From the NCBI RefSeq assembly GCF_900105675.1, contig NZ_LT629786.1, forward strand, positions 4,154,001 through 4,218,000: 64,000 bases of DNA, read 5' to 3'. Both the position numbers and the translations under genes were made by a program. The notes beneath the pieces were generated by a model. That model searched no databases, was not told the origin of the DNA, and was given only the letters and a program-made list of their open reading frames with translations. Of this stretch, positions 1 through 64,000 are shown one piece after another. This DNA comes from Pseudomonas synxantha (GTDB taxonomy: Bacteria > Pseudomonadota > Gammaproteobacteria > Pseudomonadales > Pseudomonadaceae). Position 1 is the stretch's first letter; each line of letters begins with the position of its first letter.

Positions 1-485
1 GTCAAACCAGCCAGGTCGGGAATCATCAGGCCGGTGCAATGGGCGGTAATGAACTCGGCGCGCTCTTTGTTAGTGGCGAGCTTTTTCATCACTTTGGTGG
101 CGCGCAGGGCGGGCATTTCCAGGGGCAGTTCGGTCAGGGTTCGGCCGGCTGCGTCCAGGGGCAATAGCAACTGGACGGGTTGGTCGTGGGGTGTCGCGTC
201 CTGTGCGTCCATGAAGAACGACGCAGGGCGCGTCGACATTTCATGTACGTACTGGGCAATGCTCACGTAGTCCGGACGCTTGAGCTGATCGAGCTCTTTT
301 TCCGACAGGCCGGTGGCGAGTTTCGCCAGTTCGAAAAACTGATCGTCCTCGTCATCACCGGCCCGGGCCAGCGCGTCTTTTTGCGCGGCGTAAAACAACG
401 GTTTGAGCTGAACCTGCTGGATCGTCGCGCCGGTGTCGGCGGTGATCGGAGCCAGCAGGATATGCAACGGTGGCATCCAGGCCAT
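1..485 (-). CDS. phage tail assembly chaperone-like protein, 3' end cut by window
   Basis: The minus-strand frame is open from an ATG at 485 to the window edge with no stop, so about 161 residues are seen and the C-terminus is missing. The start MAWMPPLHILL has an AAGGA ribosome site 8 bases upstream. Position directly after the tube gene matches the tail-assembly chaperone slot of P2-like tails and R-type pyocins, whose product guides tube polymerisation around the tape measure. No catalytic motif is expected or visible. Function is inferred mainly from order and from the charged, helical look of the protein; a longer fused protein cannot be excluded. Confidence 0.6.
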   Translation of the reverse strand, partial: MAWMPPLHILLAPITADTGATIQQVQLKPLFYAAQKDALARAGDDEDDQFFELAKLATGLSEKELDQLKRPDYVSIAQYVHEMSTRPASFFMDAQDATPHDQPVQLLLPLDAAGRTLTELPLEMPALRATKVMKKLATNKERAEFITAHCTGLMIPDLAGL

Positions 486-544
486 GGGGCAATTCCTTGT
501 TGAAAGGTATTGAAAAGTACCGAAAATCCAGATCTGAACGCGGT

Positions 545-636
545 CCCTGTAGGAGCAGGCTTGCCTGCGATAGCATCAACTCGGTGCTCCAGACACACCG
601 AGTCGCCTGCATCGCGGGCAAGCCCGGCTCCCACAT
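545..636. repeat. REP pair (REPIN-like)
   Basis: Two inverted REP cores, TGTAGGAGCAGGCTTGCCTG at the left and GCGGGCAAGCCCGGCTCCCA at the right, flank a spacer of about 35 bases. It lies between two tail genes inside the tailocin operon, so the tail transcript must run through it. Confidence 0.8.
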
Positions 637-667
637 TGACCGTGCCTGCCTTAGATTGCAGTCATTT

Positions 668-1174
668 TTAAGGCATCAGTACGGCGCGGCGCGCATCGCC
701 AAGAATGTCGACACCGTTGAGCACGAACTTCTGGGTGCGCACGTCGATGTCGATCACCGAAATGCCATTTTCCAGACGGTTGTAGGTACGGCAAGACAGT
801 TCCAGTGTGGTGGTGGCCTTGTCGCCCATCTTCAGCTTCGCCTCCTCCAGGGATTTGAGCTTGCCGCCGACGGTGTGGTAGGTGAAGTAGGTCTTGCCGT
901 CCTGGTCCTGGCCGGCTTCACGCACGTTCAGCAAAATGTCGTCGCCCGTGCGCACGCCCAGGGCCAGCATGATTTCCGGGCCGGCACCTTGCAGCACCAG
1001 TTTGGCATTGAGCACTTTGCCGCTCTTGGCCATTTCTTCGGCGATGAAACGCCCGCCGGACATGGCTTCCATGTCGAACTCGATCTTCGGCGGGGTGAAC
1101 TCTTCCACGGTTGCGGACAACGGCAGGCCTTGAAGGGTGGCCGCGATGGCCTGTCTGACTCGGTTGGTAAACAT
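668..1174 (-). CDS. tailocin tail tube protein (P2 FII-like)
   Basis: The 168-residue product (MFTNRVRQAIAATLQGLPL) has the length of contractile-tail tube subunits of the P2 FII family (about 170 residues). Such proteins stack as hexamers to form the inner tube driven into the target envelope. The ATG at 1174 touches the stop codon of the sheath gene, so the two are probably translationally coupled. Sheath followed by tube is the fixed order in P2-like phages and R-type pyocins. The REP pair follows the stop codon. Assignment rests on order, size and overall sequence look. Confidence 0.85.
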   Translation of the reverse strand: MFTNRVRQAIAATLQGLPLSATVEEFTPPKIEFDMEAMSGGRFIAEEMAKSGKVLNAKLVLQGAGPEIMLALGVRTGDDILLNVREAGQDQDGKTYFTYHTVGGKLKSLEEAKLKMGDKATTTLELSCRTYNRLENGISVIDIDVRTQKFVLNGVDILGDARRAVLMP

Positions 1175-2340
1175 TAGAGAACGTCCTCCAGGAACTGCTC
1201 GATGATTTCATCGCGGGCGTTGAGTTGATAAACCATGTGTTCGTTCGGCGCGTAGCGGCCGTAGTCGATAACGATGAACCAGGTGCCGTTCTTGTACTTC
1301 TCGACGCTGTTCAGTTCCGGGTGCAGGTATACGCTGCCGCCGGGAATGGTTTCGTCGGCCACCAGGGTTTGCAGCCAGTCGTTGATGCGCTTGACCTCCT
1401 GGTCCATGAAGGACTTGGTGAGGTTCTTGGCCATGGCTTTCTGGCCGGCCTTGACCAGCTTGCGGCTGATGGCATCTTCCAGGCCGACGTAGCTGATGAA
1501 CTTGCCGGTGATGGAGCGGTTACCCAACAGCGAGAAACCGCCGAGGATGGTGCGGGCGTAGTAGCTCACGCCATGGCGGTTGAGCAGGTCGCCCTCGGTG
1601 GAGGTGTCGAGGATGTTGTACTCGACCACGCGGGAAACGTCCTCGGCGAAGGTCACTTGGTTGCCGGGGCTTTCCCACTGCTTGACCTTGGCCAATGCGG
1701 CGATGGCCAACGAGGATGGCGACAGGAACACGTTTTTCTTCGCGGCCTTGGAGTACACCGACGGCATGTTGTGCACCAGCAGGCAACGGTCGAAACCAAG
1801 GTCGGCACCGCCCAGCTCGCCGCTGTAGGCAACTTGGTCTGCAACGGAAGCGTCCTTGCCATCCAGCACCACACGCGCCTTGATGCGCTTGCCGAAGGAG
1901 GCGAATTCACCGGCCACGGCCTTGGTGCCGGTAAAGCCTGGGGCGCCAATGATGGTCAGGTCTTCCGGGACGCTGCTCAGGGCCGCCAGTCCCAGCTTGC
2001 GACCGGTGACCGGGTCGTTGCCGCCGATCACATTGTTGACGGTATCAGCCGGGGTGGCGCCTTCTTCGACAATGACCACATAGACCGGCACCTTGACCAC
2101 TTTGAGGATCTGGTACACAGCCTGGAACAAGGTGCCCGACTCGGTGCCGGTAGGGTCCAGCAACGCCTGGGTGGTGAAGCTGTTGATACGGAACGGCGCG
2201 TTTTTCGGGATCGATGCGTGGGCATTCGGCGCAGTGCCGACCAGCCCGATCACGTTATCGCCAAGGCCGCCCATGGCCTCGGGGGATTCAGTGGCATTCA
2301 CAGTGATGCCGTTGTGCTCGAAGTTCAGGACTTCTGCCAT
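1174..2340 (-). CDS. tailocin contractile tail sheath protein (P2 FI-like)
   Basis: The 388-residue product is the size of P2 FI sheath protein (about 396) and much shorter than Mu sheath (about 495), so the tail is P2 / R-pyocin-like. The N-terminal MAEVLNFEHNGITVNATES and the C-terminal part with FISYVGLEDAISRKLVKAG and HPELNSVEKYKNGTW fit sheath subunits, which contract to drive the tube. The start ATG at 2340 is 2 bases from the stop of the small upstream gene; the stop touches the tube start. Expressed with the tail operon, presumably after SOS induction. Confidence 0.9.
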   Translation of the reverse strand: MAEVLNFEHNGITVNATESPEAMGGLGDNVIGLVGTAPNAHASIPKNAPFRINSFTTQALLDPTGTESGTLFQAVYQILKVVKVPVYVVIVEEGATPADTVNNVIGGNDPVTGRKLGLAALSSVPEDLTIIGAPGFTGTKAVAGEFASFGKRIKARVVLDGKDASVADQVAYSGELGGADLGFDRCLLVHNMPSVYSKAAKKNVFLSPSSLAIAALAKVKQWESPGNQVTFAEDVSRVVEYNILDTSTEGDLLNRHGVSYYARTILGGFSLLGNRSITGKFISYVGLEDAISRKLVKAGQKAMAKNLTKSFMDQEVKRINDWLQTLVADETIPGGSVYLHPELNSVEKYKNGTWFIVIDYGRYAPNEHMVYQLNARDEIIEQFLEDVL

Positions 2341-2342
2341 GG

Positions 2343-2516
2343 TTATTCAGCCTTCTTGGGGGTGGAATTGAGGACGCTGGTCAGTTCCAGGCGGCCAGCG
2401 GTGCGTAGGGCGGATGCTTCGACGTCGAGCAGTTCCAGTTCCTCGCCGGCGGTGGACCAATGGCCGTTGCCGATGGGGAATGGGATGAGGACGGTGTAGG
2501 TTTGGCGGGTGGGCAT
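2343..2516 (-). CDS. small tailocin protein, function unknown
   Basis: A 57-residue frame starts at ATG 2516 (MPTRQTYTVLIPFPIGNGHW) and ends 2 bases before the sheath start. A GGAG lies 10 bases upstream of the start. The close spacing to the sheath suggests it is a real first gene of the sheath-tube sub-operon. Small proteins of this size occur at this place in P2- and Mu-like tails, but I do not recognise a family. No membrane segment or catalytic motif is seen. Confidence 0.6.
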   Translation of the reverse strand: MPTRQTYTVLIPFPIGNGHWSTAGEELELLDVEASALRTAGRLELTSVLNSTPKKAE

Positions 2517-2543
2517 GGGTGGAAAACTCCGGGTGGAAAATGC

Positions 2544-2569
2544 AAAAGCCCCTGCGGGGAGGGGCTTTT
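2544..2569. terminator. hairpin terminator upstream of the sheath sub-operon
   Basis: AAAAGCCCC and GGGGCTTTT arms enclose a short loop, with A and T runs on the two sides, so it could work on both strands. It separates the fibre-chaperone gene from the sheath genes. Confidence 0.65.
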
Positions 2570-2577
2570 GAGGGGCG

Positions 2578-2600
2578 AAAAAAAACCGCTTTCGCGGTTG
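2578..2600 (-). terminator. terminator after the fibre chaperone gene
   Basis: On the minus strand CCGC-GAAA-GCGG is followed by eight T residues, four bases after the stop of the 2605-2841 gene. Two tandem hairpins here suggest that sheath and tube may need their own promoter or read-through. Confidence 0.75.
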
Positions 2601-2604
2601 TCAG

Positions 2605-2841
2605 TTACTTGAGGAAATCGGGTTTGGATGGCCAGATTACTGTGTCTGGATCGTCTCCCTGATCTGGAATATCACGCAGCTTCTGGCGATATTCAGCAAA
2701 TATGAGCTTGTGACTGTCGAGCATCGGATAGTCTGGCATCGCTGCATAATCACTCGCCGACAAGTCTTGATCCCTTGCCTTACGAATCATTTCCCACTTG
2801 ATAATCGGATGGAGTTCCGCAGGTATAAATTGTGGTTTCAT
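2605..2841 (-). CDS. tail fibre assembly chaperone-like small protein
   Basis: The 78-residue product carries SASDYAAMPDYPM, then FAEYRQKLRDIPDQ and a C-terminal VIWPSKP. The pattern S-D-W/Y ... YRQ-LRDI-P-Q ... WP-x-P is typical of short phage tail-assembly chaperones found next to tail fibre genes. A GAGGAGAGA ribosome site precedes ATG 2841. It lies downstream of the fibre gene, as chaperones do in R-pyocins, but is much shorter than classic fibre chaperones (about 180 residues). Its likely partner is the 250-residue fibre protein just upstream. Confidence 0.75.
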   Translation of the reverse strand: MKPQFIPAELHPIIKWEMIRKARDQDLSASDYAAMPDYPMLDSHKLIFAEYRQKLRDIPDQGDDPDTVIWPSKPDFLK

Positions 2842-2850
2842 ATTCTCTCC

Positions 2851-3603
2851 TCAGCCTAGAGCCAACATCGTGCCCCAGTCACCTGGGTTGGTTACAACGC
2901 CTGTGCAAGCCCCTGCCAGCATCACCTCAACGACGCCAGTTGATGATGTGCGCATCGGGTGCAGATGGTAATAACTACCAAACAATTCTGTAGGAGAAAT
3001 GACACTGGAACACCAGCGCCATTTGCCTTTCTCAACGCCATTACTCCATGCTCCAGACACGTTACCTTCCAAAAGACGCACGAATGCACCTACCGTCAGG
3101 TAGGAGTTCTGTGGTACTGCACCAGAGCCATTCGCGAGCGCCATATCGACCGTGTAAGGGAACGCAAGCCAAGGACTAACGCCTGAAACCGACCATTTCA
3201 TTTGCCACAGATATACAAACGTGCGCCAATAGTCGCTCGCCCTGATTTCAAAGTTTGGATATTGTTCACGCACATCTGCCTGCACCTGAAGCATGAAATC
3301 CACATCAGTCTGCGGGCGTCCGGCCGCTTGAGAGACAGGGGTGATAGTTCGCAACTTAGTGGGCGTCACTTCAGCATGAATCCCCCAGTTTTCAATCAGT
3401 GTCCCGTCGGCATTGGGGGAAAGATTAAAGTTCTTGGTGACCGCTAACCTTGGGAGTCTATTTTTCAACTCCGCCAATTGAGCGTCATACGCCAAGCGGG
3501 CATCCGCTATCGCCTTGTCAATTTCCCCGACTTTTCCGGTAATAACATTAGTCAAGTTATTTGCCGCACTAACGACGGCAGCAAGTTGCTGTTCAGTACT
3601 CAA
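2851..3603 (-). CDS. tailocin distal tail fibre / receptor-binding protein
   Basis: I start this at TTG 3603 (STEQQLAAVVSAANNL), because AGGAG lies 7 bases upstream; an in-frame TTG at 3645 has no ribosome site. The product is then about 250 residues. The first 60 residues are a likely coiled coil (IDKAIADARLAYDAQLAELK), followed by a segment rich in aromatic residues and a C-terminal part (YYHLHPMRTSSTG ... GDWGTMLALG) that looks like a trimeric fibre head. The DNA is visibly more AT-rich than the baseplate genes, as expected for an exchangeable specificity cassette. Function as the binding tip is inferred from place and shape. Confidence 0.65.
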   Translation of the reverse strand: MSTEQQLAAVVSAANNLTNVITGKVGEIDKAIADARLAYDAQLAELKNRLPRLAVTKNFNLSPNADGTLIENWGIHAEVTPTKLRTITPVSQAAGRPQTDVDFMLQVQADVREQYPNFEIRASDYWRTFVYLWQMKWSVSGVSPWLAFPYTVDMALANGSGAVPQNSYLTVGAFVRLLEGNVSGAWSNGVEKGKWRWCSSVISPTELFGSYYHLHPMRTSSTGVVEVMLAGACTGVVTNPGDWGTMLALG

Positions 3604-3656
3604 ATGAAAGCTCCTAAACGCTTGGAGAGCGTCATGTAAAATCAATTAAAAACGCT

Positions 3657-4187
3657 CTATTTCTTTTCGACTTCCATCACCCGAAATAGAACCCCTACAC
3701 CGCGTGCCATATTGTCTATGCTCGCGGCCGACAAGGCCGCAATTTCATCAGTCAATAGCACATTCAAATTCTCACTCCCCACCACAATCGTCACGCTATC
3801 CGCCGGCAACGGCGAAATATCCAGCGTAAACTTCTGCAGCACTCGCGCCGCCGCCGCTTTATACGTCAGCAACTTCCCCGCTACGGAATACACCGCCAGC
3901 AAGGTCCCACTGGCGAGGTAAAAACCGAACTCACCAATCTCATACTCACCATCGCCATCAAACAGCGCGGCCATCCTGAGTTGGCGCTCGCCCAGGTCTT
4001 CGTAATCGACGATGGCCACCCGTTGGCGCTCGTCACGCAAGGCGACTTCGCTGCCGTCAGGGTTGTAGCGGCCAGTGCCGGCGCCGATGTGGGTGATTTC
4101 GCCTTTGAGGCCCTGGTTCTTTGCCTGCAGCACTTCATCCAAACCTTTGGAGGTGAAGCGCACCAGGCGCGTGATTTCATCTGTCAT
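3657..4187 (-). CDS. tail fibre N-terminal collar-type protein (short)
   Basis: The 176-residue product resembles the N-terminal baseplate-attachment domain of P2-like tail fibres (phage tail-collar fibre family): TRLVRFTSKGLDEVLQAK, then HIGAGTGRYNPDGSE and GEFGFYLASGTLLAVYS. In R-pyocins this domain is the start of a fibre of nearly 700 residues; here the frame ends after it and a second gene follows 53 bases downstream. The start overlaps the stop of gene I by ATGA. Either the fibre is a natural two-subunit fibre or a former single gene has been split; in-frame stops are clean, so I favour two proteins. Confidence 0.75.
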   Translation of the reverse strand: MTDEITRLVRFTSKGLDEVLQAKNQGLKGEITHIGAGTGRYNPDGSEVALRDERQRVAIVDYEDLGERQLRMAALFDGDGEYEIGEFGFYLASGTLLAVYSVAGKLLTYKAAAARVLQKFTLDISPLPADSVTIVVGSENLNVLLTDEIAALSAASIDNMARGVGVLFRVMEVEKK

Positions 4188-4822
4188 GGCTGCGCCCTGA
4201 GGTCGTAGTCGTTAATGGTGTAGTGCTGGGCAACCCCGGCACTGTTTAACCGGGCAACCAGCGCCAATTCCGGCAACGCGCCGTTTAGATAGAACTCGCC
4301 GTCGCTTAAAGGAGCGTCGAGGACTTGTGTGAACGCGAGTTGACCTTCGGTCTCATGCACGATGGTAATCGTCGCCTGATCGCGCTCACTCTTGGCCGCA
4401 TTGATACGCCGGATCAGCCGGTTGTGATCGCCGCTGGACCAACTGCGTCCGATGATCGCCTGCACGTCGAAGGTGTAAGGCACACCCAAAGGGCGCTGCT
4501 GATACCAGGCGCTGATGTTAGGGGTAAAACCCAATGACTCCACCGCATGACTCAGCGCCTTGGGCGTACCGGCCTGGCGCTGGATCTGCCAGGACAATGC
4601 GACGGTCAGACGCTTTTCCGCCTCGCTGGCCTCGGCATCCCATTCGCTGACGCCGCGGTCGGCGGCCAGGTAAGGGAGGAATTCGCTTGGGGTTTGAAGT
4701 GGATTCATCAGCGCTGGAAACGGCGGTGTGACTCGTTCAAGCAACGTGCCGAAGCCCAAGTCCAACGCCTTTTCCAGCGGTGAACTGTTGGCCGGCAACA
4801 AACTCGCTTTAGGTTCACTCAT
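4184..4822 (-). CDS. tailocin baseplate wedge protein, P2 gpI-like
   Basis: Start chosen at ATG 4822 (MSEPKASLLPANSSPLEKAL), which overlaps the stop of J by ATGA; an upstream in-frame ATG lies inside J. The 212-residue length suits P2 gpI. The motifs LPYLAADRGVSEWD and PKALSHAVESLGF are characteristic of gpI-type tail proteins, which join the baseplate to the fibres. The gene sits between J and the fibre, as in P2 and R-pyocins, and overlaps the fibre start by ATGA, so V-W-J-I-fibre is one tightly coupled unit. Confidence 0.85.
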   Translation of the reverse strand: MSEPKASLLPANSSPLEKALDLGFGTLLERVTPPFPALMNPLQTPSEFLPYLAADRGVSEWDAEASEAEKRLTVALSWQIQRQAGTPKALSHAVESLGFTPNISAWYQQRPLGVPYTFDVQAIIGRSWSSGDHNRLIRRINAAKSERDQATITIVHETEGQLAFTQVLDAPLSDGEFYLNGALPELALVARLNSAGVAQHYTINDYDLRAQP

Positions 4823-5814
4823 AGCGTGCGCACCTCCACCTCGACACCCGTGCAATACGGGGCCTGGAACGCGGTGCTGACAATCGGCGCCAGCGGTTCA
4901 AGGATTTGCAGTTGCGCAGCGCCAGCGCTGTGTATGGCATAGTCGATCCAGCTGGGGTCAACCCGCCCTTCCAGGCGATGGCAGGACTCTGCGTAGCCTT
5001 GCAACAGTTTCTGCGCGGCCACTTGGGTCAACCCGGAGTCCGGGCCGGCGTTGATCTTGGCCACCACGCGAATTTTATAAGGTTGAATCTGCGCACCTTG
5101 GACGGTGACAAGGTCGGTTTCCGGCCGTACATCCGGTCGTGCGAAATGTCGACGTACACCGTCAAGCAAGTCCGCAGACGGTGTACCGTCGCCCTCCCTG
5201 GAAAGCACGGTGACCATGACTTCGCCCGGTGCGGTGCGTCGAGCGTTGCCGTCCTTGACCTGGGCCGCATAACCATCCGGATCGAAGGTGTAGGTGACGG
5301 TCACCACTCCAGGCGTCGCACTCTGCACTTTCACCGCAGGACGCTCGCCAAGGGTGAAGACTTCGCGGCGATACTGCATCCGCGAGCCGGCCGCAGGAGC
5401 ATGGGGCGCCAGGTAGTAACGCAGGCGAGCGTCGTCGTCGCTTTCCAGGGTGGGCGGCACGGGCGGGAAAGCCGCCGGGTCGCCAGGGTCGAGCACTTGG
5501 CGCTCCAGGCCCATATCGGCCAGGCGCGCATCCAGGTTGCTGCCGGTGGCCCACCACGCGAGCATCTGCTTGATACGGGCGTTGTATTTGCGCTCATGGG
5601 TTTGCAGGCGCACGCAAAACGCTTCCAGGGCCAGGGTCAGCAGTTCGCTTTCGTTGTCGAGGCTGACCTTGAGTTTGGCCGCGCTTTGCGGAGCTCGGCT
5701 GGCAACGTAGTCGATGACGAACGCCTTGAACTCGGCCAGCAACGGTTCGAACTCATCCACCTTGATGATGGCCGGTTCCGCCAGTTGGTTCTGGCCGGGG
5801 ATCAGCATGCTCAT
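4819..5814 (-). CDS. tailocin baseplate protein, P2 gpJ-like
   Basis: The 331-residue product shows MLAWWATGSNLDARLADMG near residue 90 and VTVTYTFDPDGYAAQ with a repeated VTVLSREGDGTPS segment, as in baseplate J proteins that form the outer wedge triggering sheath contraction. ATG 5814 overlaps the stop of W (ATGA), and its stop overlaps the start of I. Length is close to P2 gpJ (about 302). Confidence 0.88.
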   Translation of the reverse strand: MSMLIPGQNQLAEPAIIKVDEFEPLLAEFKAFVIDYVASRAPQSAAKLKVSLDNESELLTLALEAFCVRLQTHERKYNARIKQMLAWWATGSNLDARLADMGLERQVLDPGDPAAFPPVPPTLESDDDARLRYYLAPHAPAAGSRMQYRREVFTLGERPAVKVQSATPGVVTVTYTFDPDGYAAQVKDGNARRTAPGEVMVTVLSREGDGTPSADLLDGVRRHFARPDVRPETDLVTVQGAQIQPYKIRVVAKINAGPDSGLTQVAAQKLLQGYAESCHRLEGRVDPSWIDYAIHSAGAAQLQILEPLAPIVSTAFQAPYCTGVEVEVRTL

Positions 5815-6143
5815 GTCACGACCTCGAAGGATTGTTGGCGGTTTTTCCAGGTGCCGGCAAACCGCAGCAGCAGGCCGGCGCCTTGGCGGGTGGCGACGAT
5901 GACCTGGGGTTCAAAATCGTCGATGCCGTTGTGGGTGTTGTAGAACGCCTGGGCGGCGTGGCTCTGGGCGAGGATCAGCAGGTCATCACCGAGGTTTTGC
6001 CCGAGCAACTGCGGGATCAGCGAACCGTACAACGGACGCTTTTGCCGAGTGCCCACGGGGGTGGTCAGCGCTCGGGTGGCGCGCTGCACAAATTGCAGCC
6101 AGTCATCGACGGCTGCCCCGGTGTTCCTCTCGATTCCGAGCAT
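5811..6143 (-). CDS. tailocin baseplate protein, P2 gpW / T4 gp25-like
   Basis: The 110-residue product begins MLGIERNTGAAVDDWLQFVQ and contains RKRPLYGSLIPQLLGQNL-type sequence, typical of the gp25/W family that nucleates sheath assembly on the baseplate. It follows V by 9 bases and overlaps J by ATGA. Size matches P2 gpW (115). Confidence 0.85.
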   Translation of the reverse strand: MLGIERNTGAAVDDWLQFVQRATRALTTPVGTRQKRPLYGSLIPQLLGQNLGDDLLILAQSHAAQAFYNTHNGIDDFEPQVIVATRQGAGLLLRFAGTWKNRQQSFEVVT

Positions 6144-6152
6144 GGGGTGTCC

Positions 6153-6764
6153 TTATCGGGGGCTGATGAGTCGTCCTTGGTGGTCCACTACCGGGCCGCT
6201 GAAATGCGCGCCGCTGGCATCGAGCAACAGGCTGGTGCCGCCGACCTGCAGGACGATGCCGTGGGCGTTGAGGGTCAGGCTGGTGGCGCCGACCTTGACG
6301 TCGACTTGTTCGCGGGAGCCGCTGAAGGTAGTGGGGCCATTGACCCAATTGAAGGTATGACTGGCATCGTCATAGTCGGTTTGGGTGCCATCTTGATGGC
6401 GACGCCGGGTCAGCGTCGCAACACTGGAGACCGGTGGAAAACGATCACTGTTGAGACCAAACAGGGCCACGGACTGCGCACCGCCCTCTCCACCCCCGTA
6501 GTTGAGCAACAGACATTGTTCGCCCACCGTTGGAATGCGGGTTTCGGTTTGCGCACCGGCGCTGGGGTTGAAAAAGCGGATCGCAGGGGTGAGCAAGTCA
6601 CCGTGGCTGACCTTGCAGGTATTGCTGGCAGCATCGACCTGCTGGCAAATGCCAATCCGGCAGAAGCTTTCAGCGCGGCGGTAAAGGTCTTCGAGTTGGG
6701 TCTCCATCTCTGCCAGGCGTTCGACGATCGGTCCCAATTGCATGCGTAACAGCGCGTCGAACAT
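6153..6764 (-). CDS. tailocin spike / baseplate assembly protein, P2 gpV-like
   Basis: The 203-residue product has an N-terminal helix (LAEMETQLEDLYRRAESF), an OB-like middle (PTVGEQCLLLNYGGGEGGAQ) and a C-terminal beta-helix with regular short strands (LTLNAHGIVLQVGGTSLLLD) ending in AHFSGPVVDHQG. This is the layout of P2 gpV, the trimeric spike at the tip of the tube. The family often binds iron at its apex through a His-x-His motif, which I do not see here. It lies 9 bases before W. Confidence 0.88.
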   Translation of the reverse strand: MFDALLRMQLGPIVERLAEMETQLEDLYRRAESFCRIGICQQVDAASNTCKVSHGDLLTPAIRFFNPSAGAQTETRIPTVGEQCLLLNYGGGEGGAQSVALFGLNSDRFPPVSSVATLTRRRHQDGTQTDYDDASHTFNWVNGPTTFSGSREQVDVKVGATSLTLNAHGIVLQVGGTSLLLDASGAHFSGPVVDHQGRLISPR

Positions 6765-6767
6765 GGG

Positions 6768-7283
6768 CTACTCCGCCAGTGGTTTGTATTGGGCCGGGTC
6801 GTCGATATTGGAGACGTCCCAGGTGCAGGCAAACAGCGGCTGGCCTGTAGGATCCTCAAGTAGCGGCGGCCCCAGATAGAGGGTTTGGGTGAAGGAGACC
6901 GTCCAGGTGTCGTAGTCCGCATCAAGGGTGCTGCGCACAGCCGGAGCGGCAACAATATTTGCGGGCAGATCGCACTGTGCCTGGGGCAGGTTCCAACGGT
7001 TATCCAGCACCAGGTCCATCAGTTGGCTGGCCAGGTCGCAGGCATCGAACGGCAATGCACCGGGGGCGACCATGGCCCTGATTGAAATGCTCAGCACGTG
7101 GGCCTTGCGCCCTTCGCGAGAGCGAATGCCCGGGCCATTGCCTTCGACGGTGACCTGCACACCGGTTTTTTCAACGTCGCCCTGGAAGTCCTGGTGGCTG
7201 CCGACCTTGAGGTCCGGGAAGGCTGCATGCAGCGCAGCGCCCACGGCCTGGGGCAGTTGGGATGGCTTTTCGATAAGCGTCAT
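6768..7283 (-). CDS. tail protein at the PA0615 position (possible tail terminator)
   Basis: ATG 7283 (MTLIEKPSQLPQAVGAALHA) is preferred to upstream in-frame codons that run into the holin gene; an AAGGA lies about 11 bases upstream. The 171-residue product has no membrane segment. It sits between the holin and gpV exactly where R-pyocin clusters carry a conserved uncharacterised gene. The mix of PQAVGAALHAAFPDLKVG and a late QTLYLGPPL beta segment resembles tail terminator / Gp37-type proteins, but that is a guess. Confidence 0.55.
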   Translation of the reverse strand: MTLIEKPSQLPQAVGAALHAAFPDLKVGSHQDFQGDVEKTGVQVTVEGNGPGIRSREGRKAHVLSISIRAMVAPGALPFDACDLASQLMDLVLDNRWNLPQAQCDLPANIVAAPAVRSTLDADYDTWTVSFTQTLYLGPPLLEDPTGQPLFACTWDVSNIDDPAQYKPLAE

Positions 7284-7306
7284 TTTGAGTAGCGTCCTTG
7301 CAACAA

Positions 7307-7645
7307 TTACTGCGGGTCCTGGCCGGAGCCTTGGTTGATCCCGATGCGCTTGGCCGCCCACCGCTCATAAAGGCCGATGGCCACATCGGCACCGGCCATG
7401 GCGGTCAGGCAACCAATGGCGCCGGCGGTCCAGATCGACATGCCGGCGGCGTAGCACAGCATCAGCGCCGAAACCCCACAGACCATGCAGGCCCCGGAGC
7501 GCAGCGCCAGACGGCGGATCAACGACCAACCGCGGGCACCTTCCTTGTCGGCGCGCCACATTTCTCCAGACACTCCGCCGATCACGGCCAATACGATCAC
7601 CAGCCAGATAGGCATTTCCGCTAACGCTTGCTGTTCATTTGTCAT
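7307..7645 (-). CDS. tailocin holin
   Basis: Start taken at ATG 7645 (MTNEQQALAEMPIWLVIVLA), with AGGAGG 6 bases upstream. The 112-residue protein has hydrophobic segments at about residues 11-28, 50-66 and 70-85, and a basic tail (YERWAAKRIG). Holins let the lysin reach the cell wall so that the tail particles are released. It is the first structural gene of the tail operon, the same place as holin PA0614 in R-pyocins. A terminator hairpin stands 71 bases upstream, so expression may depend on read-through. Confidence 0.85.
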   Translation of the reverse strand: MTNEQQALAEMPIWLVIVLAVIGGVSGEMWRADKEGARGWSLIRRLALRSGACMVCGVSALMLCYAAGMSIWTAGAIGCLTAMAGADVAIGLYERWAAKRIGINQGSGQDPQ

Positions 7646-7715
7646 GTCACGCCTCCTGGCTGAGCAATTAATAATCCATATTTCATTTACACATGCTTCG
7701 ATAGGTAGGCATTCC

Positions 7716-7740
7716 AAAAAGCCCGGTTACCCGGGCTTTT
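7716..7740 (-). terminator. terminator inside the tail-operon leader
   Basis: On the minus strand AAAAGCCCGG-GTAA-CCGGGCTTTTT forms a strong hairpin with a T run. It lies upstream of the holin start, between the likely operator-promoter region near 8080-8150 and the first structural gene. Confidence 0.8.
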
Positions 7741-8078
7741 CAGTAATGCTGTCCTCGGACTTTCGGCGCTACTGGCGCGGTACGGTCCTTTCCTCAATGT
7801 TTTTCCGACCACGATCCCTGTCTGCCGGATAACTGCTTCTGGTGCTTTACGCTGCACACCCGGGTCAGTTGCCAACCCTCTGAACCATCAAGGCCGGTTC
7901 ATCGCTGCCTGTTTTTGAAGCGTTGAAACTAAAGAGCGTCGGCATCCTTGCCGGTGTTGCCTGGCATCCCTGCCATCGCTTCGATGGCGTCCTTGCCGAT
8001 GTTGCGTGCCTTCCTTGTCTTCCTTGGCAGCATCCTTGCCGCCTCCACCAGGCCTTGTTGGCTGGCTTGAGGTGAAGA
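7741..8078 (-). other. tail-operon leader, no convincing gene
   Basis: This stretch separates the operator array from the leader terminator. On the minus strand 7930-8070 repeats GGCAAGGATGC-type units at least four times. Short frames exist, but none has a ribosome site or recognisable product. The part 7745-7875 reads like a structured RNA that ends in the 7716-7740 hairpin. It may be an untranslated leader or a small RNA. Confidence 0.4.
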
Positions 8079-8149
8079 ATATGCATGTATGCATATACAG
8101 TCAATGCATAAATGCATTTATTTTGGCCGTGGAAATGCACGTATGCATT
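8079..8149. promoter_or_regulatory. operator array of the tailocin repressor (ATGCAT palindromes)
   Basis: Three palindromes follow one another: ATATGCAT-GT-ATGCATAT at 8079-8096, AATGCAT-AA-ATGCATT at 8103-8118 and the weaker AATGCACGTATGCATT at 8134-8149. The same half-site recurs beside the repressor gene at 9003-9031. I infer that the PrtR-like repressor binds here and blocks leftward transcription of the tail genes. Confidence 0.6.
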
Positions 8150-8191
8150 CGAAGCCTTGCGGGCTTGGGGTTTGGCGGTTTTCTGCGGGCG

Positions 8192-8218
8192 AAAAAAAAC
8201 CCGCTCATGGGCGGGTTT
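8192..8218 (-). terminator. terminator of the repressor gene
   Basis: On the minus strand AAACCCGC-CCATGA-GCGGG is followed by eight T residues, 18 bases beyond the repressor stop codon. Confidence 0.85.
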
Positions 8219-8235
8219 CGTCTTACGCGAGGAGG

Positions 8236-8970
8236 TTAACGGGCGTACATGCCCCACCAGAAAACATGCCCGAGAATGCTGATCTGCTCATCCTGGATAT
8301 CCTGGAAGCTGTAGTCCTCATCCGGATGCTCATCACGGTTGAAACTGCGCAGGCGGATTCCCGAAGGCAGGCGGTAGAGCTGTTTAACCCGCAGTTGGCC
8401 GTTGTGGTTGATGGCATACAGATCACCATCAACGATATCGCCGATGCCGCTCTTGCCGGCATTCACGCCAACCGTGGCGCCGTCGCGCAGTACCGGCAAC
8501 ATACTGTTACCGCGCACCGTCACGCACTTGGCCTGGTCGAACTGCACTCCGTTATGCCGCAGGCTGCGCTTGCCGAACCGCAGGCTGGCCTTCTCGCTTT
8601 CCTCGATGACGAATCTTCCTGATCCAGCAGCCAATTCAACCTCGCGCAGAAAGGGGATCGACACCTCGTCATCATTGACGGGAGTGTCGTCGTCCCACAG
8701 GCTTATGTCCTTGAGTTCCGAATGCATCGGGTCGCGCCCGTCATCGCGCAACCCACCCACCGCAGCGCGCCCGCGCAGTTGGTCGGTGCTCACGCGAAAA
8801 TACTCGGCGATGCGCGAGATGTGTTTATCCGACGGATCAACGATCTTGCCGCTGAGGATCCGGGACAGTGTGGATTGAGGCACGCCGGTGCGCCGATGAA
8901 GCTCCGTGGGGGAGATTCGGTCGCGATCCAGCAGCTCTCTTAAGACGATAGAAACGTTGCGTTTTTGCAT
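8236..8970 (-). CDS. prtR: PrtR-like self-cleaving tailocin repressor
   Basis: Start set at ATG 8970 (MQKRNVSIVLRELLDRD); the upstream TTG at 9006 lies in an operator. The 244-residue protein has an N-terminal helix-turn-helix (TELHRRTGVPQSTLSRILSG, near residues 20-45) and a C-terminal S24 / LexA-like peptidase domain. The Ala-Gly cleavage site ELAAGSG, the serine in VRGNSMLPVL and the lysine in LRVKQLYRLP are all present. The end IRLRSFNRDEHPDEDY ... HVFWW closely resembles PrtR of Pseudomonas aeruginosa. RecA-stimulated self-cleavage would relieve repression of the tail genes. No ribosome site is visible, so the message may be leaderless. No prtN activator is seen in the window. Confidence 0.88.
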   Translation of the reverse strand: MQKRNVSIVLRELLDRDRISPTELHRRTGVPQSTLSRILSGKIVDPSDKHISRIAEYFRVSTDQLRGRAAVGGLRDDGRDPMHSELKDISLWDDDTPVNDDEVSIPFLREVELAAGSGRFVIEESEKASLRFGKRSLRHNGVQFDQAKCVTVRGNSMLPVLRDGATVGVNAGKSGIGDIVDGDLYAINHNGQLRVKQLYRLPSGIRLRSFNRDEHPDEDYSFQDIQDEQISILGHVFWWGMYAR

Positions 8971-9002
8971 AACGCGGATAGTGACGGGAGTTTTCGGAGT
9001 TG

Positions 9003-9029
9003 GCAAATGCTAATTTGCATATTTATGCA
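9003..9029. promoter_or_regulatory. repressor operators at its own promoter
   Basis: Two overlapping perfect palindromes, GCAAAT-GCTA-ATTTGC (9003-9018) and TGCATA-TT-TATGCA (9016-9029), lie between the repressor gene and the rightward genes. They share the TGCAT half-site with the 8079-8149 array, which suggests autoregulation. Confidence 0.6.
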
Positions 9030-9065
9030 TTAAACAGCCAATTCTGTTTACCATGAAACAAAATA

Positions 9066-9081
9066 CTGTATATGCAAACAG
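9066..9081. promoter_or_regulatory. LexA (SOS) box
   Basis: CTGTATATGCAAACAG fits CTGT-N8-ACAG. It stands between the repressor and the Panacea-domain gene, so one or both divergent units should respond to DNA damage. Confidence 0.7.
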
Positions 9082-9213
9082 TGAACTACCCATTACTCTT
9101 GCGGGCGGCCTGATGTTGAGACACCAAGGATTTCAGCGTCCCTTGCTTATCGACAATTCAGGGGCTATGTATAAAACTCATTAATCACCTAGCCAGCAAC
9201 GACGGAGGTGCTC

Positions 9214-9702
9214 ATGGCTTATTCAGCGCTAGCTGTCGCTAACGCCTTCATTGAACGTGCGAAGGAAGGCAAGGTTTCGGGCCTGACCCCGATGAAGCTG
9301 CAGAAACTGTTGTTCTATACGCAGTCCTGGCATTTGCGCGAACGGGACCAGCCCCTTATGGATGACCACTTCGCCCGCTGGCAATATGGCCCGGTCATCC
9401 CGTCGCTTTACCATGAGTTGAAATCCTATGGTAATCGCCCGGTGACCGCGCTGCTCAGCAACCTGAAGCCCGACGCCGAAGACATTGTCTTCGTGACACC
9501 GAGGGTTCCTGAGAGCGACACCTACACCCATCGTTTGATTGACCGGATCATTAACAAATACGGCAAATGGTCCGGCACCCAACTGTCCAACCTTTCCCAC
9601 GAGGACGGCACAGCCTGGGCCCTCAAGGGCGCCGACGGTTCGGCCATTGACTGGGAAGACATGGCAGCACTCATTCACCCAAAGAGCCGCATCCGTGAGT
9701 GA
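9214..9702 (+). CDS. Panacea-domain (DUF4065 / SocA-like) protein
   Basis: The 162-residue protein contains PMKLQKLLFYTQSWHLRE near residue 27, then FARWQYGPVIPSLYHELKSYG and a late GKWSGTQLSNLSHEDGTAW. This is the layout of the Panacea / SocA family, known as a versatile antitoxin or proteolysis-adaptor domain in phages and toxin-antitoxin pairs. Start ATG 9214 has GGAGG 5 bases upstream; an in-frame GTG at 9208 lies inside that site. It overlaps the next gene (GTG at 9695), so the two are coupled. A LexA box and repressor operators lie upstream. Confidence 0.82.
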   Translation: MAYSALAVANAFIERAKEGKVSGLTPMKLQKLLFYTQSWHLRERDQPLMDDHFARWQYGPVIPSLYHELKSYGNRPVTALLSNLKPDAEDIVFVTPRVPESDTYTHRLIDRIINKYGKWSGTQLSNLSHEDGTAWALKGADGSAIDWEDMAALIHPKSRIRE

Positions 9703-10066
9703 GGAACTCGATAACCTGGAACTCACCCTGCCCCCCGTGGCAGGGCCTGACCAGGACTCCCAGGCCGGCGGCGAGCAAGCCCTAGGCACCGACGATGAAA
9801 GAAGCCAGAACCTCAAAGACCAGAAGGCCGAAAGGCAACTGCGCAAGAAGTATGCGGGGCGTGCGTTTTGGTTCGCTGCGTGCGGGGTGATCTTCTGGGG
9901 GGTCCTGCTGGTGTGGAATGGCTGGTCGACGTATTACTCGGGTAAGGCGCCGTTCTCGGACAATGTATTGATTGCCATCACTACGGCGACTTCAATCAAC
10001 TTGTTTGCGGCGTTTCTTGGGGTGATCAGAGGGTTGTTTCCGGCTAGTGGGCGTAAATCCAAATAG
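9695..10066 (+). CDS. small membrane protein coupled to the Panacea gene
   Basis: Translation probably starts at GTG 9695 (VSEELDNLELTLPP), inside the last codons of the Panacea gene. The 123-residue product has an acidic N-terminal half, a charged stretch (LKDQKAERQLRKKY), then two membrane segments at about 52-72 and 88-112 (FWFAACGVIFWGVLLVWNGW and IAITTATSINLFAAFLGVIR) and a basic end. No enzyme motif is seen. Given the upstream antitoxin-type domain, it is a candidate membrane toxin; it could also be a phage exclusion or lysis-related protein. Confidence 0.6.
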   Translation: MSEELDNLELTLPPVAGPDQDSQAGGEQALGTDDERSQNLKDQKAERQLRKKYAGRAFWFAACGVIFWGVLLVWNGWSTYYSGKAPFSDNVLIAITTATSINLFAAFLGVIRGLFPASGRKSK

Positions 10067-10128
10067 TCTGGTCGTACTCATGCCCCTGACTTCTCTCTAT
10101 CCGGCATTGAGATGTGAGCGCGCAAAAG

Positions 10129-10338
10129 TCAGCTCATCATTTTCAAGGCACTGATCGGATTTTTAGTTTTTGCCCACCTTATCCAGCAGCGACCGGCTGC
10201 AAAAATCGCACCGAGGCGGAGTTTCATCTTGCGGCCAACACCCCAGATTTCCGCCACGTCCGTATTGCGCAAGACCCAGTTCCGCTTAATCGGGTCGGTG
10301 ATATTGGCCACCCCGGCCAGCATCAACTGAAGCCGCAC
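10129..10338 (-). pseudogene. umuC (DNA polymerase V) fragment
   Basis: A 69-codon frame contains GVANITDPIKRNWVLRNTDV followed by AEIWGVGRKMKLRLGAI. This is the inner region of UmuC with its helix-hairpin-helix-type motif. Nothing else of the gene is present: the reading runs into unrelated residues after about 10201 and begins abruptly near 10314. There is no start context. It is a scrap left by deletion, possibly of a phage-borne or chromosomal umuDC pair. Confidence 0.6.
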
Positions 10339-10364
10339 CCGCGGCGGCTTCTGTCGTCGGCCAG

Positions 10365-11018
10365 TCAGCGGCGCGGAGTCTGCAAGGCGTGGTAGCCGTA
10401 ATCGGCGCGAGCTTTGCGTAGAGGAACGCCCGCCTCGATAGCCGCACGAATATGTTCTTCGGCCTGGTGGATTTCTTCGGCCACCGCCAGCACTTCGCTC
10501 AGTGAACCGGCCGGAATCACCACCAGGCCATCACCGTCGCCGCGCAACCAATCATCGGGTTGTACCCGCACGCCACCCAGCGTAACGGGCGCCTGAATCG
10601 CTTCGACACGCACGCGATCCTTGCCGGTGCGCATCCAGTTACCCCGGGAAAAGATCGGGTAGTTAAGCTCCAACGCACGGTCGACATCGCGGCAGATACC
10701 GTCAATCACCGTCCCGGCCAACTGCCTACGGGCGGCGGTAGAGGTCAGCAAATCGCCCCACACGGTGGTGTCGAGCCGCGCCTGGTTGTCGATCACTACC
10801 ACCTGGCCGGCCTCAAGGTCGTCGATGTAGTCACCCACCGAGCCGCCGTCCAGGCCAATAGGGCCGTAGCGCAGGGTCCAGGCTTTGCCTGTGAGGTTGA
10901 ACGACCGGTCCAGAGGCATGATGTCGGTGCACTGGCAAACGATTTTCAGGCGGTCCATCGCATCGCTGAGGTCGGTGCAACTCAGGGCGTCGAGGCGGGT
11001 AACAATAGAGGTTTGCAT
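10365..11018 (-). CDS. RraA / HMG-aldolase family protein
   Basis: The 217-residue protein carries GTVIDGICRDVDRALEL with the Arg-Asp pair that binds pyruvate and metal in class II aldolases of the RraA fold, and GDGDGLVVIPAGSLSEVL near the C-terminus. Family members cleave 4-hydroxy-4-methyl-2-oxoglutarate or 4-carboxy-4-hydroxy-2-oxoadipate and often decarboxylate oxaloacetate; others are RNase E inhibitors. The usual glycine-rich GGN stretch is replaced by GDLLTSTAARRQ. It follows the dehydrogenase gene by 27 bases on the same strand. A hairpin at 10331-10355 (GAAGCCGC/GCGGCTTC) may end the transcript. Confidence 0.8.
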   Translation of the reverse strand: MQTSIVTRLDALSCTDLSDAMDRLKIVCQCTDIMPLDRSFNLTGKAWTLRYGPIGLDGGSVGDYIDDLEAGQVVVIDNQARLDTTVWGDLLTSTAARRQLAGTVIDGICRDVDRALELNYPIFSRGNWMRTGKDRVRVEAIQAPVTLGGVRVQPDDWLRGDGDGLVVIPAGSLSEVLAVAEEIHQAEEHIRAAIEAGVPLRKARADYGYHALQTPRR

Positions 11019-11045
11019 GATGTGGCCTTCCTTGTGTCCTGTGGG

Positions 11046-12101
11046 TTAACGCGCGGTGGCGTCAGCACTGAATGCGTGGATCTTGTCGACGATCTGGCGT
11101 GACGCCGTCCGGATTGCCGTGGCGGTATTGCCAGCGATGTGCGGCGTCAATTGCGCATTGGCAATAGCGGTCAATGGCGAGTCGAAGCGGTCTTTTTCAA
11201 GGGCAAAGGTATCGATGGCGACGGCTTTGATATGCCTGGGAAACTGGCGCATGAAGGCGGCCAACTGGTGTTCGTCGACGATCCCGCCGCGCGCGGTATT
11301 GATGAGGATTGATCCCTGGCGCATCTGCTGGAACTCGGCAGTGCCGAACAAGCCTCGGGTCTGCGGGGTGAGCGGTACGTGGATCGAGACGATGTTCGCC
11401 TCGGCCAGTAACTGTTCAAGACCTGCCCGTCGTTCAAGCCCAAGGCTGTGCGCCACCGGTTCGGTAAAACGTTCGGACCCGGTAGCGATCACCTTGATGC
11501 CCAGCGCCGCAGCCTTGCGCGCCACCTGCCGGGCAATGCTGCCGGTGCCCACCAGCCCAAGCGTCAGTTCGGCGTATTCGCAGGCAGGTGCCAAGGAGCC
11601 TTTTGCCCAATGGCCGTTGTGCGTTTTAGTGTTGTAGTCATCCAGGTCGCGCGACAGAAACAGCGCCTGGGCCACGACGTATTCGGCAACAGCGGCCGCG
11701 TTGGAGCCTGGGGTGTTGAGGATCGCCACACCACACTGCTCGCACGCCAGCCGATCAATATGATTGACCCCTGTGCCAGCCTGGGCAATGGCGCGCAGTG
11801 GCGTGGCCAACGCCGGCGAGGTGGCAGCGCGGATCAGGCCAGCGCCCAACGGGATGTTCAGGCGCGTCTTGAACACGCTGTAGCCCCCGGCCTGACTCAC
11901 GGCGGCAATAAAGCCAGGCTCGTCATGGCAGTTGATCTCGGCATAGTGAATGCGCGTGCCGTAGTGCTGCCGAATGCGCTCTTTGTCCGCGAAATAATGC
12001 AGGTTGAGGGTGACGCCCAGGCCCAGTTCAAGAAAGCGATCGGCTTCCTCAAACAGTAACGGCGGCCCAGGGGCATCCAGTATCAGGGTGGTAAATGCCA
12101 T
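11046..12101 (-). CDS. D-2-hydroxyacid dehydrogenase
   Basis: The 351-residue protein has the family signature: an NAD-binding loop LGLVGTGSIARQVARKAAA at about residue 183, INTARGGIVDEHQL with the catalytic arginine, a glutamate in IDTFALEKDRF and the catalytic histidine in LTPHIAGNTA. It should interconvert a 2-keto acid and a D-2-hydroxy acid with NAD(H). An additional 100-residue N-terminal half holds the substrate domain. It lies between the PEPC-like gene (64 bases upstream) and the aldolase gene, so a shared 2-keto acid or oxaloacetate-type metabolite is likely. The substrate is not deducible. Confidence 0.85.
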   Translation of the reverse strand: MAFTTLILDAPGPPLLFEEADRFLELGLGVTLNLHYFADKERIRQHYGTRIHYAEINCHDEPGFIAAVSQAGGYSVFKTRLNIPLGAGLIRAATSPALATPLRAIAQAGTGVNHIDRLACEQCGVAILNTPGSNAAAVAEYVVAQALFLSRDLDDYNTKTHNGHWAKGSLAPACEYAELTLGLVGTGSIARQVARKAAALGIKVIATGSERFTEPVAHSLGLERRAGLEQLLAEANIVSIHVPLTPQTRGLFGTAEFQQMRQGSILINTARGGIVDEHQLAAFMRQFPRHIKAVAIDTFALEKDRFDSPLTAIANAQLTPHIAGNTATAIRTASRQIVDKIHAFSADATAR

Positions 12102-12165
12102 ACAGTTGATCCTCTTGGAGGGTAGCGCCTGCCGATACCCAGGTTGCCCTGGGCATCGAGGTTAA

Positions 12166-14853
12166 TCACCAAGTGAAATGGTGGGCGCTTGCGGGATCGA
12201 CCAGGCCTGCATCGGTACTCACGGCCGCGAGGAACCCGCTGTAGAAATCATTCAGCGATGACGACTGGATGAACGCGGGATTGCTTTTGGCGTAGATCAG
12301 AAACAAGCGATAGATTCGCAAGTTCTTTTCCTTGAGGTAGACCTCGGCCTTGAGACTGGGCCACAGGTTGAGCAAGCTGCCCTCCTTGAATTTCCATGGA
12401 TCTGCCGGCTCGGTGCCGGTGGTGGCCTTGTACACGAAGCGCTTACCTTCAATCACTTCCAGATGCAGGCTGGCCAGCAGCTGTTCGGCGGTGCCGACGG
12501 CTTCGGTCTTCAAGGCTTGCGCCAGCATCTGGATATGGGTCTTTTCCGGGATGCTGCCGGTCAGGGTCAGCCAGGCGCATTTGAGGTCGGTTCGCGCAAT
12601 GGCGTAGGCCATGCCTTTGACGTAGGTGTGAAAGCTCTCATCCTCGTTGAAGGCCTTGGACAAGTAAGTTGCCGGTTCTTGCGCAAACTGCCCGACGCCG
12701 ATCAGTTCGCTGTGCAACCCACCGGCCAGCAAGGCGCGGGTCCAGGGAATCGCACGAATGGCATCGGGACGCGACTCGAACACCTTGATGTTGAAGATAC
12801 GAGAAGGCGGCCGGGTGCCTTTGGCTGTGGCCCTGACCACATCGAATCGCGCCAGGTCCCGCAGCAGGGAAGGCAGCGCCGGATGCTCGAAGAACGTCGC
12901 CTGGTAGCGGCGCACCACGTCCCCCCAACGCTGAATCCTGCCGGCAATGACCTCCTCGGACGGCTGCGGCTGGCGCTCGGCGTGCATACGGTACAACTGG
13001 CTGAGAAAGTTGACGGACTGGTTGCGGGTCAGCAGATGAGCGCGCATCTCCGCGCAGCCGGCCAGCATGAAGCGGGTTTCCGGGCCCTCCAGCGCGCCGA
13101 ACTCCTGCAAGGTCTCGGCGATCACCCCATTACCCCGTGCGTGTTCCCCGCCCATGATGACGTGGACGACCACCTCGATGCCGTAGCGGGCCGCGATCAA
13201 CTTGTGCTGATTGGCAATCGCCATGTTCAGCTTGTGCATGGCCTTGCCGCCTTGCTTGCCCGTGTCGCTGGGGCCAAACGTGATGTATTGGCGGTTGCCG
13301 CGCGTTGCCAGGTGCTGGCGGTACACCGGGTTTTCGTACACCTCATGCACCGTGGCCAGCGTGCGCTCGGCGCCTGCCAGATCTTCAGGTTGCAAAGCGA
13401 TGTCAATCCCGTCCCGTACCTGGGCCGCTTTCATCAGGAACAGCACCTCTAGCGCGCTGAGGGCCGAGGTGTACTCGGCGATCCCGTGGATTTTCATCCG
13501 GTCGCGATAACGGTCGATCATTTCAAACCGTTCCACCGCATTGCGCGCATCGTGCATACGGATATAGCTCGGATCCTGCTCCATCAGCGCAATGTAATCC
13601 TGGCCGGCATATTGCTCGGCTTTCCGGGTGTAAATCGGCGTGGTGCGTTGCAAATACTCCTGCCACAGGGCAGCGGGCGTCCGGGCCGCCCCGCCCTCCA
13701 GCGCGACCTCAAGGGCGGCCTGACGCGCACGCTCATCCAGCTCGTGATAGTGCCGGCCCTGGCCCAGGCCGATGGTTTCCAGCCACTGGCTGGAAAGAAT
13801 CTCATCGACCACGCTGCTGAACATCTCGGCGTTTTCACGAAACTCGATATCCAGATAGTGAAAGCCAAACGCATGCACCCGCAGCAGCAGACGGTCGATG
13901 GCGGCGGGCTGTGTAAAACGGATGCTGCTCAGTGCGTCGATCAGTTCGGCGGGACGCTTGAAATGCTCGGGATGATCCTTGCCCACGCGAGCACGAATCT
14001 CTTCAAGGCGATGCCGTGCGCCGCCGTCCTTGATCAGACTGTCGATATCAGCGATGTAGCGATTGCGCAGCGCCGTTTCCAGCGCCACCACCAGGGTTTC
14101 GGTGTGCTGGTTGGTGTCATAGGGGCGGCCATCCTTGTCGCCGTATAACCAGGTGAACAAGGTCAGCCATTTTTCCTGCGGCGCCAGGCCCAGGGCGTGA
14201 TGCACGTCGGGCAACGCGTCATACACACTGTCGGCGTAAAAAATCTGTGACTCGATATCGGTGCCATTGCTGCCCGACCACACGGCGTTGTACAACTCCA
14301 GCAGGAGCTGCGCGGTGACTTGAGGCTTTTTCAAGCCACGGTCCTCGACGTGCTGTGCCAGTTTCTGCAAGACCAGCACAACGGAATGCTTGAGCTGGTC
14401 GGTCTCTTTGCACAGCACTCCCAGGCTGATATTTACCCCCGCCGGCGCTGCAATCAACTGCGGATCGAGCGTGAGCAACTGACGAGGCAGACTGGCTTGC
14501 GAAGCAATCTGGGTCGCCACACTCCTGACCGACAACTCGAAAAGCAGTTGCTTGATCAGCAGCAACTTCCAGAACGCCTCGACGTCTTTGCTGGAGCGCG
14601 ATTCGAAGAACGCCTTGCCCAAGGCTGCAGCCAATTTCGAATCACCCTTGTCCAGATACGACAGCGTATCGATTTCAGCATAGATCCTGAGACAGGCACG
14701 GGCATGCGGGGTGTGGGAAGCATCATCCGTGTTGGCCTTGAGTGCGTGCTCCAGGGCTCGCCATAGGACGTCATGCAGTAGCGCAGGGTTGGTATGGCCG
14801 ATTGAGGGGCGAGTTGATGCATTTTCCAGTATGGAGTTGATCACATGATTCAT
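12166..14853 (-). CDS. divergent phosphoenolpyruvate carboxylase-like protein
   Basis: The 895-residue length matches PEP carboxylase (about 880), and blocks align by eye: TWLYGDKDGRPYD with GGDRDGNP, RVHAFGFHYLDIEFREN with the segment holding the active-site arginine, FGPSDTGKQGGKAMHKLNMA with the SDSGKDAGR block, and the SRP and IRAIPWTRAL blocks. The N-terminal TAHPTE motif with the catalytic histidine is not found, and the HGRGG-x-GRGG loop reads VHVIMGGEHARGNG. It is therefore unlikely to be a normal PEP carboxylase. GAGG lies 11 bases before ATG 14853. It heads the cluster with the dehydrogenase and aldolase genes. Confidence 0.8.
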   Translation of the reverse strand: MNHVINSILENASTRPSIGHTNPALLHDVLWRALEHALKANTDDASHTPHARACLRIYAEIDTLSYLDKGDSKLAAALGKAFFESRSSKDVEAFWKLLLIKQLLFELSVRSVATQIASQASLPRQLLTLDPQLIAAPAGVNISLGVLCKETDQLKHSVVLVLQKLAQHVEDRGLKKPQVTAQLLLELYNAVWSGSNGTDIESQIFYADSVYDALPDVHHALGLAPQEKWLTLFTWLYGDKDGRPYDTNQHTETLVVALETALRNRYIADIDSLIKDGGARHRLEEIRARVGKDHPEHFKRPAELIDALSSIRFTQPAAIDRLLLRVHAFGFHYLDIEFRENAEMFSSVVDEILSSQWLETIGLGQGRHYHELDERARQAALEVALEGGAARTPAALWQEYLQRTTPIYTRKAEQYAGQDYIALMEQDPSYIRMHDARNAVERFEMIDRYRDRMKIHGIAEYTSALSALEVLFLMKAAQVRDGIDIALQPEDLAGAERTLATVHEVYENPVYRQHLATRGNRQYITFGPSDTGKQGGKAMHKLNMAIANQHKLIAARYGIEVVVHVIMGGEHARGNGVIAETLQEFGALEGPETRFMLAGCAEMRAHLLTRNQSVNFLSQLYRMHAERQPQPSEEVIAGRIQRWGDVVRRYQATFFEHPALPSLLRDLARFDVVRATAKGTRPPSRIFNIKVFESRPDAIRAIPWTRALLAGGLHSELIGVGQFAQEPATYLSKAFNEDESFHTYVKGMAYAIARTDLKCAWLTLTGSIPEKTHIQMLAQALKTEAVGTAEQLLASLHLEVIEGKRFVYKATTGTEPADPWKFKEGSLLNLWPSLKAEVYLKEKNLRIYRLFLIYAKSNPAFIQSSSLNDFYSGFLAAVSTDAGLVDPASAHHFTW

Positions 14854-15289
14854 GGGTTCAAGCCTCGATAATTGTCAAATCCCTTGTTTGCAGTACGCCG
14901 AACAGACACACGCAAAATCATCAATGTCCCAGGCTTAACCCACTGCGTCGCAACGAACGGAACTCACCTGTTCGCCGACAGAAAGCCCCCTTGTCGGTAC
15001 CGAAAAACGGCAAAAAAAAGAAACAATTTGTTACATCTGTGAGCAATAAAACATGCTCCGAATTTTTCAACAAAAGACCTTTTTGGAATAGAAAGTTAGG
15101 AAAAACTGGTAGGAAGCTAATAAAAATCACATCAATGATTCTGTTTTAGTACAGGTGTTTTTTCTAAAACCCTGATTATTCGAAATTAAATCCACCCGCT
15201 CAAAAACGCTCGCCCCAAGAAGAATCTCGCGCAGGCACGGCCTGCGAGCGCAACCTAAACAATTCTTCATAAACACGACTTTATGAATA
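14854..15289. other. AT-rich gap upstream of the PEPC-like gene
   Basis: No supported gene is seen. The stretch is clearly poorer in GC than its surroundings, with many A and T runs around 15000-15200. It must hold the promoter of the minus-strand cluster, but I could not pick out a convincing -35/-10 pair. Confidence 0.4.
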
Positions 15290-15463
15290 GCCTTGCACCA
15301 CGCCTCTAATCTTCTCCACGTCGCCAAGCTACTCGCAGAAGATGCGGCGATGACCAAGGAGACGGACCGTTATGCCTGGGCTTCGCATTACTTGCAGGAA
15401 ATGGTCAAGGCGGTGGTTGATGATGTGGTGAAGGTGTTGGATTCGCCGGTTAATACTCAGTAA
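15290..15463 (+). pseudogene. truncated DUF3077 gene copy
   Basis: Codons for LHHASNLLHVAKLLAEDAA through the end DSPVNTQ are the same as in the intact gene at 17516-17791, but the first 34 codons and the leader are missing and no start codon or ribosome site precedes it. It is a dead 3' copy inside the left direct repeat. Confidence 0.8.
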
Positions 15464-15568
15464 GCCGCGAAAATAGAAAAGGCGGGTAACCGCTAACCTG
15501 TGGCGGCGCCGCTCCTTTAGTGGTGGATGTCGGGGCGGCACCGCTTTTGTTTTTTTTACCTATCCGTT
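15290..15568. repeat. 279-bp direct repeat, left copy
   Basis: This segment matches 17618-17896 almost base for base, with a handful of differences. It spans the 3' part of a DUF3077 gene, the following hairpin region and a short tail (TACCTATCCGTT), after which the two copies diverge. The left copy joins a truncated dam gene. Confidence 0.9.
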
Positions 15569-15902
15569 GCTGCAGGTAAAAGAATCGGGCGACGCGCTGG
15601 ATGTCGGTGAGGGTTTCCGGGCGGGTCATCTTCTGCCATTCGAACACCTGCCGGAAACTGAGCGCCCATTTGAACTGGCGCACGAATTCTTCCAGGTGGT
15701 TCTGCACGACGCGGTACAGCGTCACCAGGTCGCCGTTGATGTCGTTGAGGACCTCAACCGGTGCTGCCTGGGGGCGCATGAGGTAGAGCGCGGCGCCGCC
15801 GGCAAACACTTCAACGTAGCGTTCGTGTGGCGGGAAGAGCGGGATAAGGCGGTCGGCCAGGCGGCGTTTGCCGCCCATCCAAGGGATGATGGGTGTGGAC
15901 AT
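15568..15902 (-). pseudogene. truncated DNA adenine methylase (D12 class)
   Basis: From ATG 15902 the frame reads STPIIPWMGGKRRLADRLIP, YVEVFAGGAALYLMRP and VEVLNDINGDLVTLYRVVQN, the N-terminal half of D12-class adenine methylases with the SAM-binding FAGG motif. After VARFFYLQQR (about residue 112) the sequence switches into the direct repeat, and the catalytic DPPY motif is absent. A LexA box stands 19 bases upstream. It is a phage-type methylase broken at the repeat junction. Confidence 0.8.
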
Positions 15903-15920
15903 AAAAAAGCAAGACCTTTG

Positions 15921-15936
15921 CTGTATGGATAAACAG
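15921..15936 (-). promoter_or_regulatory. LexA (SOS) box upstream of the dam remnant
   Basis: CTGTATGGATAAACAG matches CTGT-N8-ACAG and lies just before the methylase start, so that gene was, or is, SOS-controlled. Confidence 0.65.
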
Positions 15937-16103
15937 TTATAGACTCGCTTTGCTTTGTGCAGGAAGCAAGAACGTTGGCTGGACTTGCAGGGATGATCTG
16001 CAGGAAAGGTGCCGGGTTGGGGGTTGACGCATCCTGCTCGACCGCTCCTTTTACTTCGATGTAGAAACTTCTTTTACGTAATCCCGACAGGCCCGTAAGG
16101 CGA

Positions 16104-16295
16104 TCAATCCTTGATCAGCCGAACCTCGCATGGTCGCGGCCCGGCTACGTTTGTAAGCGACACACGAATCTCGTTGCGGGCCTTGAGCAATTCGTCGGTA
16201 AAGCGGTATTCCACTGTGCGGTCGCTATCGAGCACGGTCTTTTCAGCAGCGATGGCGCGCTCAATGGCTTCGAAGTGCTTTGGCGTGAAGGACAA
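16104..16295 (-). CDS. small phage gpW-like head-tail connector, possible remnant
   Basis: The 63-residue frame SFTPKHFEAIERAIAAEKTV then LDSDRTVEYRFTDELLKARN resembles gpW-type head-tail joining proteins, which share the pattern of an early helix, V-x-Y-x-D-R-T-V-x-Y and a second helix. Only a TTG start (16295) is available, without a ribosome site. It sits next to the dam remnant, so it is probably left over from the same prophage rather than an active gene. Confidence 0.4.
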   Translation of the reverse strand: MSFTPKHFEAIERAIAAEKTVLDSDRTVEYRFTDELLKARNEIRVSLTNVAGPRPCEVRLIKD

Positions 16296-16454
16296 TGAAC
16301 AAGCTTCTAATAATCCGGGGGAATAACAAAGAGTGCTAAGAATTATAAAAAACTGTCATTTCCGACAGTTACAAATCCTATACAAATCATGCCAACTAAT
16401 ACTCACAACAAAAACCACCAATAAAAGATTTCGTAATATGTGAGGAGATTTAAG

Positions 16455-16778
16455 ATGACCTATGTAGTGACTGACAACTGTATAAACTGCAAATATACCG
16501 ACTGCGTTATGGTATGCCCGGTAAATTGCTTTCACGAGGGTCCAAATTTTCTAGTAATAGATCCTGATGAATGCGTCGATTGCGAAGCGTGCGTACAAGA
16601 ATGCCCAGCGGGTGCTATTCTCCACGAAGACGCACTACCTCTTGAAATGAAAAATTTCAAAGAACTCAATGCTGAATTAGCTAGGGGCTGGCCAAAAATC
16701 ACCAGAAACAAACCTGAACTTCCAGATGCTTATCGATGGGTGAATATGGATAACAAACTTGAACTTTTAATACGTTGA
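16455..16778 (+). CDS. second 7Fe-8S ferredoxin (FdxA paralogue)
   Basis: ATG 16455 has GAGGAG 7 bases upstream. The 107-residue protein keeps all nine cysteines of the Azotobacter-type ferredoxin I family (Cys 9, 12, 17, 21, 25, 40, 43, 46 and 50), so it should bind a 3Fe-4S and a 4Fe-4S cluster and carry electrons in the cytoplasm. It is clearly related to the core fdxA at 20740 but diverged, especially at the C-terminus ([10 protein letters not shown]). The gene is AT-rich, unlike its neighbours, and lies between the direct repeats, pointing to acquisition. Confidence 0.88.
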
Positions 16779-17256
16779 TATAAGTAAATCCACCTTTCGC
16801 CTGCTTATCGTCTCTTAAGATAGCCGCTACTGGCTACGACGTTGTAAAGGTGAACTTACGCGTACAGGCACGCCAACTACAACTGCCGGCACCTGTTGCG
16901 ACGGACTGTTCAATACTGGCGCAGTTTATTCGTTATCGTCGACAACGCTCATCCTGAACAGGATTTATGCATAGCGACTCATCAAACAAACCAGATTGCA
17001 CCAGTGTCTGGCGTACCCGCGCCCAATCATGTTCCTGATACCGATTAATGCCGAGGTAATGCGCCATCGTGAAGCAATACACCTTCAGAATAAGGGGACG
17101 CATTTATTTTCCATCGGTAATCCACTCCTTTCGTATCAGCATCAGCAACGTGGACAATCCACGCCCCCAGTTGCGCGCCCCCCACCATCACGCTAATCTC
17201 CCTTCGTCGCTGCAAATTCAGCGACCGGGCGTGAGAACCCGAGTCAATCAAGGCGC
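16779..17256. other. gap downstream of the second ferredoxin gene
   Basis: No firm gene is seen. A 44-codon minus-strand frame at 16933-17067 (MAHYLGINRYQEHDWARVRQ at its start) has a clean ATG and stop but only a weak ribosome site. The end of the stretch contains CAATCAAGGC at 17245-17254, complementary to the loop of the C4-like RNA downstream. Confidence 0.35.
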
Positions 17257-17291
17257 AAAGCGCCCAAGAACCCTATCGCGGCGCTTTTTTT
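17257..17291 (+). terminator. terminator upstream of the C4-like RNA
   Basis: AAAGCGCC and GGCGCTTT are perfect 8-base arms followed by a T run. It stands between an upstream copy of the target sequence (17245-17254) and the structured RNA. Confidence 0.75.
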
Positions 17292-17311
17292 CGTCTGCGA
17301 TATCGTTTTAT

Positions 17312-17388
17312 GGCGGCTGTGCGTGGGAGACCCTCGGGTCTACCGGTTGCCTTGATTGCCGGTTTCTCACCCTGCGCACAGCTGCCAC
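17312..17388 (+). ncRNA. C4-like antisense RNA
   Basis: GGCGGCTGTGCG pairs with CGCACAGCTGCC (11 of 12) to close a three-way structure. The first inner hairpin is GACC-CTCG-GGTC, and the second is ACCGG...CCGGT with the loop GCCTTGATTG. CCTTGATT of that loop is complementary to AATCAAGG at 17423-17430, which covers the ribosome site AAGGAG of the coupled leader peptide. In phages P1 and P7, C4 RNA blocks a small open frame coupled to the antirepressor gene in the same way. I infer a C4-type RNA; the exact ends are estimated. Confidence 0.65.
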
Positions 17389-17441
17389 CCAAATCTGTGA
17401 GAAGGTTCGTGGCAGTTCCTCAAATCAAGGAGCTTTCACTT

Positions 17442-17519
17442 ATGTGCTTCTATGTTTACCGCACCAAACGGCGTCACCCTTCTCGATTCATTTCCTCCAT
17501 GCTCGGAGGTGCTGTATGA
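17442..17519 (+). CDS. 25-residue leader peptide coupled to the DUF3077 gene
   Basis: ATG 17442 follows AAGGAG (17427-17432) by 9 bases and encodes MCFYVYRTKRRHPSRFISSM then LGGAV. Its TGA overlaps the ATG of the next gene (ATGA), the hallmark of translational coupling. The ribosome site is complementary to the loop of the RNA at 17312-17388, so pairing would shut off the peptide and with it DUF3077. The role parallels orfX before ant in phages P1/P7. Confidence 0.65.
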   Translation: MCFYVYRTKRRHPSRFISSMLGGAV

Positions 17520-17791
17520 ATTCTGTGCAAGACCTGACCACCCTCGGCGTCACCCCCTTCTCCTTTCACTCCGACCAACCTCTATTCCGCGTTAACAGTG
17601 GTGTTTCCCTGCAAGAAGCCTTGCACCACGCCTCCAATCTTCTCCACGTCGCCAAGCTGCTCGCAGAAGATGCGGCGATGACCAAGGAGACGGACCGTTA
17701 TGCCTGGGCTTCGCATTACTTGCAGGAAATGGTCAAGGCGGTGGTTGATGATGTGGTGAAGGTGTTGGATTCGCCGGTTAATACTCAGTAA
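17516..17791 (+). CDS. DUF3077 family protein
   Basis: The 91-residue protein (MNSVQDLTTLGVTPFSFHSD, then FRVNSGVSLQEALHHASNLL) belongs to a small soluble family common in Pseudomonas and of unknown function. It has a GGAGG site and an ATGA overlap with the leader peptide. Members of the family often lie behind the same structured leader. Its last 57 codons are duplicated at 15290-15463. An antirepressor-like role would fit the C4 arrangement but is unproven. Confidence 0.75.
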   Translation: MNSVQDLTTLGVTPFSFHSDQPLFRVNSGVSLQEALHHASNLLHVAKLLAEDAAMTKETDRYAWASHYLQEMVKAVVDDVVKVLDSPVNTQ

Positions 17792-17896
17792 GCCGCGAAA
17801 ATAAAAAAGGCGGGTAACCGCTAACCTGTAGCGGCGCCGCTCCTTTAATGGTGAATGTCGGGGCGGCACCGCTTTTGCTTTTTACCTATCCGTTTG
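17618..17896. repeat. 279-bp direct repeat, right copy
   Basis: Near-identical to 15290-15568. It comprises the 3' part of the intact DUF3077 gene, a GC-rich hairpin region (GCGGCGCCGC) and the TACCTATCCGTT tail, ending about 110 bases before mutS. Confidence 0.9.
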
Positions 17897-18005
17897 CGAC
17901 CTGCGTCCTCCCGACCTCGCGTGTTAACCTTGCCGCCATCGCAAAAAATGCTGGGCCAAGCGCCCCCTTTGCCCCATCACTTTCAACGAATTTGCCTACT
18001 ACCCA

Positions 18006-20597
18006 ATGAGTAAAAACACTTCAGACCTGTCCTCCCACACTCCGATGATGCAGCAGTACTGGCGCCTGAAAAACCAGCACCCTGATCAGTTGATGTTCTA
18101 TCGCATGGGCGACTTCTACGAGATCTTCTATGAAGACGCGAAGAAGGCCGCCAAGCTGCTGGACATTACCCTGACCGCCCGCGGGCAGTCGGCGGGGCAG
18201 TCGATTCCGATGTGTGGGATTCCTTATCACTCGTTGGAAGGCTACTTGGTCAAACTGGTGAAGCTGGGCGAGTCGGTGGTGATCTGTGAGCAGATCGGTG
18301 ACCCGGCCACCAGCAAAGGGCCGGTGGAACGCCAGGTGGTGCGCATCATCACCCCAGGCACGGTGAGTGATGAGGCGTTGCTGGATGAGCGTCGCGACAA
18401 CCTGATCGCTGCGGTATTGGGCGATGAGCGTCTGTTCGGCCTGTCGGTGCTGGATATCACCAGTGGCAATTTCAGTGTGCTGGAGATCAAGGGCTGGGAG
18501 AACCTGCTGGCGGAGCTTGAGCGCATCAATCCGGTGGAGTTGTTGATCCCGGATGATTGGCCCAAGGACTTGCCCGCCGAGAAGCGTCGTGGGACCAAGC
18601 GTCGTGCGCCGTGGGATTTCGAGCGTGATTCGGCACTGAAAAGTCTGTGTCAGCAGTTCTCGGTGCAAGACCTTAAAGGTTTTGGCTGTGAAACCCTGAC
18701 ATTGGCCATCGGCGCCGCCGGTTGCCTGCTCAGCTATGCCAAGGAAACCCAGCGCACCGCCCTGCCGCATTTGCGCAGTCTGCGTCATGAGCGTCTGGAC
18801 GATACCGTGGTGCTCGATGGCGCCAGCCGTCGCAACCTGGAGCTGGACACTAACCTGGCCGGTGGGCGCGATAACACCCTGCAATCGGTGGTCGACCGTT
18901 GCCAGACCGCCATGGGCAGCCGCTTGCTGACCCGTTGGCTGAACCGTCCGCTACGGGACTTGACCGTGCTGCAAGCGCGTCAGACGTCTATTACCTGCCT
19001 GCTCGACGGCTATCGCTTTGAAAAACTGCAGCCGCAACTGAAAGAAATCGGCGATATCGAACGTATCCTGGCGCGGATCGGCCTGCGTAACGCGCGGCCC
19101 CGTGACCTGGCGCGCCTGCGTGATGCCTTGAGCGCCCTGCCGCAGTTGCAAGTGGCGATGACCGAGCTGGACACGCCGCACCTGCAACAGCTGGCGGTGA
19201 CTGCCGGCACTTACCCGGACCTCGCGGCACTGCTGGAAAAAGCCATCATCGACAACCCGCCCGCGATCATCCGTGATGGCGGCGTGTTGAAAACCGGCTA
19301 TGACAGCGAGCTGGATGAGCTGCAGTCCCTGAGCGAAAACGCCGGGCAGTTCCTGATTGACCTGGAAGCCCGCGAAAAAGCCCGCACCGGCTTGGCGAAC
19401 CTTAAAGTCGGTTACAACCGTGTCCACGGTTACTTTATTGAGCTGCCGAGCAAGCAAGCCGAGTCGGCGCCTATCGACTATCAACGTCGCCAGACCCTCA
19501 AGGGCGCCGAGCGTTTTATCACCCCGGAGCTCAAGGAGTTCGAAGACAAGGCGCTGTCAGCCAAAAGCCGCGCCCTGGCCCGCGAAAAGATGCTCTACGA
19601 AGCCTTGCTCGAGGACCTGATCAGCCGCCTGGCGCCATTGCAGGACACCGCCGCCGCCCTGGCGGAGCTGGATGTACTGAGCAACCTCGCCGAACGAGCG
19701 CTGAACCTTGACCTGAACTGTCCACGGTTTGTCAGCGAGCCCTGCATGCGCATTGTGCAAGGCCGACACCCTGTGGTGGAGCAGGTATTGACCACGCCAT
19801 TCGTCGCCAACGATCTGTCGCTGGACGACGATACACGCATGTTGGTGATCACCGGTCCGAACATGGGCGGTAAATCTACCTACATGCGCCAGACCGCGTT
19901 AATCGTGTTGCTGGCGCATATCGGCAGCTTTGTGCCGGCAGCCAGTTGCGAGCTGTCCCTGGTGGACCGTATTTTCACGCGGATCGGTTCCAGTGATGAC
20001 CTGGCCGGCGGCCGTTCGACCTTCATGGTGGAAATGAGCGAGACCGCCAACATCTTGCACAACGCCACCGAGCGTAGCCTGGTGCTGATGGATGAAGTGG
20101 GCCGCGGCACCAGCACCTTCGACGGCCTGTCCCTGGCCTGGGCGGCGGCCGAGCGCCTGGCGCATTTGCGCGCCTATACGCTGTTTGCCACCCACTACTT
20201 CGAACTGACGGTGCTGCCGGAAAGCGAACCGCTGGTAGCCAACGTGCACCTCAATGCCACTGAGCACAATGAGCGCATCGTGTTCCTGCACCATGTGCTG
20301 CCAGGGCCAGCCAGCCAGAGTTACGGCCTGGCCGTGGCGCAGCTGGCCGGTGTGCCGAACGACGTGATCACCCGCGCCCGCGAGCACCTCAGCCGCCTGG
20401 AAACCACAGCCCTGCCCCATGAAACGGTGGTCACCAGCCCCGCCAAGGCCAGTAAGAAACCTGCAGCGCCGCACCAGAGCGATCTGTTCGCCAGCCTGCC
20501 CCATCCGGTACTGGATGAGTTGTCCAAGCTTGATCTGGATGACTTGACACCACGTAAAGCGCTCGAAATGTTATATGCACTGAAGACTCGGATATAA
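18006..20597 (+). CDS. mutS: DNA mismatch repair protein MutS
   Basis: The 863-residue protein has the full MutS layout. The N-terminal mismatch-binding domain contains the Phe-x-Glu wedge ([20 protein letters not shown]). Connector, core and clamp domains follow, then the ATPase with Walker [14 protein letters not shown] near residue 617, [16 protein letters not shown] and FATHYFEL. It recognises mispairs and recruits MutL. Tailocin clusters of P. fluorescens strains lie between mutS and cinA-recA, which agrees with the phage genes to its left. ATG 18006 gives the usual N-terminus. Confidence 0.98.
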
Positions 20598-20739
20598 CGC
20601 AGACGCTTGCAAGCTGGTAGACTCTCGCGCGGTTTGGGATGCTGTGGGCTTTTAGCCTGGCCTGCAGACTATCGCTCCCAAACCTCGCGAGCCCCGCCGG
20701 AAGGGGTTTCGCTGCCGCCGCCTGAGGAGAAAATTAGAA

Positions 20740-21063
20740 ATGACCTTCGTCGTCACCGACAACTGCATCAAGTGCAAGTACACCGACTGCGTAGAAGTGT
20801 GTCCGGTGGACTGCTTCTACGAAGGCCCGAACTTCCTGGTTATCCACCCGGATGAGTGCATTGACTGCGCCCTGTGTGAGCCGGAATGCCCGGCCGTCGC
20901 GATTTTCTCCGAGGACGAAGTCCCGGCGGAGATGCAGGAGTTTATTCAGTTGAACGTCGAGCTGGCGGAGATCTGGCCGAATATCACTGAGAAGAAAGAT
21001 CCGCTGCCCGATGCCGCGGAGTGGGATGGCAAGAAAGGTAAGATTGCAGACCTCGAACGCTGA
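20740..21063 (+). CDS. fdxA: 7Fe-8S ferredoxin FdxA (core copy)
   Basis: The 107-residue protein ([32 protein letters not shown]) carries the nine conserved cysteines and the family length. GAGGAG precedes ATG 20740. Directly downstream of mutS, as in other pseudomonads. Its partner enzyme is unknown. A strong terminator follows, then the convergent rsmZ gene. Confidence 0.95.
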
Positions 21064-21080
21064 TAGCGTCGCCGCCCTCC

Positions 21081-21107
21081 AAAAGGCCCCTTGCGGGCCT
21101 TTTTGCG
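21081..21107 (+). terminator. terminator after fdxA
   Basis: AAAAGGCCC-CTTGC-GGGCC is followed by a T run (TTTTTGCG), 18 bases after the fdxA stop. Confidence 0.9.
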
Positions 21108-21141
21108 TTTCTGAAGGACGTGTTTTACTTTTCTGCAGGCG

Positions 21142-21275
21142 AAAAAAGGGGCGGTATGACCCGCCCACATTTTTTCCCTAGTCCCTTTATTCCTTTTTCA
21201 TCGTCCTGATGAATCGCATCCTGCGACGTTCCCTCAAACCATCGTTCCTTGATGGCTGTGTCAATCCGTGGACAC
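21142..21275 (-). ncRNA. rsmZ: RsmZ small regulatory RNA
   Basis: The minus-strand segment begins with a GTGTCC...GACAC stem. It then has GGA motifs exposed in hairpin loops: CCATC-AAGGAAC-GATGG, TCGC-AGGAT-GCGA and TCATC-AGGAC-GATGA, plus free AGGGAAC, AAGGAA and AGGGA. It ends in a terminator hairpin GGGCGG...CCGCCC and T run. This is the design of RsmZ, which titrates the translational repressor RsmA/RsmE. Place next to fdxA agrees with P. aeruginosa, where rsmZ lies between fdxA and rpoS; no rpoS follows here. A -10 (TAAGAT) and -35 (TTGAAC, 16-base spacer) precede it. Ends are estimates. Confidence 0.9.
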
Positions 21276-21446
21276 AGGACTGATCTTAGAGAGTTCAATG
21301 AGAAGTTCAACGGGATCCAACGTGCGAACTGACACGCGCCCACATCAAAATTAAGATAAATAATTGTTATATTTCAAATAGATAGAAAAAACTCGCACGC
21401 ATTTGAGACGTACACACCCAGCAAAAAAACCAAACACTTACGAGAA

Positions 21447-21464
21447 AGTAAGCGAATGCTTACA
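21447..21464 (-). promoter_or_regulatory. GacA box (upstream activating sequence of rsmZ)
   Basis: On the minus strand TGTAAG-CATTCG-CTTACT matches TGTAAG-N6-CTTACA in 11 of 12 defined positions. It is centred about 180 bases upstream of the predicted rsmZ start, the usual distance. Confidence 0.85.
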
Positions 21465-21514
21465 CGCCCAATTGAATAATGCGCGAAGTCGCGTGCTTGA
21501 CCTGTGAGCGGGCC

Positions 21515-21545
21515 AAAAAAAGCCCCGACCACGTCGAGGCTTTTG
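21515..21545 (-). terminator. terminator after apbC
   Basis: On the minus strand AAAGCCTCGACG...GTCGGGGCTTT ends in a T run, 14 bases past the apbC stop. Confidence 0.85.
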
Positions 21546-21558
21546 TCCGTCGACTGGA

Positions 21559-22653
21559 TCAGTCGTCGCTGACCGTAATGGTCGGCATCGCCGGGGCAGC
21601 TGCTTCCTGCAACACGATGCGCGCCCCCACATGACGGGCCAGTTCCTGATAGATCATCGCAACCTGCCCATCGGGTTCGGCCGCAACAGTGGGTTTACCG
21701 CCATCGGCCTGTTCGCGGATATCCATCGACAGTGGCAACGAGGCGAGCAGTTCGACGCCGTATTGTGTCGCGAGCTTCTCACCCCCGCCCTCACCAAACA
21801 GATGCTCGGCATGACCACAGTTGGAGCAGATGTGTACCGCCATGTTTTCCACGACGCCCAGCACCGGAATATTGACCTTGCGGAACATCTCCACGCCTTT
21901 CCTGGCGTCCAGCAGCGCCAGGTCCTGAGGGGTGGTAACGATCACCGCCCCCGCCACCGGGACTTTCTGCGCCAGGGTGAGCTGGATGTCGCCAGTGCCT
22001 GGCGGCATGTCGATTACCAGGTAGTCGAGGTCGCCCCAGGCCGTCTGCGTGACCAGTTGCAGCAACGCACCGGAGACCATCGGCCCCCGCCAGACCATCG
22101 GTGTATTGTCATCGGTGAGAAAGGCCATGGACATCACTTCCACGCCCAGCGACTCGATGGGTACAAACCATTTCTGGTCCTTGACCTTCGGCCGCGTGCC
22201 TTCGGCGATACCGAACATCACGCCCTGGCTCGGCCCGTAGATATCGGCGTCGAGAATACCCACCCGTGCACCTTCCCGGGCCAGGGCCAGGGCCAGGTTG
22301 GCCGCGGTGGTGGATTTACCCACGCCCCCCTTGCCGGAGGCCACCGCCACCACGTTCTTGACGTTGGCCAGGCCCGGGATCTGCGCCTGAGCCTTGTGCG
22401 GCGCGATCACACACCGGATGTCGACCTTGGCCGAAGCCACGCCATCCAGGCCCTCGATGCCCATTTGCAACATCTGCGCCCAGCCGCTCTTGAACAGGCC
22501 GGCGGCATAGCCCAGCTCCAGTTGTACCGACACCTGGTCACCCTGGACCTCGATGGCACGTACGCAACCGGCACTGACCGGGTCCTGGTTCAAATAAGGG
22601 TCGGTGTATTGGCGAAGAACGGCTTCCACCGCTGCGCGATTGACGGCGCTCAT
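21559..22653 (-). CDS. apbC: iron-sulfur cluster carrier ApbC / Mrp
   Basis: The 364-residue protein has an N-terminal DUF59-like domain (VLRQYTDPYLNQDPVSAG), then a deviant Walker A GKGGVGKSTTAANLAL at about residue 109, DYLVIDMPPGTGDIQLT, and the CSNCGH Cys-x-x-Cys near residue 275 that holds the transferable Fe-S cluster in Mrp/NBP35-type scaffolds. It delivers Fe-S clusters to target proteins. It diverges from metG, which is the usual neighbour in gammaproteobacteria. Confidence 0.95.
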   Translation of the reverse strand: MSAVNRAAVEAVLRQYTDPYLNQDPVSAGCVRAIEVQGDQVSVQLELGYAAGLFKSGWAQMLQMGIEGLDGVASAKVDIRCVIAPHKAQAQIPGLANVKNVVAVASGKGGVGKSTTAANLALALAREGARVGILDADIYGPSQGVMFGIAEGTRPKVKDQKWFVPIESLGVEVMSMAFLTDDNTPMVWRGPMVSGALLQLVTQTAWGDLDYLVIDMPPGTGDIQLTLAQKVPVAGAVIVTTPQDLALLDARKGVEMFRKVNIPVLGVVENMAVHICSNCGHAEHLFGEGGGEKLATQYGVELLASLPLSMDIREQADGGKPTVAAEPDGQVAMIYQELARHVGARIVLQEAAAPAMPTITVSDD

Positions 22654-22825
22654 GGGCTACTCCCGAAAAAAGACTGACTGAAACAGGCGGCTATCCTAAC
22701 CGTTCCGGCCGGCGAACGGCATGCTTTCTGAGGCGCCGAAAATTCTGAAACAGCCTCACGGGGTGAAATAAATTTCCCGGCGCTTTATAGTGGCCGACCT
22801 CCGTTTCATCAAGTAGCCGAGCCCC

Positions 22826-24877
22826 ATGTCCGAGCCACGCAAGATCCTCGTCACCAGCGCCCTGCCCTATGCCAATGGTTCCATCCATCTTGGCCATATG
22901 CTTGAGTACATCCAGACCGATATGTGGGTGCGCTTCCAGAAGCATCGCGGCAATCAATGCATTTATGTCTGCGCGGACGACGCCCACGGTTCGGCCATCA
23001 TGTTGCGCGCCGAAAAGGAAGGCATCACCCCGGAACAACTGATCGCCAACGTGCAGGCTGAACACAGCGCCGACTTTGCCGAGTTCCTGGTGGACTTCGA
23101 CAACTTCCACTCGACCCATTCCGAAGAAAACCGCGAGCTGTCGAGCCAGATCTACAAGCGCCTGCGTGACGCCGGGCACATTGCCACGCGCTCGATCACC
23201 CAGTATTTCGACCCGGACAAGAAAATGTTCCTGGCCGACCGCTTCATCAAGGGCACCTGCCCGAAATGCGGCACCGAAGACCAGTACGGCGACAACTGCG
23301 AAAAGTGCGGTGCCACCTACGCGCCGACTGACCTGAAGAATCCGAAATCGGCCATTTCAGGTGCCACCCCGGTGCTCAAGGATTCCCAGCACTTCTTCTT
23401 CAAGCTCCCGGATTTCCAGCAGATGCTGCAAACCTGGACCCGCAGCGGCACCCTGCAGGACGCGGTGGCCAACAAGATCGCCGAGTGGCTGGATGCTGGC
23501 CTGCAACAGTGGGACATCTCCCGCGATGCGCCTTACTTCGGTTTCGAGATCCCGGACGAGCCGGGCAAATACTTCTATGTGTGGCTGGATGCGCCGATCG
23601 GCTACATGGCCAGCTTCAAGAATCTGTGCGACCGCACGCCGGAGCTGGACTTCGACGCGTTCTGGGCCAAGGACTCCACCGCCGAGCTGTACCACTTCAT
23701 CGGCAAGGACATCGTCAACTTCCACGCGCTGTTCTGGCCAGCGATGCTTGAAGGCTCGGGCTACCGCAAGCCAACCGGCATCGCTGTGCATGGCTATCTG
23801 ACGGTCAACGGCCAGAAGATGTCCAAGTCTCGCGGCACCTTCATCAAGGCGCGCACCTACCTGGATCACCTGTCGCCGGAATACCTGCGCTATTACTACG
23901 CCTCCAAGCTGGGCCGTGGCGTCGACGACCTGGACCTGAACCTGGAAGATTTCGTACAAAAGGTCAACTCGGACCTGGTCGGCAAAGTCGTCAACATCGC
24001 CAGCCGTTGCGCCGGGTTTATCCACAAGGGCAACGCCGGTGTAATGGTGGCGGAAAACGCTGCGCCGGAACTGACTGAAGCCTTCCTGGCGGCCGCGCCA
24101 AGCATTGCCGACGCCTATGAAGCCCGCGACTTTGCCCGCGCCATGCGCGAGATCATGGGCCTGGCCGACCGTGCCAACGCCTGGATTGCCGACAAAGCGC
24201 CCTGGTCGCTGAACAAGCAGGAAGGCAAAGAAGCTGAAGTCCAGGCGATCTGCTCCACCGGCATCAACCTGTTCCGCCAGTTGGTGATCTTCCTCAAGCC
24301 GGTCCTGCCATTGCTGGCCGCCGACGCCGAGGCGTTCCTCAATGTGGCTCCCTTGACCTGGGCCGACCACGCCACGTGGCTCAGCAACCATCAGTTGAAC
24401 GCGTTCAAGCCGCTGATGACCCGTATCGACCCGGTGAAAGTCCAGGCCATGACCGACGCTTCGAAAGAAGACCTGATTGCCAGCCAGACCGATACCGGGC
24501 AATCCTCACCTGCGGGCAATGGCGAACTGGCCAAGGACCCGATTTCCCCGGAAATCGATTTCGACGCCTTTGCCGCCGTGGACCTGCGCGTGGCGCTGAT
24601 TATCAAGGCCGAAGCCGTGGAAGGTGCCGACAAGCTGCTGCGCCTGACGCTGGACATCGGTGACGAACAGCGCAACGTGTTCTCCGGGATCAAGAGCGCT
24701 TATCCGGACCCGTCCAAGCTCGATGGTCGCCTGACCATGATGATTGCCAACCTCAAGCCACGGAAAATGAAGTTTGGCATTTCCGAAGGCATGGTGATGG
24801 CAGCTGGCCCCGGAGGCGAGGAAATCTACCTGCTGAGCCCGGACAGCGGCGCCAAGCCGGGTCAACGTATCAAGTAA
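22826..24877 (+). CDS. metG: methionyl-tRNA synthetase
   Basis: The 683-residue class I synthetase has [18 protein letters not shown] with the HLGH (HIGH-type) motif, a four-cysteine zinc knuckle ([17 protein letters not shown]), KMSKSRG near residue 333, and a C-terminal tRNA-binding domain ([20 protein letters not shown]) that makes the enzyme dimeric. ATG 22826 fits the start of the family. Confidence 0.98.
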
Positions 24878-24889
24878 GTCCAGCAAAAT

Positions 24890-24915
24890 GCCCCGTTTCA
24901 ACGACGGGGCTTTTC
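24890..24915 (+). terminator. terminator after metG
   Basis: GCCCCGT-TTCAACG-ACGGGGC is followed by TTTTC, 13 bases past the stop codon. Confidence 0.85.
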
Positions 24916-24961
24916 AGCTTGCCCACCTCACAGGGCCGGGCGTCAACGCTATGATCAAAGC

Positions 24962-26128
24962 ATGAACCTCATTCAACGTATCGACGCGCTGCTACCGCAG
25001 ACTCAATGCGGCAAGTGCGGGCACCCGGGCTGCAAGCCTTACGCCGAGGGTATCGCTAAAGGCGAGGCAATCAACAAGTGCCCGCCGGGTGGGCAAGAAA
25101 CCATCACTGGGCTTGCGTACTTGCTACGCGTACCGGTGCTGGACCTGGATATCAGCCGCGGCGAAGCACCGGCGCAGATTGCCTATATCCGCGAAGCCGA
25201 ATGCATCGGTTGTACCAAATGCATCCAGGCTTGCCCAGTGGATGCCATCGTTGGCGCCGCCAAATTGATGCATACGGTGATAATCGACGAGTGCACCGGT
25301 TGCGATCTGTGCGTCGCCCCCTGCCCTGTCGACTGCATTGAGCTGCGCCCACTGGTCAGTGTCGTCCCCATAGTGGGTGGCCTGGCGACCAACGATCTCG
25401 AGCGCCATGAACGTAGCCTCAAGCGTGATCGGGCACGCAGGCGTTATGAACAACGCAATGCGCGCCTGCAACGGGAAGAAGAACACAAGCTCGCTGAACG
25501 CCTGGCACGTTCCGAGCGCTCGGCACCGATGGACACAATACCTGTAGATAACCATCAGGTTGTTCAGGATGCTGCGATCAAGAAAGCCAGGATCACCGTC
25601 GCGATGAGCCGCGCCCAGTTGTACAAATCCTTGAAAGCGTTTGGCCATCCACCGACTTTTGAGCAGCAGTCGCAACTGATCGTCCTGCAACGGCAATTCG
25701 AAGCTGCGGAGCAGGTGCTGGCCATGCTTGAGGTGGACAGCCCGCCAGCGACAGCAATACCCAAGGACCCAGCACTCAAGCGTGCCAAGATCCAACTGGC
25801 CATGCGTCGTGCGGAATTGAAAAAGGCGCGGGAGCAGCGTGCTGACAACCAGCAACTGGCCACATTGAGTGCCGCGTTGACTGCCGCCGAGCACAACCTG
25901 CATGAAGCCGAAGCAGCCTCCGAGCAGCCGCGACCGTCTTTGCAGCGCGTGGAAAAACGCCCTATCGACAGCCAACTGCGTCAGTTGAAAACCGCGTTGG
26001 CCTACGCTCGCGCTGATGTCAGCAAATTACAACGTCAACCGGCCCCATCTGTGGATGAATTGAACGCCGCGCAGCGAAGGCTGGACGAGGCAGAGCGTCA
26101 GCTGCAAGCCCATAGACCGAGCCCATAA
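24962..26128 (+). CDS. rnfB: RnfB/RsxB-like ferredoxin with helical C-terminal repeats, no membrane anchor
   Basis: The 388-residue protein starts at [20 protein letters not shown], so the N-terminal membrane helix of RnfB is missing. Domains in order are a 4Fe-4S (Fe-S) domain with CGKCGHPGC and KCPPGG, and two ferredoxin clusters, [16 protein letters not shown] and [16 protein letters not shown]. The C-terminal 200 residues contain three similar helical units beginning [30 protein letters not shown] and [15 protein letters not shown]. Standard RnfB is about 190 residues. The next gene is nth, as in Rnf operons, but rnfA, C, D, G and E are absent. It is likely a soluble electron carrier now. 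Confidence 0.88.
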
Positions 26129-26243
26129 TGAGTCGGGGGGCTTGCTACGCGACATGGCCGCCACCACATTGATACGTGCCGGGTTTAAGGCCTGGGCTCT
26201 TTTTTCAAATGACGTAGACCACCCGCAAGGAATCGCTCTGCCC

Positions 26244-26882
26244 ATGAACGCCGCAAAACGCCTGGAAATTTTCCGCAGGTTTCACGAAGACAATCCGGAA
26301 CCCAAAACCGAGCTGGCCTACTCCTCGCCGTTCGAATTATTGATTGCGGTGATCCTGTCGGCTCAGTCCACCGACGTGGGCGTCAACAAGGCGACCGCCA
26401 AGTTGTACCCGGTAGCGAATACCCCCGCAGCGATTTATGCCCTCGGCGTGGAAGGCTTGTCCGAATACATCAAGACCATTGGCCTGTACAACAGCAAAGC
26501 CAAGAACGTGATCGAGACATGCCGCCTGCTAATGGAACTGCACGCAGGCGAGGTACCACAAACGCGGGAAGCCCTTGAGGCCTTGCCGGGCGTGGGGCGT
26601 AAGACGGCTAACGTCGTGCTCAATACGGCATTCCGGCAACTGACCATGGCGGTGGACACGCACATTTTCCGCGTCAGTAACCGAACCGGTATTGCACGCG
26701 GGAAGAATGTGGTCGAGGTGGAAAAGCAACTGATGAAGTTCGTACCCAAGCCGTATCTGCTCGACTCCCACCACTGGCTGATCCTGCACGGGCGCTACGT
26801 TTGCCAGGCTCGCAAGCCACGCTGCGGCAGCTGTCGTATCGAAGACCTGTGTGAATACAAGGACAAGACGTCCGACGATTGA
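26244..26882 (+). CDS. nth: endonuclease III
   Basis: I choose ATG 26244 (MNAAKRLEIFRRFHEDNPEP), the usual family start with AAGGAA upstream, over the in-frame 26142. The 212-residue enzyme has helix-hairpin-helix LPGVGRKTANVV with the catalytic lysine, the aspartate of AVDTHIFRV, and the C-terminal 4Fe-4S loop with spacing C-x6-C-x2-C-x5-C (CQARKPRCGSCRIEDLC). It removes oxidised pyrimidines in base excision repair. It follows rnfB, as in the rnf-nth operon. Confidence 0.97.
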   Translation: MNAAKRLEIFRRFHEDNPEPKTELAYSSPFELLIAVILSAQSTDVGVNKATAKLYPVANTPAAIYALGVEGLSEYIKTIGLYNSKAKNVIETCRLLMELHAGEVPQTREALEALPGVGRKTANVVLNTAFRQLTMAVDTHIFRVSNRTGIARGKNVVEVEKQLMKFVPKPYLLDSHHWLILHGRYVCQARKPRCGSCRIEDLCEYKDKTSDD

Positions 26883-26989
26883 GCGATCATTAGGTTTCTT
26901 GATCAGTCGATTGAAAAAATCTTTTTTACCCACTCGCGGTTTATCGCTATAAGGAGCCCCAACGGCAGTCTTAGCCTGGAGTTAACCTT

Positions 26990-27172
26990 ATGAGCACTGG
27001 CAAAGAACAACTGGAAGTAGAAGACGACCTCGTTGAGTCGGACGATGATGTGGTAGAGGCACCTGTGGCAGAGGTGGCCAAGACCAATTTGAGCAAACGC
27101 CGCACTATCGACAATCTTCTGGAAGAGCGACGCTTGCAAAAACAGCTGGCCGATTACGACTTCGATTTCTGA
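26990..27172 (+). CDS. PA3496-type small acidic protein
   Basis: The 60-residue protein has an acidic first half (EDDLVESDDDVVEAPVAEVA) and a conserved end, LSKRRTIDNLLEERRLQKQL then DYDFDF. This matches the short Pseudomonas family near nth (PA3496), annotated as a putative envelope-integrity protein. No signal peptide or membrane segment is visible. A terminator follows. Function is unknown. Confidence 0.75.
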   Translation: MSTGKEQLEVEDDLVESDDDVVEAPVAEVAKTNLSKRRTIDNLLEERRLQKQLADYDFDF

Positions 27173-27191
27173 TCGATGCGTCAACGACCGG

Positions 27192-27216
27192 AAGCCTCCC
27201 TGACGGAGGCTTTTTT
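27192..27216 (+). terminator. terminator after the PA3496-like gene
   Basis: AAGCCTCC-CTGA-CGGAGGC followed by six T residues. Confidence 0.85.
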
Positions 27217-27255
27217 CTGCCGGTTACACGGGTGTACGAGCGGTGCAATGCCCGC

Positions 27256-27888
27256 CTAGACCAGGCCGTTGCGCTGGGCCAGTTCGATCAGGTCCACGAG
27301 GGAGCGGGCATTGAGCTTGAGTAGCAGGCGAGTCTTGTAGGTACTGACCGTTTTGTTGCTGAGGAACATGCCGTCGGCAATCTCCTTGTTGGTTTTACCA
27401 CGGGCCAATTGTTGCAGCACCATCATCTCTCGGCCTGAAAGGCGTTCGACCATATCGGCTTCACTGGCGTTGCCCATGGTTGAGCGCACCGAGTTCAGCG
27501 CCTGGTTCGGGAAGTAGCTGTAGCCGGAAAGCACCGCCTTGATGGCACTCAACAGTTCTGTCAGATCCTGCTGCTTGCACACATAGCCGGCCGCCCCTGC
27601 CTGCATGCAGCGCATGGAAAAATGGCCAGGAGCTTGTGACGTCAGCACCAGCACCTTGAACGATACCGCCTGCTTGGTCGAAGCCAGCCGACAAATAACT
27701 TCCAGGCCATCGAGCTTGGGAATTCCTATATCCAGTATGACAATGTCCGGCATATGTTCCCGTGCAAGTTGCAATGCATCGACACCGTTATCAGTCTCGG
27801 CAACGACCTCATAACCATGACGCTCCATTAGCATGCGCACAGCAAGACGAATGACGGGATGATCATCCACGATCAGCACTTTATTCAT
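27256..27888 (-). CDS. erdR: LuxR-type response regulator ErdR
   Basis: Start taken at ATG 27888 (MNKVLIVDDHPVIRLAVRML) rather than the TTG 12 bases upstream. The 210-residue protein has a receiver domain (VDDHP, phospho-acceptor aspartate in IVILDIGIPKLDG, conserved lysine in YVCKQQD) and a C-terminal LuxR helix-turn-helix (LSGREMMVLQQLARGKTNKE, VSTYKTRLL). The sequence agrees with ErdR, which in P. aeruginosa controls ethanol oxidation and acetate metabolism. No kinase gene is adjacent. Confidence 0.85.
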   Translation of the reverse strand: MNKVLIVDDHPVIRLAVRMLMERHGYEVVAETDNGVDALQLAREHMPDIVILDIGIPKLDGLEVICRLASTKQAVSFKVLVLTSQAPGHFSMRCMQAGAAGYVCKQQDLTELLSAIKAVLSGYSYFPNQALNSVRSTMGNASEADMVERLSGREMMVLQQLARGKTNKEIADGMFLSNKTVSTYKTRLLLKLNARSLVDLIELAQRNGLV

Positions 27889-28462
27889 GAGAAAGTCCAA
27901 TTTCGCTGTTCGAATTATTTAGAGCAAGCACAATAGCCTAGTCGATTGCTAGTTGGCATAGCATTCACCCCCGAGCAACAGTAGGCAGAGACCCACCCCA
28001 CAAGAAGATAGGAATTAACCTACAAAAAATCGCCAACTTAGAGGTGTGTGGCTTTATGCTTCCTTTCAGACCTTTCTCGACACATACATATTTTGAGTGA
28101 AATATCCCCGGCATAAGCTGCAGAAGGTAAACGCGCCGCACATGACTTTCAGGAAATGCCCCTTGTTTCTCGCGATGACGCACGCAAAGTGGCGAGCACA
28201 TTCCATTTACGTTAGTTCCATTTAACATATTTACACACACTCAAAATTCCTACAGAAAATTCAACAAGTCGCATACCTCCATCACTTACATGAGTGAATT
28301 TTCTGTCAGAAATAGTTCCTCCGCAGATGTAAAAAATCATTCATCCTAAAAAATAAAAGACAACAACCGAAATACCTCTTGCAAGTTGCGGAAAAACTTA
28401 CACAGGCTAAACGCAAATAAACATCAACACCTATTTAACGCTTGCCTACCAATACCCAGGCG
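27889..28462. other. AT-rich intergenic region with a perfect 12-bp inverted repeat
   Basis: No supported gene is found. ACAGAAAATTCA at 28252-28263 is mirrored exactly by TGAATTTTCTGT at 28295-28306, with a smaller CACT/AGTG hairpin inside. The region contains the erdR promoter and possibly an unrecognised RNA gene. Confidence 0.4.
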
Positions 28463-28496
28463 AAAAAAAATGGCCCCTTGAACAAGGGGCCATTTT
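28463..28496 (-). terminator. terminator after argG
   Basis: On the minus strand AAAATGGCCCCTTG-TTC-AAGGGGCCA runs into eight T residues, about 18 bases past the stop. Confidence 0.9.
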
Positions 28497-28513
28497 CACA
28501 ATGCGCCTGACAG

Positions 28514-29731
28514 TTAGAACAACGAGCGGCCCTTGTTAGCAGCAATACGCATACGCAGTGCGTTCAACTTGATAAACCCGGCCGCATCCGCCTGGTTGTA
28601 GGCCCCGCCGTCTTCTTCGAAGGTGGCAATGTTGGAATCGAACAGCGACTCATCGGACTTGCGGCCCGTGACAATCACATTGCCCTTGTACAGCTTCAGG
28701 CGCACGACGCCATTCACGTGAGCCTGGGAAGCGTCGATCATCTGTTGCAGCATCAGGCGCTCAGGGCTCCACCAGTAGCCGGTGTAGATCAAGCTGGCGT
28801 ACTTGGGCATCAGTTCGTCTTTGAGGTGGGCTACTTCACGGTCCAGGGTGATGGACTCGATGGCGCGGTGGGCGCGCAGCATGATGGTGCCGCCAGGGGT
28901 TTCGTAGCAGCCACGGGACTTCATGCCTACGTAGCGGTTCTCAACGATGTCCAGGCGCCCGATGCCGTGCTGGCCGCCGATCCGGTTCAAGGTCGCCAGT
29001 ACGGTGGCCGGGGTCATTTCAACGCCGTCCAGCGCAACGATATCGCCGTTACGATAGGTCAGTTCCAGGTACTGCGGCTTGTCAGGAGCGTTCTCCGGGG
29101 AGACGGTCCATTTCCACATGTCTTCTTCGTGCTCGGTCCAGGTGTCTTCCAGCACGCCGCCTTCATAAGAGATGTGCAGCAGGTTGGCATCCATCGAGTA
29201 CGGCGACTTCTTCTTGCCATGGCGTTCGATCGGAATGCCGTGCTTTTCAGCGTAGTCCATCAGCTTTTCACGGGACAGCAGGTCCCATTCACGCCAAGGG
29301 GCAATCACTTTTACCCCTGGCTTGAGGGCGTAGGCACCCAGTTCGAAACGTACCTGGTCGTTGCCCTTGCCGGTGGCGCCATGGGAAATAGCGTCGGCGC
29401 CGGTTTCGTTGGCGATTTCGATCAGGCGCTTGGCGATCAGCGGACGTGCGATGGAGGTACCCAGCAGGTACTCGCCTTCGTAGACAGTGTTGGCGCGAAA
29501 CATCGGGAAGACGAAATCGCGGACGAACTCTTCGCGCAGGTCGTCAATGTAGATCTCTTTCACGCCCATGGCTTGCGCCTTGGCACGTGCAGGTTCGACC
29601 TCTTCGCCCTGACCCAGGTCAGCGGTGAAGGTCACCACTTCACAGTTATAAGTATCCTGCAGCCACTTGAGGATCACCGAAGTGTCCAGGCCGCCGGAAT
29701 ACGCGAGAACGACCTTGTTTACGTCGGCCAT
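28514..29731 (-). CDS. argG: argininosuccinate synthase
   Basis: The 405-residue protein begins [20 protein letters not shown] with the ATP-binding PP-loop YSGGLDTS, and has [15 protein letters not shown] and a Tyr/Ser-rich [13 protein letters not shown] segment, all conserved in the family. It joins citrulline and aspartate in arginine synthesis. Neighbouring motY and pyrC follow the usual Pseudomonas order. Confidence 0.98.
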
Positions 29732-29860
29732 GCCATCACTCCACGGGTTTGTACGGAAAGGCGTCGATTCTACCGATCAAAACCGTGAAATTACAGGGGC
29801 GCGACAGCAAATGAAGATAAAGCGACAGATTATGTCGAGTGGGCGACCGATGGTCGCACC

Positions 29861-30769
29861 TTATGATGTGGCGGCAGGATTGCTCGGCGCAGTGGCCTGG
29901 GATGCCGGTTTCTCGGGGGCCGCTACCCGCTCAAGCTGGATATTCACACGACGGTTGCGGGCGCGGTTGGCCGCATTGGTGTTGGGCGCCAAAGGATAGC
30001 TTTCGCCATGAAACCGCAGGGTGATCTGCGATTCCGCGATGCCGTTGGCCTTGAAATAGTCCATCACCGCCAGGGCGCGCCGGCGCGAGACATCGCGATT
30101 GGTCAGTCGGTTGCCACTGTTATCCGAATGGCCGTTCAACTCGACGTGATTGACCGTGGGGTCGGCTTTCATGAATGCAAGAATCACCGACAGCTTCTTC
30201 TTGGCAGCCGCGTCCAGTTCGATGCCGCCACCGGGGAAGCCGACTTCAGTCTGTTTGACCTGGTCATAATTCATTGGCAGCAGCTTGGTGGTGCACAACT
30301 GATAGTCGCTGTAGGCCTTGTTGAACTTCACCGGCAGCAGGCGAATTTCCGAATAACCACCCTCACGTCCGTAATGCCGCACGGTCGGGCTACGCCCCTC
30401 GAGCAAGCCGGTGAACAGACGCCCGGCCTGGGCTTGGGAGCTGTTGAACAATACGTCACCACTGCCGACCCGTACGGCGCCGAGGTTGATATCCCCTCGG
30501 CCCGGCTGCCAGGGCGCAGCAGCAGCCAACAAAGTCGCCGAACCTGCGCCGAACGAGCCGTTATAGGCCTTCAAGCGAAACGTCGCCTGCTCACCGGCGC
30601 GGCGCACGAATTCGCCGGAGCCGAAATCGGTGATCGGCTGGGTCAGGCGGCACTCGAACTGGTCACCTTCTACCTTCCACTCAATATTCTCCAGGCGGGT
30701 CTGGAACGTGAGGGCCATCGCAGGCAGGCTGGCGAACACACTGAGCAGGGCTAGATAATGCTGGCGCAC
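29861..30769 (-). CDS. motY: sodium/proton motor protein MotY (OmpA-like)
   Basis: I start at GTG 30769 (VRQHYLALLSVFASLPAMA), because GGAG lies 7 bases upstream and a signal peptide ending ASLPAMA follows directly. The 302-residue protein has an N-terminal domain (LTFQTRLENIEWKVEGDQFE) and a C-terminal OmpA-type peptidoglycan-binding domain (VELNGHSDNSGNRLTNRDVS, RARNRRVNIQLER). MotY anchors the stator ring of the flagellar motor (T ring) in the periplasm. The place between argG and pyrC matches P. aeruginosa motY. Confidence 0.92.
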   Translation of the reverse strand: MRQHYLALLSVFASLPAMALTFQTRLENIEWKVEGDQFECRLTQPITDFGSGEFVRRAGEQATFRLKAYNGSFGAGSATLLAAAAPWQPGRGDINLGAVRVGSGDVLFNSSQAQAGRLFTGLLEGRSPTVRHYGREGGYSEIRLLPVKFNKAYSDYQLCTTKLLPMNYDQVKQTEVGFPGGGIELDAAAKKKLSVILAFMKADPTVNHVELNGHSDNSGNRLTNRDVSRRRALAVMDYFKANGIAESQITLRFHGESYPLAPNTNAANRARNRRVNIQLERVAAPEKPASQATAPSNPAATS

Positions 30770-30926
30770 GGGAAGGCTCCACTGGTTTCTACAACACTTC
30801 AAAGCGTCATACATCGTTAAGGCATACCCGGGAATATCGGTCGCATCCGGCAAAACTTGATAGCGAGTGCCTGCAAGAGTCTTTTCCGGTAGCATTCCCA
30901 CCAGATTGACCCGCCTGGAATCCCCA

Positions 30927-31973
30927 ATGTCCGACCGCCTGACCCTGCTGCGTCCCGACGACTGGCATATTCATCTTCGCGATGGTGCTGCGTTACCCCA
31001 AACCGTGGCCGATGTGGCGCGCACGTTTGGCCGTGCCATCATCATGCCTAACCTGGTACCTCCGGTGCGCAATGCCGCAGAAGCCGACGCCTATCGCCAG
31101 CGCATCCTCGCTGCACGACCGGCCGGCAGCCGCTTCGAACCGTTGATGGTGCTCTACCTGACCGACCGCACCCAGCCTGAAGAAATTCGTGAGGCCAAGG
31201 CCCGCGGCTTCGTGCACGCCGCCAAGCTGTACCCGGCCGGCGCGACCACCAACTCCGATTCCGGCGTGACCAGCATCGACAAGATCCTGCCAGCCATCGA
31301 AGCCATGGCCGAGGTGGGCATGCCGCTGCTGATCCACGGGGAAGTCACCCGTGGCGACGTGGACGTTTTTGATCGCGAGAAGGTCTTCATCGACGAGCAC
31401 ATGCGTCGCGTGGTCGAGCTGTTCCCGACCCTGAAGGTGGTGTTCGAGCACATCACCACGGCCGATGCCGTGCAGTTCGTCACCGAGGCTTCGGCCAATG
31501 TGGGCGCGACCATCACCGCCCATCACCTGCTCTACAACCGCAACCACATGCTGGTGGGCGGGATTCGGCCGCACTTCTACTGCCTGCCGATCCTCAAGCG
31601 CAACACCCACCAGGTGGCGTTGCTGGACGCCGCCACCAGCGGCAACCCGAAGTTCTTCCTCGGCACCGACTCCGCGCCCCATGCCCAGCACGCCAAGGAA
31701 GCCGCCTGCGGTTGCGCCGGTTGCTACACGGCGTTCGCCGCTATAGAGCTGTATGCCGAAGCGTTTGAACAGCGCAATGCCCTGGACAAACTCGAGGGCT
31801 TCGCCAGCCTCAATGGCCCGCGTTTCTACGGCCTGCCGGCAAATACCGACCGCATCACCCTGGTTCGTGAAGACTGGACCGCCCCTGCCAGCCTGCCATT
31901 CGGCGAGCTGACTGTTATCCCGCTGCGCGCCGGTGAAACACTGCGCTGGCGCCTGCTGGAGGAAAGCAAGTGA
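30927..31973 (+). CDS. pyrC: dihydroorotase
   Basis: Start at ATG 30927 ([20 protein letters not shown]) rather than the upstream in-frame ATG. The 348-residue class II dihydroorotase shows the metal ligands of DWHIHLRDG, the carboxylated lysine in [24 protein letters not shown], and FLGTDSAPH. It closes dihydroorotate in pyrimidine synthesis. Its stop overlaps the GTG start of rnt. Confidence 0.97.
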
Positions 31974-32641
31974 GTGAAGACCATTACGACGACGAACAAG
32001 AGCACAGTGGTGGCGGTTCCCGTCACCCGATGGCCGAGCGATTTCGCGGCTATCTGCCGGTTGTCATCGACGTAGAAACCGGTGGTTTCAATTGCGCCAC
32101 CGACGCCTTGCTGGAAATCGCCGCTACCACTATCGGCATGGATGAACACGGTTTTGTGTTCCCGGAACATACCCACTTCTTCCGCGTCGAGCCATTCGAA
32201 GGCGCCAATATCGAAGCGGCAGCCCTGGAGTTCACCGGCATCAAGCTCGACCATCCGCTGCGCATGGCGGTGAGCGAAGAAGCGGCGCTGACCGATATCT
32301 TCCGCGGTGTGCGCAAAGCGCTGAAGGCCAATGGCTGCAAACGCGCGATCCTGGTGGGCCACAACAGCAGTTTCGACCTGGGCTTCCTGAATGCCGCCGT
32401 GGCGCGACTGGACATGAAGCGCAATCCGTTTCACCCGTTCTCCAGCTTCGACACCGCCACCCTTGCCGGTCTGGCGTATGGCCAGACCGTGTTGGCCAAA
32501 GCCTGTCAGGCGGCCGGTATCGACTTCGACGGCCGTGAGGCTCACTCGGCCCGCTACGATACCGAGAAGACTGCCGAGCTGTTCTGCGGCATCGTCAATC
32601 GCTGGAAGCAGATGGGCGGCTGGGAAGACTTCAGCGATTGA
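31970..32641 (+). CDS. rnt: ribonuclease T
   Basis: The 223-residue DEDDh exonuclease has [20 protein letters not shown], an internal [14 protein letters not shown] and the late [16 protein letters not shown] histidine-aspartate motif. It trims the 3' ends of tRNA and other stable RNAs. GTG 31970 overlaps the pyrC stop, with GGAGG 7 bases upstream, so translation is coupled. Confidence 0.96.
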
Positions 32642-32658
32642 AGTTGAACCCCGCACAT

Positions 32659-32690
32659 AAAAAAACCGGCCCTCTCAGGCCGGTTTTTTT
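32659..32690. terminator. bidirectional terminator between rnt and the peroxiredoxin gene
   Basis: AACCGGCC-CTCTCA-GGCCGGTT flanked by A and T runs serves both convergent genes. Confidence 0.9.
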
Positions 32691-32708
32691 GTGCCGTGAA
32701 ACGGGCGC

Positions 32709-33311
32709 TTACAGCTTGCCAGCGTTCTCGGTCAGGTAAGCAGCAACACCTTCTGGCGAAGCGTTCATGCCCTTGTCGCCTTTTTTCCAGTTGGCAGGGC
32801 AGACTTCACCGTGCTCTTCGTGGAATTGCAGGGCGTCGACCAGGCGAATGAGCTCTTCCATGTTACGACCCAGCGGCAGGTCGTTGATGATCTGCGAGCG
32901 AACGACGCCCTTGTCGTCGATCAGGAACGCGCCACGGAAGGCCACGCCGCCTTCGGATTCAACGTCGTAGGCCTTGGCGATGTCATGCTTCATGTCGGCA
33001 GCCATGGTGTATTTGACTTTGCCGATGCCGCCATCATTGATGGCAGTGTTGCGCCAAGCGTTGTGGGTGAAGTGGGAGTCGATGGAAACAGCCACTACTT
33101 CTACATTACGCGCCTTGAAGTCGTCCATGCGGTGGTCCAGGGCGATCAGCTCCGAAGGGCAGACGAAGGTGAAGTCCAGCGGGTAGAAGAAGACCAGGCC
33201 GTATTTGCCTTTGATGGCTTCGGACAGTTTGAAGCTATCAACGATTTCGCCATTGCCGAGGACGGCTGGGACGTCGAAATCCGGGGCTTGTTTACCGACG
33301 AGTACGCTCAT
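32709..33311 (-). CDS. 2-Cys peroxiredoxin (AhpC/TSA type)
   Basis: ATG 33311 (MSVLVGKQAPDFDVPAVLGN) has AGGAG upstream; the longer in-frame ATG has none. The 200-residue protein has the peroxidatic cysteine in FYPLDFTFVCPSELIAL, the threonine three residues before it, and the resolving cysteine in HGEVCPANW. It reduces peroxides using thioredoxin or a similar donor. It lies between rnt and bfd, as PA3529 does. Confidence 0.94.
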   Translation of the reverse strand: MSVLVGKQAPDFDVPAVLGNGEIVDSFKLSEAIKGKYGLVFFYPLDFTFVCPSELIALDHRMDDFKARNVEVVAVSIDSHFTHNAWRNTAINDGGIGKVKYTMAADMKHDIAKAYDVESEGGVAFRGAFLIDDKGVVRSQIINDLPLGRNMEELIRLVDALQFHEEHGEVCPANWKKGDKGMNASPEGVAAYLTENAGKL

Positions 33312-33484
33312 TGGATATCTCCTGATATGGGATGACGATTGAAGCAAAAGGACCGGTCGAGTCTGCCTGTAGAATCCGACAGAAACATGACGCAATCACG
33401 CTTCGTGAAGACCGTCCATCATACACTGAAAAAACCGTTCGTCAGCGCATGGGCAATGCGCGGCAGATCGTTGATGAAACTACT

Positions 33485-33513
33485 TTGACAATCATTCTCG
33501 TTAACATTAAGAT
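33485..33513 (+). promoter_or_regulatory. bfd promoter with Fur-box-like spacer
   Basis: TTGACA (33485-33490), a 17-base spacer and TAAGAT (33508-33513) form a near-ideal sigma-70 promoter. The spacer AATCATTCTCGTTAACA resembles a Fur box, in line with the iron-starvation control of bfd. Confidence 0.7.
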
Positions 33514-33553
33514 CCATCGCACTTAAGCCTTAAACCCGCGACGGTTCTCCCTT

Positions 33554-33772
33554 ATGTATGTCTGCCTCTGCACTGGCGTCACCGACGGACAAATCCGCGA
33601 AGCAATCTACGAAGGTTGCTGCAGCTACAAAGAAGTGCGTGAAACCACCGGCGTTGCCAGTCAGTGTGGTAAATGTGCGTGCCTCGCCAAGCAAGTGGTA
33701 CGGGAAACCCTGACGCAGCTGCAAACAGCCCAGGCCGCGCTCCCCTACTCGACAGAATTTACACACGCCTGA
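33554..33772 (+). CDS. bfd: bacterioferritin-associated ferredoxin Bfd
   Basis: The 72-residue protein MYVCLCTGVTDGQIREAIYE ... SQCGKCACLAK carries the four cysteines (C4, C6, and the CGKC pair) that ligate a 2Fe-2S cluster. It donates electrons to the heme of bacterioferritin to release stored iron. The bacterioferritin gene follows 200 bases downstream. Confidence 0.96.
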   Translation: MYVCLCTGVTDGQIREAIYEGCCSYKEVRETTGVASQCGKCACLAKQVVRETLTQLQTAQAALPYSTEFTHA

Positions 33773-33788
33773 AAAGGCTGTTTTAAAG

Positions 33789-33814
33789 AACCGGACCTAG
33801 TGTCCGGTTTTTTT
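33789..33814 (+). terminator. terminator after bfd
   Basis: CCGGAC-CTAGT-GTCCGG followed by seven T residues. Confidence 0.9.
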
Positions 33815-33972
33815 ATGCCTGTAATTCAATTAGTTAGCACCAAGACGCGGAACACAAACATTCTTATTCCGATTAATTTTCATTTATTATTCAATAACTT
33901 AGGTTTGACACTAGGATTTCCACCGCTCAGACTCTGCCCTATACACAGCTATTACAGGGCAGGACCCCAGTC

Positions 33973-34443
33973 ATGAAAGGCGACATCTCAGTCATCCAGC
34001 AACTCAACAAAATCCTTGCCAATGAACTGGTCGCGATCAATCAGTACTTTCTGCATGCGCGCATGTACGACGATTGGGGCCTGGAAAAGCTTGGCAAGCG
34101 CGAATACAAAGAATCGATCAAGGCCATGAAGGACGCCGACGCGCTGATCAAGCGCATCCTGTTCCTGGAAGGCCTGCCGAACGTGCAGGACCTGGGCAAG
34201 CTGAACATCGGCGAGCATACCCAGGAAATGCTCAGCAGCGACCTGGGCTTTGAGCGCAAGAGCCATAGCGACCTCAAGGCCGCCATCGCCCATTGCGAAA
34301 CCAAGGGCGACTTCGGCAGCCGTGAACTGCTGGAAGACATCCTGGAAGACCAGGAAGAGCATATCGACTGGCTTGAAACCCAGCTGGGCCTGATCGACAA
34401 GGTCAGCCTGGAGAACTACCTGCAATCGCAGATGGGTGAATAA
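33973..34443 (+). CDS. bfr: bacterioferritin lacking several ferroxidase ligands
   Basis: The 156-residue protein is a clear bacterioferritin ([45 protein letters not shown]). It keeps Met52, the heme ligand at the dimer interface, and ferroxidase ligands Glu18, Glu94 and His130. By direct counting, Glu51 is Ala, His54 is Asp (SIKAMKDAD) and Glu127 is Gln (LEDQEEH). It is therefore probably a heme-binding subunit with little ferroxidase activity, working in a mixed shell with another ferritin subunit. It lies after bfd, whose product docks on heme. Confidence 0.92.
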
Positions 34444-34455
34444 CTCCTAGCGTAC

Positions 34456-34495
34456 AAAAAAGCCCCGCTCTCGTATTGAGAAGCGGGGCTTTTTA
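34456..34495. terminator. terminator between bfr and grxD
   Basis: AAAAAGCCCCGCT and AGCGGGGCTTTTT arms around a 12-base loop; symmetric A and T runs suggest it serves both genes. Confidence 0.9.
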
Positions 34496-34506
34496 TTGCC
34501 GGTCAA

Positions 34507-34845
34507 TCAAGCTTCAGTCTTGGCTGCCGCTTTTTCCGCTGCGTCTTTGATCAGCGCTTGCAGCGAACCATCGGCTGCCATTTCAGTGATGATGTCGCTG
34601 CCGCCAACCAGCTCACCGGCTACCCACAGTTGCGGGAAAGTCGGCCAGTTGGCGTATTTAGGCAGGTTGGCGCGAATTTCCGGATTCTGCAGGATATCCA
34701 CGTAGGCGAACTTCTCACCACACGCCATGATGGCCTGGGAGGCTTTTGCGGAAAAACCGCACTGAGGAGCGTTAGGCGCGCCCTTCATGTAGAGCAGAAT
34801 GGTGTTGTTGGCAATCTGGTCTTTGATCGTTTCGATGATATCCAT
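34507..34845 (-). CDS. grxD: monothiol glutaredoxin GrxD
   Basis: The 112-residue protein has the CGFS active site in GAPNAPQCGFSAKASQ, and NWPTFPQLWVAGELVGGSDI for glutathione binding. It carries 2Fe-2S clusters between assembly and target proteins. An Ala/Lys-rich tail (AAEKAAAKTEA) is extra. Placement next to bfr and bfd fits an iron-handling cluster. Confidence 0.95.
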   Translation of the reverse strand: MDIIETIKDQIANNTILLYMKGAPNAPQCGFSAKASQAIMACGEKFAYVDILQNPEIRANLPKYANWPTFPQLWVAGELVGGSDIITEMAADGSLQALIKDAAEKAAAKTEA

Positions 34846-34931
34846 GGAACACCTCGGCTGGAACTTTGCGACTCACAGGTCGGCACGGTGGCGCATTGTA
34901 ACGCAAAATCCCAGCGCGGTGCTCGGGCACC

Positions 34932-37040
34932 TCACGCCGCTGCCACTTGCACCGGCACGCCATTAAGCGCGGCGTTACCCGACAACTCGTCCAACTGCCG
35001 CTCGTCGGTCAAGTCATTGGCACTCGCCCCGGGCTGAGCACTGGCGATGCTCATTTGTACGCCCGGGCGGCCATGCCCCCAGCCATGAGGCAGGCTGACC
35101 ACGCCCGGCATCATGTCCAGGCTGGCCAACACGTCCACTTCGATCATGCCGATGCGCGAACTCACCCGCACCCGTTGACCGTCATTGAGCTGTCGCCTGG
35201 CGAGGTCGTCAGGATGCATCAGCAATTGATGGCGTGGCTTGCCCTTCACCAGCCGATGGTAATTATGCATCCAGGAATTGTTACTGCGCACATGACGCCG
35301 GCCGATCAGCAGCAGCTCGTCGGCCACCGGCACCGGCTGCGCCTCGAAGCGCGCCAGGTCAGCGAGGATCACAGCCGGTGCCGCCTGGACCTTGCCATCG
35401 ACAGTCTTCAAACGCGCTGCGAGATTGGCCTTGAGCGGCCCCAGGTCCACACCATGGGGATGATCGGCCAACATCGCCACCGATAGCTTATGACTGGATG
35501 CATCACCGTAGGCGCCTGCGCGCAGCCCGAAATCGATCATCTGTGCCGGAGGCAGGGTTGGCTTGAGCGCTACGCCGGTCTGCGCCGCGAATGCCTTGGC
35601 CAAGCCGACAAAGATCTCCCAGTCATGCAGCGCCCCCTCGGGCTTGGGCAGGATCGCACGGTTGAAGCGGGTGACATTGCGCACCGCGAACATATTGAAG
35701 GTGGTGTCGTAGTGATCGTTTTCCAATGCAGAGGTGGACGGCAGGATCAGGTCGGCATAACGCGTGGTCTCGTTGATATAGAGATCGACGCTGACCATGA
35801 ACTCCAATCCATCCAGCGCCTGCTCCAACTGGCGACCGTTGGGCGTCGACAGCACCGGATTGCCGGCCACTGTCACCAGCGCGCGGATCTGTCCTTCGCC
35901 TTCGGTGAGCATTTCCTCGGCCAGGGCCGACACCGGCAACTCTCCACCGTATTCCGGGCGCCCGGACACACGGCTCTGCCAGCGATTGAAATGGCCGCCA
36001 CCAGTCGAGGCCACCAGGTCGACCGCCGGGCTGGTGCACAGCGCACCGCCCACGCGGTCGAGATTGCCAGTTACCAGGTTGATCAACTGCACCAACCAGT
36101 GACACAGGGTGCCGAACGCCTGGGTCGAGACGCCCATTCGGCCGTAGCAAACGGCTTTGTCAGCGCCAGCGAAATCGCGGGCCAACTGCCGAATCTGCTC
36201 GGCAGGCACCGCACACTGGCGACTCATTGCCTCGGCGCTGAAGCCGACAATTGCTCGGCGCACGTCTTCCAGCCCTTCAACTGGCAAATGGCTGTCGCGG
36301 GTCAGCCCCTCAGCGAACAAGGTGTTGAGCAGCCCGAACAACAGCGCCGCGTCGCCTCCGGGGCGTACGAACAAGTGCTGGTCGGCGATGGCGGCTGTCT
36401 CGCTGCGCCGAGGGTCGACCACCACCACTTTGCCGCCACGCGCCTGGATGGCCTTGAGGCGTTTTTCCACGTCCGGCACGGTCATTATGCTGCCGTTGGA
36501 GGCCAGCGGGTTGCCGCCGAGAATCAACATGAAGTCGGTATGGTCGATGTCCGGAATGGGCAGCAACAGGCCATGGCCGTACATGAGGTGGCTGGTGAGG
36601 TGATGGGGCAGTTGGTCGACCGAGGTGGCGGAAAAGCGATTGCGCGTTTTCAATAGCCCGAGAAAGTAGTTGCTGTGGGTCATCAACCCATAGTTGTGCA
36701 CGCTGGGGTTGCCCTGATACACCGCCACGGCGTTCTGCCCGTGCCGGGCCTGGATGCTTGCCAGCCGTTCGGCCACCATGGCAAACGCTTCATCCCATGC
36801 GATCGGCTGCCATTCGCTGCCGACCCGCAGCATCGGCTGGTGCAGGCGGTCCGGGTCGTTCTGGATATCCTGCAGGGCCACGGCCTTGGGGCAGATGTGC
36901 CCGCGACTGAAACTGTCCAGGGGGTCGCCCTTGATCGAGGTAATCGCCAGGCTGCCATCGTCAGCCTGGGTGGTTTCCAGGGTCAGGCCGCAGATGGCTT
37001 CGCACAGGTGGCAGGCACGGTGATGGAGAGTCTTGGTCAT
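34932..37040 (-). CDS. molybdopterin-dependent oxidoreductase (FdhF/BisC family)
   Basis: The 702-residue protein has an N-terminal 4Fe-4S site, HRACHLCEAICGLTLE (Cys10, 13, 17) plus GHICPKA. Molybdopterin-binding blocks follow (PIAWDEAFAMVAERLA, LILGGNPLASNG, KVVVVDPRRSETA) and then a C-terminal domain (RVSSRIGMIEVDVLASLDMM, LPHGWGHGRPG). No Cys or Sec is seen at the position that binds molybdenum in FdhF, so substrate cannot be inferred. No signal peptide is present, so it is cytoplasmic. It stands alone between grxD and argF, without partner subunits. Confidence 0.88.
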   Translation of the reverse strand: MTKTLHHRACHLCEAICGLTLETTQADDGSLAITSIKGDPLDSFSRGHICPKAVALQDIQNDPDRLHQPMLRVGSEWQPIAWDEAFAMVAERLASIQARHGQNAVAVYQGNPSVHNYGLMTHSNYFLGLLKTRNRFSATSVDQLPHHLTSHLMYGHGLLLPIPDIDHTDFMLILGGNPLASNGSIMTVPDVEKRLKAIQARGGKVVVVDPRRSETAAIADQHLFVRPGGDAALLFGLLNTLFAEGLTRDSHLPVEGLEDVRRAIVGFSAEAMSRQCAVPAEQIRQLARDFAGADKAVCYGRMGVSTQAFGTLCHWLVQLINLVTGNLDRVGGALCTSPAVDLVASTGGGHFNRWQSRVSGRPEYGGELPVSALAEEMLTEGEGQIRALVTVAGNPVLSTPNGRQLEQALDGLEFMVSVDLYINETTRYADLILPSTSALENDHYDTTFNMFAVRNVTRFNRAILPKPEGALHDWEIFVGLAKAFAAQTGVALKPTLPPAQMIDFGLRAGAYGDASSHKLSVAMLADHPHGVDLGPLKANLAARLKTVDGKVQAAPAVILADLARFEAQPVPVADELLLIGRRHVRSNNSWMHNYHRLVKGKPRHQLLMHPDDLARRQLNDGQRVRVSSRIGMIEVDVLASLDMMPGVVSLPHGWGHGRPGVQMSIASAQPGASANDLTDERQLDELSGNAALNGVPVQVAAA

Positions 37041-37472
37041 GGCCAGTCTCTTTTATAGGGGCTTTGGCTTAACTATGGGCGGCGAGCTGCCAGCGCGCCA
37101 GCAACCTTCGTGCTGTGAATCGGTGGGCATAGGCCAAGGCATGGCTAAGCATGAGTAAATGTTTCAGAAATCCTCCACCCATTGGCTAAAACCGACGCTA
37201 CCTGGCTTGGGCCCGCCTCGGCGCATTGCAAAAGGCCTCGGCGCCAGTGTACAAATGACCCGCTGCTGTCAGGAAATCGTCTTCAAACGCGCGTCAGCGC
37301 CCTGCTTGAACACCCCTAAAAACCGTAGCCCTATTGGTAAGACGCGACATTTAATGTCAATATCGCGCCTTCCCCTATTTCGTCGCCCCGTGCGGCTTCC
37401 GCCGCAGGTCTCGCCCGTTGTCACAATAAACAAGGCTTTGAGTATCTGCGGTCTGTTGCAAAAAGGTAGTTA
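37041..37472. promoter_or_regulatory. argF upstream region with a candidate ArgR site
   Basis: No gene is seen in these 432 bases. TTGTCACAATAAACAA near 37419-37434 fits the Pseudomonas ArgR half-site pattern TGTCGC-N8-AA with one mismatch. A second TGTC stands at 37353. ArgR control of argF is known in the genus. Confidence 0.4.
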
Positions 37473-38396
37473 ATGATGAGCGCAAGGCACTTTCTCTCCC
37501 TGATGGATTGCACGCCCGAAGAGCTGGTCAGCGTGATCCGTCGAGGCATTGAGCTTAAAGACCTGCGTAACCGCGGCGTACTGTTTGAGCCTTTGAAAAA
37601 CCGCGTACTCGGGATGATTTTCGAGAAATCCTCGACGCGTACACGCCTGTCGTTCGAAGCTGGCATGATCCAGCTGGGCGGCCAGGCGATTTTCCTGTCA
37701 CCGCGTGATACCCAACTGGGCCGCGGTGAGCCGATCAGCGATTGCGCCAGGGTCATGTCACGCATGCTCGACGCGGTGATGATCCGTACCTTCGCCCACA
37801 GCAACCTGACTGAATTTGCCGCCAACTCCCGCGTGCCAGTGATCAATGGCCTGTCCGATGACCTGCACCCCTGCCAGTTGCTGGCCGACATGCAAACCTT
37901 CCTCGAACACCGGGGCTCGATCCAGGGCAAGACCGTGGCCTGGATCGGCGACGGCAACAACATGTGCAACAGCTATATAGAAGCGGCGATCCAGTTCGAC
38001 TTCCACCTGCGTATCGCCTGCCCTGAAGGCTACGAGCCGAGCACCGAGTTCATGGCCAAGGCCGATGGCCGTGTGCAATTGCTACGCGACCCCAAGGATG
38101 CCGTAGTCGGCGCCCACCTGGTCAGCACCGACGTCTGGACCTCCATGGGCCAGGAAGACGAAACGGCAAAGCGCCTGGCCCTGTTCGCGCCGTTCCAGGT
38201 GACCCGTGCCCTGCTCGATACGGCCGCGCCCGACGTGCTGTTCATGCATTGCCTGCCTGCCCACCGTGGCGAAGAAATCAGCCTCGACCTGCTCGACGAC
38301 CCACGTTCGGTGGCTTGGGACCAGGCCGAGAACCGCCTGCATGCGCAAAAAGCCCTGCTGGAATTTCTCGTCGAACCGTCGTACCACCACGCATGA
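37473..38396 (+). CDS. argF: ornithine carbamoyltransferase (anabolic)
   Basis: The start may be either of two adjacent ATGs (37473 or 37476); the family usually begins [10 protein letters not shown]. The 307-residue protein has the carbamoyl-phosphate loop [15 protein letters not shown], the ornithine loop [14 protein letters not shown] and [11 protein letters not shown]. It makes citrulline, the substrate of ArgG (also in this window). Its TGA overlaps the ATG of the ABC ATPase gene. Confidence 0.97.
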
Positions 38397-39436
38397 GCCA
38401 GCCACTCCTGCTGAACCTGCGCAATCTGGCATGCGGCTATCAAGATCAACGGGTGGTGCAGAACCTCAACCTGCACCTCAATGCCGGCGACATCGGTTGC
38501 CTGCTCGGTTCCTCGGGGTGCGGCAAGACCACCACCTTGCGCGCCATTGCCGGCTTTGAGCCGATACACGAAGGCGAAATCAGCCTGGCGGGTGAAGTCA
38601 TCTCCAGCGCCGGTTTCACCCTGGCACCCGAGAAACGTCGTATCGGCATGGTGTTCCAGGACTACGCTCTGTTCCCGCACCTGAGCGTGGCCGATAACAT
38701 CGGCTTCGGTATTCGCAAACATCCGCAAAAGGATCGCGTAGTTGCCGAGTTGCTGGAACTGGTGAATCTGAAGGATCTGGGAAAGCGGTTCCCCCACGAG
38801 CTTTCCGGCGGCCAGCAGCAACGTGTCGCCCTCGCCCGCGCCTTGGCGCCGGAGCCACAATTGTTGCTGCTGGACGAACCTTTTTCCAACCTGGATGGCG
38901 AACTGCGCCGCAAGCTCAGCCACGAAGTGCGCGATATCCTCAAGGCGCGGGGCACCAGTGCGATCCTCGTCACCCATGACCAGGAAGAAGCGTTCGCCGT
39001 CAGTGACCATGTCGGCGTGTTCAAGGAAGGTCGCCTTGAACAGTGGGATACGCCCTACAACCTTTATCACGAACCGCAGACGCCCTATGTCGCCAGTTTT
39101 ATCGGCCAGGGCTATTTCATCCGGGGTCAATTGAACTCGCCCGAGTCAGTGAGCACCGAGCTGGGTGACCTGCGTGGTAATCGCGCCTATACCTGGGCCA
39201 TCGGCGGCGCGGTGGATGTTTTGCTGCGCCCGGATGATATCGTCTACGCGCCGGACAGCGCATTGAAAGCTCGGATCGTCGGCAAGACGTTCCAGGGAGC
39301 CTCGACCTTGTACCGGTTGCAACTGCCAACGGGTGCACAGCTGGAATCGATTTTCCCCAGCCATGTTGATCAACAGATGGGGACGGATGTGGGGATTCGA
39401 GTGGCTGCCGAGCATCTGGTGCTGTTCCAGGCGTAA
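38393..39436 (+). CDS. ABC transporter ATP-binding protein (FbpC/PotA type)
   Basis: ATG 38393 overlaps the argF stop (ATGA); the longer in-frame start lies within argF. The 347-residue protein has Walker [22 protein letters not shown]-loop [11 protein letters not shown], signature [15 protein letters not shown], Walker [13 protein letters not shown], the switch His in [10 protein letters not shown], and a C-terminal TOBE-like domain. This is the subunit layout of ferric-iron, polyamine or sulfate importers. Permease and binding-protein genes are not here, so the substrate is unknown. Confidence 0.9.
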
Positions 39437-39463
39437 GCAGCTTCCTGAGGAAGCCGGGTTAAA

Positions 39464-39496
39464 CATGTGGGAGGGGGCAAGCGCCCTCCCACATTT
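39464..39496. repeat. REP element hairpin
   Basis: ATGTGGGAGGGGGC and GCGCCCTCCCACAT arms form a hairpin between convergent genes; it may also act as a terminator. Confidence 0.75.
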
Positions 39497-39517
39497 GGAT
39501 TGTAACAGGGCTGAAAG

Positions 39518-39988
39518 TCAGGCCCGGCCAATCGGCGCGAATTTGGCCTGGGTATGTTCAGCCAGCACTGCTGCGGGTAACTCCACCTCCAGCCCCCGCC
39601 GTCCCGCACTCACAAAAATCGTTGCAAAGGGTTGCGCCGTTTCGTCGATAAACGTACGCAGGCGCTTCTTTTGTCCCAGTGGGCTGATGCCGCCCAACAG
39701 GTAACCGGTGGAACGCTGAGCCGCCGCCGGATCGGCCATTTCGACTTTTTTCACGCCCGCCGCATGAGCCAGCGCTTTCAAATCAAGACTTCCGACGACC
39801 GGCACCACCGCCACCAACAATTCGCCTTTCTCACTGCTCGCCAGCAGCGTCTTGAACACCTGCGCGGGGTCGAGGCCCAATTTTTCCGCGGCCTCCAGGC
39901 CATACGAAGCTGCCTTCGGATCATGTTCATAACTATGGATGCGATGTTCGGCGCGAACTTTTTTCAACAAATCCAATGCGGGCGTCAT
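39518..39988 (-). CDS. ybaK: Cys-tRNA(Pro) deacylase YbaK
   Basis: ATG 39988 ([20 protein letters not shown]) follows GGAG; the longer in-frame ATG is not needed. The 156-residue protein has the YbaK/EbsC fold marks: [20 protein letters not shown] with the catalytic lysine, and [20 protein letters not shown]. It hydrolyses Cys-tRNA(Pro) formed by mischarging. Confidence 0.93.
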
Positions 39989-40144
39989 GGAGTCTCCGGG
40001 CAGGGAAAACAGGTGCCCAATTCTAGGCCAAGCGCAGGCAAAACGCTCTAGTTCAAGCGCTGCTGGCGCACAGGCCAAACCTAACCAACGAGATCATTCA
40101 CCAGACCAATAGTTAGAAAGTGACTGGCGGTTCACTTTCGACCT

Positions 40145-40185
40145 TTGACAGCGGTCATTCTTGTCTATATTTTTTCGTTTCCGAA
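40145..40185 (+). promoter_or_regulatory. glpF promoter and GlpR operator
   Basis: TTGACA at 40145-40150 and a TAT-rich -10 about 15-17 bases on are followed by the palindrome TTCG-TTTC-CGAA at 40174-40185, the core of GlpR operators. Repression in the absence of glycerol 3-phosphate is expected. Confidence 0.65.
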
Positions 40186-40315
40186 TACTGTAGGAATACT
40201 CCTCAGTACTCCAGCAGTAAGCCGCGACCCAGGATGGGGATCCTTGTCACGGTGAAAATCGCGCAACCGCCCGCTGAGGCAGTGCGCCAGACAAGAACAA
40301 CAATCGAGGTTTTCC

Positions 40316-41170
40316 ATGACAACTGCTCTTCAACAGCCTTCACTTTCGAGCCAATGCATGGCCGAATTCCTGGGGACCGCGCTGCTGATCTTCTTCGGTA
40401 CAGGATGTGTCGCCGCGCTCAAGGTCGCGGGTGCGAGCTTCGGCCTCTGGGAAATCAGTATTATCTGGGGGATCGGCGTGAGCATGGCGATCTACCTGAG
40501 TGCCGGTATTTCCGGGGCTCACCTCAACCCGGCGGTCAGTATCGCCCTGTGCATTTTTGCCGATTTTGAAAAGCGCAAACTGCCCTTCTATATTCTTGCC
40601 CAGATCGCCGGCGCCTTCTGCTCCGCCGCCTTGGTATATACGCTTTATAGCAACCTGTTTTTCGATTACGAACAAACCCACCATATGGTCCGCGGCTCCC
40701 AGGCCAGCCTGGAACTGGCATCCGTGTTCTCCACCTATCCCCATGCACTCCTGAGCACCGCCCAGGCATTCCTGGTGGAAATGGTCATCACCGCGATCCT
40801 GATGGGCGTGATCATGGCCCTTACCGATGACAACAACGGCCTGCCACGCGGCCCGCTGGCCCCGCTGCTGATCGGCTTGCTGATCGCCGTGATTGGTAGC
40901 GCCATGGGCCCGCTGACCGGCTTTGCGATGAATCCGGCACGGGATTTCGGACCCAAGCTGATGACCTTTTTCGCCGGTTGGGGTGAAATGGCCTTCACTG
41001 GTGGCCGCGACATTCCTTATTTCCTGGTGCCGATTTTCGCCCCGATTGTCGGCGCATGCCTCGGCGCCGCAGCCTATCGCGGGCTGATTGCCCGCCACCT
41101 GCCAAGCGCCGCACCTGTTATAGCTGAAACACCTGACACGGCTGTCAACGGCAAGACCCGTATTTCCTGA
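40316..41170 (+). CDS. glpF: glycerol uptake facilitator GlpF
   Basis: The 284-residue membrane protein belongs to the aquaglyceroporins: the two NPA boxes are in SGAHLNPAVSIALCIF and GFAMNPARDFGPKLM, and six helices plus two half-helices are recognisable. An aspartate follows the second NPA-R, typical for glycerol-conducting members. It lets glycerol diffuse in for GlpK. Downstream glpK starts 75 bases later. Confidence 0.97.
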   Translation: MTTALQQPSLSSQCMAEFLGTALLIFFGTGCVAALKVAGASFGLWEISIIWGIGVSMAIYLSAGISGAHLNPAVSIALCIFADFEKRKLPFYILAQIAGAFCSAALVYTLYSNLFFDYEQTHHMVRGSQASLELASVFSTYPHALLSTAQAFLVEMVITAILMGVIMALTDDNNGLPRGPLAPLLIGLLIAVIGSAMGPLTGFAMNPARDFGPKLMTFFAGWGEMAFTGGRDIPYFLVPIFAPIVGACLGAAAYRGLIARHLPSAAPVIAETPDTAVNGKTRIS

Positions 41171-41211
41171 AAGCGCCAGCCTGGTCCCCTGCCCTTCGCG
41201 GCCCAGGCTGA

Positions 41212-42750
<1,539 letters not shown>

Positions 42751-42845
42751 GCCGATCGCGAGCTCCATATAGGGTTGTAACTGGCAGGGAGCGGATTCCT
42801 GCGTCATCATGGGCCACTTTTGTATGGCAGCCCAAAGGACGCCCC

Positions 42846-43601
42846 ATGAATCTGCCTCCCCGCCAACAACAAATCCTCGAACTGGTCCGCGAACGCGGTT
42901 ATGTCAGTATCGAGGAAATGGCGCAGCTATTCGTTGTTACCCCGCAAACCATCCGCCGTGATATCAACCAGTTGGCGGACGCCAATCTGTTGCGCCGCTA
43001 CCACGGCGGCGCGGCCTATGACTCCAGTGTCGAGAACACCGCGTATGCCATGCGTGCAGACCAGATGCGCGACGAGAAACAGCGCATCGGTGAAGCCATC
43101 GCGGCGCAAATTCCCGACCACGCCTCGCTGTTCATCAATATCGGCACCACCACCGAATCCATCGCTCGTGCACTGCTCAATCACAACCACCTGAAAATCA
43201 TCACCAACAACCTCAACGTCGCCACGATGCTCAGTGCCAAGGACGACTTCGATGTGTTGCTCACCGGCGGCAACGTACGCCGCGATGGCGGTGTGGTCGG
43301 CCAGGCCAGTGTGGATTTCATCAACCAGTTCAAGGTCGACTTTGCCCTGGTGGGCATCAGCGGTATCGACGAGGACGGCAGCCTGCTCGACTTCGATTAC
43401 CAGGAAGTGCGGGTTTCCCAGGCAATCATTGCCAATGCACGCCAGGTGATCCTGGCAGCGGACTCCAGCAAGTTCGGGCGCAATGCCATGATTCGCCTGG
43501 GGCCGATCAGCCTGGTGGACTGCCTGGTGACTGATCAGCAGCCAGTGCCGGCGTTAGTGCAGTTGTTGAATGAGCATAAGGTTCGGCTGGAAGTCGTGTA
43601 G
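42846..43601 (+). CDS. glpR: glycerol-3-phosphate regulon repressor GlpR
   Basis: The 251-residue DeoR-family regulator has an N-terminal winged helix ([39 protein letters not shown]) and a C-terminal sugar-phosphate sensor domain ([32 protein letters not shown]). It represses the glp genes until glycerol 3-phosphate binds. The place between glpK and glpD is standard for Pseudomonas. Confidence 0.96.
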
Positions 43602-43614
43602 CGCCTGCACTGCC

Positions 43615-43692
43615 GCCATCGGGAGCAAGCCCCCTCCCACATTTTGAGCTGTGAACACATACCAATGTGGGAGGGGGCTTGCTCCCGATGGC
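43615..43692. repeat. REP pair, perfect inverted repeat
   Basis: The right arm is the exact reverse complement of the left arm (GCCATCGGGAGCAAGCCCCC at its start), with about 19 bases between them. It ends the glpR transcript. Confidence 0.85.
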
Positions 43693-43820
43693 GATCTATC
43701 CAGCACTCAATCTTTTGAGTCTTCCCCAGGCTCATGTTCACAAATTTTCCTTTCCCCATCCTTCGATGAGTTTTTTTAATCGAAGTCGGGTGGCTGTGCG
43801 CGCATTTATCAGCTACCATT

Positions 43821-43845
43821 TTCGCAAATGAACATTAATGTTCGA
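43821..43845 (+). promoter_or_regulatory. candidate GlpR operator upstream of glpD
   Basis: TTCGCAAATGAA, close to TTCG-N4-CGAA, runs into the palindrome GAACAT-TA-ATGTTC. The segment lies about 35-55 bases before the glpD start. Confidence 0.5.
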
Positions 43846-43877
43846 ATTCCAAGACGAAAAGATCGCGAGGCTAGCCG

Positions 43878-45416
43878 ATGAACCCTTCCACCTTGCCTGC
43901 TCCACCGCTTGCCGAAGTCTATGACGTTGCCGTAATCGGTGGCGGGATCAATGGCGTCGGCATTGCAGCAGACGCAGCCGGTCGCGGTTTGTCGGTATTC
44001 CTTTGCGAAAAGGACGACCTGGCCAGCCACACCTCATCGGCCAGCAGCAAGCTGATCCACGGCGGCTTGCGCTACCTGGAACATTACGAATTCCGCCTGG
44101 TGCGTGAAGCCCTGGCCGAACGTGAAGTGCTGCTGGCCAAGGCACCGCATATCGTCAAGCAGATGCGCTTCGTACTGCCCCACCGTCCGCACTTGCGTCC
44201 GGCCTGGATGATTCGTGCCGGCTTGTTCCTTTATGACCACTTGGGCAAGCGGGAGAAACTGGCGGGTTCCAAAAGCCTCAAGTTCGGCGCCGACAGCCCG
44301 CTGAAAAGCGAAATCACCAAGGGCTTCGAATACTCCGACTGCTGGGTGGATGACGCCCGCCTGGTGGTACTCAACGCCATGGCTGCCCGTGAAAAAGGCG
44401 CGCACATCCATACCCAGACCCGTTGCATCAGCGCCCATCGCAGCAACGGCATGTGGGAGATGAACATGGAACGTGCCGATGGCAGCCTGTTCTCGATCCG
44501 CGCCCGCGCACTGGTGAATGCTGCCGGCCCGTGGGTCGCCAAGTTCATCAGGGACGACCTCAAGCTGGATTCGCCCTACGGCATCCGCCTGATCCAGGGC
44601 AGCCACCTGATCGTGCCAAGACTGTACGAAGGCGCCCACGCGCACATCCTGCAGAACGAAGACCAACGCATCGTCTTCACTATTCCGTACCTGAACCACC
44701 TGACCATCATCGGCACCACTGATCGCGAATACACCGGCGACCCGGCGAAAGTAGCGATTACAGAAGGTGAAACCGACTACATGCTCAAGGTGGTCAACGC
44801 GCACTTCAAGAAACAGCTGAGCCGTGACGATATCGTCCACACCTACTCCGGCGTGCGCCCACTGTGCAACGACGAGTCGGACAACCCGTCGGCCATCACC
44901 CGCGACTACACCCTGGCGCTGTCCGGCGGCAATGGCGAAGCGCCGATCCTGTCGGTGTTCGGCGGCAAGCTCACCACCTATCGCAAGCTGGCCGAGTCGG
45001 CCATGGCCCAGCTGGCGCCGTACTTCACCCAGATGCGCCCAAGCTGGACAGCCACGGCCAGCCTGCCCGGCGGTGAAAACATGACCACGCCCGAAGCCCT
45101 GGCCGATGCGATCCGCGCCAAGTTCGACTGGATCCCGAGCGAAATCGCCCGCCGCTGGTCCACCACCTACGGCAGCCGCACCTGGCGCCTGCTGGAGGGC
45201 GTGCAATCGCTGGCCGACCTGGGTGACCACCTGGGTGGCGGCCTGTACAGCCGTGAAGTTGATTACCTGTGCGCCGAAGAATGGGTGACGCAACCGCAGG
45301 ACGTACTGTGGCGCCGTACCAAGCTTGGCCTGTTCACCACCCCGCAAGAGCAGGACAACGTGCAACGCTACCTGGCGAAGGTCGAACAGAGCCGTAGCAA
45401 GATCGAAGCGGCCTGA
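43878..45416 (+). CDS. glpD: aerobic glycerol-3-phosphate dehydrogenase
   Basis: The 512-residue flavoprotein has the FAD-binding fingerprint VYDVAVIGGGINGVGIAADA near the N-terminus, SSKLIHGGLRYLEHYEF, VNAAGPWV, and the C-terminal GGKLTTYRKLAE region. It oxidises glycerol 3-phosphate to dihydroxyacetone phosphate at the inner membrane and feeds electrons to quinone. A strong hairpin follows. Confidence 0.97.
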   Translation: MNPSTLPAPPLAEVYDVAVIGGGINGVGIAADAAGRGLSVFLCEKDDLASHTSSASSKLIHGGLRYLEHYEFRLVREALAEREVLLAKAPHIVKQMRFVLPHRPHLRPAWMIRAGLFLYDHLGKREKLAGSKSLKFGADSPLKSEITKGFEYSDCWVDDARLVVLNAMAAREKGAHIHTQTRCISAHRSNGMWEMNMERADGSLFSIRARALVNAAGPWVAKFIRDDLKLDSPYGIRLIQGSHLIVPRLYEGAHAHILQNEDQRIVFTIPYLNHLTIIGTTDREYTGDPAKVAITEGETDYMLKVVNAHFKKQLSRDDIVHTYSGVRPLCNDESDNPSAITRDYTLALSGGNGEAPILSVFGGKLTTYRKLAESAMAQLAPYFTQMRPSWTATASLPGGENMTTPEALADAIRAKFDWIPSEIARRWSTTYGSRTWRLLEGVQSLADLGDHLGGGLYSREVDYLCAEEWVTQPQDVLWRRTKLGLFTTPQEQDNVQRYLAKVEQSRSKIEAA

Positions 45417-45431
45417 TAGCCATCCCCAAAC

Positions 45432-45530
45432 TGTCGGAGCGAGCTTGCCCGCGAGAAACCTGAGAGCGCCGCGTTTATTTAGAGTAAACGCGGCGCTTTT
45501 GCGTTTTCGCGAGCAAGCTCGCTCCCGCAG
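45432..45530. repeat. REP pair enclosing the glpD terminator
   Basis: REP arms GGAGCGAGCTTGCCCGCGAG and CGCGAGCAAGCTCGCTCCCG flank a perfect hairpin at 45465-45500 (AGCGCCGCGTTTA / TAAACGCGGCGCT followed by TTTT), which should terminate glpD. Confidence 0.85.
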
Positions 45531-45545
45531 ATGACCTGGGCGGCA

Positions 45546-45590
45546 TTCGGTTTTCCGAACGCAAGCTCGCGCCCTATTCGGTTTGCCGGA
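45546..45590 (+). promoter_or_regulatory. two AauR binding sites
   Basis: TTCGGTTTTCCGAA (45546-45559) matches TTCGG-N4-CCGAA exactly; TTCGGTTTGCCGGA (45577-45590) differs at one base. They lie about 80-120 bases upstream of the sigma-54 promoter, the place for an enhancer. Confidence 0.8.
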
Positions 45591-45666
45591 CCCGGCGTCG
45601 AAAACCGCGTCGCAACATAAAGTTAATCCCGATATAAATCATGAAGTTAACCTTTTATTTTCGGTA

Positions 45667-45682
45667 TGGCACGACTCATGCT
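45667..45682 (+). promoter_or_regulatory. sigma-54 promoter of aatJ
   Basis: TGGCAC-GACTC-ATGCT fits TGGCAC-N5-TTGCW with one mismatch, about 113 bases before the aatJ start. Confidence 0.7.
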
Positions 45683-45794
45683 CTACACTCTTTGACGATT
45701 ACCTGAGGCGCCTTAGGAGCCGTCACGGGCATTCGCTGTACAAAAGAGCCGTTTAGCTGGCTTCATAAAAAAAACAAATGTCGAGGAAGTATTG

Positions 45795-46721
45795 ATGCGC
45801 ATCGTTCCCCATATCCTGGGCGCAGCTATTGCTGCTGCTCTGATCAGCACTCCAGTTTTCGCCGCCGAACTCACCGGCACACTGAAGAAAATCAACGACT
45901 CCGGCACCATCACTCTCGCTCACCGCGACAGCTCCATTCCGTTTTCCTACATCGCGGATGGTTCGGGCAAACCCGTGGGCTACTCCCACGACATTCAGCT
46001 GGCCGTCGTTGAAGCCCTGAAAAAAGACCTGAACAAGCCCGACCTGAAGGTCAAGTACAACCTGGTGACTTCGCAAACCCGTATTCCGCTGATCCAGAAC
46101 GGCACCGCGGACCTCGAGTGCGGCTCCACCACCAACAACGCCGAACGCGCCCAGCAAGTCGATTTTTCGACCAACATCTTCGAAATCGGCACCCGCCTGC
46201 TGGTCAAGAAAGACAAGGAAGGCAAGCCCTCCTACAGCGACTTTGCCGATCTTAAGGGCAAGAACGTCGTGACCACCGCTGGCACCACGTCCGAGCGCAT
46301 CATCAAGGCGATGAACGCCGACAAGCAGATGGGCATGAACGTCATCTCCGCCAAGGACCATGGCGAATCCTTCCAGATGCTCGAAAGCGGCCGTGCCGTT
46401 GCGTTCATGATGGATGACGCCCTGCTCGCCGGTGAAGAAGCCAAGGCCAAGAAGCCGGACGATTGGGTCATCACCGGTACTCCGCAGTCCTTTGAAGCCT
46501 ATGCCTGCATGGTGCGCAAAGGCGACCCGGCCTTCAAGAAAGCCGTGGATGACGCCATCGTCGGGCTGTTCAAATCCGGCGAAATCAACAAGATCTACGC
46601 CAAATGGTTCGAGAGCCCTATTCCACCAAAAGGCCTGAACCTCAACTTCCCGATGAGCGAAAAGGTCAAGGAACTGATCGCGAATCCGACCGACAAGCCG
46701 GCACCGGAAGTAAAGATCTGA
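45795..46721 (+). CDS. aatJ: glutamate/aspartate ABC transporter binding protein AatJ
   Basis: ATG 45795 (MRIVPHILGAAIAAALISTP) opens a signal peptide cleaved after PVFAA. The 308-residue periplasmic protein has the family-3 solute-binding marks HRDSSIPFSYIADGSGKPVG and LECGSTTNNAERAQQVDFS. It captures glutamate and aspartate for AatQMP. The upstream AauR boxes and sigma-54 promoter tie it to AauSR. A hairpin separates it from the permease genes. Confidence 0.94.
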   Translation: MRIVPHILGAAIAAALISTPVFAAELTGTLKKINDSGTITLAHRDSSIPFSYIADGSGKPVGYSHDIQLAVVEALKKDLNKPDLKVKYNLVTSQTRIPLIQNGTADLECGSTTNNAERAQQVDFSTNIFEIGTRLLVKKDKEGKPSYSDFADLKGKNVVTTAGTTSERIIKAMNADKQMGMNVISAKDHGESFQMLESGRAVAFMMDDALLAGEEAKAKKPDDWVITGTPQSFEAYACMVRKGDPAFKKAVDDAIVGLFKSGEINKIYAKWFESPIPPKGLNLNFPMSEKVKELIANPTDKPAPEVKI

Positions 46722-46740
46722 AAACCTGACTAACCTTATC

Positions 46741-46766
46741 GCCTGGGGGGCTCACTCCCCCCAGGC
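46741..46766 (+). terminator. attenuating hairpin between aatJ and aatQ
   Basis: GCCTGGGGGG-CTCACT-CCCCCCAGGC lacks a T run. It probably lowers read-through, or stabilises the aatJ message, so that binding protein exceeds permease. Confidence 0.7.
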
Positions 46767-46914
46767 ATCTGTTACTACCTGCTGGCTTTAATTTGGAACA
46801 CTCGACCTGGCGGTTTCCGAGCCGATCGTGTGTGCCTGGCATTCATTGCCAGGCGGGAAAGGATCTTCCCCAAGCGGGTGCTAGTACATTGATCGATCTC
46901 GAGGGGAGACCCTA

Positions 46915-47661
46915 ATGAATTACAACTGGGACTGGGGCGTGTTCTTCAAGTCCACTGGCGTTGGCAGCGAGACGTATCTCGACTGGTACATCGCCGGCCT
47001 GGGCTGGACCATTGCCATCGCTGTCGTGGCATGGATCATCGCCTTGCTGCTGGGCTCCATTCTGGGGGTCATGCGCACCGTGCCAAACCGCATCGTATCG
47101 GGCATTGCGACCTGCTACGTGGAACTGTTTCGTAACGTGCCGTTGCTGGTTCAGCTGTTCATCTGGTACTTCCTGGTGCCCGACCTGCTGCCACAGAACC
47201 TGCAGGACTGGTACAAGCAAGACCTTAACCCGACTACCTCGGCCTACCTGAGCGTTGTCGTGTGCCTGGGCCTGTTCACCGCCGCCCGCGTGTGTGAACA
47301 AGTGCGTACCGGCATCCAGGCGCTGCCCCGTGGCCAGGAGTCCGCCGCACGCGCCATGGGCTTCAAGCTGCCGCAGATCTACTGGAACGTGCTGCTGCCC
47401 CAGGCCTATCGCATCATCATTCCGCCGCTTACCTCGGAATTCCTCAACGTGTTCAAGAACTCCTCGGTGGCGTCCTTGATCGGCTTGATGGAACTGTTGG
47501 CGCAAACCAAGCAGACCGCCGAGTTCTCGGCCAACCTGTTCGAAGCCTTCACCTTGGCCACGCTGATCTATTTCACCCTGAACATGAGCCTGATGTTGCT
47601 GATGCGCATGGTCGAGAAGAAAGTCGCGGTGCCCGGCCTGATCTCCGTGGGGGGTAAATAA
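46915..47661 (+). CDS. aatQ: acidic amino-acid ABC permease AatQ
   Basis: The 248-residue inner-membrane protein has about five membrane helices and the EAA loop GQESAARAMGFKLPQIYWNV used to dock the ATPase. It corresponds to GltJ/AatQ. Its stop overlaps the start of aatM. Confidence 0.94.
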   Translation: MNYNWDWGVFFKSTGVGSETYLDWYIAGLGWTIAIAVVAWIIALLLGSILGVMRTVPNRIVSGIATCYVELFRNVPLLVQLFIWYFLVPDLLPQNLQDWYKQDLNPTTSAYLSVVVCLGLFTAARVCEQVRTGIQALPRGQESAARAMGFKLPQIYWNVLLPQAYRIIIPPLTSEFLNVFKNSSVASLIGLMELLAQTKQTAEFSANLFEAFTLATLIYFTLNMSLMLLMRMVEKKVAVPGLISVGGK

Positions 47662-48332
47662 TGGAATTTGATTTCAGCGGCATCATCCCCGCCATCCCGG
47701 GCCTGTGGAACGGCATGGTCATGACCCTGCAGTTGATGGTCATGGGCGTGGTCGGCGGCATCATCCTGGGTACGATCCTTGCGTTGATGCGCCTGTCGTC
47801 CAGCAAACTGCTGTCGCGTGTGGCCGGCGCCTATGTGAACTACTTCCGCTCGATCCCGCTGCTGCTGGTGATTACCTGGTTCTACCTGGCGGTGCCGTTC
47901 GTGCTGCGCTGGATCACCGGCGAAGACACTCCCATCGGTGCGTTCACCTCCTGCGTCGTGGCGTTCATGATGTTCGAAGCCGCGTATTTCTGCGAAATCG
48001 TGCGAGCCGGCGTGCAGTCGATTCCCAAGGGCCAGATGGCGGCGGCACAAGCCATGGGCATGACCTACGGGCAGACCATGCGCCTGATCATCCTGCCCCA
48101 GGCGTTCCGCAAGATGACGCCACTGTTGCTGCAACAATCGATCATCCTGTTCCAGGACACTTCGCTGGTCTACACCGTGGGCCTGGTGGACTTCCTCAAC
48201 TCCGCCCGCTCCAACGGCGACATCATCGGCCGCTCCAATGAGTTCCTGATCTTTGCCGGTGTCGTCTACTTCATCATCAGCTTTTCCGCCTCGCTGCTGG
48301 TCAAGCGTCTGCAAAAAAGGTTTGCCGTATGA
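47661..48332 (+). CDS. aatM: acidic amino-acid ABC permease AatM
   Basis: The 223-residue protein has several membrane helices and the EAA loop [20 protein letters not shown]. It pairs with AatQ to form the channel. ATG 47661 shares a base with the aatQ stop, and its own end overlaps aatP. Confidence 0.94.
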
Positions 48333-49063
48333 TCTCTATCAAGAACATCAACAAGTGGTATGGCGACTTCCAGGTGCTGACCGACTGCAGCACCGAGGTT
48401 AAAAAAGGCGAAGTGATCGTGGTGTGCGGGCCGTCCGGCTCGGGCAAATCCACCCTGATCAAGTGCGTCAACGCTTTGGAACCGTTCCAGAAAGGCGACG
48501 TAGTGGTCGATGGCACCTCCATCGCCGACCCGAAGACCAACCTGCCGAAACTGCGTTCGCGGGTGGGCATGGTGTTCCAGCACTTCGAGCTGTTCCCGCA
48601 CCTGACCATTACCGAAAACCTGACCATCGCGCAGATCAAGGTGCTGGGCCGCAGCAAGGAAGAAGCCACCAAGAAAGGCCTGCAGCTGCTTGACCGCGTG
48701 GGCTTGTCGGCACACGCCCACAAGCATCCTGGCCAGCTCTCCGGGGGCCAGCAGCAACGTGTGGCAATTGCCCGCGCACTGGCCATGGACCCGATCGTCA
48801 TGCTGTTCGACGAACCGACCTCGGCACTGGACCCGGAAATGGTCAACGAAGTGCTCGACGTGATGGTGCAACTGGCCCAGGAAGGCATGACCATGATGTG
48901 CGTGACCCACGAAATGGGCTTTGCACGCAAAGTGGCCGACCGCGTGATCTTCATGGACGCCGGCAAGATCATCGAGGACTGCCCGAAGGAAGAGTTCTTC
49001 GGCGACATCAGCGCCCGCTCCGAACGTGCGCAGCACTTCCTTGAGAAAATTCTGCAGCACTAA
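48329..49063 (+). CDS. aatP: acidic amino-acid ABC ATPase AatP
   Basis: The 244-residue ATPase has Walker [21 protein letters not shown]-loop [11 protein letters not shown], signature [15 protein letters not shown], Walker [13 protein letters not shown] and the switch His in CVTHEMGFA. It is the GltL/GlnQ type, and completes the AatJQMP importer. Confidence 0.95.
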
Positions 49064-49108
49064 GTACTACTTAGCTAAGTACACAGCTCCTACTGTAGAA
49101 ACCGGGCC

Positions 49109-49142
49109 AATGTGGGAGGGGGGGCAAGCTCCCTCCCACACT
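49109..49142. repeat. REP element hairpin
   Basis: CAATGTGGGAGGG and CCCTCCCACA arms between aatP and aauS; it probably limits transcription into the kinase gene. Confidence 0.75.
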
Positions 49143-49186
49143 GGACCACACAGGCTGGCAGCTCTGGTTGACCCAAGGCATCTGTG

Positions 49187-51088
49187 ATGAAATGCGACCC
49201 CAATCAATATCGCGCCGCGCCGCCATCACTTGCCGTGAAGCCTCGTCTGATACGCCAACTCTTCCTGCCGCCGTTGATCATCGCCCTGATGGTCGGCTTG
49301 GGCTATATCGGCTTCTGGGTCAGTGAGTACTATGGCATCCGCACCCTCAGCGATAACGGCGAACGCCAGTTGGAACTGCACGCCCGCACCGTCGAAAGCG
49401 AACTGAGCAAATACACCTACCTGCCCAGCCTGTTGGAGCTCGAGTCGAGCGTTTCGCGGTTGCTGGCCGACCCGAACCAGGAAACCCGCACCACGGTCAA
49501 TGCTTACCTCGAGGGCCTGAACCGCCGCAGTCGCAGCCGGGCCATCTACGTGATGGACACCACCGGCCGCGTGCTGGCCACCAGTAACTGGCGCGATGCC
49601 GACAGTTACCAGGGCGAAGACCTGTCCTTCCGCGCCTATTTCCAGAATGCCGTACGCGGCCAGCCCGGCCGCTTCTATGGCATCGGCAGCACCAACGGCG
49701 AACCCGGCTATTACCTGGCCCATGGCTTGGAAGAGCATGGCAAGATTATCGGCGTCGCGGTGGTCAAGGTCCGCCTCGAGGCCTTGGAAGAACGCTGGCA
49801 ACGCGCCCGCCTCGAAGCTTTCGTAAGCGACGAGAACGGCATCATCATCCTCTCCAGCGACCCGGCCCGCCGCCTCAAGGCCGTACGCCCACTGAGCGAA
49901 GACACCAAGGAACGCCTGGCCCACAGCCTGCAATATTACTGGGCAACGCTCAACGAACTGCAGCCCCTGGCCCGTGAGCGCCTGAACGAAGGCACCGAGA
50001 AACTGACCTTCCCGGCCAACAGCGAAGTGGTCAACGACGAGCACGCCGTCAGCTACCTGGCGCAAACCCGTCCGCTCAACGACACACCGTGGCATTTCAC
50101 CCTGCTCACCCCGCTCAACGACCTGCGCCGTGCCGCAATCAACCAGGGCATCCTGGTAGCCGTTGCCTTTGGCCTGGTGGCCTTCTTGCTGATTGCCTGG
50201 AATGAACGGCGCAAAGTCATTGCCACCCGCCTCGCTGCCCGGGAAGCCCTGCAGGAAGCCAACAGCCAACTGGAACGGCGGATTGCCGAACGCACCGCCG
50301 ACCTGCGCGCCAGCAACGAACGGCTCAAGGGCCAGATCCGCGAACGGCGCCAGGCCGAAGAAACCCTGCGCCACGCCCAGGACGAACTGGTGCAGGCCGG
50401 CAAACTCGCGGCCATCGGCCAGATGTCCACCAGCATCGCCCACGAATTGAACCAACCGCTGGCGGCCCTGCGCACGCTGTCGGGCAACACGGTGCGTTTC
50501 CTCGAGCGCGGCGCCCTGGACACCGCCAGTACCAACCTCAAGGCCATCAACGAATTGATCGACCGCATGGGCCGCATCACCGCCAGCCTGCGCTCCTTTG
50601 CCCGACGCGGTGACGACCAGGGCGAAGCCAACCTCGGCAAGGCCGTGGACGCCGCGTTCCAGGTACTGGGCGCACGCCTGGACGGCCTGCCGTTGACCTT
50701 GCACCGTGACTTCATCAACGTCCAATTGCAGATCGACCAGACGCGCCTGGAGCAGATCCTGGTCAACCTGATCGGCAATGCCCTTGATGCGATGCAAGCG
50801 CAACCGGCACCGCAGCTATGGCTGGAAGGCCAGGTCGTCGATGGCAAATACCGCCTGCGGGTGCGTGACAACGGCCATGGCATCGACCCCGAGACGCGCA
50901 AGCATTTGTTCGAACCGTTCTTCACCACCAAGCCTGGCGAGCAGGGCCTGGGCCTGGGCCTGACGCTATCGGCCAGTCTCGCGGCGGCCACCGGCGGCAA
51001 TCTCGCCGTGGAGCACCCTGCCGGTGGTGGTACTGCCTTTGTCCTGAGCCTGCCGCTGGTGGGCACTCAACAAGCCGAGTCGACATGA
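49187..51088 (+). CDS. aauS: sensor histidine kinase AauS (DctB type)
   Basis: The 633-residue kinase has membrane helices near residues 20-45 and 305-330 enclosing a periplasmic double-Cache/PAS sensor. A coiled coil follows (ANSQLERRIAERTADLRASN), then the HisKA box STSIAHELNQPLAALRTLSG with His at about 419 and an ATPase domain (NLIGNALDAMQAQ, GQGLGLGLTLS). This is the DctB family. It senses acidic amino acids and phosphorylates AauR. Start ATG 49187 chosen over GTG 49184. Overlaps aauR by ATGA. Confidence 0.92.
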   Translation: MKCDPNQYRAAPPSLAVKPRLIRQLFLPPLIIALMVGLGYIGFWVSEYYGIRTLSDNGERQLELHARTVESELSKYTYLPSLLELESSVSRLLADPNQETRTTVNAYLEGLNRRSRSRAIYVMDTTGRVLATSNWRDADSYQGEDLSFRAYFQNAVRGQPGRFYGIGSTNGEPGYYLAHGLEEHGKIIGVAVVKVRLEALEERWQRARLEAFVSDENGIIILSSDPARRLKAVRPLSEDTKERLAHSLQYYWATLNELQPLARERLNEGTEKLTFPANSEVVNDEHAVSYLAQTRPLNDTPWHFTLLTPLNDLRRAAINQGILVAVAFGLVAFLLIAWNERRKVIATRLAAREALQEANSQLERRIAERTADLRASNERLKGQIRERRQAEETLRHAQDELVQAGKLAAIGQMSTSIAHELNQPLAALRTLSGNTVRFLERGALDTASTNLKAINELIDRMGRITASLRSFARRGDDQGEANLGKAVDAAFQVLGARLDGLPLTLHRDFINVQLQIDQTRLEQILVNLIGNALDAMQAQPAPQLWLEGQVVDGKYRLRVRDNGHGIDPETRKHLFEPFFTTKPGEQGLGLGLTLSASLAAATGGNLAVEHPAGGGTAFVLSLPLVGTQQAEST

Positions 51089-52434
51089 ATACAGACACTA
51101 CAACTGCGACCGACGACCTCACCGTGCTGATCGTCGAGGACGACCCCCATGTGCTGCTGGGCTGCCAGCAAGCCCTGGCGCTGGAAGACATTCCCAGCAT
51201 CGGTGTGGGCAGTGCCGAAGAGGCGCTGCATCGCATCGGCGAAAACTTCGCCGGCGTCGTCATCAGCGATATCCGCCTGCCGGGTATCGACGGCCTGGAA
51301 CTGCTGACCCGACTCAAGGCCCTGGATAAAAGCCTGCCGGTGGTACTGATCACCGGGCACGGCGACATCTCCATGGCGGTGGGTGCCATGCGCAATGGCG
51401 CCTACGACTTCATGGAAAAGCCCTTCTCCCCCGAACGCCTGGTGGAAGTCGCCCGCCGCGCCCTGGAGCAGCGCGGGCTGGCGCGGGAAGTCTGGTCGTT
51501 GCGTCGCCAACTGGCCGAGCGCGACTCGTTGGAAGGCCGCATCATTGGCCGCTCGCCGGCGATGCAAAACCTGCGCGAACTGATCGCCAACGTCGCCGAC
51601 ACCTCGGCCAACGTGCTGATCGAAGGCGAGACCGGCACCGGCAAGGAGTTGGTCGCGCGCTGCCTGCATGATTTCAGCCGGCGCCATTCCCACCAGTTCG
51701 TCGCCTTGAACTGCGGAGGCCTGCCGGAGAACCTGTTCGAAAGCGAAATTTTCGGCCACGAAGCCAACGCCTTTACCGGCGCCGGCAAGCGCCGCATCGG
51801 CAAGATCGAGCACGCCCACCAAGGCACACTCTTCCTCGATGAAGTGGAAAGCATGCCGATCAACCTGCAGATCAAACTGCTGCGTGTCCTACAGGAACGC
51901 ACCCTGGAACGCCTGGGTTCGAACCAGAGCGTGGCGGTGGATTGCCGGGTTATCGCCGCCACCAAGTCCGACCTCGACGAACTGAGCCGCGCCAGCCAGT
52001 TCCGCAGCGACCTGTACTACCGCCTCAATGTGGTGACCCTGGAACTGCCGCCCCTGCGCGAGCGGCGCGAAGACATCCTGCAGCTGTTCGAACACTTCCT
52101 GCAGCAATCGTCACTGCGCTTCGACCGCAGCGTCCCGGACCTCGACAACCAGACCTTGTCCAGCCTGATGAGCCACGACTGGCCGGGCAACGTGCGGGAG
52201 CTACGCAACGTCGCCGAACGCTTCGCCCTCGGCCTGCCCGCCTTCAAGAAAAGCGGCGCCGGCAGCGGTAACCAGGGGCTGGCCTTTACCGAGGCAGTGG
52301 AAGCCTTTGAGCGCAACCTGCTCAGCGACGCCCTGCAACGCAGCGGCGGCAACCTGACCCAGGCCAGCCAGGAACTGGGAATGGCCAAGACCACGTTGTT
52401 CGACAAGGTCAAGAAATACGGGTTGAGCCACTGA
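51085..52434 (+). CDS. aauR: sigma-54 response regulator AauR
   Basis: The 449-residue protein has a receiver domain (VLIVEDDPHVLLGCQQALAL, phospho-Asp about 62 in VVISDIRLPG), a sigma-54 AAA+ domain with EGETGTGKELVARCLHD and the GAFTGA-type loop written EANAFTGAGKRR, and a Fis-type helix-turn-helix end (GGNLTQASQELGMAKTTLFD). The first residue of the GAFTGA motif is altered to Asn-Ala-Phe, as in DctD-like members. It activates aatJQMP through the boxes at 45546-45590. Confidence 0.92.
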   Translation: MNTDTTTATDDLTVLIVEDDPHVLLGCQQALALEDIPSIGVGSAEEALHRIGENFAGVVISDIRLPGIDGLELLTRLKALDKSLPVVLITGHGDISMAVGAMRNGAYDFMEKPFSPERLVEVARRALEQRGLAREVWSLRRQLAERDSLEGRIIGRSPAMQNLRELIANVADTSANVLIEGETGTGKELVARCLHDFSRRHSHQFVALNCGGLPENLFESEIFGHEANAFTGAGKRRIGKIEHAHQGTLFLDEVESMPINLQIKLLRVLQERTLERLGSNQSVAVDCRVIAATKSDLDELSRASQFRSDLYYRLNVVTLELPPLRERREDILQLFEHFLQQSSLRFDRSVPDLDNQTLSSLMSHDWPGNVRELRNVAERFALGLPAFKKSGAGSGNQGLAFTEAVEAFERNLLSDALQRSGGNLTQASQELGMAKTTLFDKVKKYGLSH

Positions 52435-52772
52435 TGGACCTGTTTTTGAAGGCTGCCCTTGGCGCGGCGGTGGTATTGATCCTGGCGGCGCTGGCCAAGA
52501 CCAGGAACTATTACATCGCGGGGCTGGTGCCGCTGTTTCCGACCTTTGCGTTGATTGCCCATTACATCGTCGGCAAGGGCCGTTCGGTGGAAGATTTGAA
52601 GACCACCATCGTGTTTGGAATGTGGTCGATCATTCCGTATTTTGTGTATTTGGCGACCTTGTATGTGATGGTCGATCGGATGCGGCTTGAAGCGTCGCTG
52701 GCGGTAGCGGCGGTGGCGTGGTTGATGGCGGCGACGGTGCTGGTCAGCGTGTGGGTACGCTTCCATACCTGA
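52434..52772 (+). CDS. glpM: GlpM family membrane protein
   Basis: The 112-residue protein has four membrane helices (AALGAAVVLILAALA, IAGLVPLFPTFALIAHYIV, MWSIIPYFVYLATLYVMV and VAAVAWLMAATVLVSVWV) and belongs to the GlpM family, linked genetically to alginate production in P. aeruginosa. Its ATG shares a base with the aauR stop. In P. aeruginosa glpM follows glpD; here the whole aat-aau cluster lies between them. Confidence 0.85.
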   Translation: MDLFLKAALGAAVVLILAALAKTRNYYIAGLVPLFPTFALIAHYIVGKGRSVEDLKTTIVFGMWSIIPYFVYLATLYVMVDRMRLEASLAVAAVAWLMAATVLVSVWVRFHT

Positions 52773-52786
52773 CTCAACTCGTTCAA

Positions 52787-52882
52787 AAATGTGGGAGGGG
52801 GCTTGCCCCCGATAGCGGTGTGTCAGTCACCTAGTCTTCAACTGACCCACTGCCATCGGGGGCAAGCCCCCTCCCACATTTT
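52787..52882. repeat. REP pair
   Basis: ATGTGGGAGGGGGCTTGCCC and GGGGCAAGCCCCCTCCCACA inverted arms with a spacer; it sits between the convergent glpM and regulator genes. Confidence 0.85.
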
Positions 52883-52896
52883 TGGACCACAGTGTG

Positions 52897-54294
52897 TCAG
52901 CGGACGATCTTGTCGACTTGGATGCCGAGCTTTTTAAGGCGATACCAGAAGCTGCGCTCGGAAATCCCGATGCGCTGCGCCGCCGCGGCCTGAACGCCAT
53001 TGCTCTCCTGCAACGCCGCGAGGATGTAGGCCTTCTCCACCTCTGCCAACGCCGCATCCAGGTCCCGTGGCACCCCCGGCCCGTCGCTGAGAATCGCTGT
53101 CACCCCGCCCTCGCTCGGCTTGGAAGCAAACAGATACCCAGGCAAATCAATATCTTCGATCACCGGCGACGCCGCCACGATGGTCGCGCGCTCCACGCAG
53201 TTCTGCAGCTCGCGGATATTGCCCGGCCAGTGATATGCCGCCATGGCCTGTAACGCCTCGGGGCTGAAACCGGTAATGCGTTTGCCGGCAGTGGCGCTCA
53301 ACGTCTGGGCGAAGTGCCGGGCCAGGGGCGCGATGTCTTCCACGCGCTCGCGCAAGGCCGGCAGCGGAATCGGGAACACGTTGAGGCGGTAATACAGGTC
53401 TTCACGAAACTCTTTGTTGGCCACCGCATCCAGCAGGTTCTTGTTGGTGGCGGCGATCACCCGCACATCCACCTTGCGCTCCCGCGGGTCGCCCACCGGC
53501 TCGATCACCCGCTCTTGCAAGGCACGCAAAATCTTGGCCTGCAACGCCAGGGGCATATCCCCGACTTCGTCGAGAAACAGCGTGCCTTTGTCCGCCTGCA
53601 TGAAGCGCCCGACCCGGTCGGCCACGGCGCCGGTGAAGGCGCCTTTGCGATGCCCGAACATCTCGCTTTCCAGCAAACCTTCGGGAATCGCCGCGCAGTT
53701 GACCGCCACAAAGGGCTTGTCGGCCCGGCTGCCATGCTTGTGGATGGCGCGGGCGACCATTTCCTTGCCGGTGCCGCTTTCGCCGGTCAGCAGGATGGTC
53801 GCGCTGCTGTCACGTACCGAATCCACCGCCTGCAATACCTTTCGGAACGCCGGGCTGTCGCCGACCAGGCTGTCAAACTGTGCATGCTCGTCCAGTTCGG
53901 CGCGCATGCGTGCGTTGTCGCGCATGATGTCGCGAAATTGCAGGGCCTTGGCCACGGTGATGTCCAGCTCGTCGATATCGAACGGCTTGGCGATGTAGTC
54001 ATAGGCGCCGTTGCGCATCGATTGCACGGCATTTTTCACCGTGCTGTAGGCGGTCATAACGATCACCGGCACCTGGGGGTAGCGCAGCTTGATCTCGGCA
54101 AGCAGCGCCGGCCCGTCCATGCCCGGCATGCGCCAGTCGCTGATGACCAGGTCGATATCCTCATCCCCCAGCACCTTGAGGGCATGCAGGCCATTGCCCG
54201 CGCTGAACACCTGGATGCCGTTCTGGCTCAGGGCGGACGACAACAGGTCACACAGCTTGGGCTCGTCGTCCACCACTAATACGTTATGCGTCAT
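52897..54294 (-). CDS. NtrC-type sigma-54 response regulator (cluster regulator)
   Basis: Start at ATG 54294 (MTHNVLVVDDEPKLCDLLSS), which overlaps the kinase gene end; longer in-frame starts lie in that gene. The 465-residue protein has a receiver domain (Asp in LVISDWRMPGMDG), an AAA+ domain with LTGESGTGKEMVARAIHKHG and an intact KGAFTGAVADRVGRFMQADK, and a Fis-type end (AAAQRIGISERSFWYRLKKL). It should activate sigma-54 promoters, probably the one at 60322-60337 ahead of its own cluster, through the palindromes at 60400-60426. Confidence 0.9.
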   Translation of the reverse strand: MTHNVLVVDDEPKLCDLLSSALSQNGIQVFSAGNGLHALKVLGDEDIDLVISDWRMPGMDGPALLAEIKLRYPQVPVIVMTAYSTVKNAVQSMRNGAYDYIAKPFDIDELDITVAKALQFRDIMRDNARMRAELDEHAQFDSLVGDSPAFRKVLQAVDSVRDSSATILLTGESGTGKEMVARAIHKHGSRADKPFVAVNCAAIPEGLLESEMFGHRKGAFTGAVADRVGRFMQADKGTLFLDEVGDMPLALQAKILRALQERVIEPVGDPRERKVDVRVIAATNKNLLDAVANKEFREDLYYRLNVFPIPLPALRERVEDIAPLARHFAQTLSATAGKRITGFSPEALQAMAAYHWPGNIRELQNCVERATIVAASPVIEDIDLPGYLFASKPSEGGVTAILSDGPGVPRDLDAALAEVEKAYILAALQESNGVQAAAAQRIGISERSFWYRLKKLGIQVDKIVR

Positions 54295-56062
54295 GCCCAT
54301 CCTCATCTTCGCCGTCGTCTTCACCGTTAGCCGGAATGTACAGGCTGAACGTGGCGCCGGCATCTTTCTCGCTGGCGCATTCGATGCTGCCGTCATGACT
54401 TTCCATGATCGAATAGACTTTGGCCAGGCCCAGCCCGGTGCCCGACGCCTTGGTGGTGACGAATGGCGTGAAGATGCGCTCGACCATATCCGCGGCAATG
54501 CCCTGGCCGGTGTCGGCGATGCTGATCACTGTGTTGTCGCCGACGCTGCGGATCCCCAGGGTCAGGCGCCCGCCTTCGGGCATCGCATCGATAGCATTAA
54601 GAATCAGGTTGAGGCAGGCCTGCTTGAGCTGCTTGGCGTCGGCGTAGATGGTGGCGTCGGGCGCCTGGTCGTCAATCTGGGCATCGATGTTGTGGCTGCT
54701 CAGTTCCGGGCTGCAGAAACCGAGGATCTCTTCCACCAATGTGCGGGCCGGCTGCAACACGCGGATCGGTGGGTTGGGCTTGGCGAAGTCGAGGAACTCG
54801 GTGATCAGGTCGTTGATGCGGCTGACCTCGCTGATAACATATTCCAGATGGCGCTTGTCGGTATCCGCGAGGTCGGCGCGCCGGTGCAACAGTTGGGTGG
54901 CGGTCTTGATGATGCCCAGCGGGTTGCGGATTTCGTGGGCCAGGCCCATGGCGACTTCACCCAGGGCATGCAGGCGATCACGTCGGCGCAGTTGGGCTTC
55001 GAGGTGATGCAATTCACCCAGGCGCTCGGTCATATGGTTGAAGGTGCTGCTCAATTGCGCCAGTTCGTCACCGCCGCTGACCATCACGCGGTGCGTGTAA
55101 TTGCCCGAAATCACCGCGTCCACGCCCTCGGACAAGTCCCGCAGCGGCTTGGTCAGGCGCCGCGACACCAGCAACCCGGCTGCCAGGGACAGCGCCGAGC
55201 TGAGCAGGAAGATCAGCACGAACAGGTTGCTCTGGTTCACCAGCCCCACCAGGCTGGTATGGCGCAGCAGTCCGCTGAAGATCACCCCTTGCAGCTCGCC
55301 CGCATCGTTGAAGATCGGCCAATACAAGCCGCTGTACTGGTTGGTGAACTGCTCGCTGGGTTGTTTGGTACTGCGCAGTGCAGCCTCGACGTTTTTCGGG
55401 ATGCGCGACGGGTGGTTCTCGAAGCGCTGGGTGGAAAAAATTTCAGAAAAGCCTGCAGGGTTGGCCAGGTAAAGACGCAGGTCGAGGGAGTGCACATCGG
55501 CCACGCTGGTAAGGAAACTGCTATCCAGGTAGGTCGCCACCAACAGCAGGTAGTCAACGCCGTCACGGCTGGTTTCGAAGGTCGACACCACCAGGCCGGT
55601 GCTAACCCCGGCGACTTGCACGGTCTGCAGCACCGCGTTGCTGGTCAGGCTGATCTGCCTGACGATGTCATCGGCGGCCGTGCTGAACACCACTTTATGG
55701 TCACTGGTGCGAATCAGCGCTACCACGTCGATATCGGTAGCCTCGGCGATATCGGCGGTCAGCCGGTCATGCTTGGCGGCTTGTTTGGACGACGGCGGGC
55801 TGGTGTAGCGCAGGAACAGCTTGGCCATGCGCGCGTTGTCATGAAGGATGTCGCCGATCTCGTCCTTGACGATCTTGGTCGACTCTTGCAGCCAGATGCG
55901 TACGTTGCTGTCGAAAATCTGCGACAGCGTGGTGGCAGCCAGCTCGGCCGCGATCATGGTCGGAATAACGCTGACCAGCCAGAACGCCAGCACCAGCTTG
56001 CGCTGGACGCTCCAACGCGAAATGGCAAAGGGGCGGGCTTTCTGGCGGGTCTTGGTGATCAT
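54284..56062 (-). CDS. membrane sensor histidine kinase (cluster sensor)
   Basis: ATG 56062 overlaps the stop of the acyltransferase gene (ATGA). The 592-residue kinase has a membrane helix near residues 20-45 (LVLAFWLVSVIPTMIAAELA) and a periplasmic region of about 230 residues. A second helix (LFVLIFLLSSALSLAAGLLV), a HAMP domain, HisKA (ALGEVAMGLAHEIRNPLGII) and a GHKL ATPase (NLILNAIDAMPEGG, GTGLGLAKVYSIMESHDG) follow. The tail is very acidic (GEDDGEDEDGHDA). It is NtrB/ZraS-like; its signal is unknown. It is encoded with its regulator. Confidence 0.9.
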   Translation of the reverse strand: MITKTRQKARPFAISRWSVQRKLVLAFWLVSVIPTMIAAELAATTLSQIFDSNVRIWLQESTKIVKDEIGDILHDNARMAKLFLRYTSPPSSKQAAKHDRLTADIAEATDIDVVALIRTSDHKVVFSTAADDIVRQISLTSNAVLQTVQVAGVSTGLVVSTFETSRDGVDYLLLVATYLDSSFLTSVADVHSLDLRLYLANPAGFSEIFSTQRFENHPSRIPKNVEAALRSTKQPSEQFTNQYSGLYWPIFNDAGELQGVIFSGLLRHTSLVGLVNQSNLFVLIFLLSSALSLAAGLLVSRRLTKPLRDLSEGVDAVISGNYTHRVMVSGGDELAQLSSTFNHMTERLGELHHLEAQLRRRDRLHALGEVAMGLAHEIRNPLGIIKTATQLLHRRADLADTDKRHLEYVISEVSRINDLITEFLDFAKPNPPIRVLQPARTLVEEILGFCSPELSSHNIDAQIDDQAPDATIYADAKQLKQACLNLILNAIDAMPEGGRLTLGIRSVGDNTVISIADTGQGIAADMVERIFTPFVTTKASGTGLGLAKVYSIMESHDGSIECASEKDAGATFSLYIPANGEDDGEDEDGHDA

Positions 56063-57186
56063 CAGGTTTCGCTTATCGCAGCAGCCATGGCAGGGTCGGA
56101 ACGATCCGGTCGAATAAACAGTTTTACAAGCTTGAGCAAGCCGTTGACCAGCCGGTTGCGGTGGCGAAAGAACAGGCTGTTGCCCTGGAACTCGCACCCC
56201 AGGCGCAGTTTACTGGCATACCCGGCCTGGCCGCACTCGTACAGCGGGATTTTGTGTTGAATACAATAGTCGACATTGGTCAGCCAACTGCGAAAGTAGA
56301 GGTTGTATTCGCGGCTGAACTGGATGTCGTGTCCAAAGAACTTGTCCACCAGCCGATGCTCGTCCAGCAGGATCAGGTTGAACGCCACCAGGTGTTCGCC
56401 CACCCAGTAAAGAACACAGATCGCCCGCTCGTTGAGTTGTTCGAGCACTTGGGTGAAGTAACCGGCGGGCAGGCGCTCGAACTGCAGGTCCGCGCGCGTC
56501 AGCGTCGCTTCATACAGGCGCATGACCTCAGGCAGCACGTCATCGATATTACGGCGCCACTCGACCCGCGGCCCCGGTGCGCGCAGCTTGCGGCGCAGGT
56601 CCTTGCGCGTGGATTTGCCCAGCGAACCCAGGTACGCGTCCACCGAACCGTAGGGCAGCGGCAACACACCAGTCGGCAGACTCGGCATAGCTTGAAAGCC
56701 CGCGGCGCGGCAGCTATCGACCCAATCCGGGTCGTTGCTCGGCGCGTCCTTGACCGCCACCAACCCGATACCGAACTGATCGGCATCGCCACGCGCAGCC
56801 GCCAGCAACTGTTGCAGCAACAACGGGCGCCGGGCCTCGGGCACATGGCTGGCGACCCCGGCGTCACAGCGCTCAGCCACCGGCGAACCGATGGCGTATA
56901 ACGCCAGTTGCAAAACACCCGGCCACAGCCGGTCCAGGCGCTCGGTCAAGCGCTTGCCGGCCCCCGACACCGTGGTGTCGAGGCGATAATGGGTGATGAA
57001 CGCGGCAGCCACAGCCACCAGGGTTTGTTCCTCGTAGACCGCCAGGTAACGCCACTGAAAGTCATCGATGGCGGCGTTTTCCACGGCCAGGTAATAGTCC
57101 CAATCCTCCAGGGCACCGGGAAAACAGTCGTTCCAGGCATCGCGCTGGATGGCGCGGATGGTCGGGAAGGCTTGGGTGGTTAGCAC
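56062..57186 (-). CDS. GNAT-fold acyltransferase (FemAB / BioF2-like)
   Basis: The 374-residue protein starts at GTG 57186. The first half binds an unknown ligand (AVENAAIDDFQWRYLAVYEE), and the second half has STRKDLRRKLRAPGPRVEWR, then VLYWVGEHLVAFNLILLDEH, the pattern of large GNAT transferases of the Acetyltransf_6 group. These attach acyl or aminoacyl groups to amines in lipids, peptidoglycan or secondary metabolites. It comes after the hydrolase gene, with a REP between, and overlaps the kinase start. Substrate unknown. Confidence 0.75.
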   Translation of the reverse strand: MLTTQAFPTIRAIQRDAWNDCFPGALEDWDYYLAVENAAIDDFQWRYLAVYEEQTLVAVAAAFITHYRLDTTVSGAGKRLTERLDRLWPGVLQLALYAIGSPVAERCDAGVASHVPEARRPLLLQQLLAAARGDADQFGIGLVAVKDAPSNDPDWVDSCRAAGFQAMPSLPTGVLPLPYGSVDAYLGSLGKSTRKDLRRKLRAPGPRVEWRRNIDDVLPEVMRLYEATLTRADLQFERLPAGYFTQVLEQLNERAICVLYWVGEHLVAFNLILLDEHRLVDKFFGHDIQFSREYNLYFRSWLTNVDYCIQHKIPLYECGQAGYASKLRLGCEFQGNSLFFRHRNRLVNGLLKLVKLFIRPDRSDPAMAAAISET

Positions 57187-57220
57187 AGATTGCCCTTATT
57201 TCTATGGCGAACGCCGATCC

Positions 57221-57328
57221 AATGTGGGAGCTGGCTTGCCTGCGATGCAGGCGCCTCGGTACGTCAGGCAGACTGCAGTGATGCCATCGCGGCGGTGCGG
57301 CGATCCGACAAGCCCGCTCCCACATTGA
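57221..57328. repeat. REP pair reaching into the hydrolase 3' end
   Basis: AATGTGGGAGCTGGCTTGCC and CAAGCCCGCTCCCACATTG are inverted REP cores. The right arm lies inside the hydrolase coding region, so its last codons are REP-derived. Confidence 0.75.
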
Positions 57329-58172
57329 CCTGCGTTGGCTTGAACACCGCATGCTGCCCGATAAACTCGGCACTCAACTCGATCACCCGTCGGTATTGCA
57401 GGTCGACGGTGATCATGTGGTAGCAGTTATCCAGCAGGATCTTGGTCACCGGACCGCCGAGGTGGCGCTCCACGTAGTCGGCGTTCCAGCGGCTGGTGAT
57501 GTCATCCTCAATGGAGTGCAACACCAGCGCCGGTACCTTGACCTGGGGCATGCGTTTCTTGACCACGGCGTTCATACGGTGCAACTCGCGCACTGTGATG
57601 CCTTCCATGGTCAGCAACCCCGCCTCGCTGCTTTCCCCTTCCTTCATCTGCCGCTCGACGATGGCTCGCAGGCGCTGGTTCTTGATGCCGTAGGGCGGCT
57701 TCTCTTCGAAGCGGCAGATGTGCACGCCGAACGGAATCTTCATCAGCAACGGCGTGAGGAACGCCAACTTGTTAATGCTCCAGCCGTCGTACTTCAAGGT
57801 GGTGGAATACATCAGCAGCCCGGCGACTTGCCCTGGGTGTTCAGATGCGACATACATCGACATCACCGCCCCCATGGACAAACCACCGACGAACACCTGC
57901 TCGTGGCGTTGCCTGACCTGTACGAAGGTCTTGCGCACCCCTTCGTACCAGTCCAGCCAACCAGTGGCTTGCAGGTCGTTGTTGTCGCCGCAGTGCCCGG
58001 CCAACGTCGGCACATACACCGTGCAGTTACCCGCCTTGGCCAGGCCCTTGGCGACCTGGCGCAACTCCGTCGGGGTGCCGGTCAGGCCGTGGATCAACAG
58101 GATCCCGACCGGACCTTCACCGAGTACGAAACCGGCATCGCCTTCACCGAGGTCAATACCGTGCGCACTCAC
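57264..58172 (-). CDS. alpha/beta hydrolase (carboxylesterase-like)
   Basis: The start is GTG 58172, overlapping the aminotransferase stop (GTGA). The 302-residue protein has the oxyanion strand GILLIHGLTGTPTELRQVAK, the nucleophile elbow VFVGGLSMGAVMSMY, an acid region HSIEDDITS and the catalytic histidine in NCYHMITVD. This is the Est30-like esterase / monoacylglycerol-lipase pattern. Its last 20 or so residues are encoded by a REP element. It probably hydrolyses or transfers an ester in the pathway of this cluster. Confidence 0.87.
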   Translation of the reverse strand: MSAHGIDLGEGDAGFVLGEGPVGILLIHGLTGTPTELRQVAKGLAKAGNCTVYVPTLAGHCGDNNDLQATGWLDWYEGVRKTFVQVRQRHEQVFVGGLSMGAVMSMYVASEHPGQVAGLLMYSTTLKYDGWSINKLAFLTPLLMKIPFGVHICRFEEKPPYGIKNQRLRAIVERQMKEGESSEAGLLTMEGITVRELHRMNAVVKKRMPQVKVPALVLHSIEDDITSRWNADYVERHLGGPVTKILLDNCYHMITVDLQYRRVIELSAEFIGQHAVFKPTQVNVGAGLSDRRTAAMASLQSA

Positions 58173-59563
58173 CGCTGGGTCGCTCGCACCAGCAGTTGCT
58201 CGAGCAGCTTGAGGCCCAGGTCGATTTCCGGGTAGCTGATTTCAAGGGACGGGGCCAGGGTGATCACGTTCTTGTAGTAACCGCCCACATCGAGGATCAG
58301 CCCGAGTTTCTGGCCGTCTACGACCATGTCGCCTTTCATGCCTTCCTCGACCATGTAGTCCAGAGTCGCCTTGTCCGGAGTGAAGCCGTCCGGCCCGCAG
58401 ATTTCGCAGCGCAGCGCCAGGCCCAGGCCATCGACGTCGCCGATGATCGGGAAGCGTTTCTGCAGGTCTTGCAAGCCTTCCAGGAAGTATTTGCCCTTGG
58501 CCATGACCATCGCGCCGTAGTCGACTTCGCTGGTCATCTTGAACATCTCCAGGCCCACCGCCGTACCCAACGGGTTGGAGGCGAAGGTGGAGTGGGTCGA
58601 ACCTGGCGGGAAGATCTTCGGGTTGATCAACTCTTCACGGGCCCAGATGCCCCCCAGTGGGTTGAGACCATTGGTCAATGCCTTGCCGAACACGATCACG
58701 TCCGGTTGTACGTCGAAATGTTCGATCGACCACAGCTTACCGGTGCGATAGAAGCCCATCTGGATTTCGTCGGACACCATCAGGATGCCGTGCTGGTCCA
58801 GCACATGCTTGAGTTCGCGATAGAAGTTCATCGGCGGGATCACGTAGCCGCCGGTGCCCTGGATCGGCTCGACGTAGAACGCAGCGTATTCGCTCTGGCC
58901 GACTTTCGGGTCCCACACGCCGTTGTATTCGGTCTCGAACAGGCGGGCGAATTGCTGCACGCAGTGGCTGCCGTACTCTTCCTTGGTCATGCCTTTCGGA
59001 CCACGGAAGTGGTATGGAAACGGGATAAATTGCGCACGCTCGCCGAAGTGGCCGTAGCGACGACGGTAGCGGTAGCTGGAGGTGATCGACGAGGCGCCGA
59101 GGGTACGCCCGTGGTAGCCGCCTTCGAAGGCGAACATCAGGCTCTTGCCGTTGGTGGCGTTACGTACCACTTTCAGGGAATCTTCGATGGACTGCGAACC
59201 GCCGACGTTGAAGTGCACGCGACCGTCGAGGCCGAACTTGTTCTTGGCGTCGACCGCAATCATTTCCGACAGCTCGATCTTGCCTTTGTGCAGGTACTGG
59301 CTGGCGATTTGCGGCAGGGTGTCGATCTGCTTTTTCAGCGCATTGTTCAGCCGCGGGTTGGCGTAGCCGAAGTTGACCGCCGAGTACCACATTTGCAGGT
59401 CGAGGTAGGCCTGGTCTTCGGTGTCCCACACATAGGAGCCTTCGCAGCGGCTGAAAATGCGCGGCGGCTCGATGTAGTGAACAGTGTCGCCGTAGGAGCA
59501 GTACTTGGCTTCCTTATCCAGCAGAACCTGGTCTTCGGCGGTAGCGATACGGATATCAGACAT
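58169..59563 (-). CDS. class III PLP-dependent aminotransferase
   Basis: The 464-residue enzyme has the class III marks FEGGYHGRTLGASSITSSYR, a Glu-Pro-rich AAFYVEPIQGTGGYVIPP, the Asp of MVSDEIQMGFYRTG that binds the pyridine nitrogen and the PLP lysine in VIVFGKALTNGLNPLGG. Such enzymes move an amino group between an omega-amino or diamine compound (or an amino aldehyde) and a keto acid. It overlaps the phosphatase gene by 8 bases and the hydrolase by 4. Substrate unknown. Confidence 0.92.
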   Translation of the reverse strand: MSDIRIATAEDQVLLDKEAKYCSYGDTVHYIEPPRIFSRCEGSYVWDTEDQAYLDLQMWYSAVNFGYANPRLNNALKKQIDTLPQIASQYLHKGKIELSEMIAVDAKNKFGLDGRVHFNVGGSQSIEDSLKVVRNATNGKSLMFAFEGGYHGRTLGASSITSSYRYRRRYGHFGERAQFIPFPYHFRGPKGMTKEEYGSHCVQQFARLFETEYNGVWDPKVGQSEYAAFYVEPIQGTGGYVIPPMNFYRELKHVLDQHGILMVSDEIQMGFYRTGKLWSIEHFDVQPDVIVFGKALTNGLNPLGGIWAREELINPKIFPPGSTHSTFASNPLGTAVGLEMFKMTSEVDYGAMVMAKGKYFLEGLQDLQKRFPIIGDVDGLGLALRCEICGPDGFTPDKATLDYMVEEGMKGDMVVDGQKLGLILDVGGYYKNVITLAPSLEISYPEIDLGLKLLEQLLVRATQR

Positions 59564-60260
59564 GATGGAAGAGTTCCTGATTGTCAGCAGAGGTATTGAA
59601 GGTGGTGGCGTTGGCGGCGATGCCCTGTGGCAGCTTGGCCAGCAATGCAGGCACTTCGGCGAAGGTGTCGAAGCGCGCGTGAGGTATCTGGTTGGCGACG
59701 CAATATTCGGCGAGGCTGCCTTTGGCGAACACGAAGTCGGCGGTGGAAGCCACGCACATGTCCGACTTGCCGTCGCCGATCACCAGCACGCGCTTGTTGC
59801 GCGGGGTGGATTTGCACTTGCAGTTGCCGGACGCGGCGCGGCACGCATCGCTGGCATAGGGGAAGTCGATGCGCCAGCTGTTGTGGTCGACCTGGCGCAG
59901 GCGGTTGGCGAGGATCGGCAGCAGGGTCACGTAATGGCGCGACAGGATGCGGGCGATGCCTTGTTCGATGCCGTCGCTGACCACTTCAATGGTCGCGCCC
60001 AGGTCCATGACGTGATCGACGAAATCCGGAAAGTCCGGGTCGATCTCGACGCTGTCGAAATACGCCAGCAGTTCACTTGGGGTCGCCTTGATCAGCGCCA
60101 GTTGGCGGCTCAGGCATTCGCGTGAACCGATGTGCCCATCCAGCCATTCCTGTTCGATGGTTTCCCACTCGGGGCCGGCGAAGCGTTGGAGGACGTTGTC
60201 GATGACATCCGTGGGAGTAATGGTCCCATCGAAGTCACACACGATATGCCAGTGGATCAT
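59556..60260 (-). CDS. MtnX-like HAD phosphatase
   Basis: ATG 60260 (MIHWHIVCDFDGTITPTDVI) follows AAGGAAAGG; the longer in-frame start covers the sigma-54 promoter area and is rejected. The 234-residue protein has motif I DFDGTIT, motif II VVSDG and motif III/IV VIGDGKSDMC of the HAD-IB phosphatases, related to phosphoserine and methylthio-ketose phosphatases. A short cysteine pair (NCKCK) is inserted before motif III. First gene of the sigma-54 cluster. Confidence 0.9.
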   Translation of the reverse strand: MIHWHIVCDFDGTITPTDVIDNVLQRFAGPEWETIEQEWLDGHIGSRECLSRQLALIKATPSELLAYFDSVEIDPDFPDFVDHVMDLGATIEVVSDGIEQGIARILSRHYVTLLPILANRLRQVDHNSWRIDFPYASDACRAASGNCKCKSTPRNKRVLVIGDGKSDMCVASTADFVFAKGSLAEYCVANQIPHARFDTFAEVPALLAKLPQGIAANATTFNTSADNQELFHHV

Positions 60261-60321
60261 CTGCCTTTCCTTTAGGTAAAGGGCCTTGGAGAGTGCGCTG
60301 TGTGCGCTTGCCAAGGGATAG

Positions 60322-60337
60322 AGCAGGGACTGTGCCA
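60322..60337 (-). promoter_or_regulatory. sigma-54 promoter of the HAD-aminotransferase cluster
   Basis: On the minus strand TGGCAC-AGTCC-CTGCT fits TGGCAC-N5-TTGCW with one mismatch, about 62 bases before the HAD start codon. Confidence 0.65.
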
Positions 60338-60381
60338 ACTGGCCAAAGCCCAGCGGGGCTGGGGGTTTTCAGGATTCTCAA

Positions 60382-60426
60382 AAGACAATGTGTCTTGGGA
60401 GCTACAATTTTTGTAGCTTGCTACAA
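60382..60426. promoter_or_regulatory. palindromic upstream sites (enhancer candidates)
   Basis: Three alternating half-sites form AGCTACAA-TTT-TTGTAGCT (60400-60418) and TTGTAGC-TT-GCTACAA (60411-60426); AAGACA-ATG-TGTCTT (60382-60396) lies beside them. They are 45-105 bases upstream of the sigma-54 promoter, the place where an NtrC-type activator would bind, and also upstream of the divergent mipA-like gene. Confidence 0.55.
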
Positions 60427-60499
60427 ACAAGATGAGTGCTTGCGCGGAGGCGAGGGTTTGCGCGTTCATGCGCGCCTGTCCACCTTAGGAAAACGCACC

Positions 60500-61270
60500 A
60501 TGTCCAAGCTCACATCTGCTGTATTCACCGGTCTACTTGGGCTGTGCAGCGCTTCCAGTGCCGCGTGGGCGGACGGCATCAGCGGCGACGTGGGCGCAGG
60601 CCTGAGCTATCAGCCCCATGACCCCAGCGGCAGCCGCTACGAAACCCGGCCCGTGCCCTACCTGGACCTGGACTGGGGAGACGTCAGCCTGAGTACCGAT
60701 GACGGCCTGACCTGGAGCGCGCTGAACAGCCACGGCATCACCGCCGGCCCCTATATCAACTACCTGGCGGGGCGTACTTCCAACGGCGAGTTGCAGGGTT
60801 TGCGCAACGTGTCGGACATGGCCGAGGCCGGCGGTTTTATCCAGTACGCCCCGGCCGATTTCTGGCGCGTATACGCGCAACTGGGCCAGGCCGTGGGCGG
60901 CGGGCATTCCCAGAGTGGCACCCTGGGCAAAGTCGGCGGTGAATTGGGCTACCCGCTGGGTGGCGGGATTATCGGCAGCAGTGGCCTGGTGGCGCATTTT
61001 ACCGATGCACGCCAGGCCAACACCTACTTCGGCGTTGACAGCAACGAAGCCGCCGCCACCGGCTTTCGGTCCTACAACGCCAGCGGCGGTTTCCAGAACG
61101 TGACGCTGAGCCAAAGCTTCGCCTTCCCCCTGGCGCCCCACTGGTCCCTGCTGACCAGTGCCAGCTGGGTGCACCTGGTGGGCTCGGCAGCCAAGAGCAG
61201 TATCGTCAAGCAGGCTGGCGACGTGAATCAGGGGCAAGTGCAGACGGCGATCAGCTACACCTTCGATTAA
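60500..61270 (+). CDS. MipA/OmpV family outer-membrane protein
   Basis: ATG 60500 (MSKLTSAVFTGLLGLCSASS) begins a signal peptide ending AAWA. The 256-residue protein has the MipA/OmpV pattern: GDVGAGLSYQPHDPSGSRYE, VPYLDLDWGDVSLS, alternating beta strands and the final QVQTAISYTFD ending in an aromatic residue plus acid, as in barrel proteins. Family members act as MltA-interacting scaffolds or are induced by antimicrobial peptides or metals. It diverges from the sigma-54 cluster and may share its upstream sites. Confidence 0.85.
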   Translation: MSKLTSAVFTGLLGLCSASSAAWADGISGDVGAGLSYQPHDPSGSRYETRPVPYLDLDWGDVSLSTDDGLTWSALNSHGITAGPYINYLAGRTSNGELQGLRNVSDMAEAGGFIQYAPADFWRVYAQLGQAVGGGHSQSGTLGKVGGELGYPLGGGIIGSSGLVAHFTDARQANTYFGVDSNEAAATGFRSYNASGGFQNVTLSQSFAFPLAPHWSLLTSASWVHLVGSAAKSSIVKQAGDVNQGQVQTAISYTFD

Positions 61271-61317
61271 AGCCAGAGCAAAAAGCAGGTATAGATCAGC
61301 CTGATGTAAGAAAATCA

Positions 61318-61350
61318 AAATGTGGGAGGGAGCAAGCCCCTCCCACATTT
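61318..61350. repeat. REP element hairpin
   Basis: AAATGTGGGAGGG and CCCTCCCACATTT arms between convergent genes. Confidence 0.75.
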
Positions 61351-61377
61351 CGAACTGAGTCCGACATACCGGCCCAC

Positions 61378-61782
61378 TCAGCTCTCCTCCCCCTCCGCCA
61401 ACAACACAATTCCCGCCACAATCACCATCACGCCCACCCAATGCAACAGGCTGATGTGCTCCCCCAGTCCCAACCACGACCCGAGCAACACTGCCACGAA
61501 CACCAGCGAGCTCAAGGGAAACGCCAAGGACAAACTGCTGCGCCGCAGGATCAGCATCCACACAAAAAACGCACCGAGATAACTGGCAATCGCCGCCAGG
61601 ATCCCCGTGTTGCGCGCCACGTCAGCCAGCCACTGCCAGGTGAAATCCATTTGGCCCAACTGATCACCGGCCACCTTGGTAAACAACTGCCCGGCGCTTT
61701 CGGTCGCGATCAACAGCGCCCACAACACCAGGGTGCCGAGGCGTCCATGCAACCAGCCCGTATCGATAGTCTGCGTCGTCAT
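61378..61782 (-). CDS. SMR/EamA-type membrane protein, second of a pair
   Basis: ATG 61782 overlaps the stop of the first SMR gene (ATGA); the longer frame is a shadow of that gene. The 134-residue protein has four membrane helices (VLWALLIATESAGQLFTKVA, NTGILAAIASYLGAFFVWML, LSLAFPLSSLVFVAVLLGSW, WVGVMVIVAGIVLLAEG). Two such half-size proteins usually form a heterodimeric exporter or lipid-sugar flippase of the ArnE/ArnF kind. It ends the three-gene operon. Confidence 0.8.
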   Translation of the reverse strand: MTTQTIDTGWLHGRLGTLVLWALLIATESAGQLFTKVAGDQLGQMDFTWQWLADVARNTGILAAIASYLGAFFVWMLILRRSSLSLAFPLSSLVFVAVLLGSWLGLGEHISLLHWVGVMVIVAGIVLLAEGEES

Positions 61783-62159
61783 GCCTGGCCCCCCGCAATC
61801 GCCACCAACATCACGCCCAAGGTAATCACCAGCGTGCCCACCCAACGCCTCGGGCTGACGGTTTCCTTGAGCACTACCCTGCCCGCCAGTACCACCAGGC
61901 AATACGCCAATGCCGCCAGCGGAAACAACAGGCTCAACGGCGCACGGGACAACGCCTCGAGCCAGACGAAAAACTCGATGACATAGGCCCCGACCCCGGC
62001 CCAGAGCAGCGGCGCATTCAATACCTGGCCCCAGAATGCGCGCAGGCGAAAGCCGCCATCGAGCTGGGGCAAACGGTCTACGCCCAACTTGAAACACAAC
62101 TGGCCAATCACATCGAGAACGATGGAAAAGGCCAGCAACAACACCACGGTCAGGGTCAT
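61779..62159 (-). CDS. SMR/EamA-type membrane protein, first of a pair
   Basis: The 126-residue protein has four membrane helices (LTVVLLLAFSIVLDVIGQLC, LLWAGVGAYVIEFFVWLEAL, LSLLFPLAALAYCLVVLAGR, WVGTLVITLGVMLVAIAGG). The two proteins share the S/T-L-x-F-P-L-x-x-L motif of EamA-type units. It overlaps the arginase-fold gene (ATGA) and the second SMR gene, so all three are coupled. Confidence 0.8.
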   Translation of the reverse strand: MTLTVVLLLAFSIVLDVIGQLCFKLGVDRLPQLDGGFRLRAFWGQVLNAPLLWAGVGAYVIEFFVWLEALSRAPLSLLFPLAALAYCLVVLAGRVVLKETVSPRRWVGTLVITLGVMLVAIAGGQA

Positions 62160-63076
62160 GGGAACAGCTCCTCAAACAGGTCGATCAAGGCTTCATTGGT
62201 CGCGGCATTGCGCTGCAGATCCTGCGCACTCCAGCGCTCCGGTGGCGGCTGGTCGGACTTGGCTTCCCAGCGCTTGAACGCGTTGCTGAACGCCGGCACA
62301 GCGAACTCACCGCACACATCGATACCAATGATGCGTTTATGCACCGCCAACGCCCGCAGAGCCTGGAGCAAATGGGTCAGGCGCATGCCGCCCTGGTCCC
62401 AGTTGGTGGCAGCGTCTTCGCTGGCCAGCACATCTTTGTCGATGGTGATCCAGATCGCTTCGGTGGGCAGGCTGGCGATCATCTGGTCGAGGAACGCTGC
62501 CCAGTCCAGGTCCGCCAGGTTGCGCCAATGCAGGTGGTTTTCCTGTTGCTGGTGGCCGGCACCGTCGCCGACCCGGCCCCAGACTTTCGACGGCGGATGC
62601 TGCCAGGGAAACAACTGCAAGTGGCCGCGCTTGAGGGCACCGAGGTTGCCGCCGCGCAATTGCGGGTTATGCAGGTCATCACTGCACGGGCCGAGGGTCA
62701 CGATGCGTTTGATCGCCGGCATCTTCAGCGCACGGTTGACCCACGAACCACAGTGGCGTTTGGGTGCAAAGCGCACCCAGTCGGGGTGGTTGTCGAAGTG
62801 GATCAGGCTGATGGGTTCTTTCAGGTCGGCCAAAAAGGCCGGTGTGAGATGGTGATAGTCGCCGGAGCCGACAAACAGGATCTCCGGGCGCGCGTCCATG
62901 GGCCGGGGCCGTTGGGCCAGGCGCGCAACAAAGCGCTTCCAGGTTTTTTCGGTGGCCCACAAACGCAGTTTCGGGCCCAGGTCCAGCAGATCAAGGCGCG
63001 TGGCCCGGCCGATGGCCAACTGCCGGGCAATCGGGGCCTGGCCGGTGAGGCTGTGGTCGAGGTCAAGGATATTCAA
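62156..63076 (-). CDS. arginase/ureohydrolase-fold protein
   Basis: The 306-residue protein has the metal-binding pattern of ureohydrolases in altered form: FVGSGDYHHLTPAFLADL for the GGDHS motif, LIHFDNHPDWVRFA for Asp-x-His-x-Asp, and IWITIDKDVLASEDAATN for Ser-x-Asp-x-Asp. The metal ligands seem present, so a Mn-dependent amidine or guanidine hydrolase is possible. Only TTG 63076 serves as start, with a G-rich stretch upstream. It leads the operon with the SMR pair. Substrate unknown. Confidence 0.78.
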   Translation of the reverse strand: MNILDLDHSLTGQAPIARQLAIGRATRLDLLDLGPKLRLWATEKTWKRFVARLAQRPRPMDARPEILFVGSGDYHHLTPAFLADLKEPISLIHFDNHPDWVRFAPKRHCGSWVNRALKMPAIKRIVTLGPCSDDLHNPQLRGGNLGALKRGHLQLFPWQHPPSKVWGRVGDGAGHQQQENHLHWRNLADLDWAAFLDQMIASLPTEAIWITIDKDVLASEDAATNWDQGGMRLTHLLQALRALAVHKRIIGIDVCGEFAVPAFSNAFKRWEAKSDQPPPERWSAQDLQRNAATNEALIDLFEELFP

Positions 63077-63427
63077 GGTAATGTTTCACCCCTAATGGCA
63101 GCGCCCAACCGCAGGCCGGCTGGGCTTCAGGGGGGTAATGCAAGGGGCGGGCCAGGGCTATGAGACCTGCATAGATCAAAATGTGGGGGCTTGCGCCCTC
63201 TTCTCAAACTTCAAGTAATCTACTGATTTTAAAGAGTTAAAATTTAGTCTTAACGCCGGATATTTTGGAGGCGGCCCAGGTTGCTGCGCGACGGCGCCAC
63301 GTCGGCGATGTGACCGGGTTGTTGGGTTGTTGGGGCGAGTACATATCCGTTGCTTAGGTAACGGCTACTATAGGTTCCGCCCTTACGGCGGCTCACTTTG
63401 CAAAAGCGGCAAAGTAAGCAAAACGCT
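63077..63427. other. intergenic, no gene seen
   Basis: A lone REP-like core at about 63180-63200 (AATGTGGGGGCTTGCGCCCT) and an AT-rich patch near 63215-63250 are all I find. The stretch from about 63330 on belongs to the repeated family that continues to the right. Confidence 0.4.
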
Positions 63428-64000
63428 CTTGCCCCACCACTCGGCACCTCGCCCAGGCTCGGTGTGCCCTCTCTCCGGCTTGAAACCGTGGGCCGCCGTC
63501 ATGGGCCATCCTTGGCCCAGGACGGCTAACCCGGCGTCCTGCCGGGTTACCCACGGTTTCAAGCCTGCGTTCGGCCAGCGTGGTTTAACGGGGCGCCTGA
63601 GATCAAGATCAAAAGCGACTCGCTGCGCATCGCAGATACGCTGGCGGCGCTTGTGCTTTTCTGTGGGAGCGGGCTTGCCCGCGAAAAACTGGAGGGCGCC
63701 GCGTTCATCCTGATTTCCTGCGCCATCGTTAACGACCATCGCGGGCAAGCCCGCTCCCACAGGGGGTACGCGCACGCCTCGACGATCAGGTCGGCTCTAA
63801 GGCCGCCTCGCTGTGTTTTTGATCTTAGGCGCCCCGTTAAACCACGTTGGCCGGAATTCGACAGGGGTTTGGGGGGTAAACCGGCAGGGATGCCGGTTTA
63901 GCCGCCCCGCGCCATGGATGGCGCGTGGCGGCGGCCCCCCAAATCAATGTCGGATTACGGGCACACCGAGCCTGGGCGAGGTGCCGAGTGGTGGGGCAAG
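63428..64000. repeat. large nested inverted repeat, continues past window
   Basis: The first 42 bases (63428-63469, TTGCCCCACCACTCGGCACC within) are the exact reverse complement of the last 42 bases of the window. An inner pair, 63571-63606 and 63818-63853, shares GGTTTAACGGGGCGCC with about three mismatches, and a REP pair (63661-63762) sits in the centre. The whole is a roughly 570-base imperfect palindrome, in the style of the long dispersed repeats of P. fluorescens genomes. Confidence 0.85.
63661..63762. repeat. REP pair at the centre of the palindrome
   Basis: TGTGGGAGCGGGCTTGCCCG and CGGGCAAGCCCGCTCCCACA are perfect inverted REP cores about 60 bases apart. Confidence 0.85.

Follow-up and report, generated by a model that had tools for sequence, protein, structure and literature searches.

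A conserved sigma-54-type gene cassette of Pseudomonas that may build and move an amine-bearing envelope molecule

We found that a gene cassette in a Pseudomonas synxantha window (the whole analyzed stretch of 64,000 nucleotides) has stayed clustered in many bacteria of soil, plants, and the gut, and it probably builds and moves an amine-bearing, lipid-like envelope molecule on the call of its own sensor. The gene set, its co-conservation, the promoter conservation, and the predicted folds suggest that an amine-bearing, acylated (lipid-like) molecule of the envelope is made under regulation and moved across the bilayer, a reading to which we give a probability of about 0.42. The enzyme families and folds agree with the small-molecule or lipid chemistry suggested by the initial annotation, which knew of no described pathway with this set. 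In the open-access literature searched, we likewise found no such pathway and no description of the cassette or its product.

Six coupled minus-strand genes occupy 52897-60260 (Table 1), and their order and families, first read from the letters, agree with the coordinates and family searches. According to the coordinates, the genes overlap by 8, 4, 4, and 11 bases, and a gap of 77 bases separates the hydrolase and GNAT genes. This gap carries a REP-like sequence, as had been noticed, and an inverse copy lies within the hydrolase gene, at its 3' end. The listed TTG start of the HAD gene (60338) falls on the promoter, and the ATG at 60260 is a better start. In addition, the regulator contains a sigma-54 interaction domain, and its GAFTGA motif is indeed intact.

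Table 1. Coordinates of the cassette and its promoters in the P. synxantha window
Feature	Position	Strand	Basis
MtnX-like HAD-IB phosphatase (HAD), first gene	59556..60260	-	family searches; ATG start 60260 preferred
Class III PLP aminotransferase (AT)	58169..59563	-	family search, sequence comparison
S33 alpha/beta hydrolase (ABH), monoacylglycerol-lipase-like by sequence	57264..58172	-	family and sequence comparison
FemAB-like/GNAT transferase	56062..57186	-	family search and modelled tandem-GNAT fold
Sensor histidine kinase: HAMP, HisKA, HATPase_c	54284..56065	-	domain search
NtrC-type sigma-54 response regulator, GAFTGA	52897..54294	-	sequence and domain search
Divergent MipA/OmpV-family protein, outer-membrane barrel by family	60500..61270	+	family search
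SMR/EamA-type small membrane protein 1, ArnF/ArnE-like, below cut-offs	61378..61770	-	
SMR/EamA-type small membrane protein 2, ArnF-like, below cut-off	61779..62159	-	
Arginase-family (ureohydrolase-fold) enzyme	62156..63076	-	family, fold, metal-ligand residues
-24/-12 (sigma-54-type) promoter TGGCACAGTCCCTGCT	60322..60337	-	upstream of HAD
Activator-like upstream block: perfect dyad TTGTAGCAAGCTACAA (60426-60411) and third half-site (60407-60401)	60401..60426	-	
Second sigma-54-type promoter TGGCCCGCCCCTTGCA	63139..63154	-	ahead of ureohydrolase-SMR operon

The synteny results showed that the six genes form one conserved unit, since all of them were present in order in 41 of the 54 long Pseudomonas loci. 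The GNAT gene is optional: it alone was missing from 12 of these loci, which hold five-gene units, and one locus had only HAD, AT, and ABH. These three genes, found together in 30 of 35 diverse loci, are the core of the set. The MipA/OmpV gene was divergent in 53 of the 54 long loci, and the ureohydrolase was not nearby in 7 of the 40 long Pseudomonas loci with GNAT. P. protegens strain FD6 (L098) is among the carriers of the cassette. Furthermore, the six-gene families, MipA, the ureohydrolase, and the SMR pair lie in a single run in L048 and three Bosea-type loci. Thus, the genes at 60500-63076 belong to the set, and the unit is not self-contained as had been claimed.

It could be argued that these genes are mere neighbours without a single pathway, given that the presence of GNAT, ureohydrolase, and SMR genes varies among loci, and that the ureohydrolase-SMR operon is served by a separate promoter and mostly lacks the TTGTAGC half-sites (see below). 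However, the same families cluster in differing orders across classes, GNAT is also present in 22 of the 25 AT-bearing genomes, and an ABH-GNAT fusion was found. This conserved clustering disfavours the neighbour explanation, which we regard as highly improbable. The GNAT set comprised 24 genomes whose best E was about 1e-15 or lower (G430, 1.1e-15), a limit set after viewing the list, and weaker matches in G642, G600, G607, G279, G354, and G408 were left out. The Fisher values for GNAT with AT, and for GNAT with the ureohydrolase, take no account of relatedness. In several genomes of other classes, the GNAT homologue lies on a different contig from the AT, and this holds in G333, G356, G384, and G428.

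The -24/-12 promoter proposed before the first gene recurs among Pseudomonas loci. Within 400 bases upstream of HAD, a score of at least 17 on an ad hoc scale was reached in 78 of 79 Pseudomonas loci, versus 69 of 790 shuffles (9%) of the same bases, and the distance from promoter to HAD was near-constant. The TTGTAGC/GCTACAA palindromes reported further up were also recovered, as a perfect dyad and a third half-site in a block 64-89 bases above the first base of the promoter. TTGTAGC half-sites recur in 78 of the 79 loci, although these loci and the 48 mentioned below are not independent, and some of L021-L036 probably duplicate genomes of other loci (such as L023/L082). Together with the GAFTGA motif, these sequence features support the proposed NtrC-type/sigma-54-type control of the six-gene unit with its own kinase. 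The 6.84-Mb genome contains a single copy of the exact dyad. With up to two mismatches, it was found at 20 places genome-wide (one exact) versus 11 for a backwards-pattern control, so a TTGTAGC regulon beyond the HAD locus was rejected.

Meanwhile, a separate sigma-54-type promoter (63154-63139), itself conserved, precedes the ureohydrolase-SMR operon. The TTGTAGC half-sites were absent before this operon in 46 of the 48 loci scanned and present in 2, and we rejected a dyad at this site. Since the dyad is missing, this operon is at most a candidate for co-regulation with the six genes. Outside Pseudomonas, all 10 scanned loci counted with an NtrC-type regulator score at least 17 within -400 to +80. 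Four of the 10 are Bosea-type relatives; the regulator type comes from Pfam in four (L117, L133, L164, and L174) and from sequence similarity in the rest; and L181 is counted with a regulator lying on another contig, L049. L176, also with an NtrC-type regulator, was outside the scan. Among the three scanned loci without this regulator type, L122 also reaches 17, L127 reaches 16, and L130 reaches 15.5.

The AT is the most conserved protein of the set, with 74% identity to the L048 protein; between Pseudomonas and Bartonella, Oxalobacter, or Wohlfahrtiimonas, its identity stays at 74-78%. The relatives considered were the best 80 of 581, weighted to Pseudomonas; at an E limit of 1e-80, at least 5948 of 8000 scored candidates qualify, and other class III enzymes may be among them. 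The AT carries generic names, and class III aminotransferases serve many pathways. Across classes, the regulator type changes while the partner genes stay with the AT. Taken together, this AT identity and the partners kept despite the changed regulator are typical of a real pathway, whose product is unnamed in the literature searched. As for the HAD enzyme, the broader models TIGR01489 and TIGR01488 pass their cut-offs, and TIGR03333 and PRK09552 fall below theirs. A role as MtnX of methionine salvage was rejected, since the equivalog scored 93.9 bits against a cut-off of 303.2.

RtxA of rhizobitoxine synthesis, as described in PMC3222319, forms serinol by transamination of a phosphorylated small molecule and dephosphorylation, both in one domain that is fused to a sulfhydrylase-like domain. 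The cassette is likened to it by description, and AT and HAD may carry out the same two steps. Following this likeness, the AT would aminate dihydroxyacetone phosphate, HAD would dephosphorylate the product, the transferase would acylate it, and the monoacylglycerol-lipase-like hydrolase would act on acyl-serinol. The resemblance of ABH to monoacylglycerol lipases fits such a head group, and an Arg-rich stretch of the AT (residues 165-176, invariant in 6 aligned sequences) could hold phosphate. However, this substrate is guessed only from gene content, and we consider the serinol scheme quite unlikely.

Fold comparison (Foldseek matches and a second look with VIA, where absence from the lists excludes nothing) gave the GNAT model a tandem (double) GNAT fold of the Fem/MprF class. 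The comparison points to this class for the protein, and it makes amino-acid transfer as possible as the acylation first suggested. The fold is common to MprF and FemABX at 10-18% identity in fold alignments, but MprF has a membrane part and the GNAT here is a separate protein without one. No PDB sequence relative was found (best E 0.49 with the single sequence and 0.26 with a profile). K326, invariant in the sequence alignment, is a candidate for the equivalent of Lys305, described as the catalytic lysine of FemX in PMC12945691.

Antibiotic pathways likewise contain a Fem-type fold (9wqx; PMC12945691), which agrees with a secreted, diffusible product, whether metabolite or signal, in place of an envelope lipid. 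It would be an acylated or aminoacylated amine and would leave the cell through the SMR pair or, elsewhere, through ABC/HlyD/TolC proteins. Other lineages add ACP/ketosynthase, desaturase, or ABC/TolC genes to the cassette, and TolC, HlyD-type, and ABC genes adjoin it in Xanthomonas and Agrobacterium (annotated) and in others (by sequence clustering). However, no ABC/HlyD/TolC exporter lies inside the run in Pseudomonas, Bosea, and most rhizobial loci, where a MipA/OmpV gene is found instead, and a secreted product seems conceivable but doubtful. PMC2997014 and PMC8067088 report that P. fluorescens needs GvgH, a class III aminotransferase, to make an amine metabolite. The gvg cluster of strain WH6 (formylaminooxyvinylglycine, FVG) and the cassette both have a class III aminotransferase. 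However, gvg comprises a different gene set with carbamoyltransferase, formyltransferase, LysE exporters, and a MocR-type regulator, and neither transferase was among the genes searched at 51085-63076. Identity with gvg was rejected on this difference of gene set.

The ureohydrolase shows an arginase-superfamily fold with invariant residues matching binuclear metal ligands, and this modelled fold fits guanidine breakdown. This would agree with catabolism or detoxification of an amine- or acyl-bearing compound: once sensed by the kinase, it would be degraded by AT, HAD, and hydrolase, while the transferase and SMR pair would render it harmless or expel it. Many local sigma-54 two-component systems govern the use of nutrients, and catabolic pathways commonly contain class III transaminases and S33 hydrolases. 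However, no importer or dehydrogenase was recognised among the genes recurring beside the core, and the ACP and ketosynthase genes that adjoin HAD-AT in some lineages point to synthesis. Thus, a catabolic role appears unlikely.

The arn (pmr) system of lipid A aminoarabinose, controlled by PmrAB/ParRS, shares with the cassette two-component control, an aminotransferase, small paired membrane proteins of ArnE/ArnF type, and the envelope. However, arn uses an ArnB-type aminotransferase, whereas the cassette has a class III enzyme and an NtrC-type regulator, and no sugar enzyme or glycosyltransferase was among the window genes searched. Moreover, both SMR proteins miss the curated NCBIfam cut-offs for an ArnE/ArnF flippase: SMR 1 scored 38.5 and 35.4 with the ArnF and ArnE models, and SMR 2 scored 57.1 (cut-off 99) and 37.2 (cut-off 92). 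PMC10936184 ties MipA to the two-component system ParRS in P. aeruginosa.

For the envelope molecule that we favour, the kinase would sense an envelope or chemical signal and phosphorylate the NtrC-type regulator, which would bind the TTGTAGC dyad and open the sigma-54 promoter. The AT would then add an amino group to a small carbonyl compound, the HAD enzyme would strip a phosphate, and the Fem/MprF-like transferase would link the amine to an acyl or aminoacyl group. The hydrolase may trim or recycle the acylated form, the ureohydrolase-fold enzyme may act on a product or substrate of the transferase, and the ArnE/ArnF-like SMR pair may flip or export the molecule, with MipA in the outer membrane. 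Some loci lack GNAT, ureohydrolase, or SMR genes, so the product may differ among loci, or another role may fall to the core. We counted against the envelope molecule the nutrient-use role of sigma-54 systems, the versatility of class III aminotransferases, the GNAT genes on other contigs, the ureohydrolase gaps, and the dyad missing before the ureohydrolase operon.

A more specific and improbable form is a new inducible envelope aminolipid. Here, AT and HAD would make an amino-alcohol head group, the transferase would add an amino acid (e.g., arginine) from aminoacyl-tRNA, the ureohydrolase would turn its guanidine into an amine (e.g., ornithine), the lipase-like enzyme would control turnover, and the SMR pair would flip the lipid. 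If this were true, arn and MprF would have a parallel among routes of lipid modification, one spread across Proteobacteria. For direct lipidomics, the cassette gives a small number of genes to target, and an envelope-modifying role would make it an additional inducible system of surface chemistry in plant- and gut-associated bacteria.

The initial annotation described six coupled minus-strand genes with their own control elements, and the sequence confirmed the stated positions of the genes and of the overlaps between them, as well as the gap with its REP, the intact GAFTGA, the -24/-12 promoter and the TTGTAGC dyad. The only correction concerned the first gene: the frame starting at TTG 60338 overlies the promoter, and ATG 60260 is the better start. 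Using Pfam and NCBIfam, we found that the products are a HAD-IB phosphatase (HAD; TIGR01489 above cut-off), a class III aminotransferase (AT), an S33-type alpha/beta hydrolase (ABH), a FemAB_like/Acetyltransf_6 transferase (GNAT), a HAMP-HisKA-HATPase kinase and an NtrC-type regulator. The NCBIfam equivalog cut-off for MtnX was not reached by HAD. In addition, since a REP-like pair spans the end of the hydrolase gene, the last residues of the hydrolase are REP-encoded.

Features in the window and in two fetched loci (L-numbers denote loci compared with the window)
Feature	Location	Remarks
Second sigma-54 regulator	51085-52434	kinase upstream; NAFTGA in place of GAFTGA
GlpM-family gene	52434-52772	convergent with the six-gene unit
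Inverted REP-like pair	52800-52880	between regulator and GlpM
Six-gene unit	52897-60260	minus strand
Inverted REP-like pair	57210-57330	across hydrolase gene end and gap
-24/-12 promoter	60322-60337	precedes HAD
TTGTAGC dyad	60401-60426	precedes HAD
MipA, two SMR proteins, ureohydrolase	60500-63076	MipA divergent
Second promoter	63139-63154	precedes ureohydrolase-SMR operon
HAD, AT and ABH only	L056:9232-12261	second copy, P. libanensis DSM 17149
Second diverged GNAT homologue	L102:5457-6710	P. putida 700447, within ureohydrolase-SMR operon; 35-38% identity to window GNAT

The results from other lineages showed that the gene set is larger than six genes. In L048, from another class of the same phylum, a single strand carries HAD-AT-ureohydrolase-SMR-hydrolase-GNAT-SMR-DUF2147-kinase-regulator-MipA, and the same run was found in four Bosea-type loci (L128, L133-L135), of which three also match MipA. 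Furthermore, the order HAD-AT-ureohydrolase-SMR-hydrolase-GNAT-SMR recurs in Rhizobium, Phyllobacterium, Sinorhizobium and Agrobacterium, joined in the first three by a fatty acid desaturase, and Bartonella, Wohlfahrtiimonas, Oleiagrimonas and Xanthomonas have the same families in other orders. This shared grouping indicates that the window set also comprises MipA, the two SMR proteins and the ureohydrolase, and the six genes are not the "self-contained" pathway first proposed.

Profile comparison of 35 loci, counting the window, found HAD, AT and ABH together in 30. The others are L131, L161, L170 (cut by a contig end), L172 (stretch beginning inside ABH) and L180 (AT alone found). The ureohydrolase is present in all 21 GNAT-bearing loci; L181 has it without GNAT in the stretch, and this genome carries its GNAT at the edge of a different contig (L049). 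Among 398 genomes sampled from the phylum, AT (E 1e-150) was found in 25, GNAT (E about 1e-15 or better) in 24 and both in 22, the contig not always being shared. The hydrolase is fused to the N-terminal half of GNAT in two loci, where the fusion reaches the contig end (L175) or stops after that half (L176).

Lipid-related neighbours were also found in the 35 loci. For example, a FabF-like ketosynthase (9 loci) and an acyl carrier protein (8) lie beside or near HAD-AT, including in Xanthomonas, Oleiagrimonas and Bosea (L133). There were a CFA-type synthase in 4 loci (two Nevskia loci, L122 and L176), a fatty acid desaturase in 3 and a DegT-type aminotransferase in 11. According to annotation, TolC, HlyD-type and ABC genes adjoin the cassette in Xanthomonas and Agrobacterium, and several other loci have genes clustering with these.

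Within Pseudomonas, GNAT matched at E 1e-3 or better in 62 of 249 genomes searched, 58 of these (our own count) with at least 63% identity over nearly the whole protein. The six genes follow the window order in all 15 fetched GNAT-bearing loci (L021-L035), and L036 has the other five. The AT profile gave, among the best 80 of 581 relatives, 62 Pseudomonas loci, 54 of at least 20 kb. All six genes stand in order in 41 of these 54; another 12 have five genes without GNAT (with the kinase match of L113 split in two), and L056 has HAD-AT-ABH alone. In the same 54 loci from the best 80, MipA is divergent in 53, the two SMR genes lie close by in 44, and 33 have the ureohydrolase nearby; uncorrected for relatedness, 33 have both GNAT and ureohydrolase, 7 GNAT only, none ureohydrolase only and 14 neither. 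The GNAT of L069 counts as a match in the first of these tallies and lacks an intact frame in the second.

The AT of the L056 copy was listed as 100% identical to the window AT, and that of the same strain's full unit (L065) as 98%. Genes named by eye as 2-aminoethylphosphonate aminotransferase and phosphonoacetaldehyde hydrolase lie near this copy. A Bartonella sp. HY406 plasmid (L161) carries genes for AT, GNAT and an arginase-like protein; about 8 kb away lies a phosphonoacetaldehyde hydrolase gene, a second phosphonate neighbour that is perhaps due to chance. Distant GNAT homologues (24-30% identity) occur in other contexts (L037-L040, L050-L055), L037 and L038 being from Pseudomonas genomes without the cassette GNAT. 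GlpM and the second regulator adjoin the cassette regulator end in many Pseudomonas, and in other species they are next to the ureohydrolase operon; thus, the order around the cassette was rearranged.

By an ad hoc score, a -24/-12 match of at least 17 lies upstream of HAD in 78 of 79 Pseudomonas loci (shuffles, 69/790), and TTGTAGC half-sites were likewise found in 78 of 79. A separate conserved promoter (type TGGCCCG-NNN-CTTGCA) precedes the ureohydrolase operon and reaches the score in 48/48 loci (shuffles, 25/480); half-sites occur there in only 2 of 48. The exact dyad occurs once in its own genome. Outside Pseudomonas, all 10 scanned loci counted as NtrC-type-regulated have a match of at least 17 near HAD, four of them (L048, L181, L117, L118) with a CTACA...TGTAG dyad; L122, one of three scanned loci without such a regulator, likewise reaches 17. 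Pfam classified ten neighbouring regulators: five are NtrC-type, and the five OmpR-type ones come from other lineages. Across lineages sensing is retained and the type of regulator varies.

We found no description of the gene set in openly accessible literature. Among the closest known systems, the cassette works like arn/pmr but is not a member, because the window SMR proteins miss the cut-offs. The modelled GNAT has the MprF/FemABX fold, and RtxA serinol formation and the gvg cluster are analogies only. Since its parts belong to known families, the cassette can be placed with two-component-controlled envelope modification, a known kind, though the combination appears undescribed.

The gene set, its co-conservation, the promoters and the predicted folds are established. 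We tentatively propose, with a probability of about 0.4, that the cassette makes and moves an amine-bearing acylated envelope molecule under regulatory control; its reactions, product and signal are what we infer, and the SMR pair would flip the molecule. The link of MipA to a two-component system has a counterpart in P. aeruginosa, whose MipA is reported to bind polymyxins and to help ParRS; the authors also note such a system beside mipA in most of the loci that they screened (PMC10936184). By analogy, an envelope-acting compound would be at most a plausible signal for the cassette.
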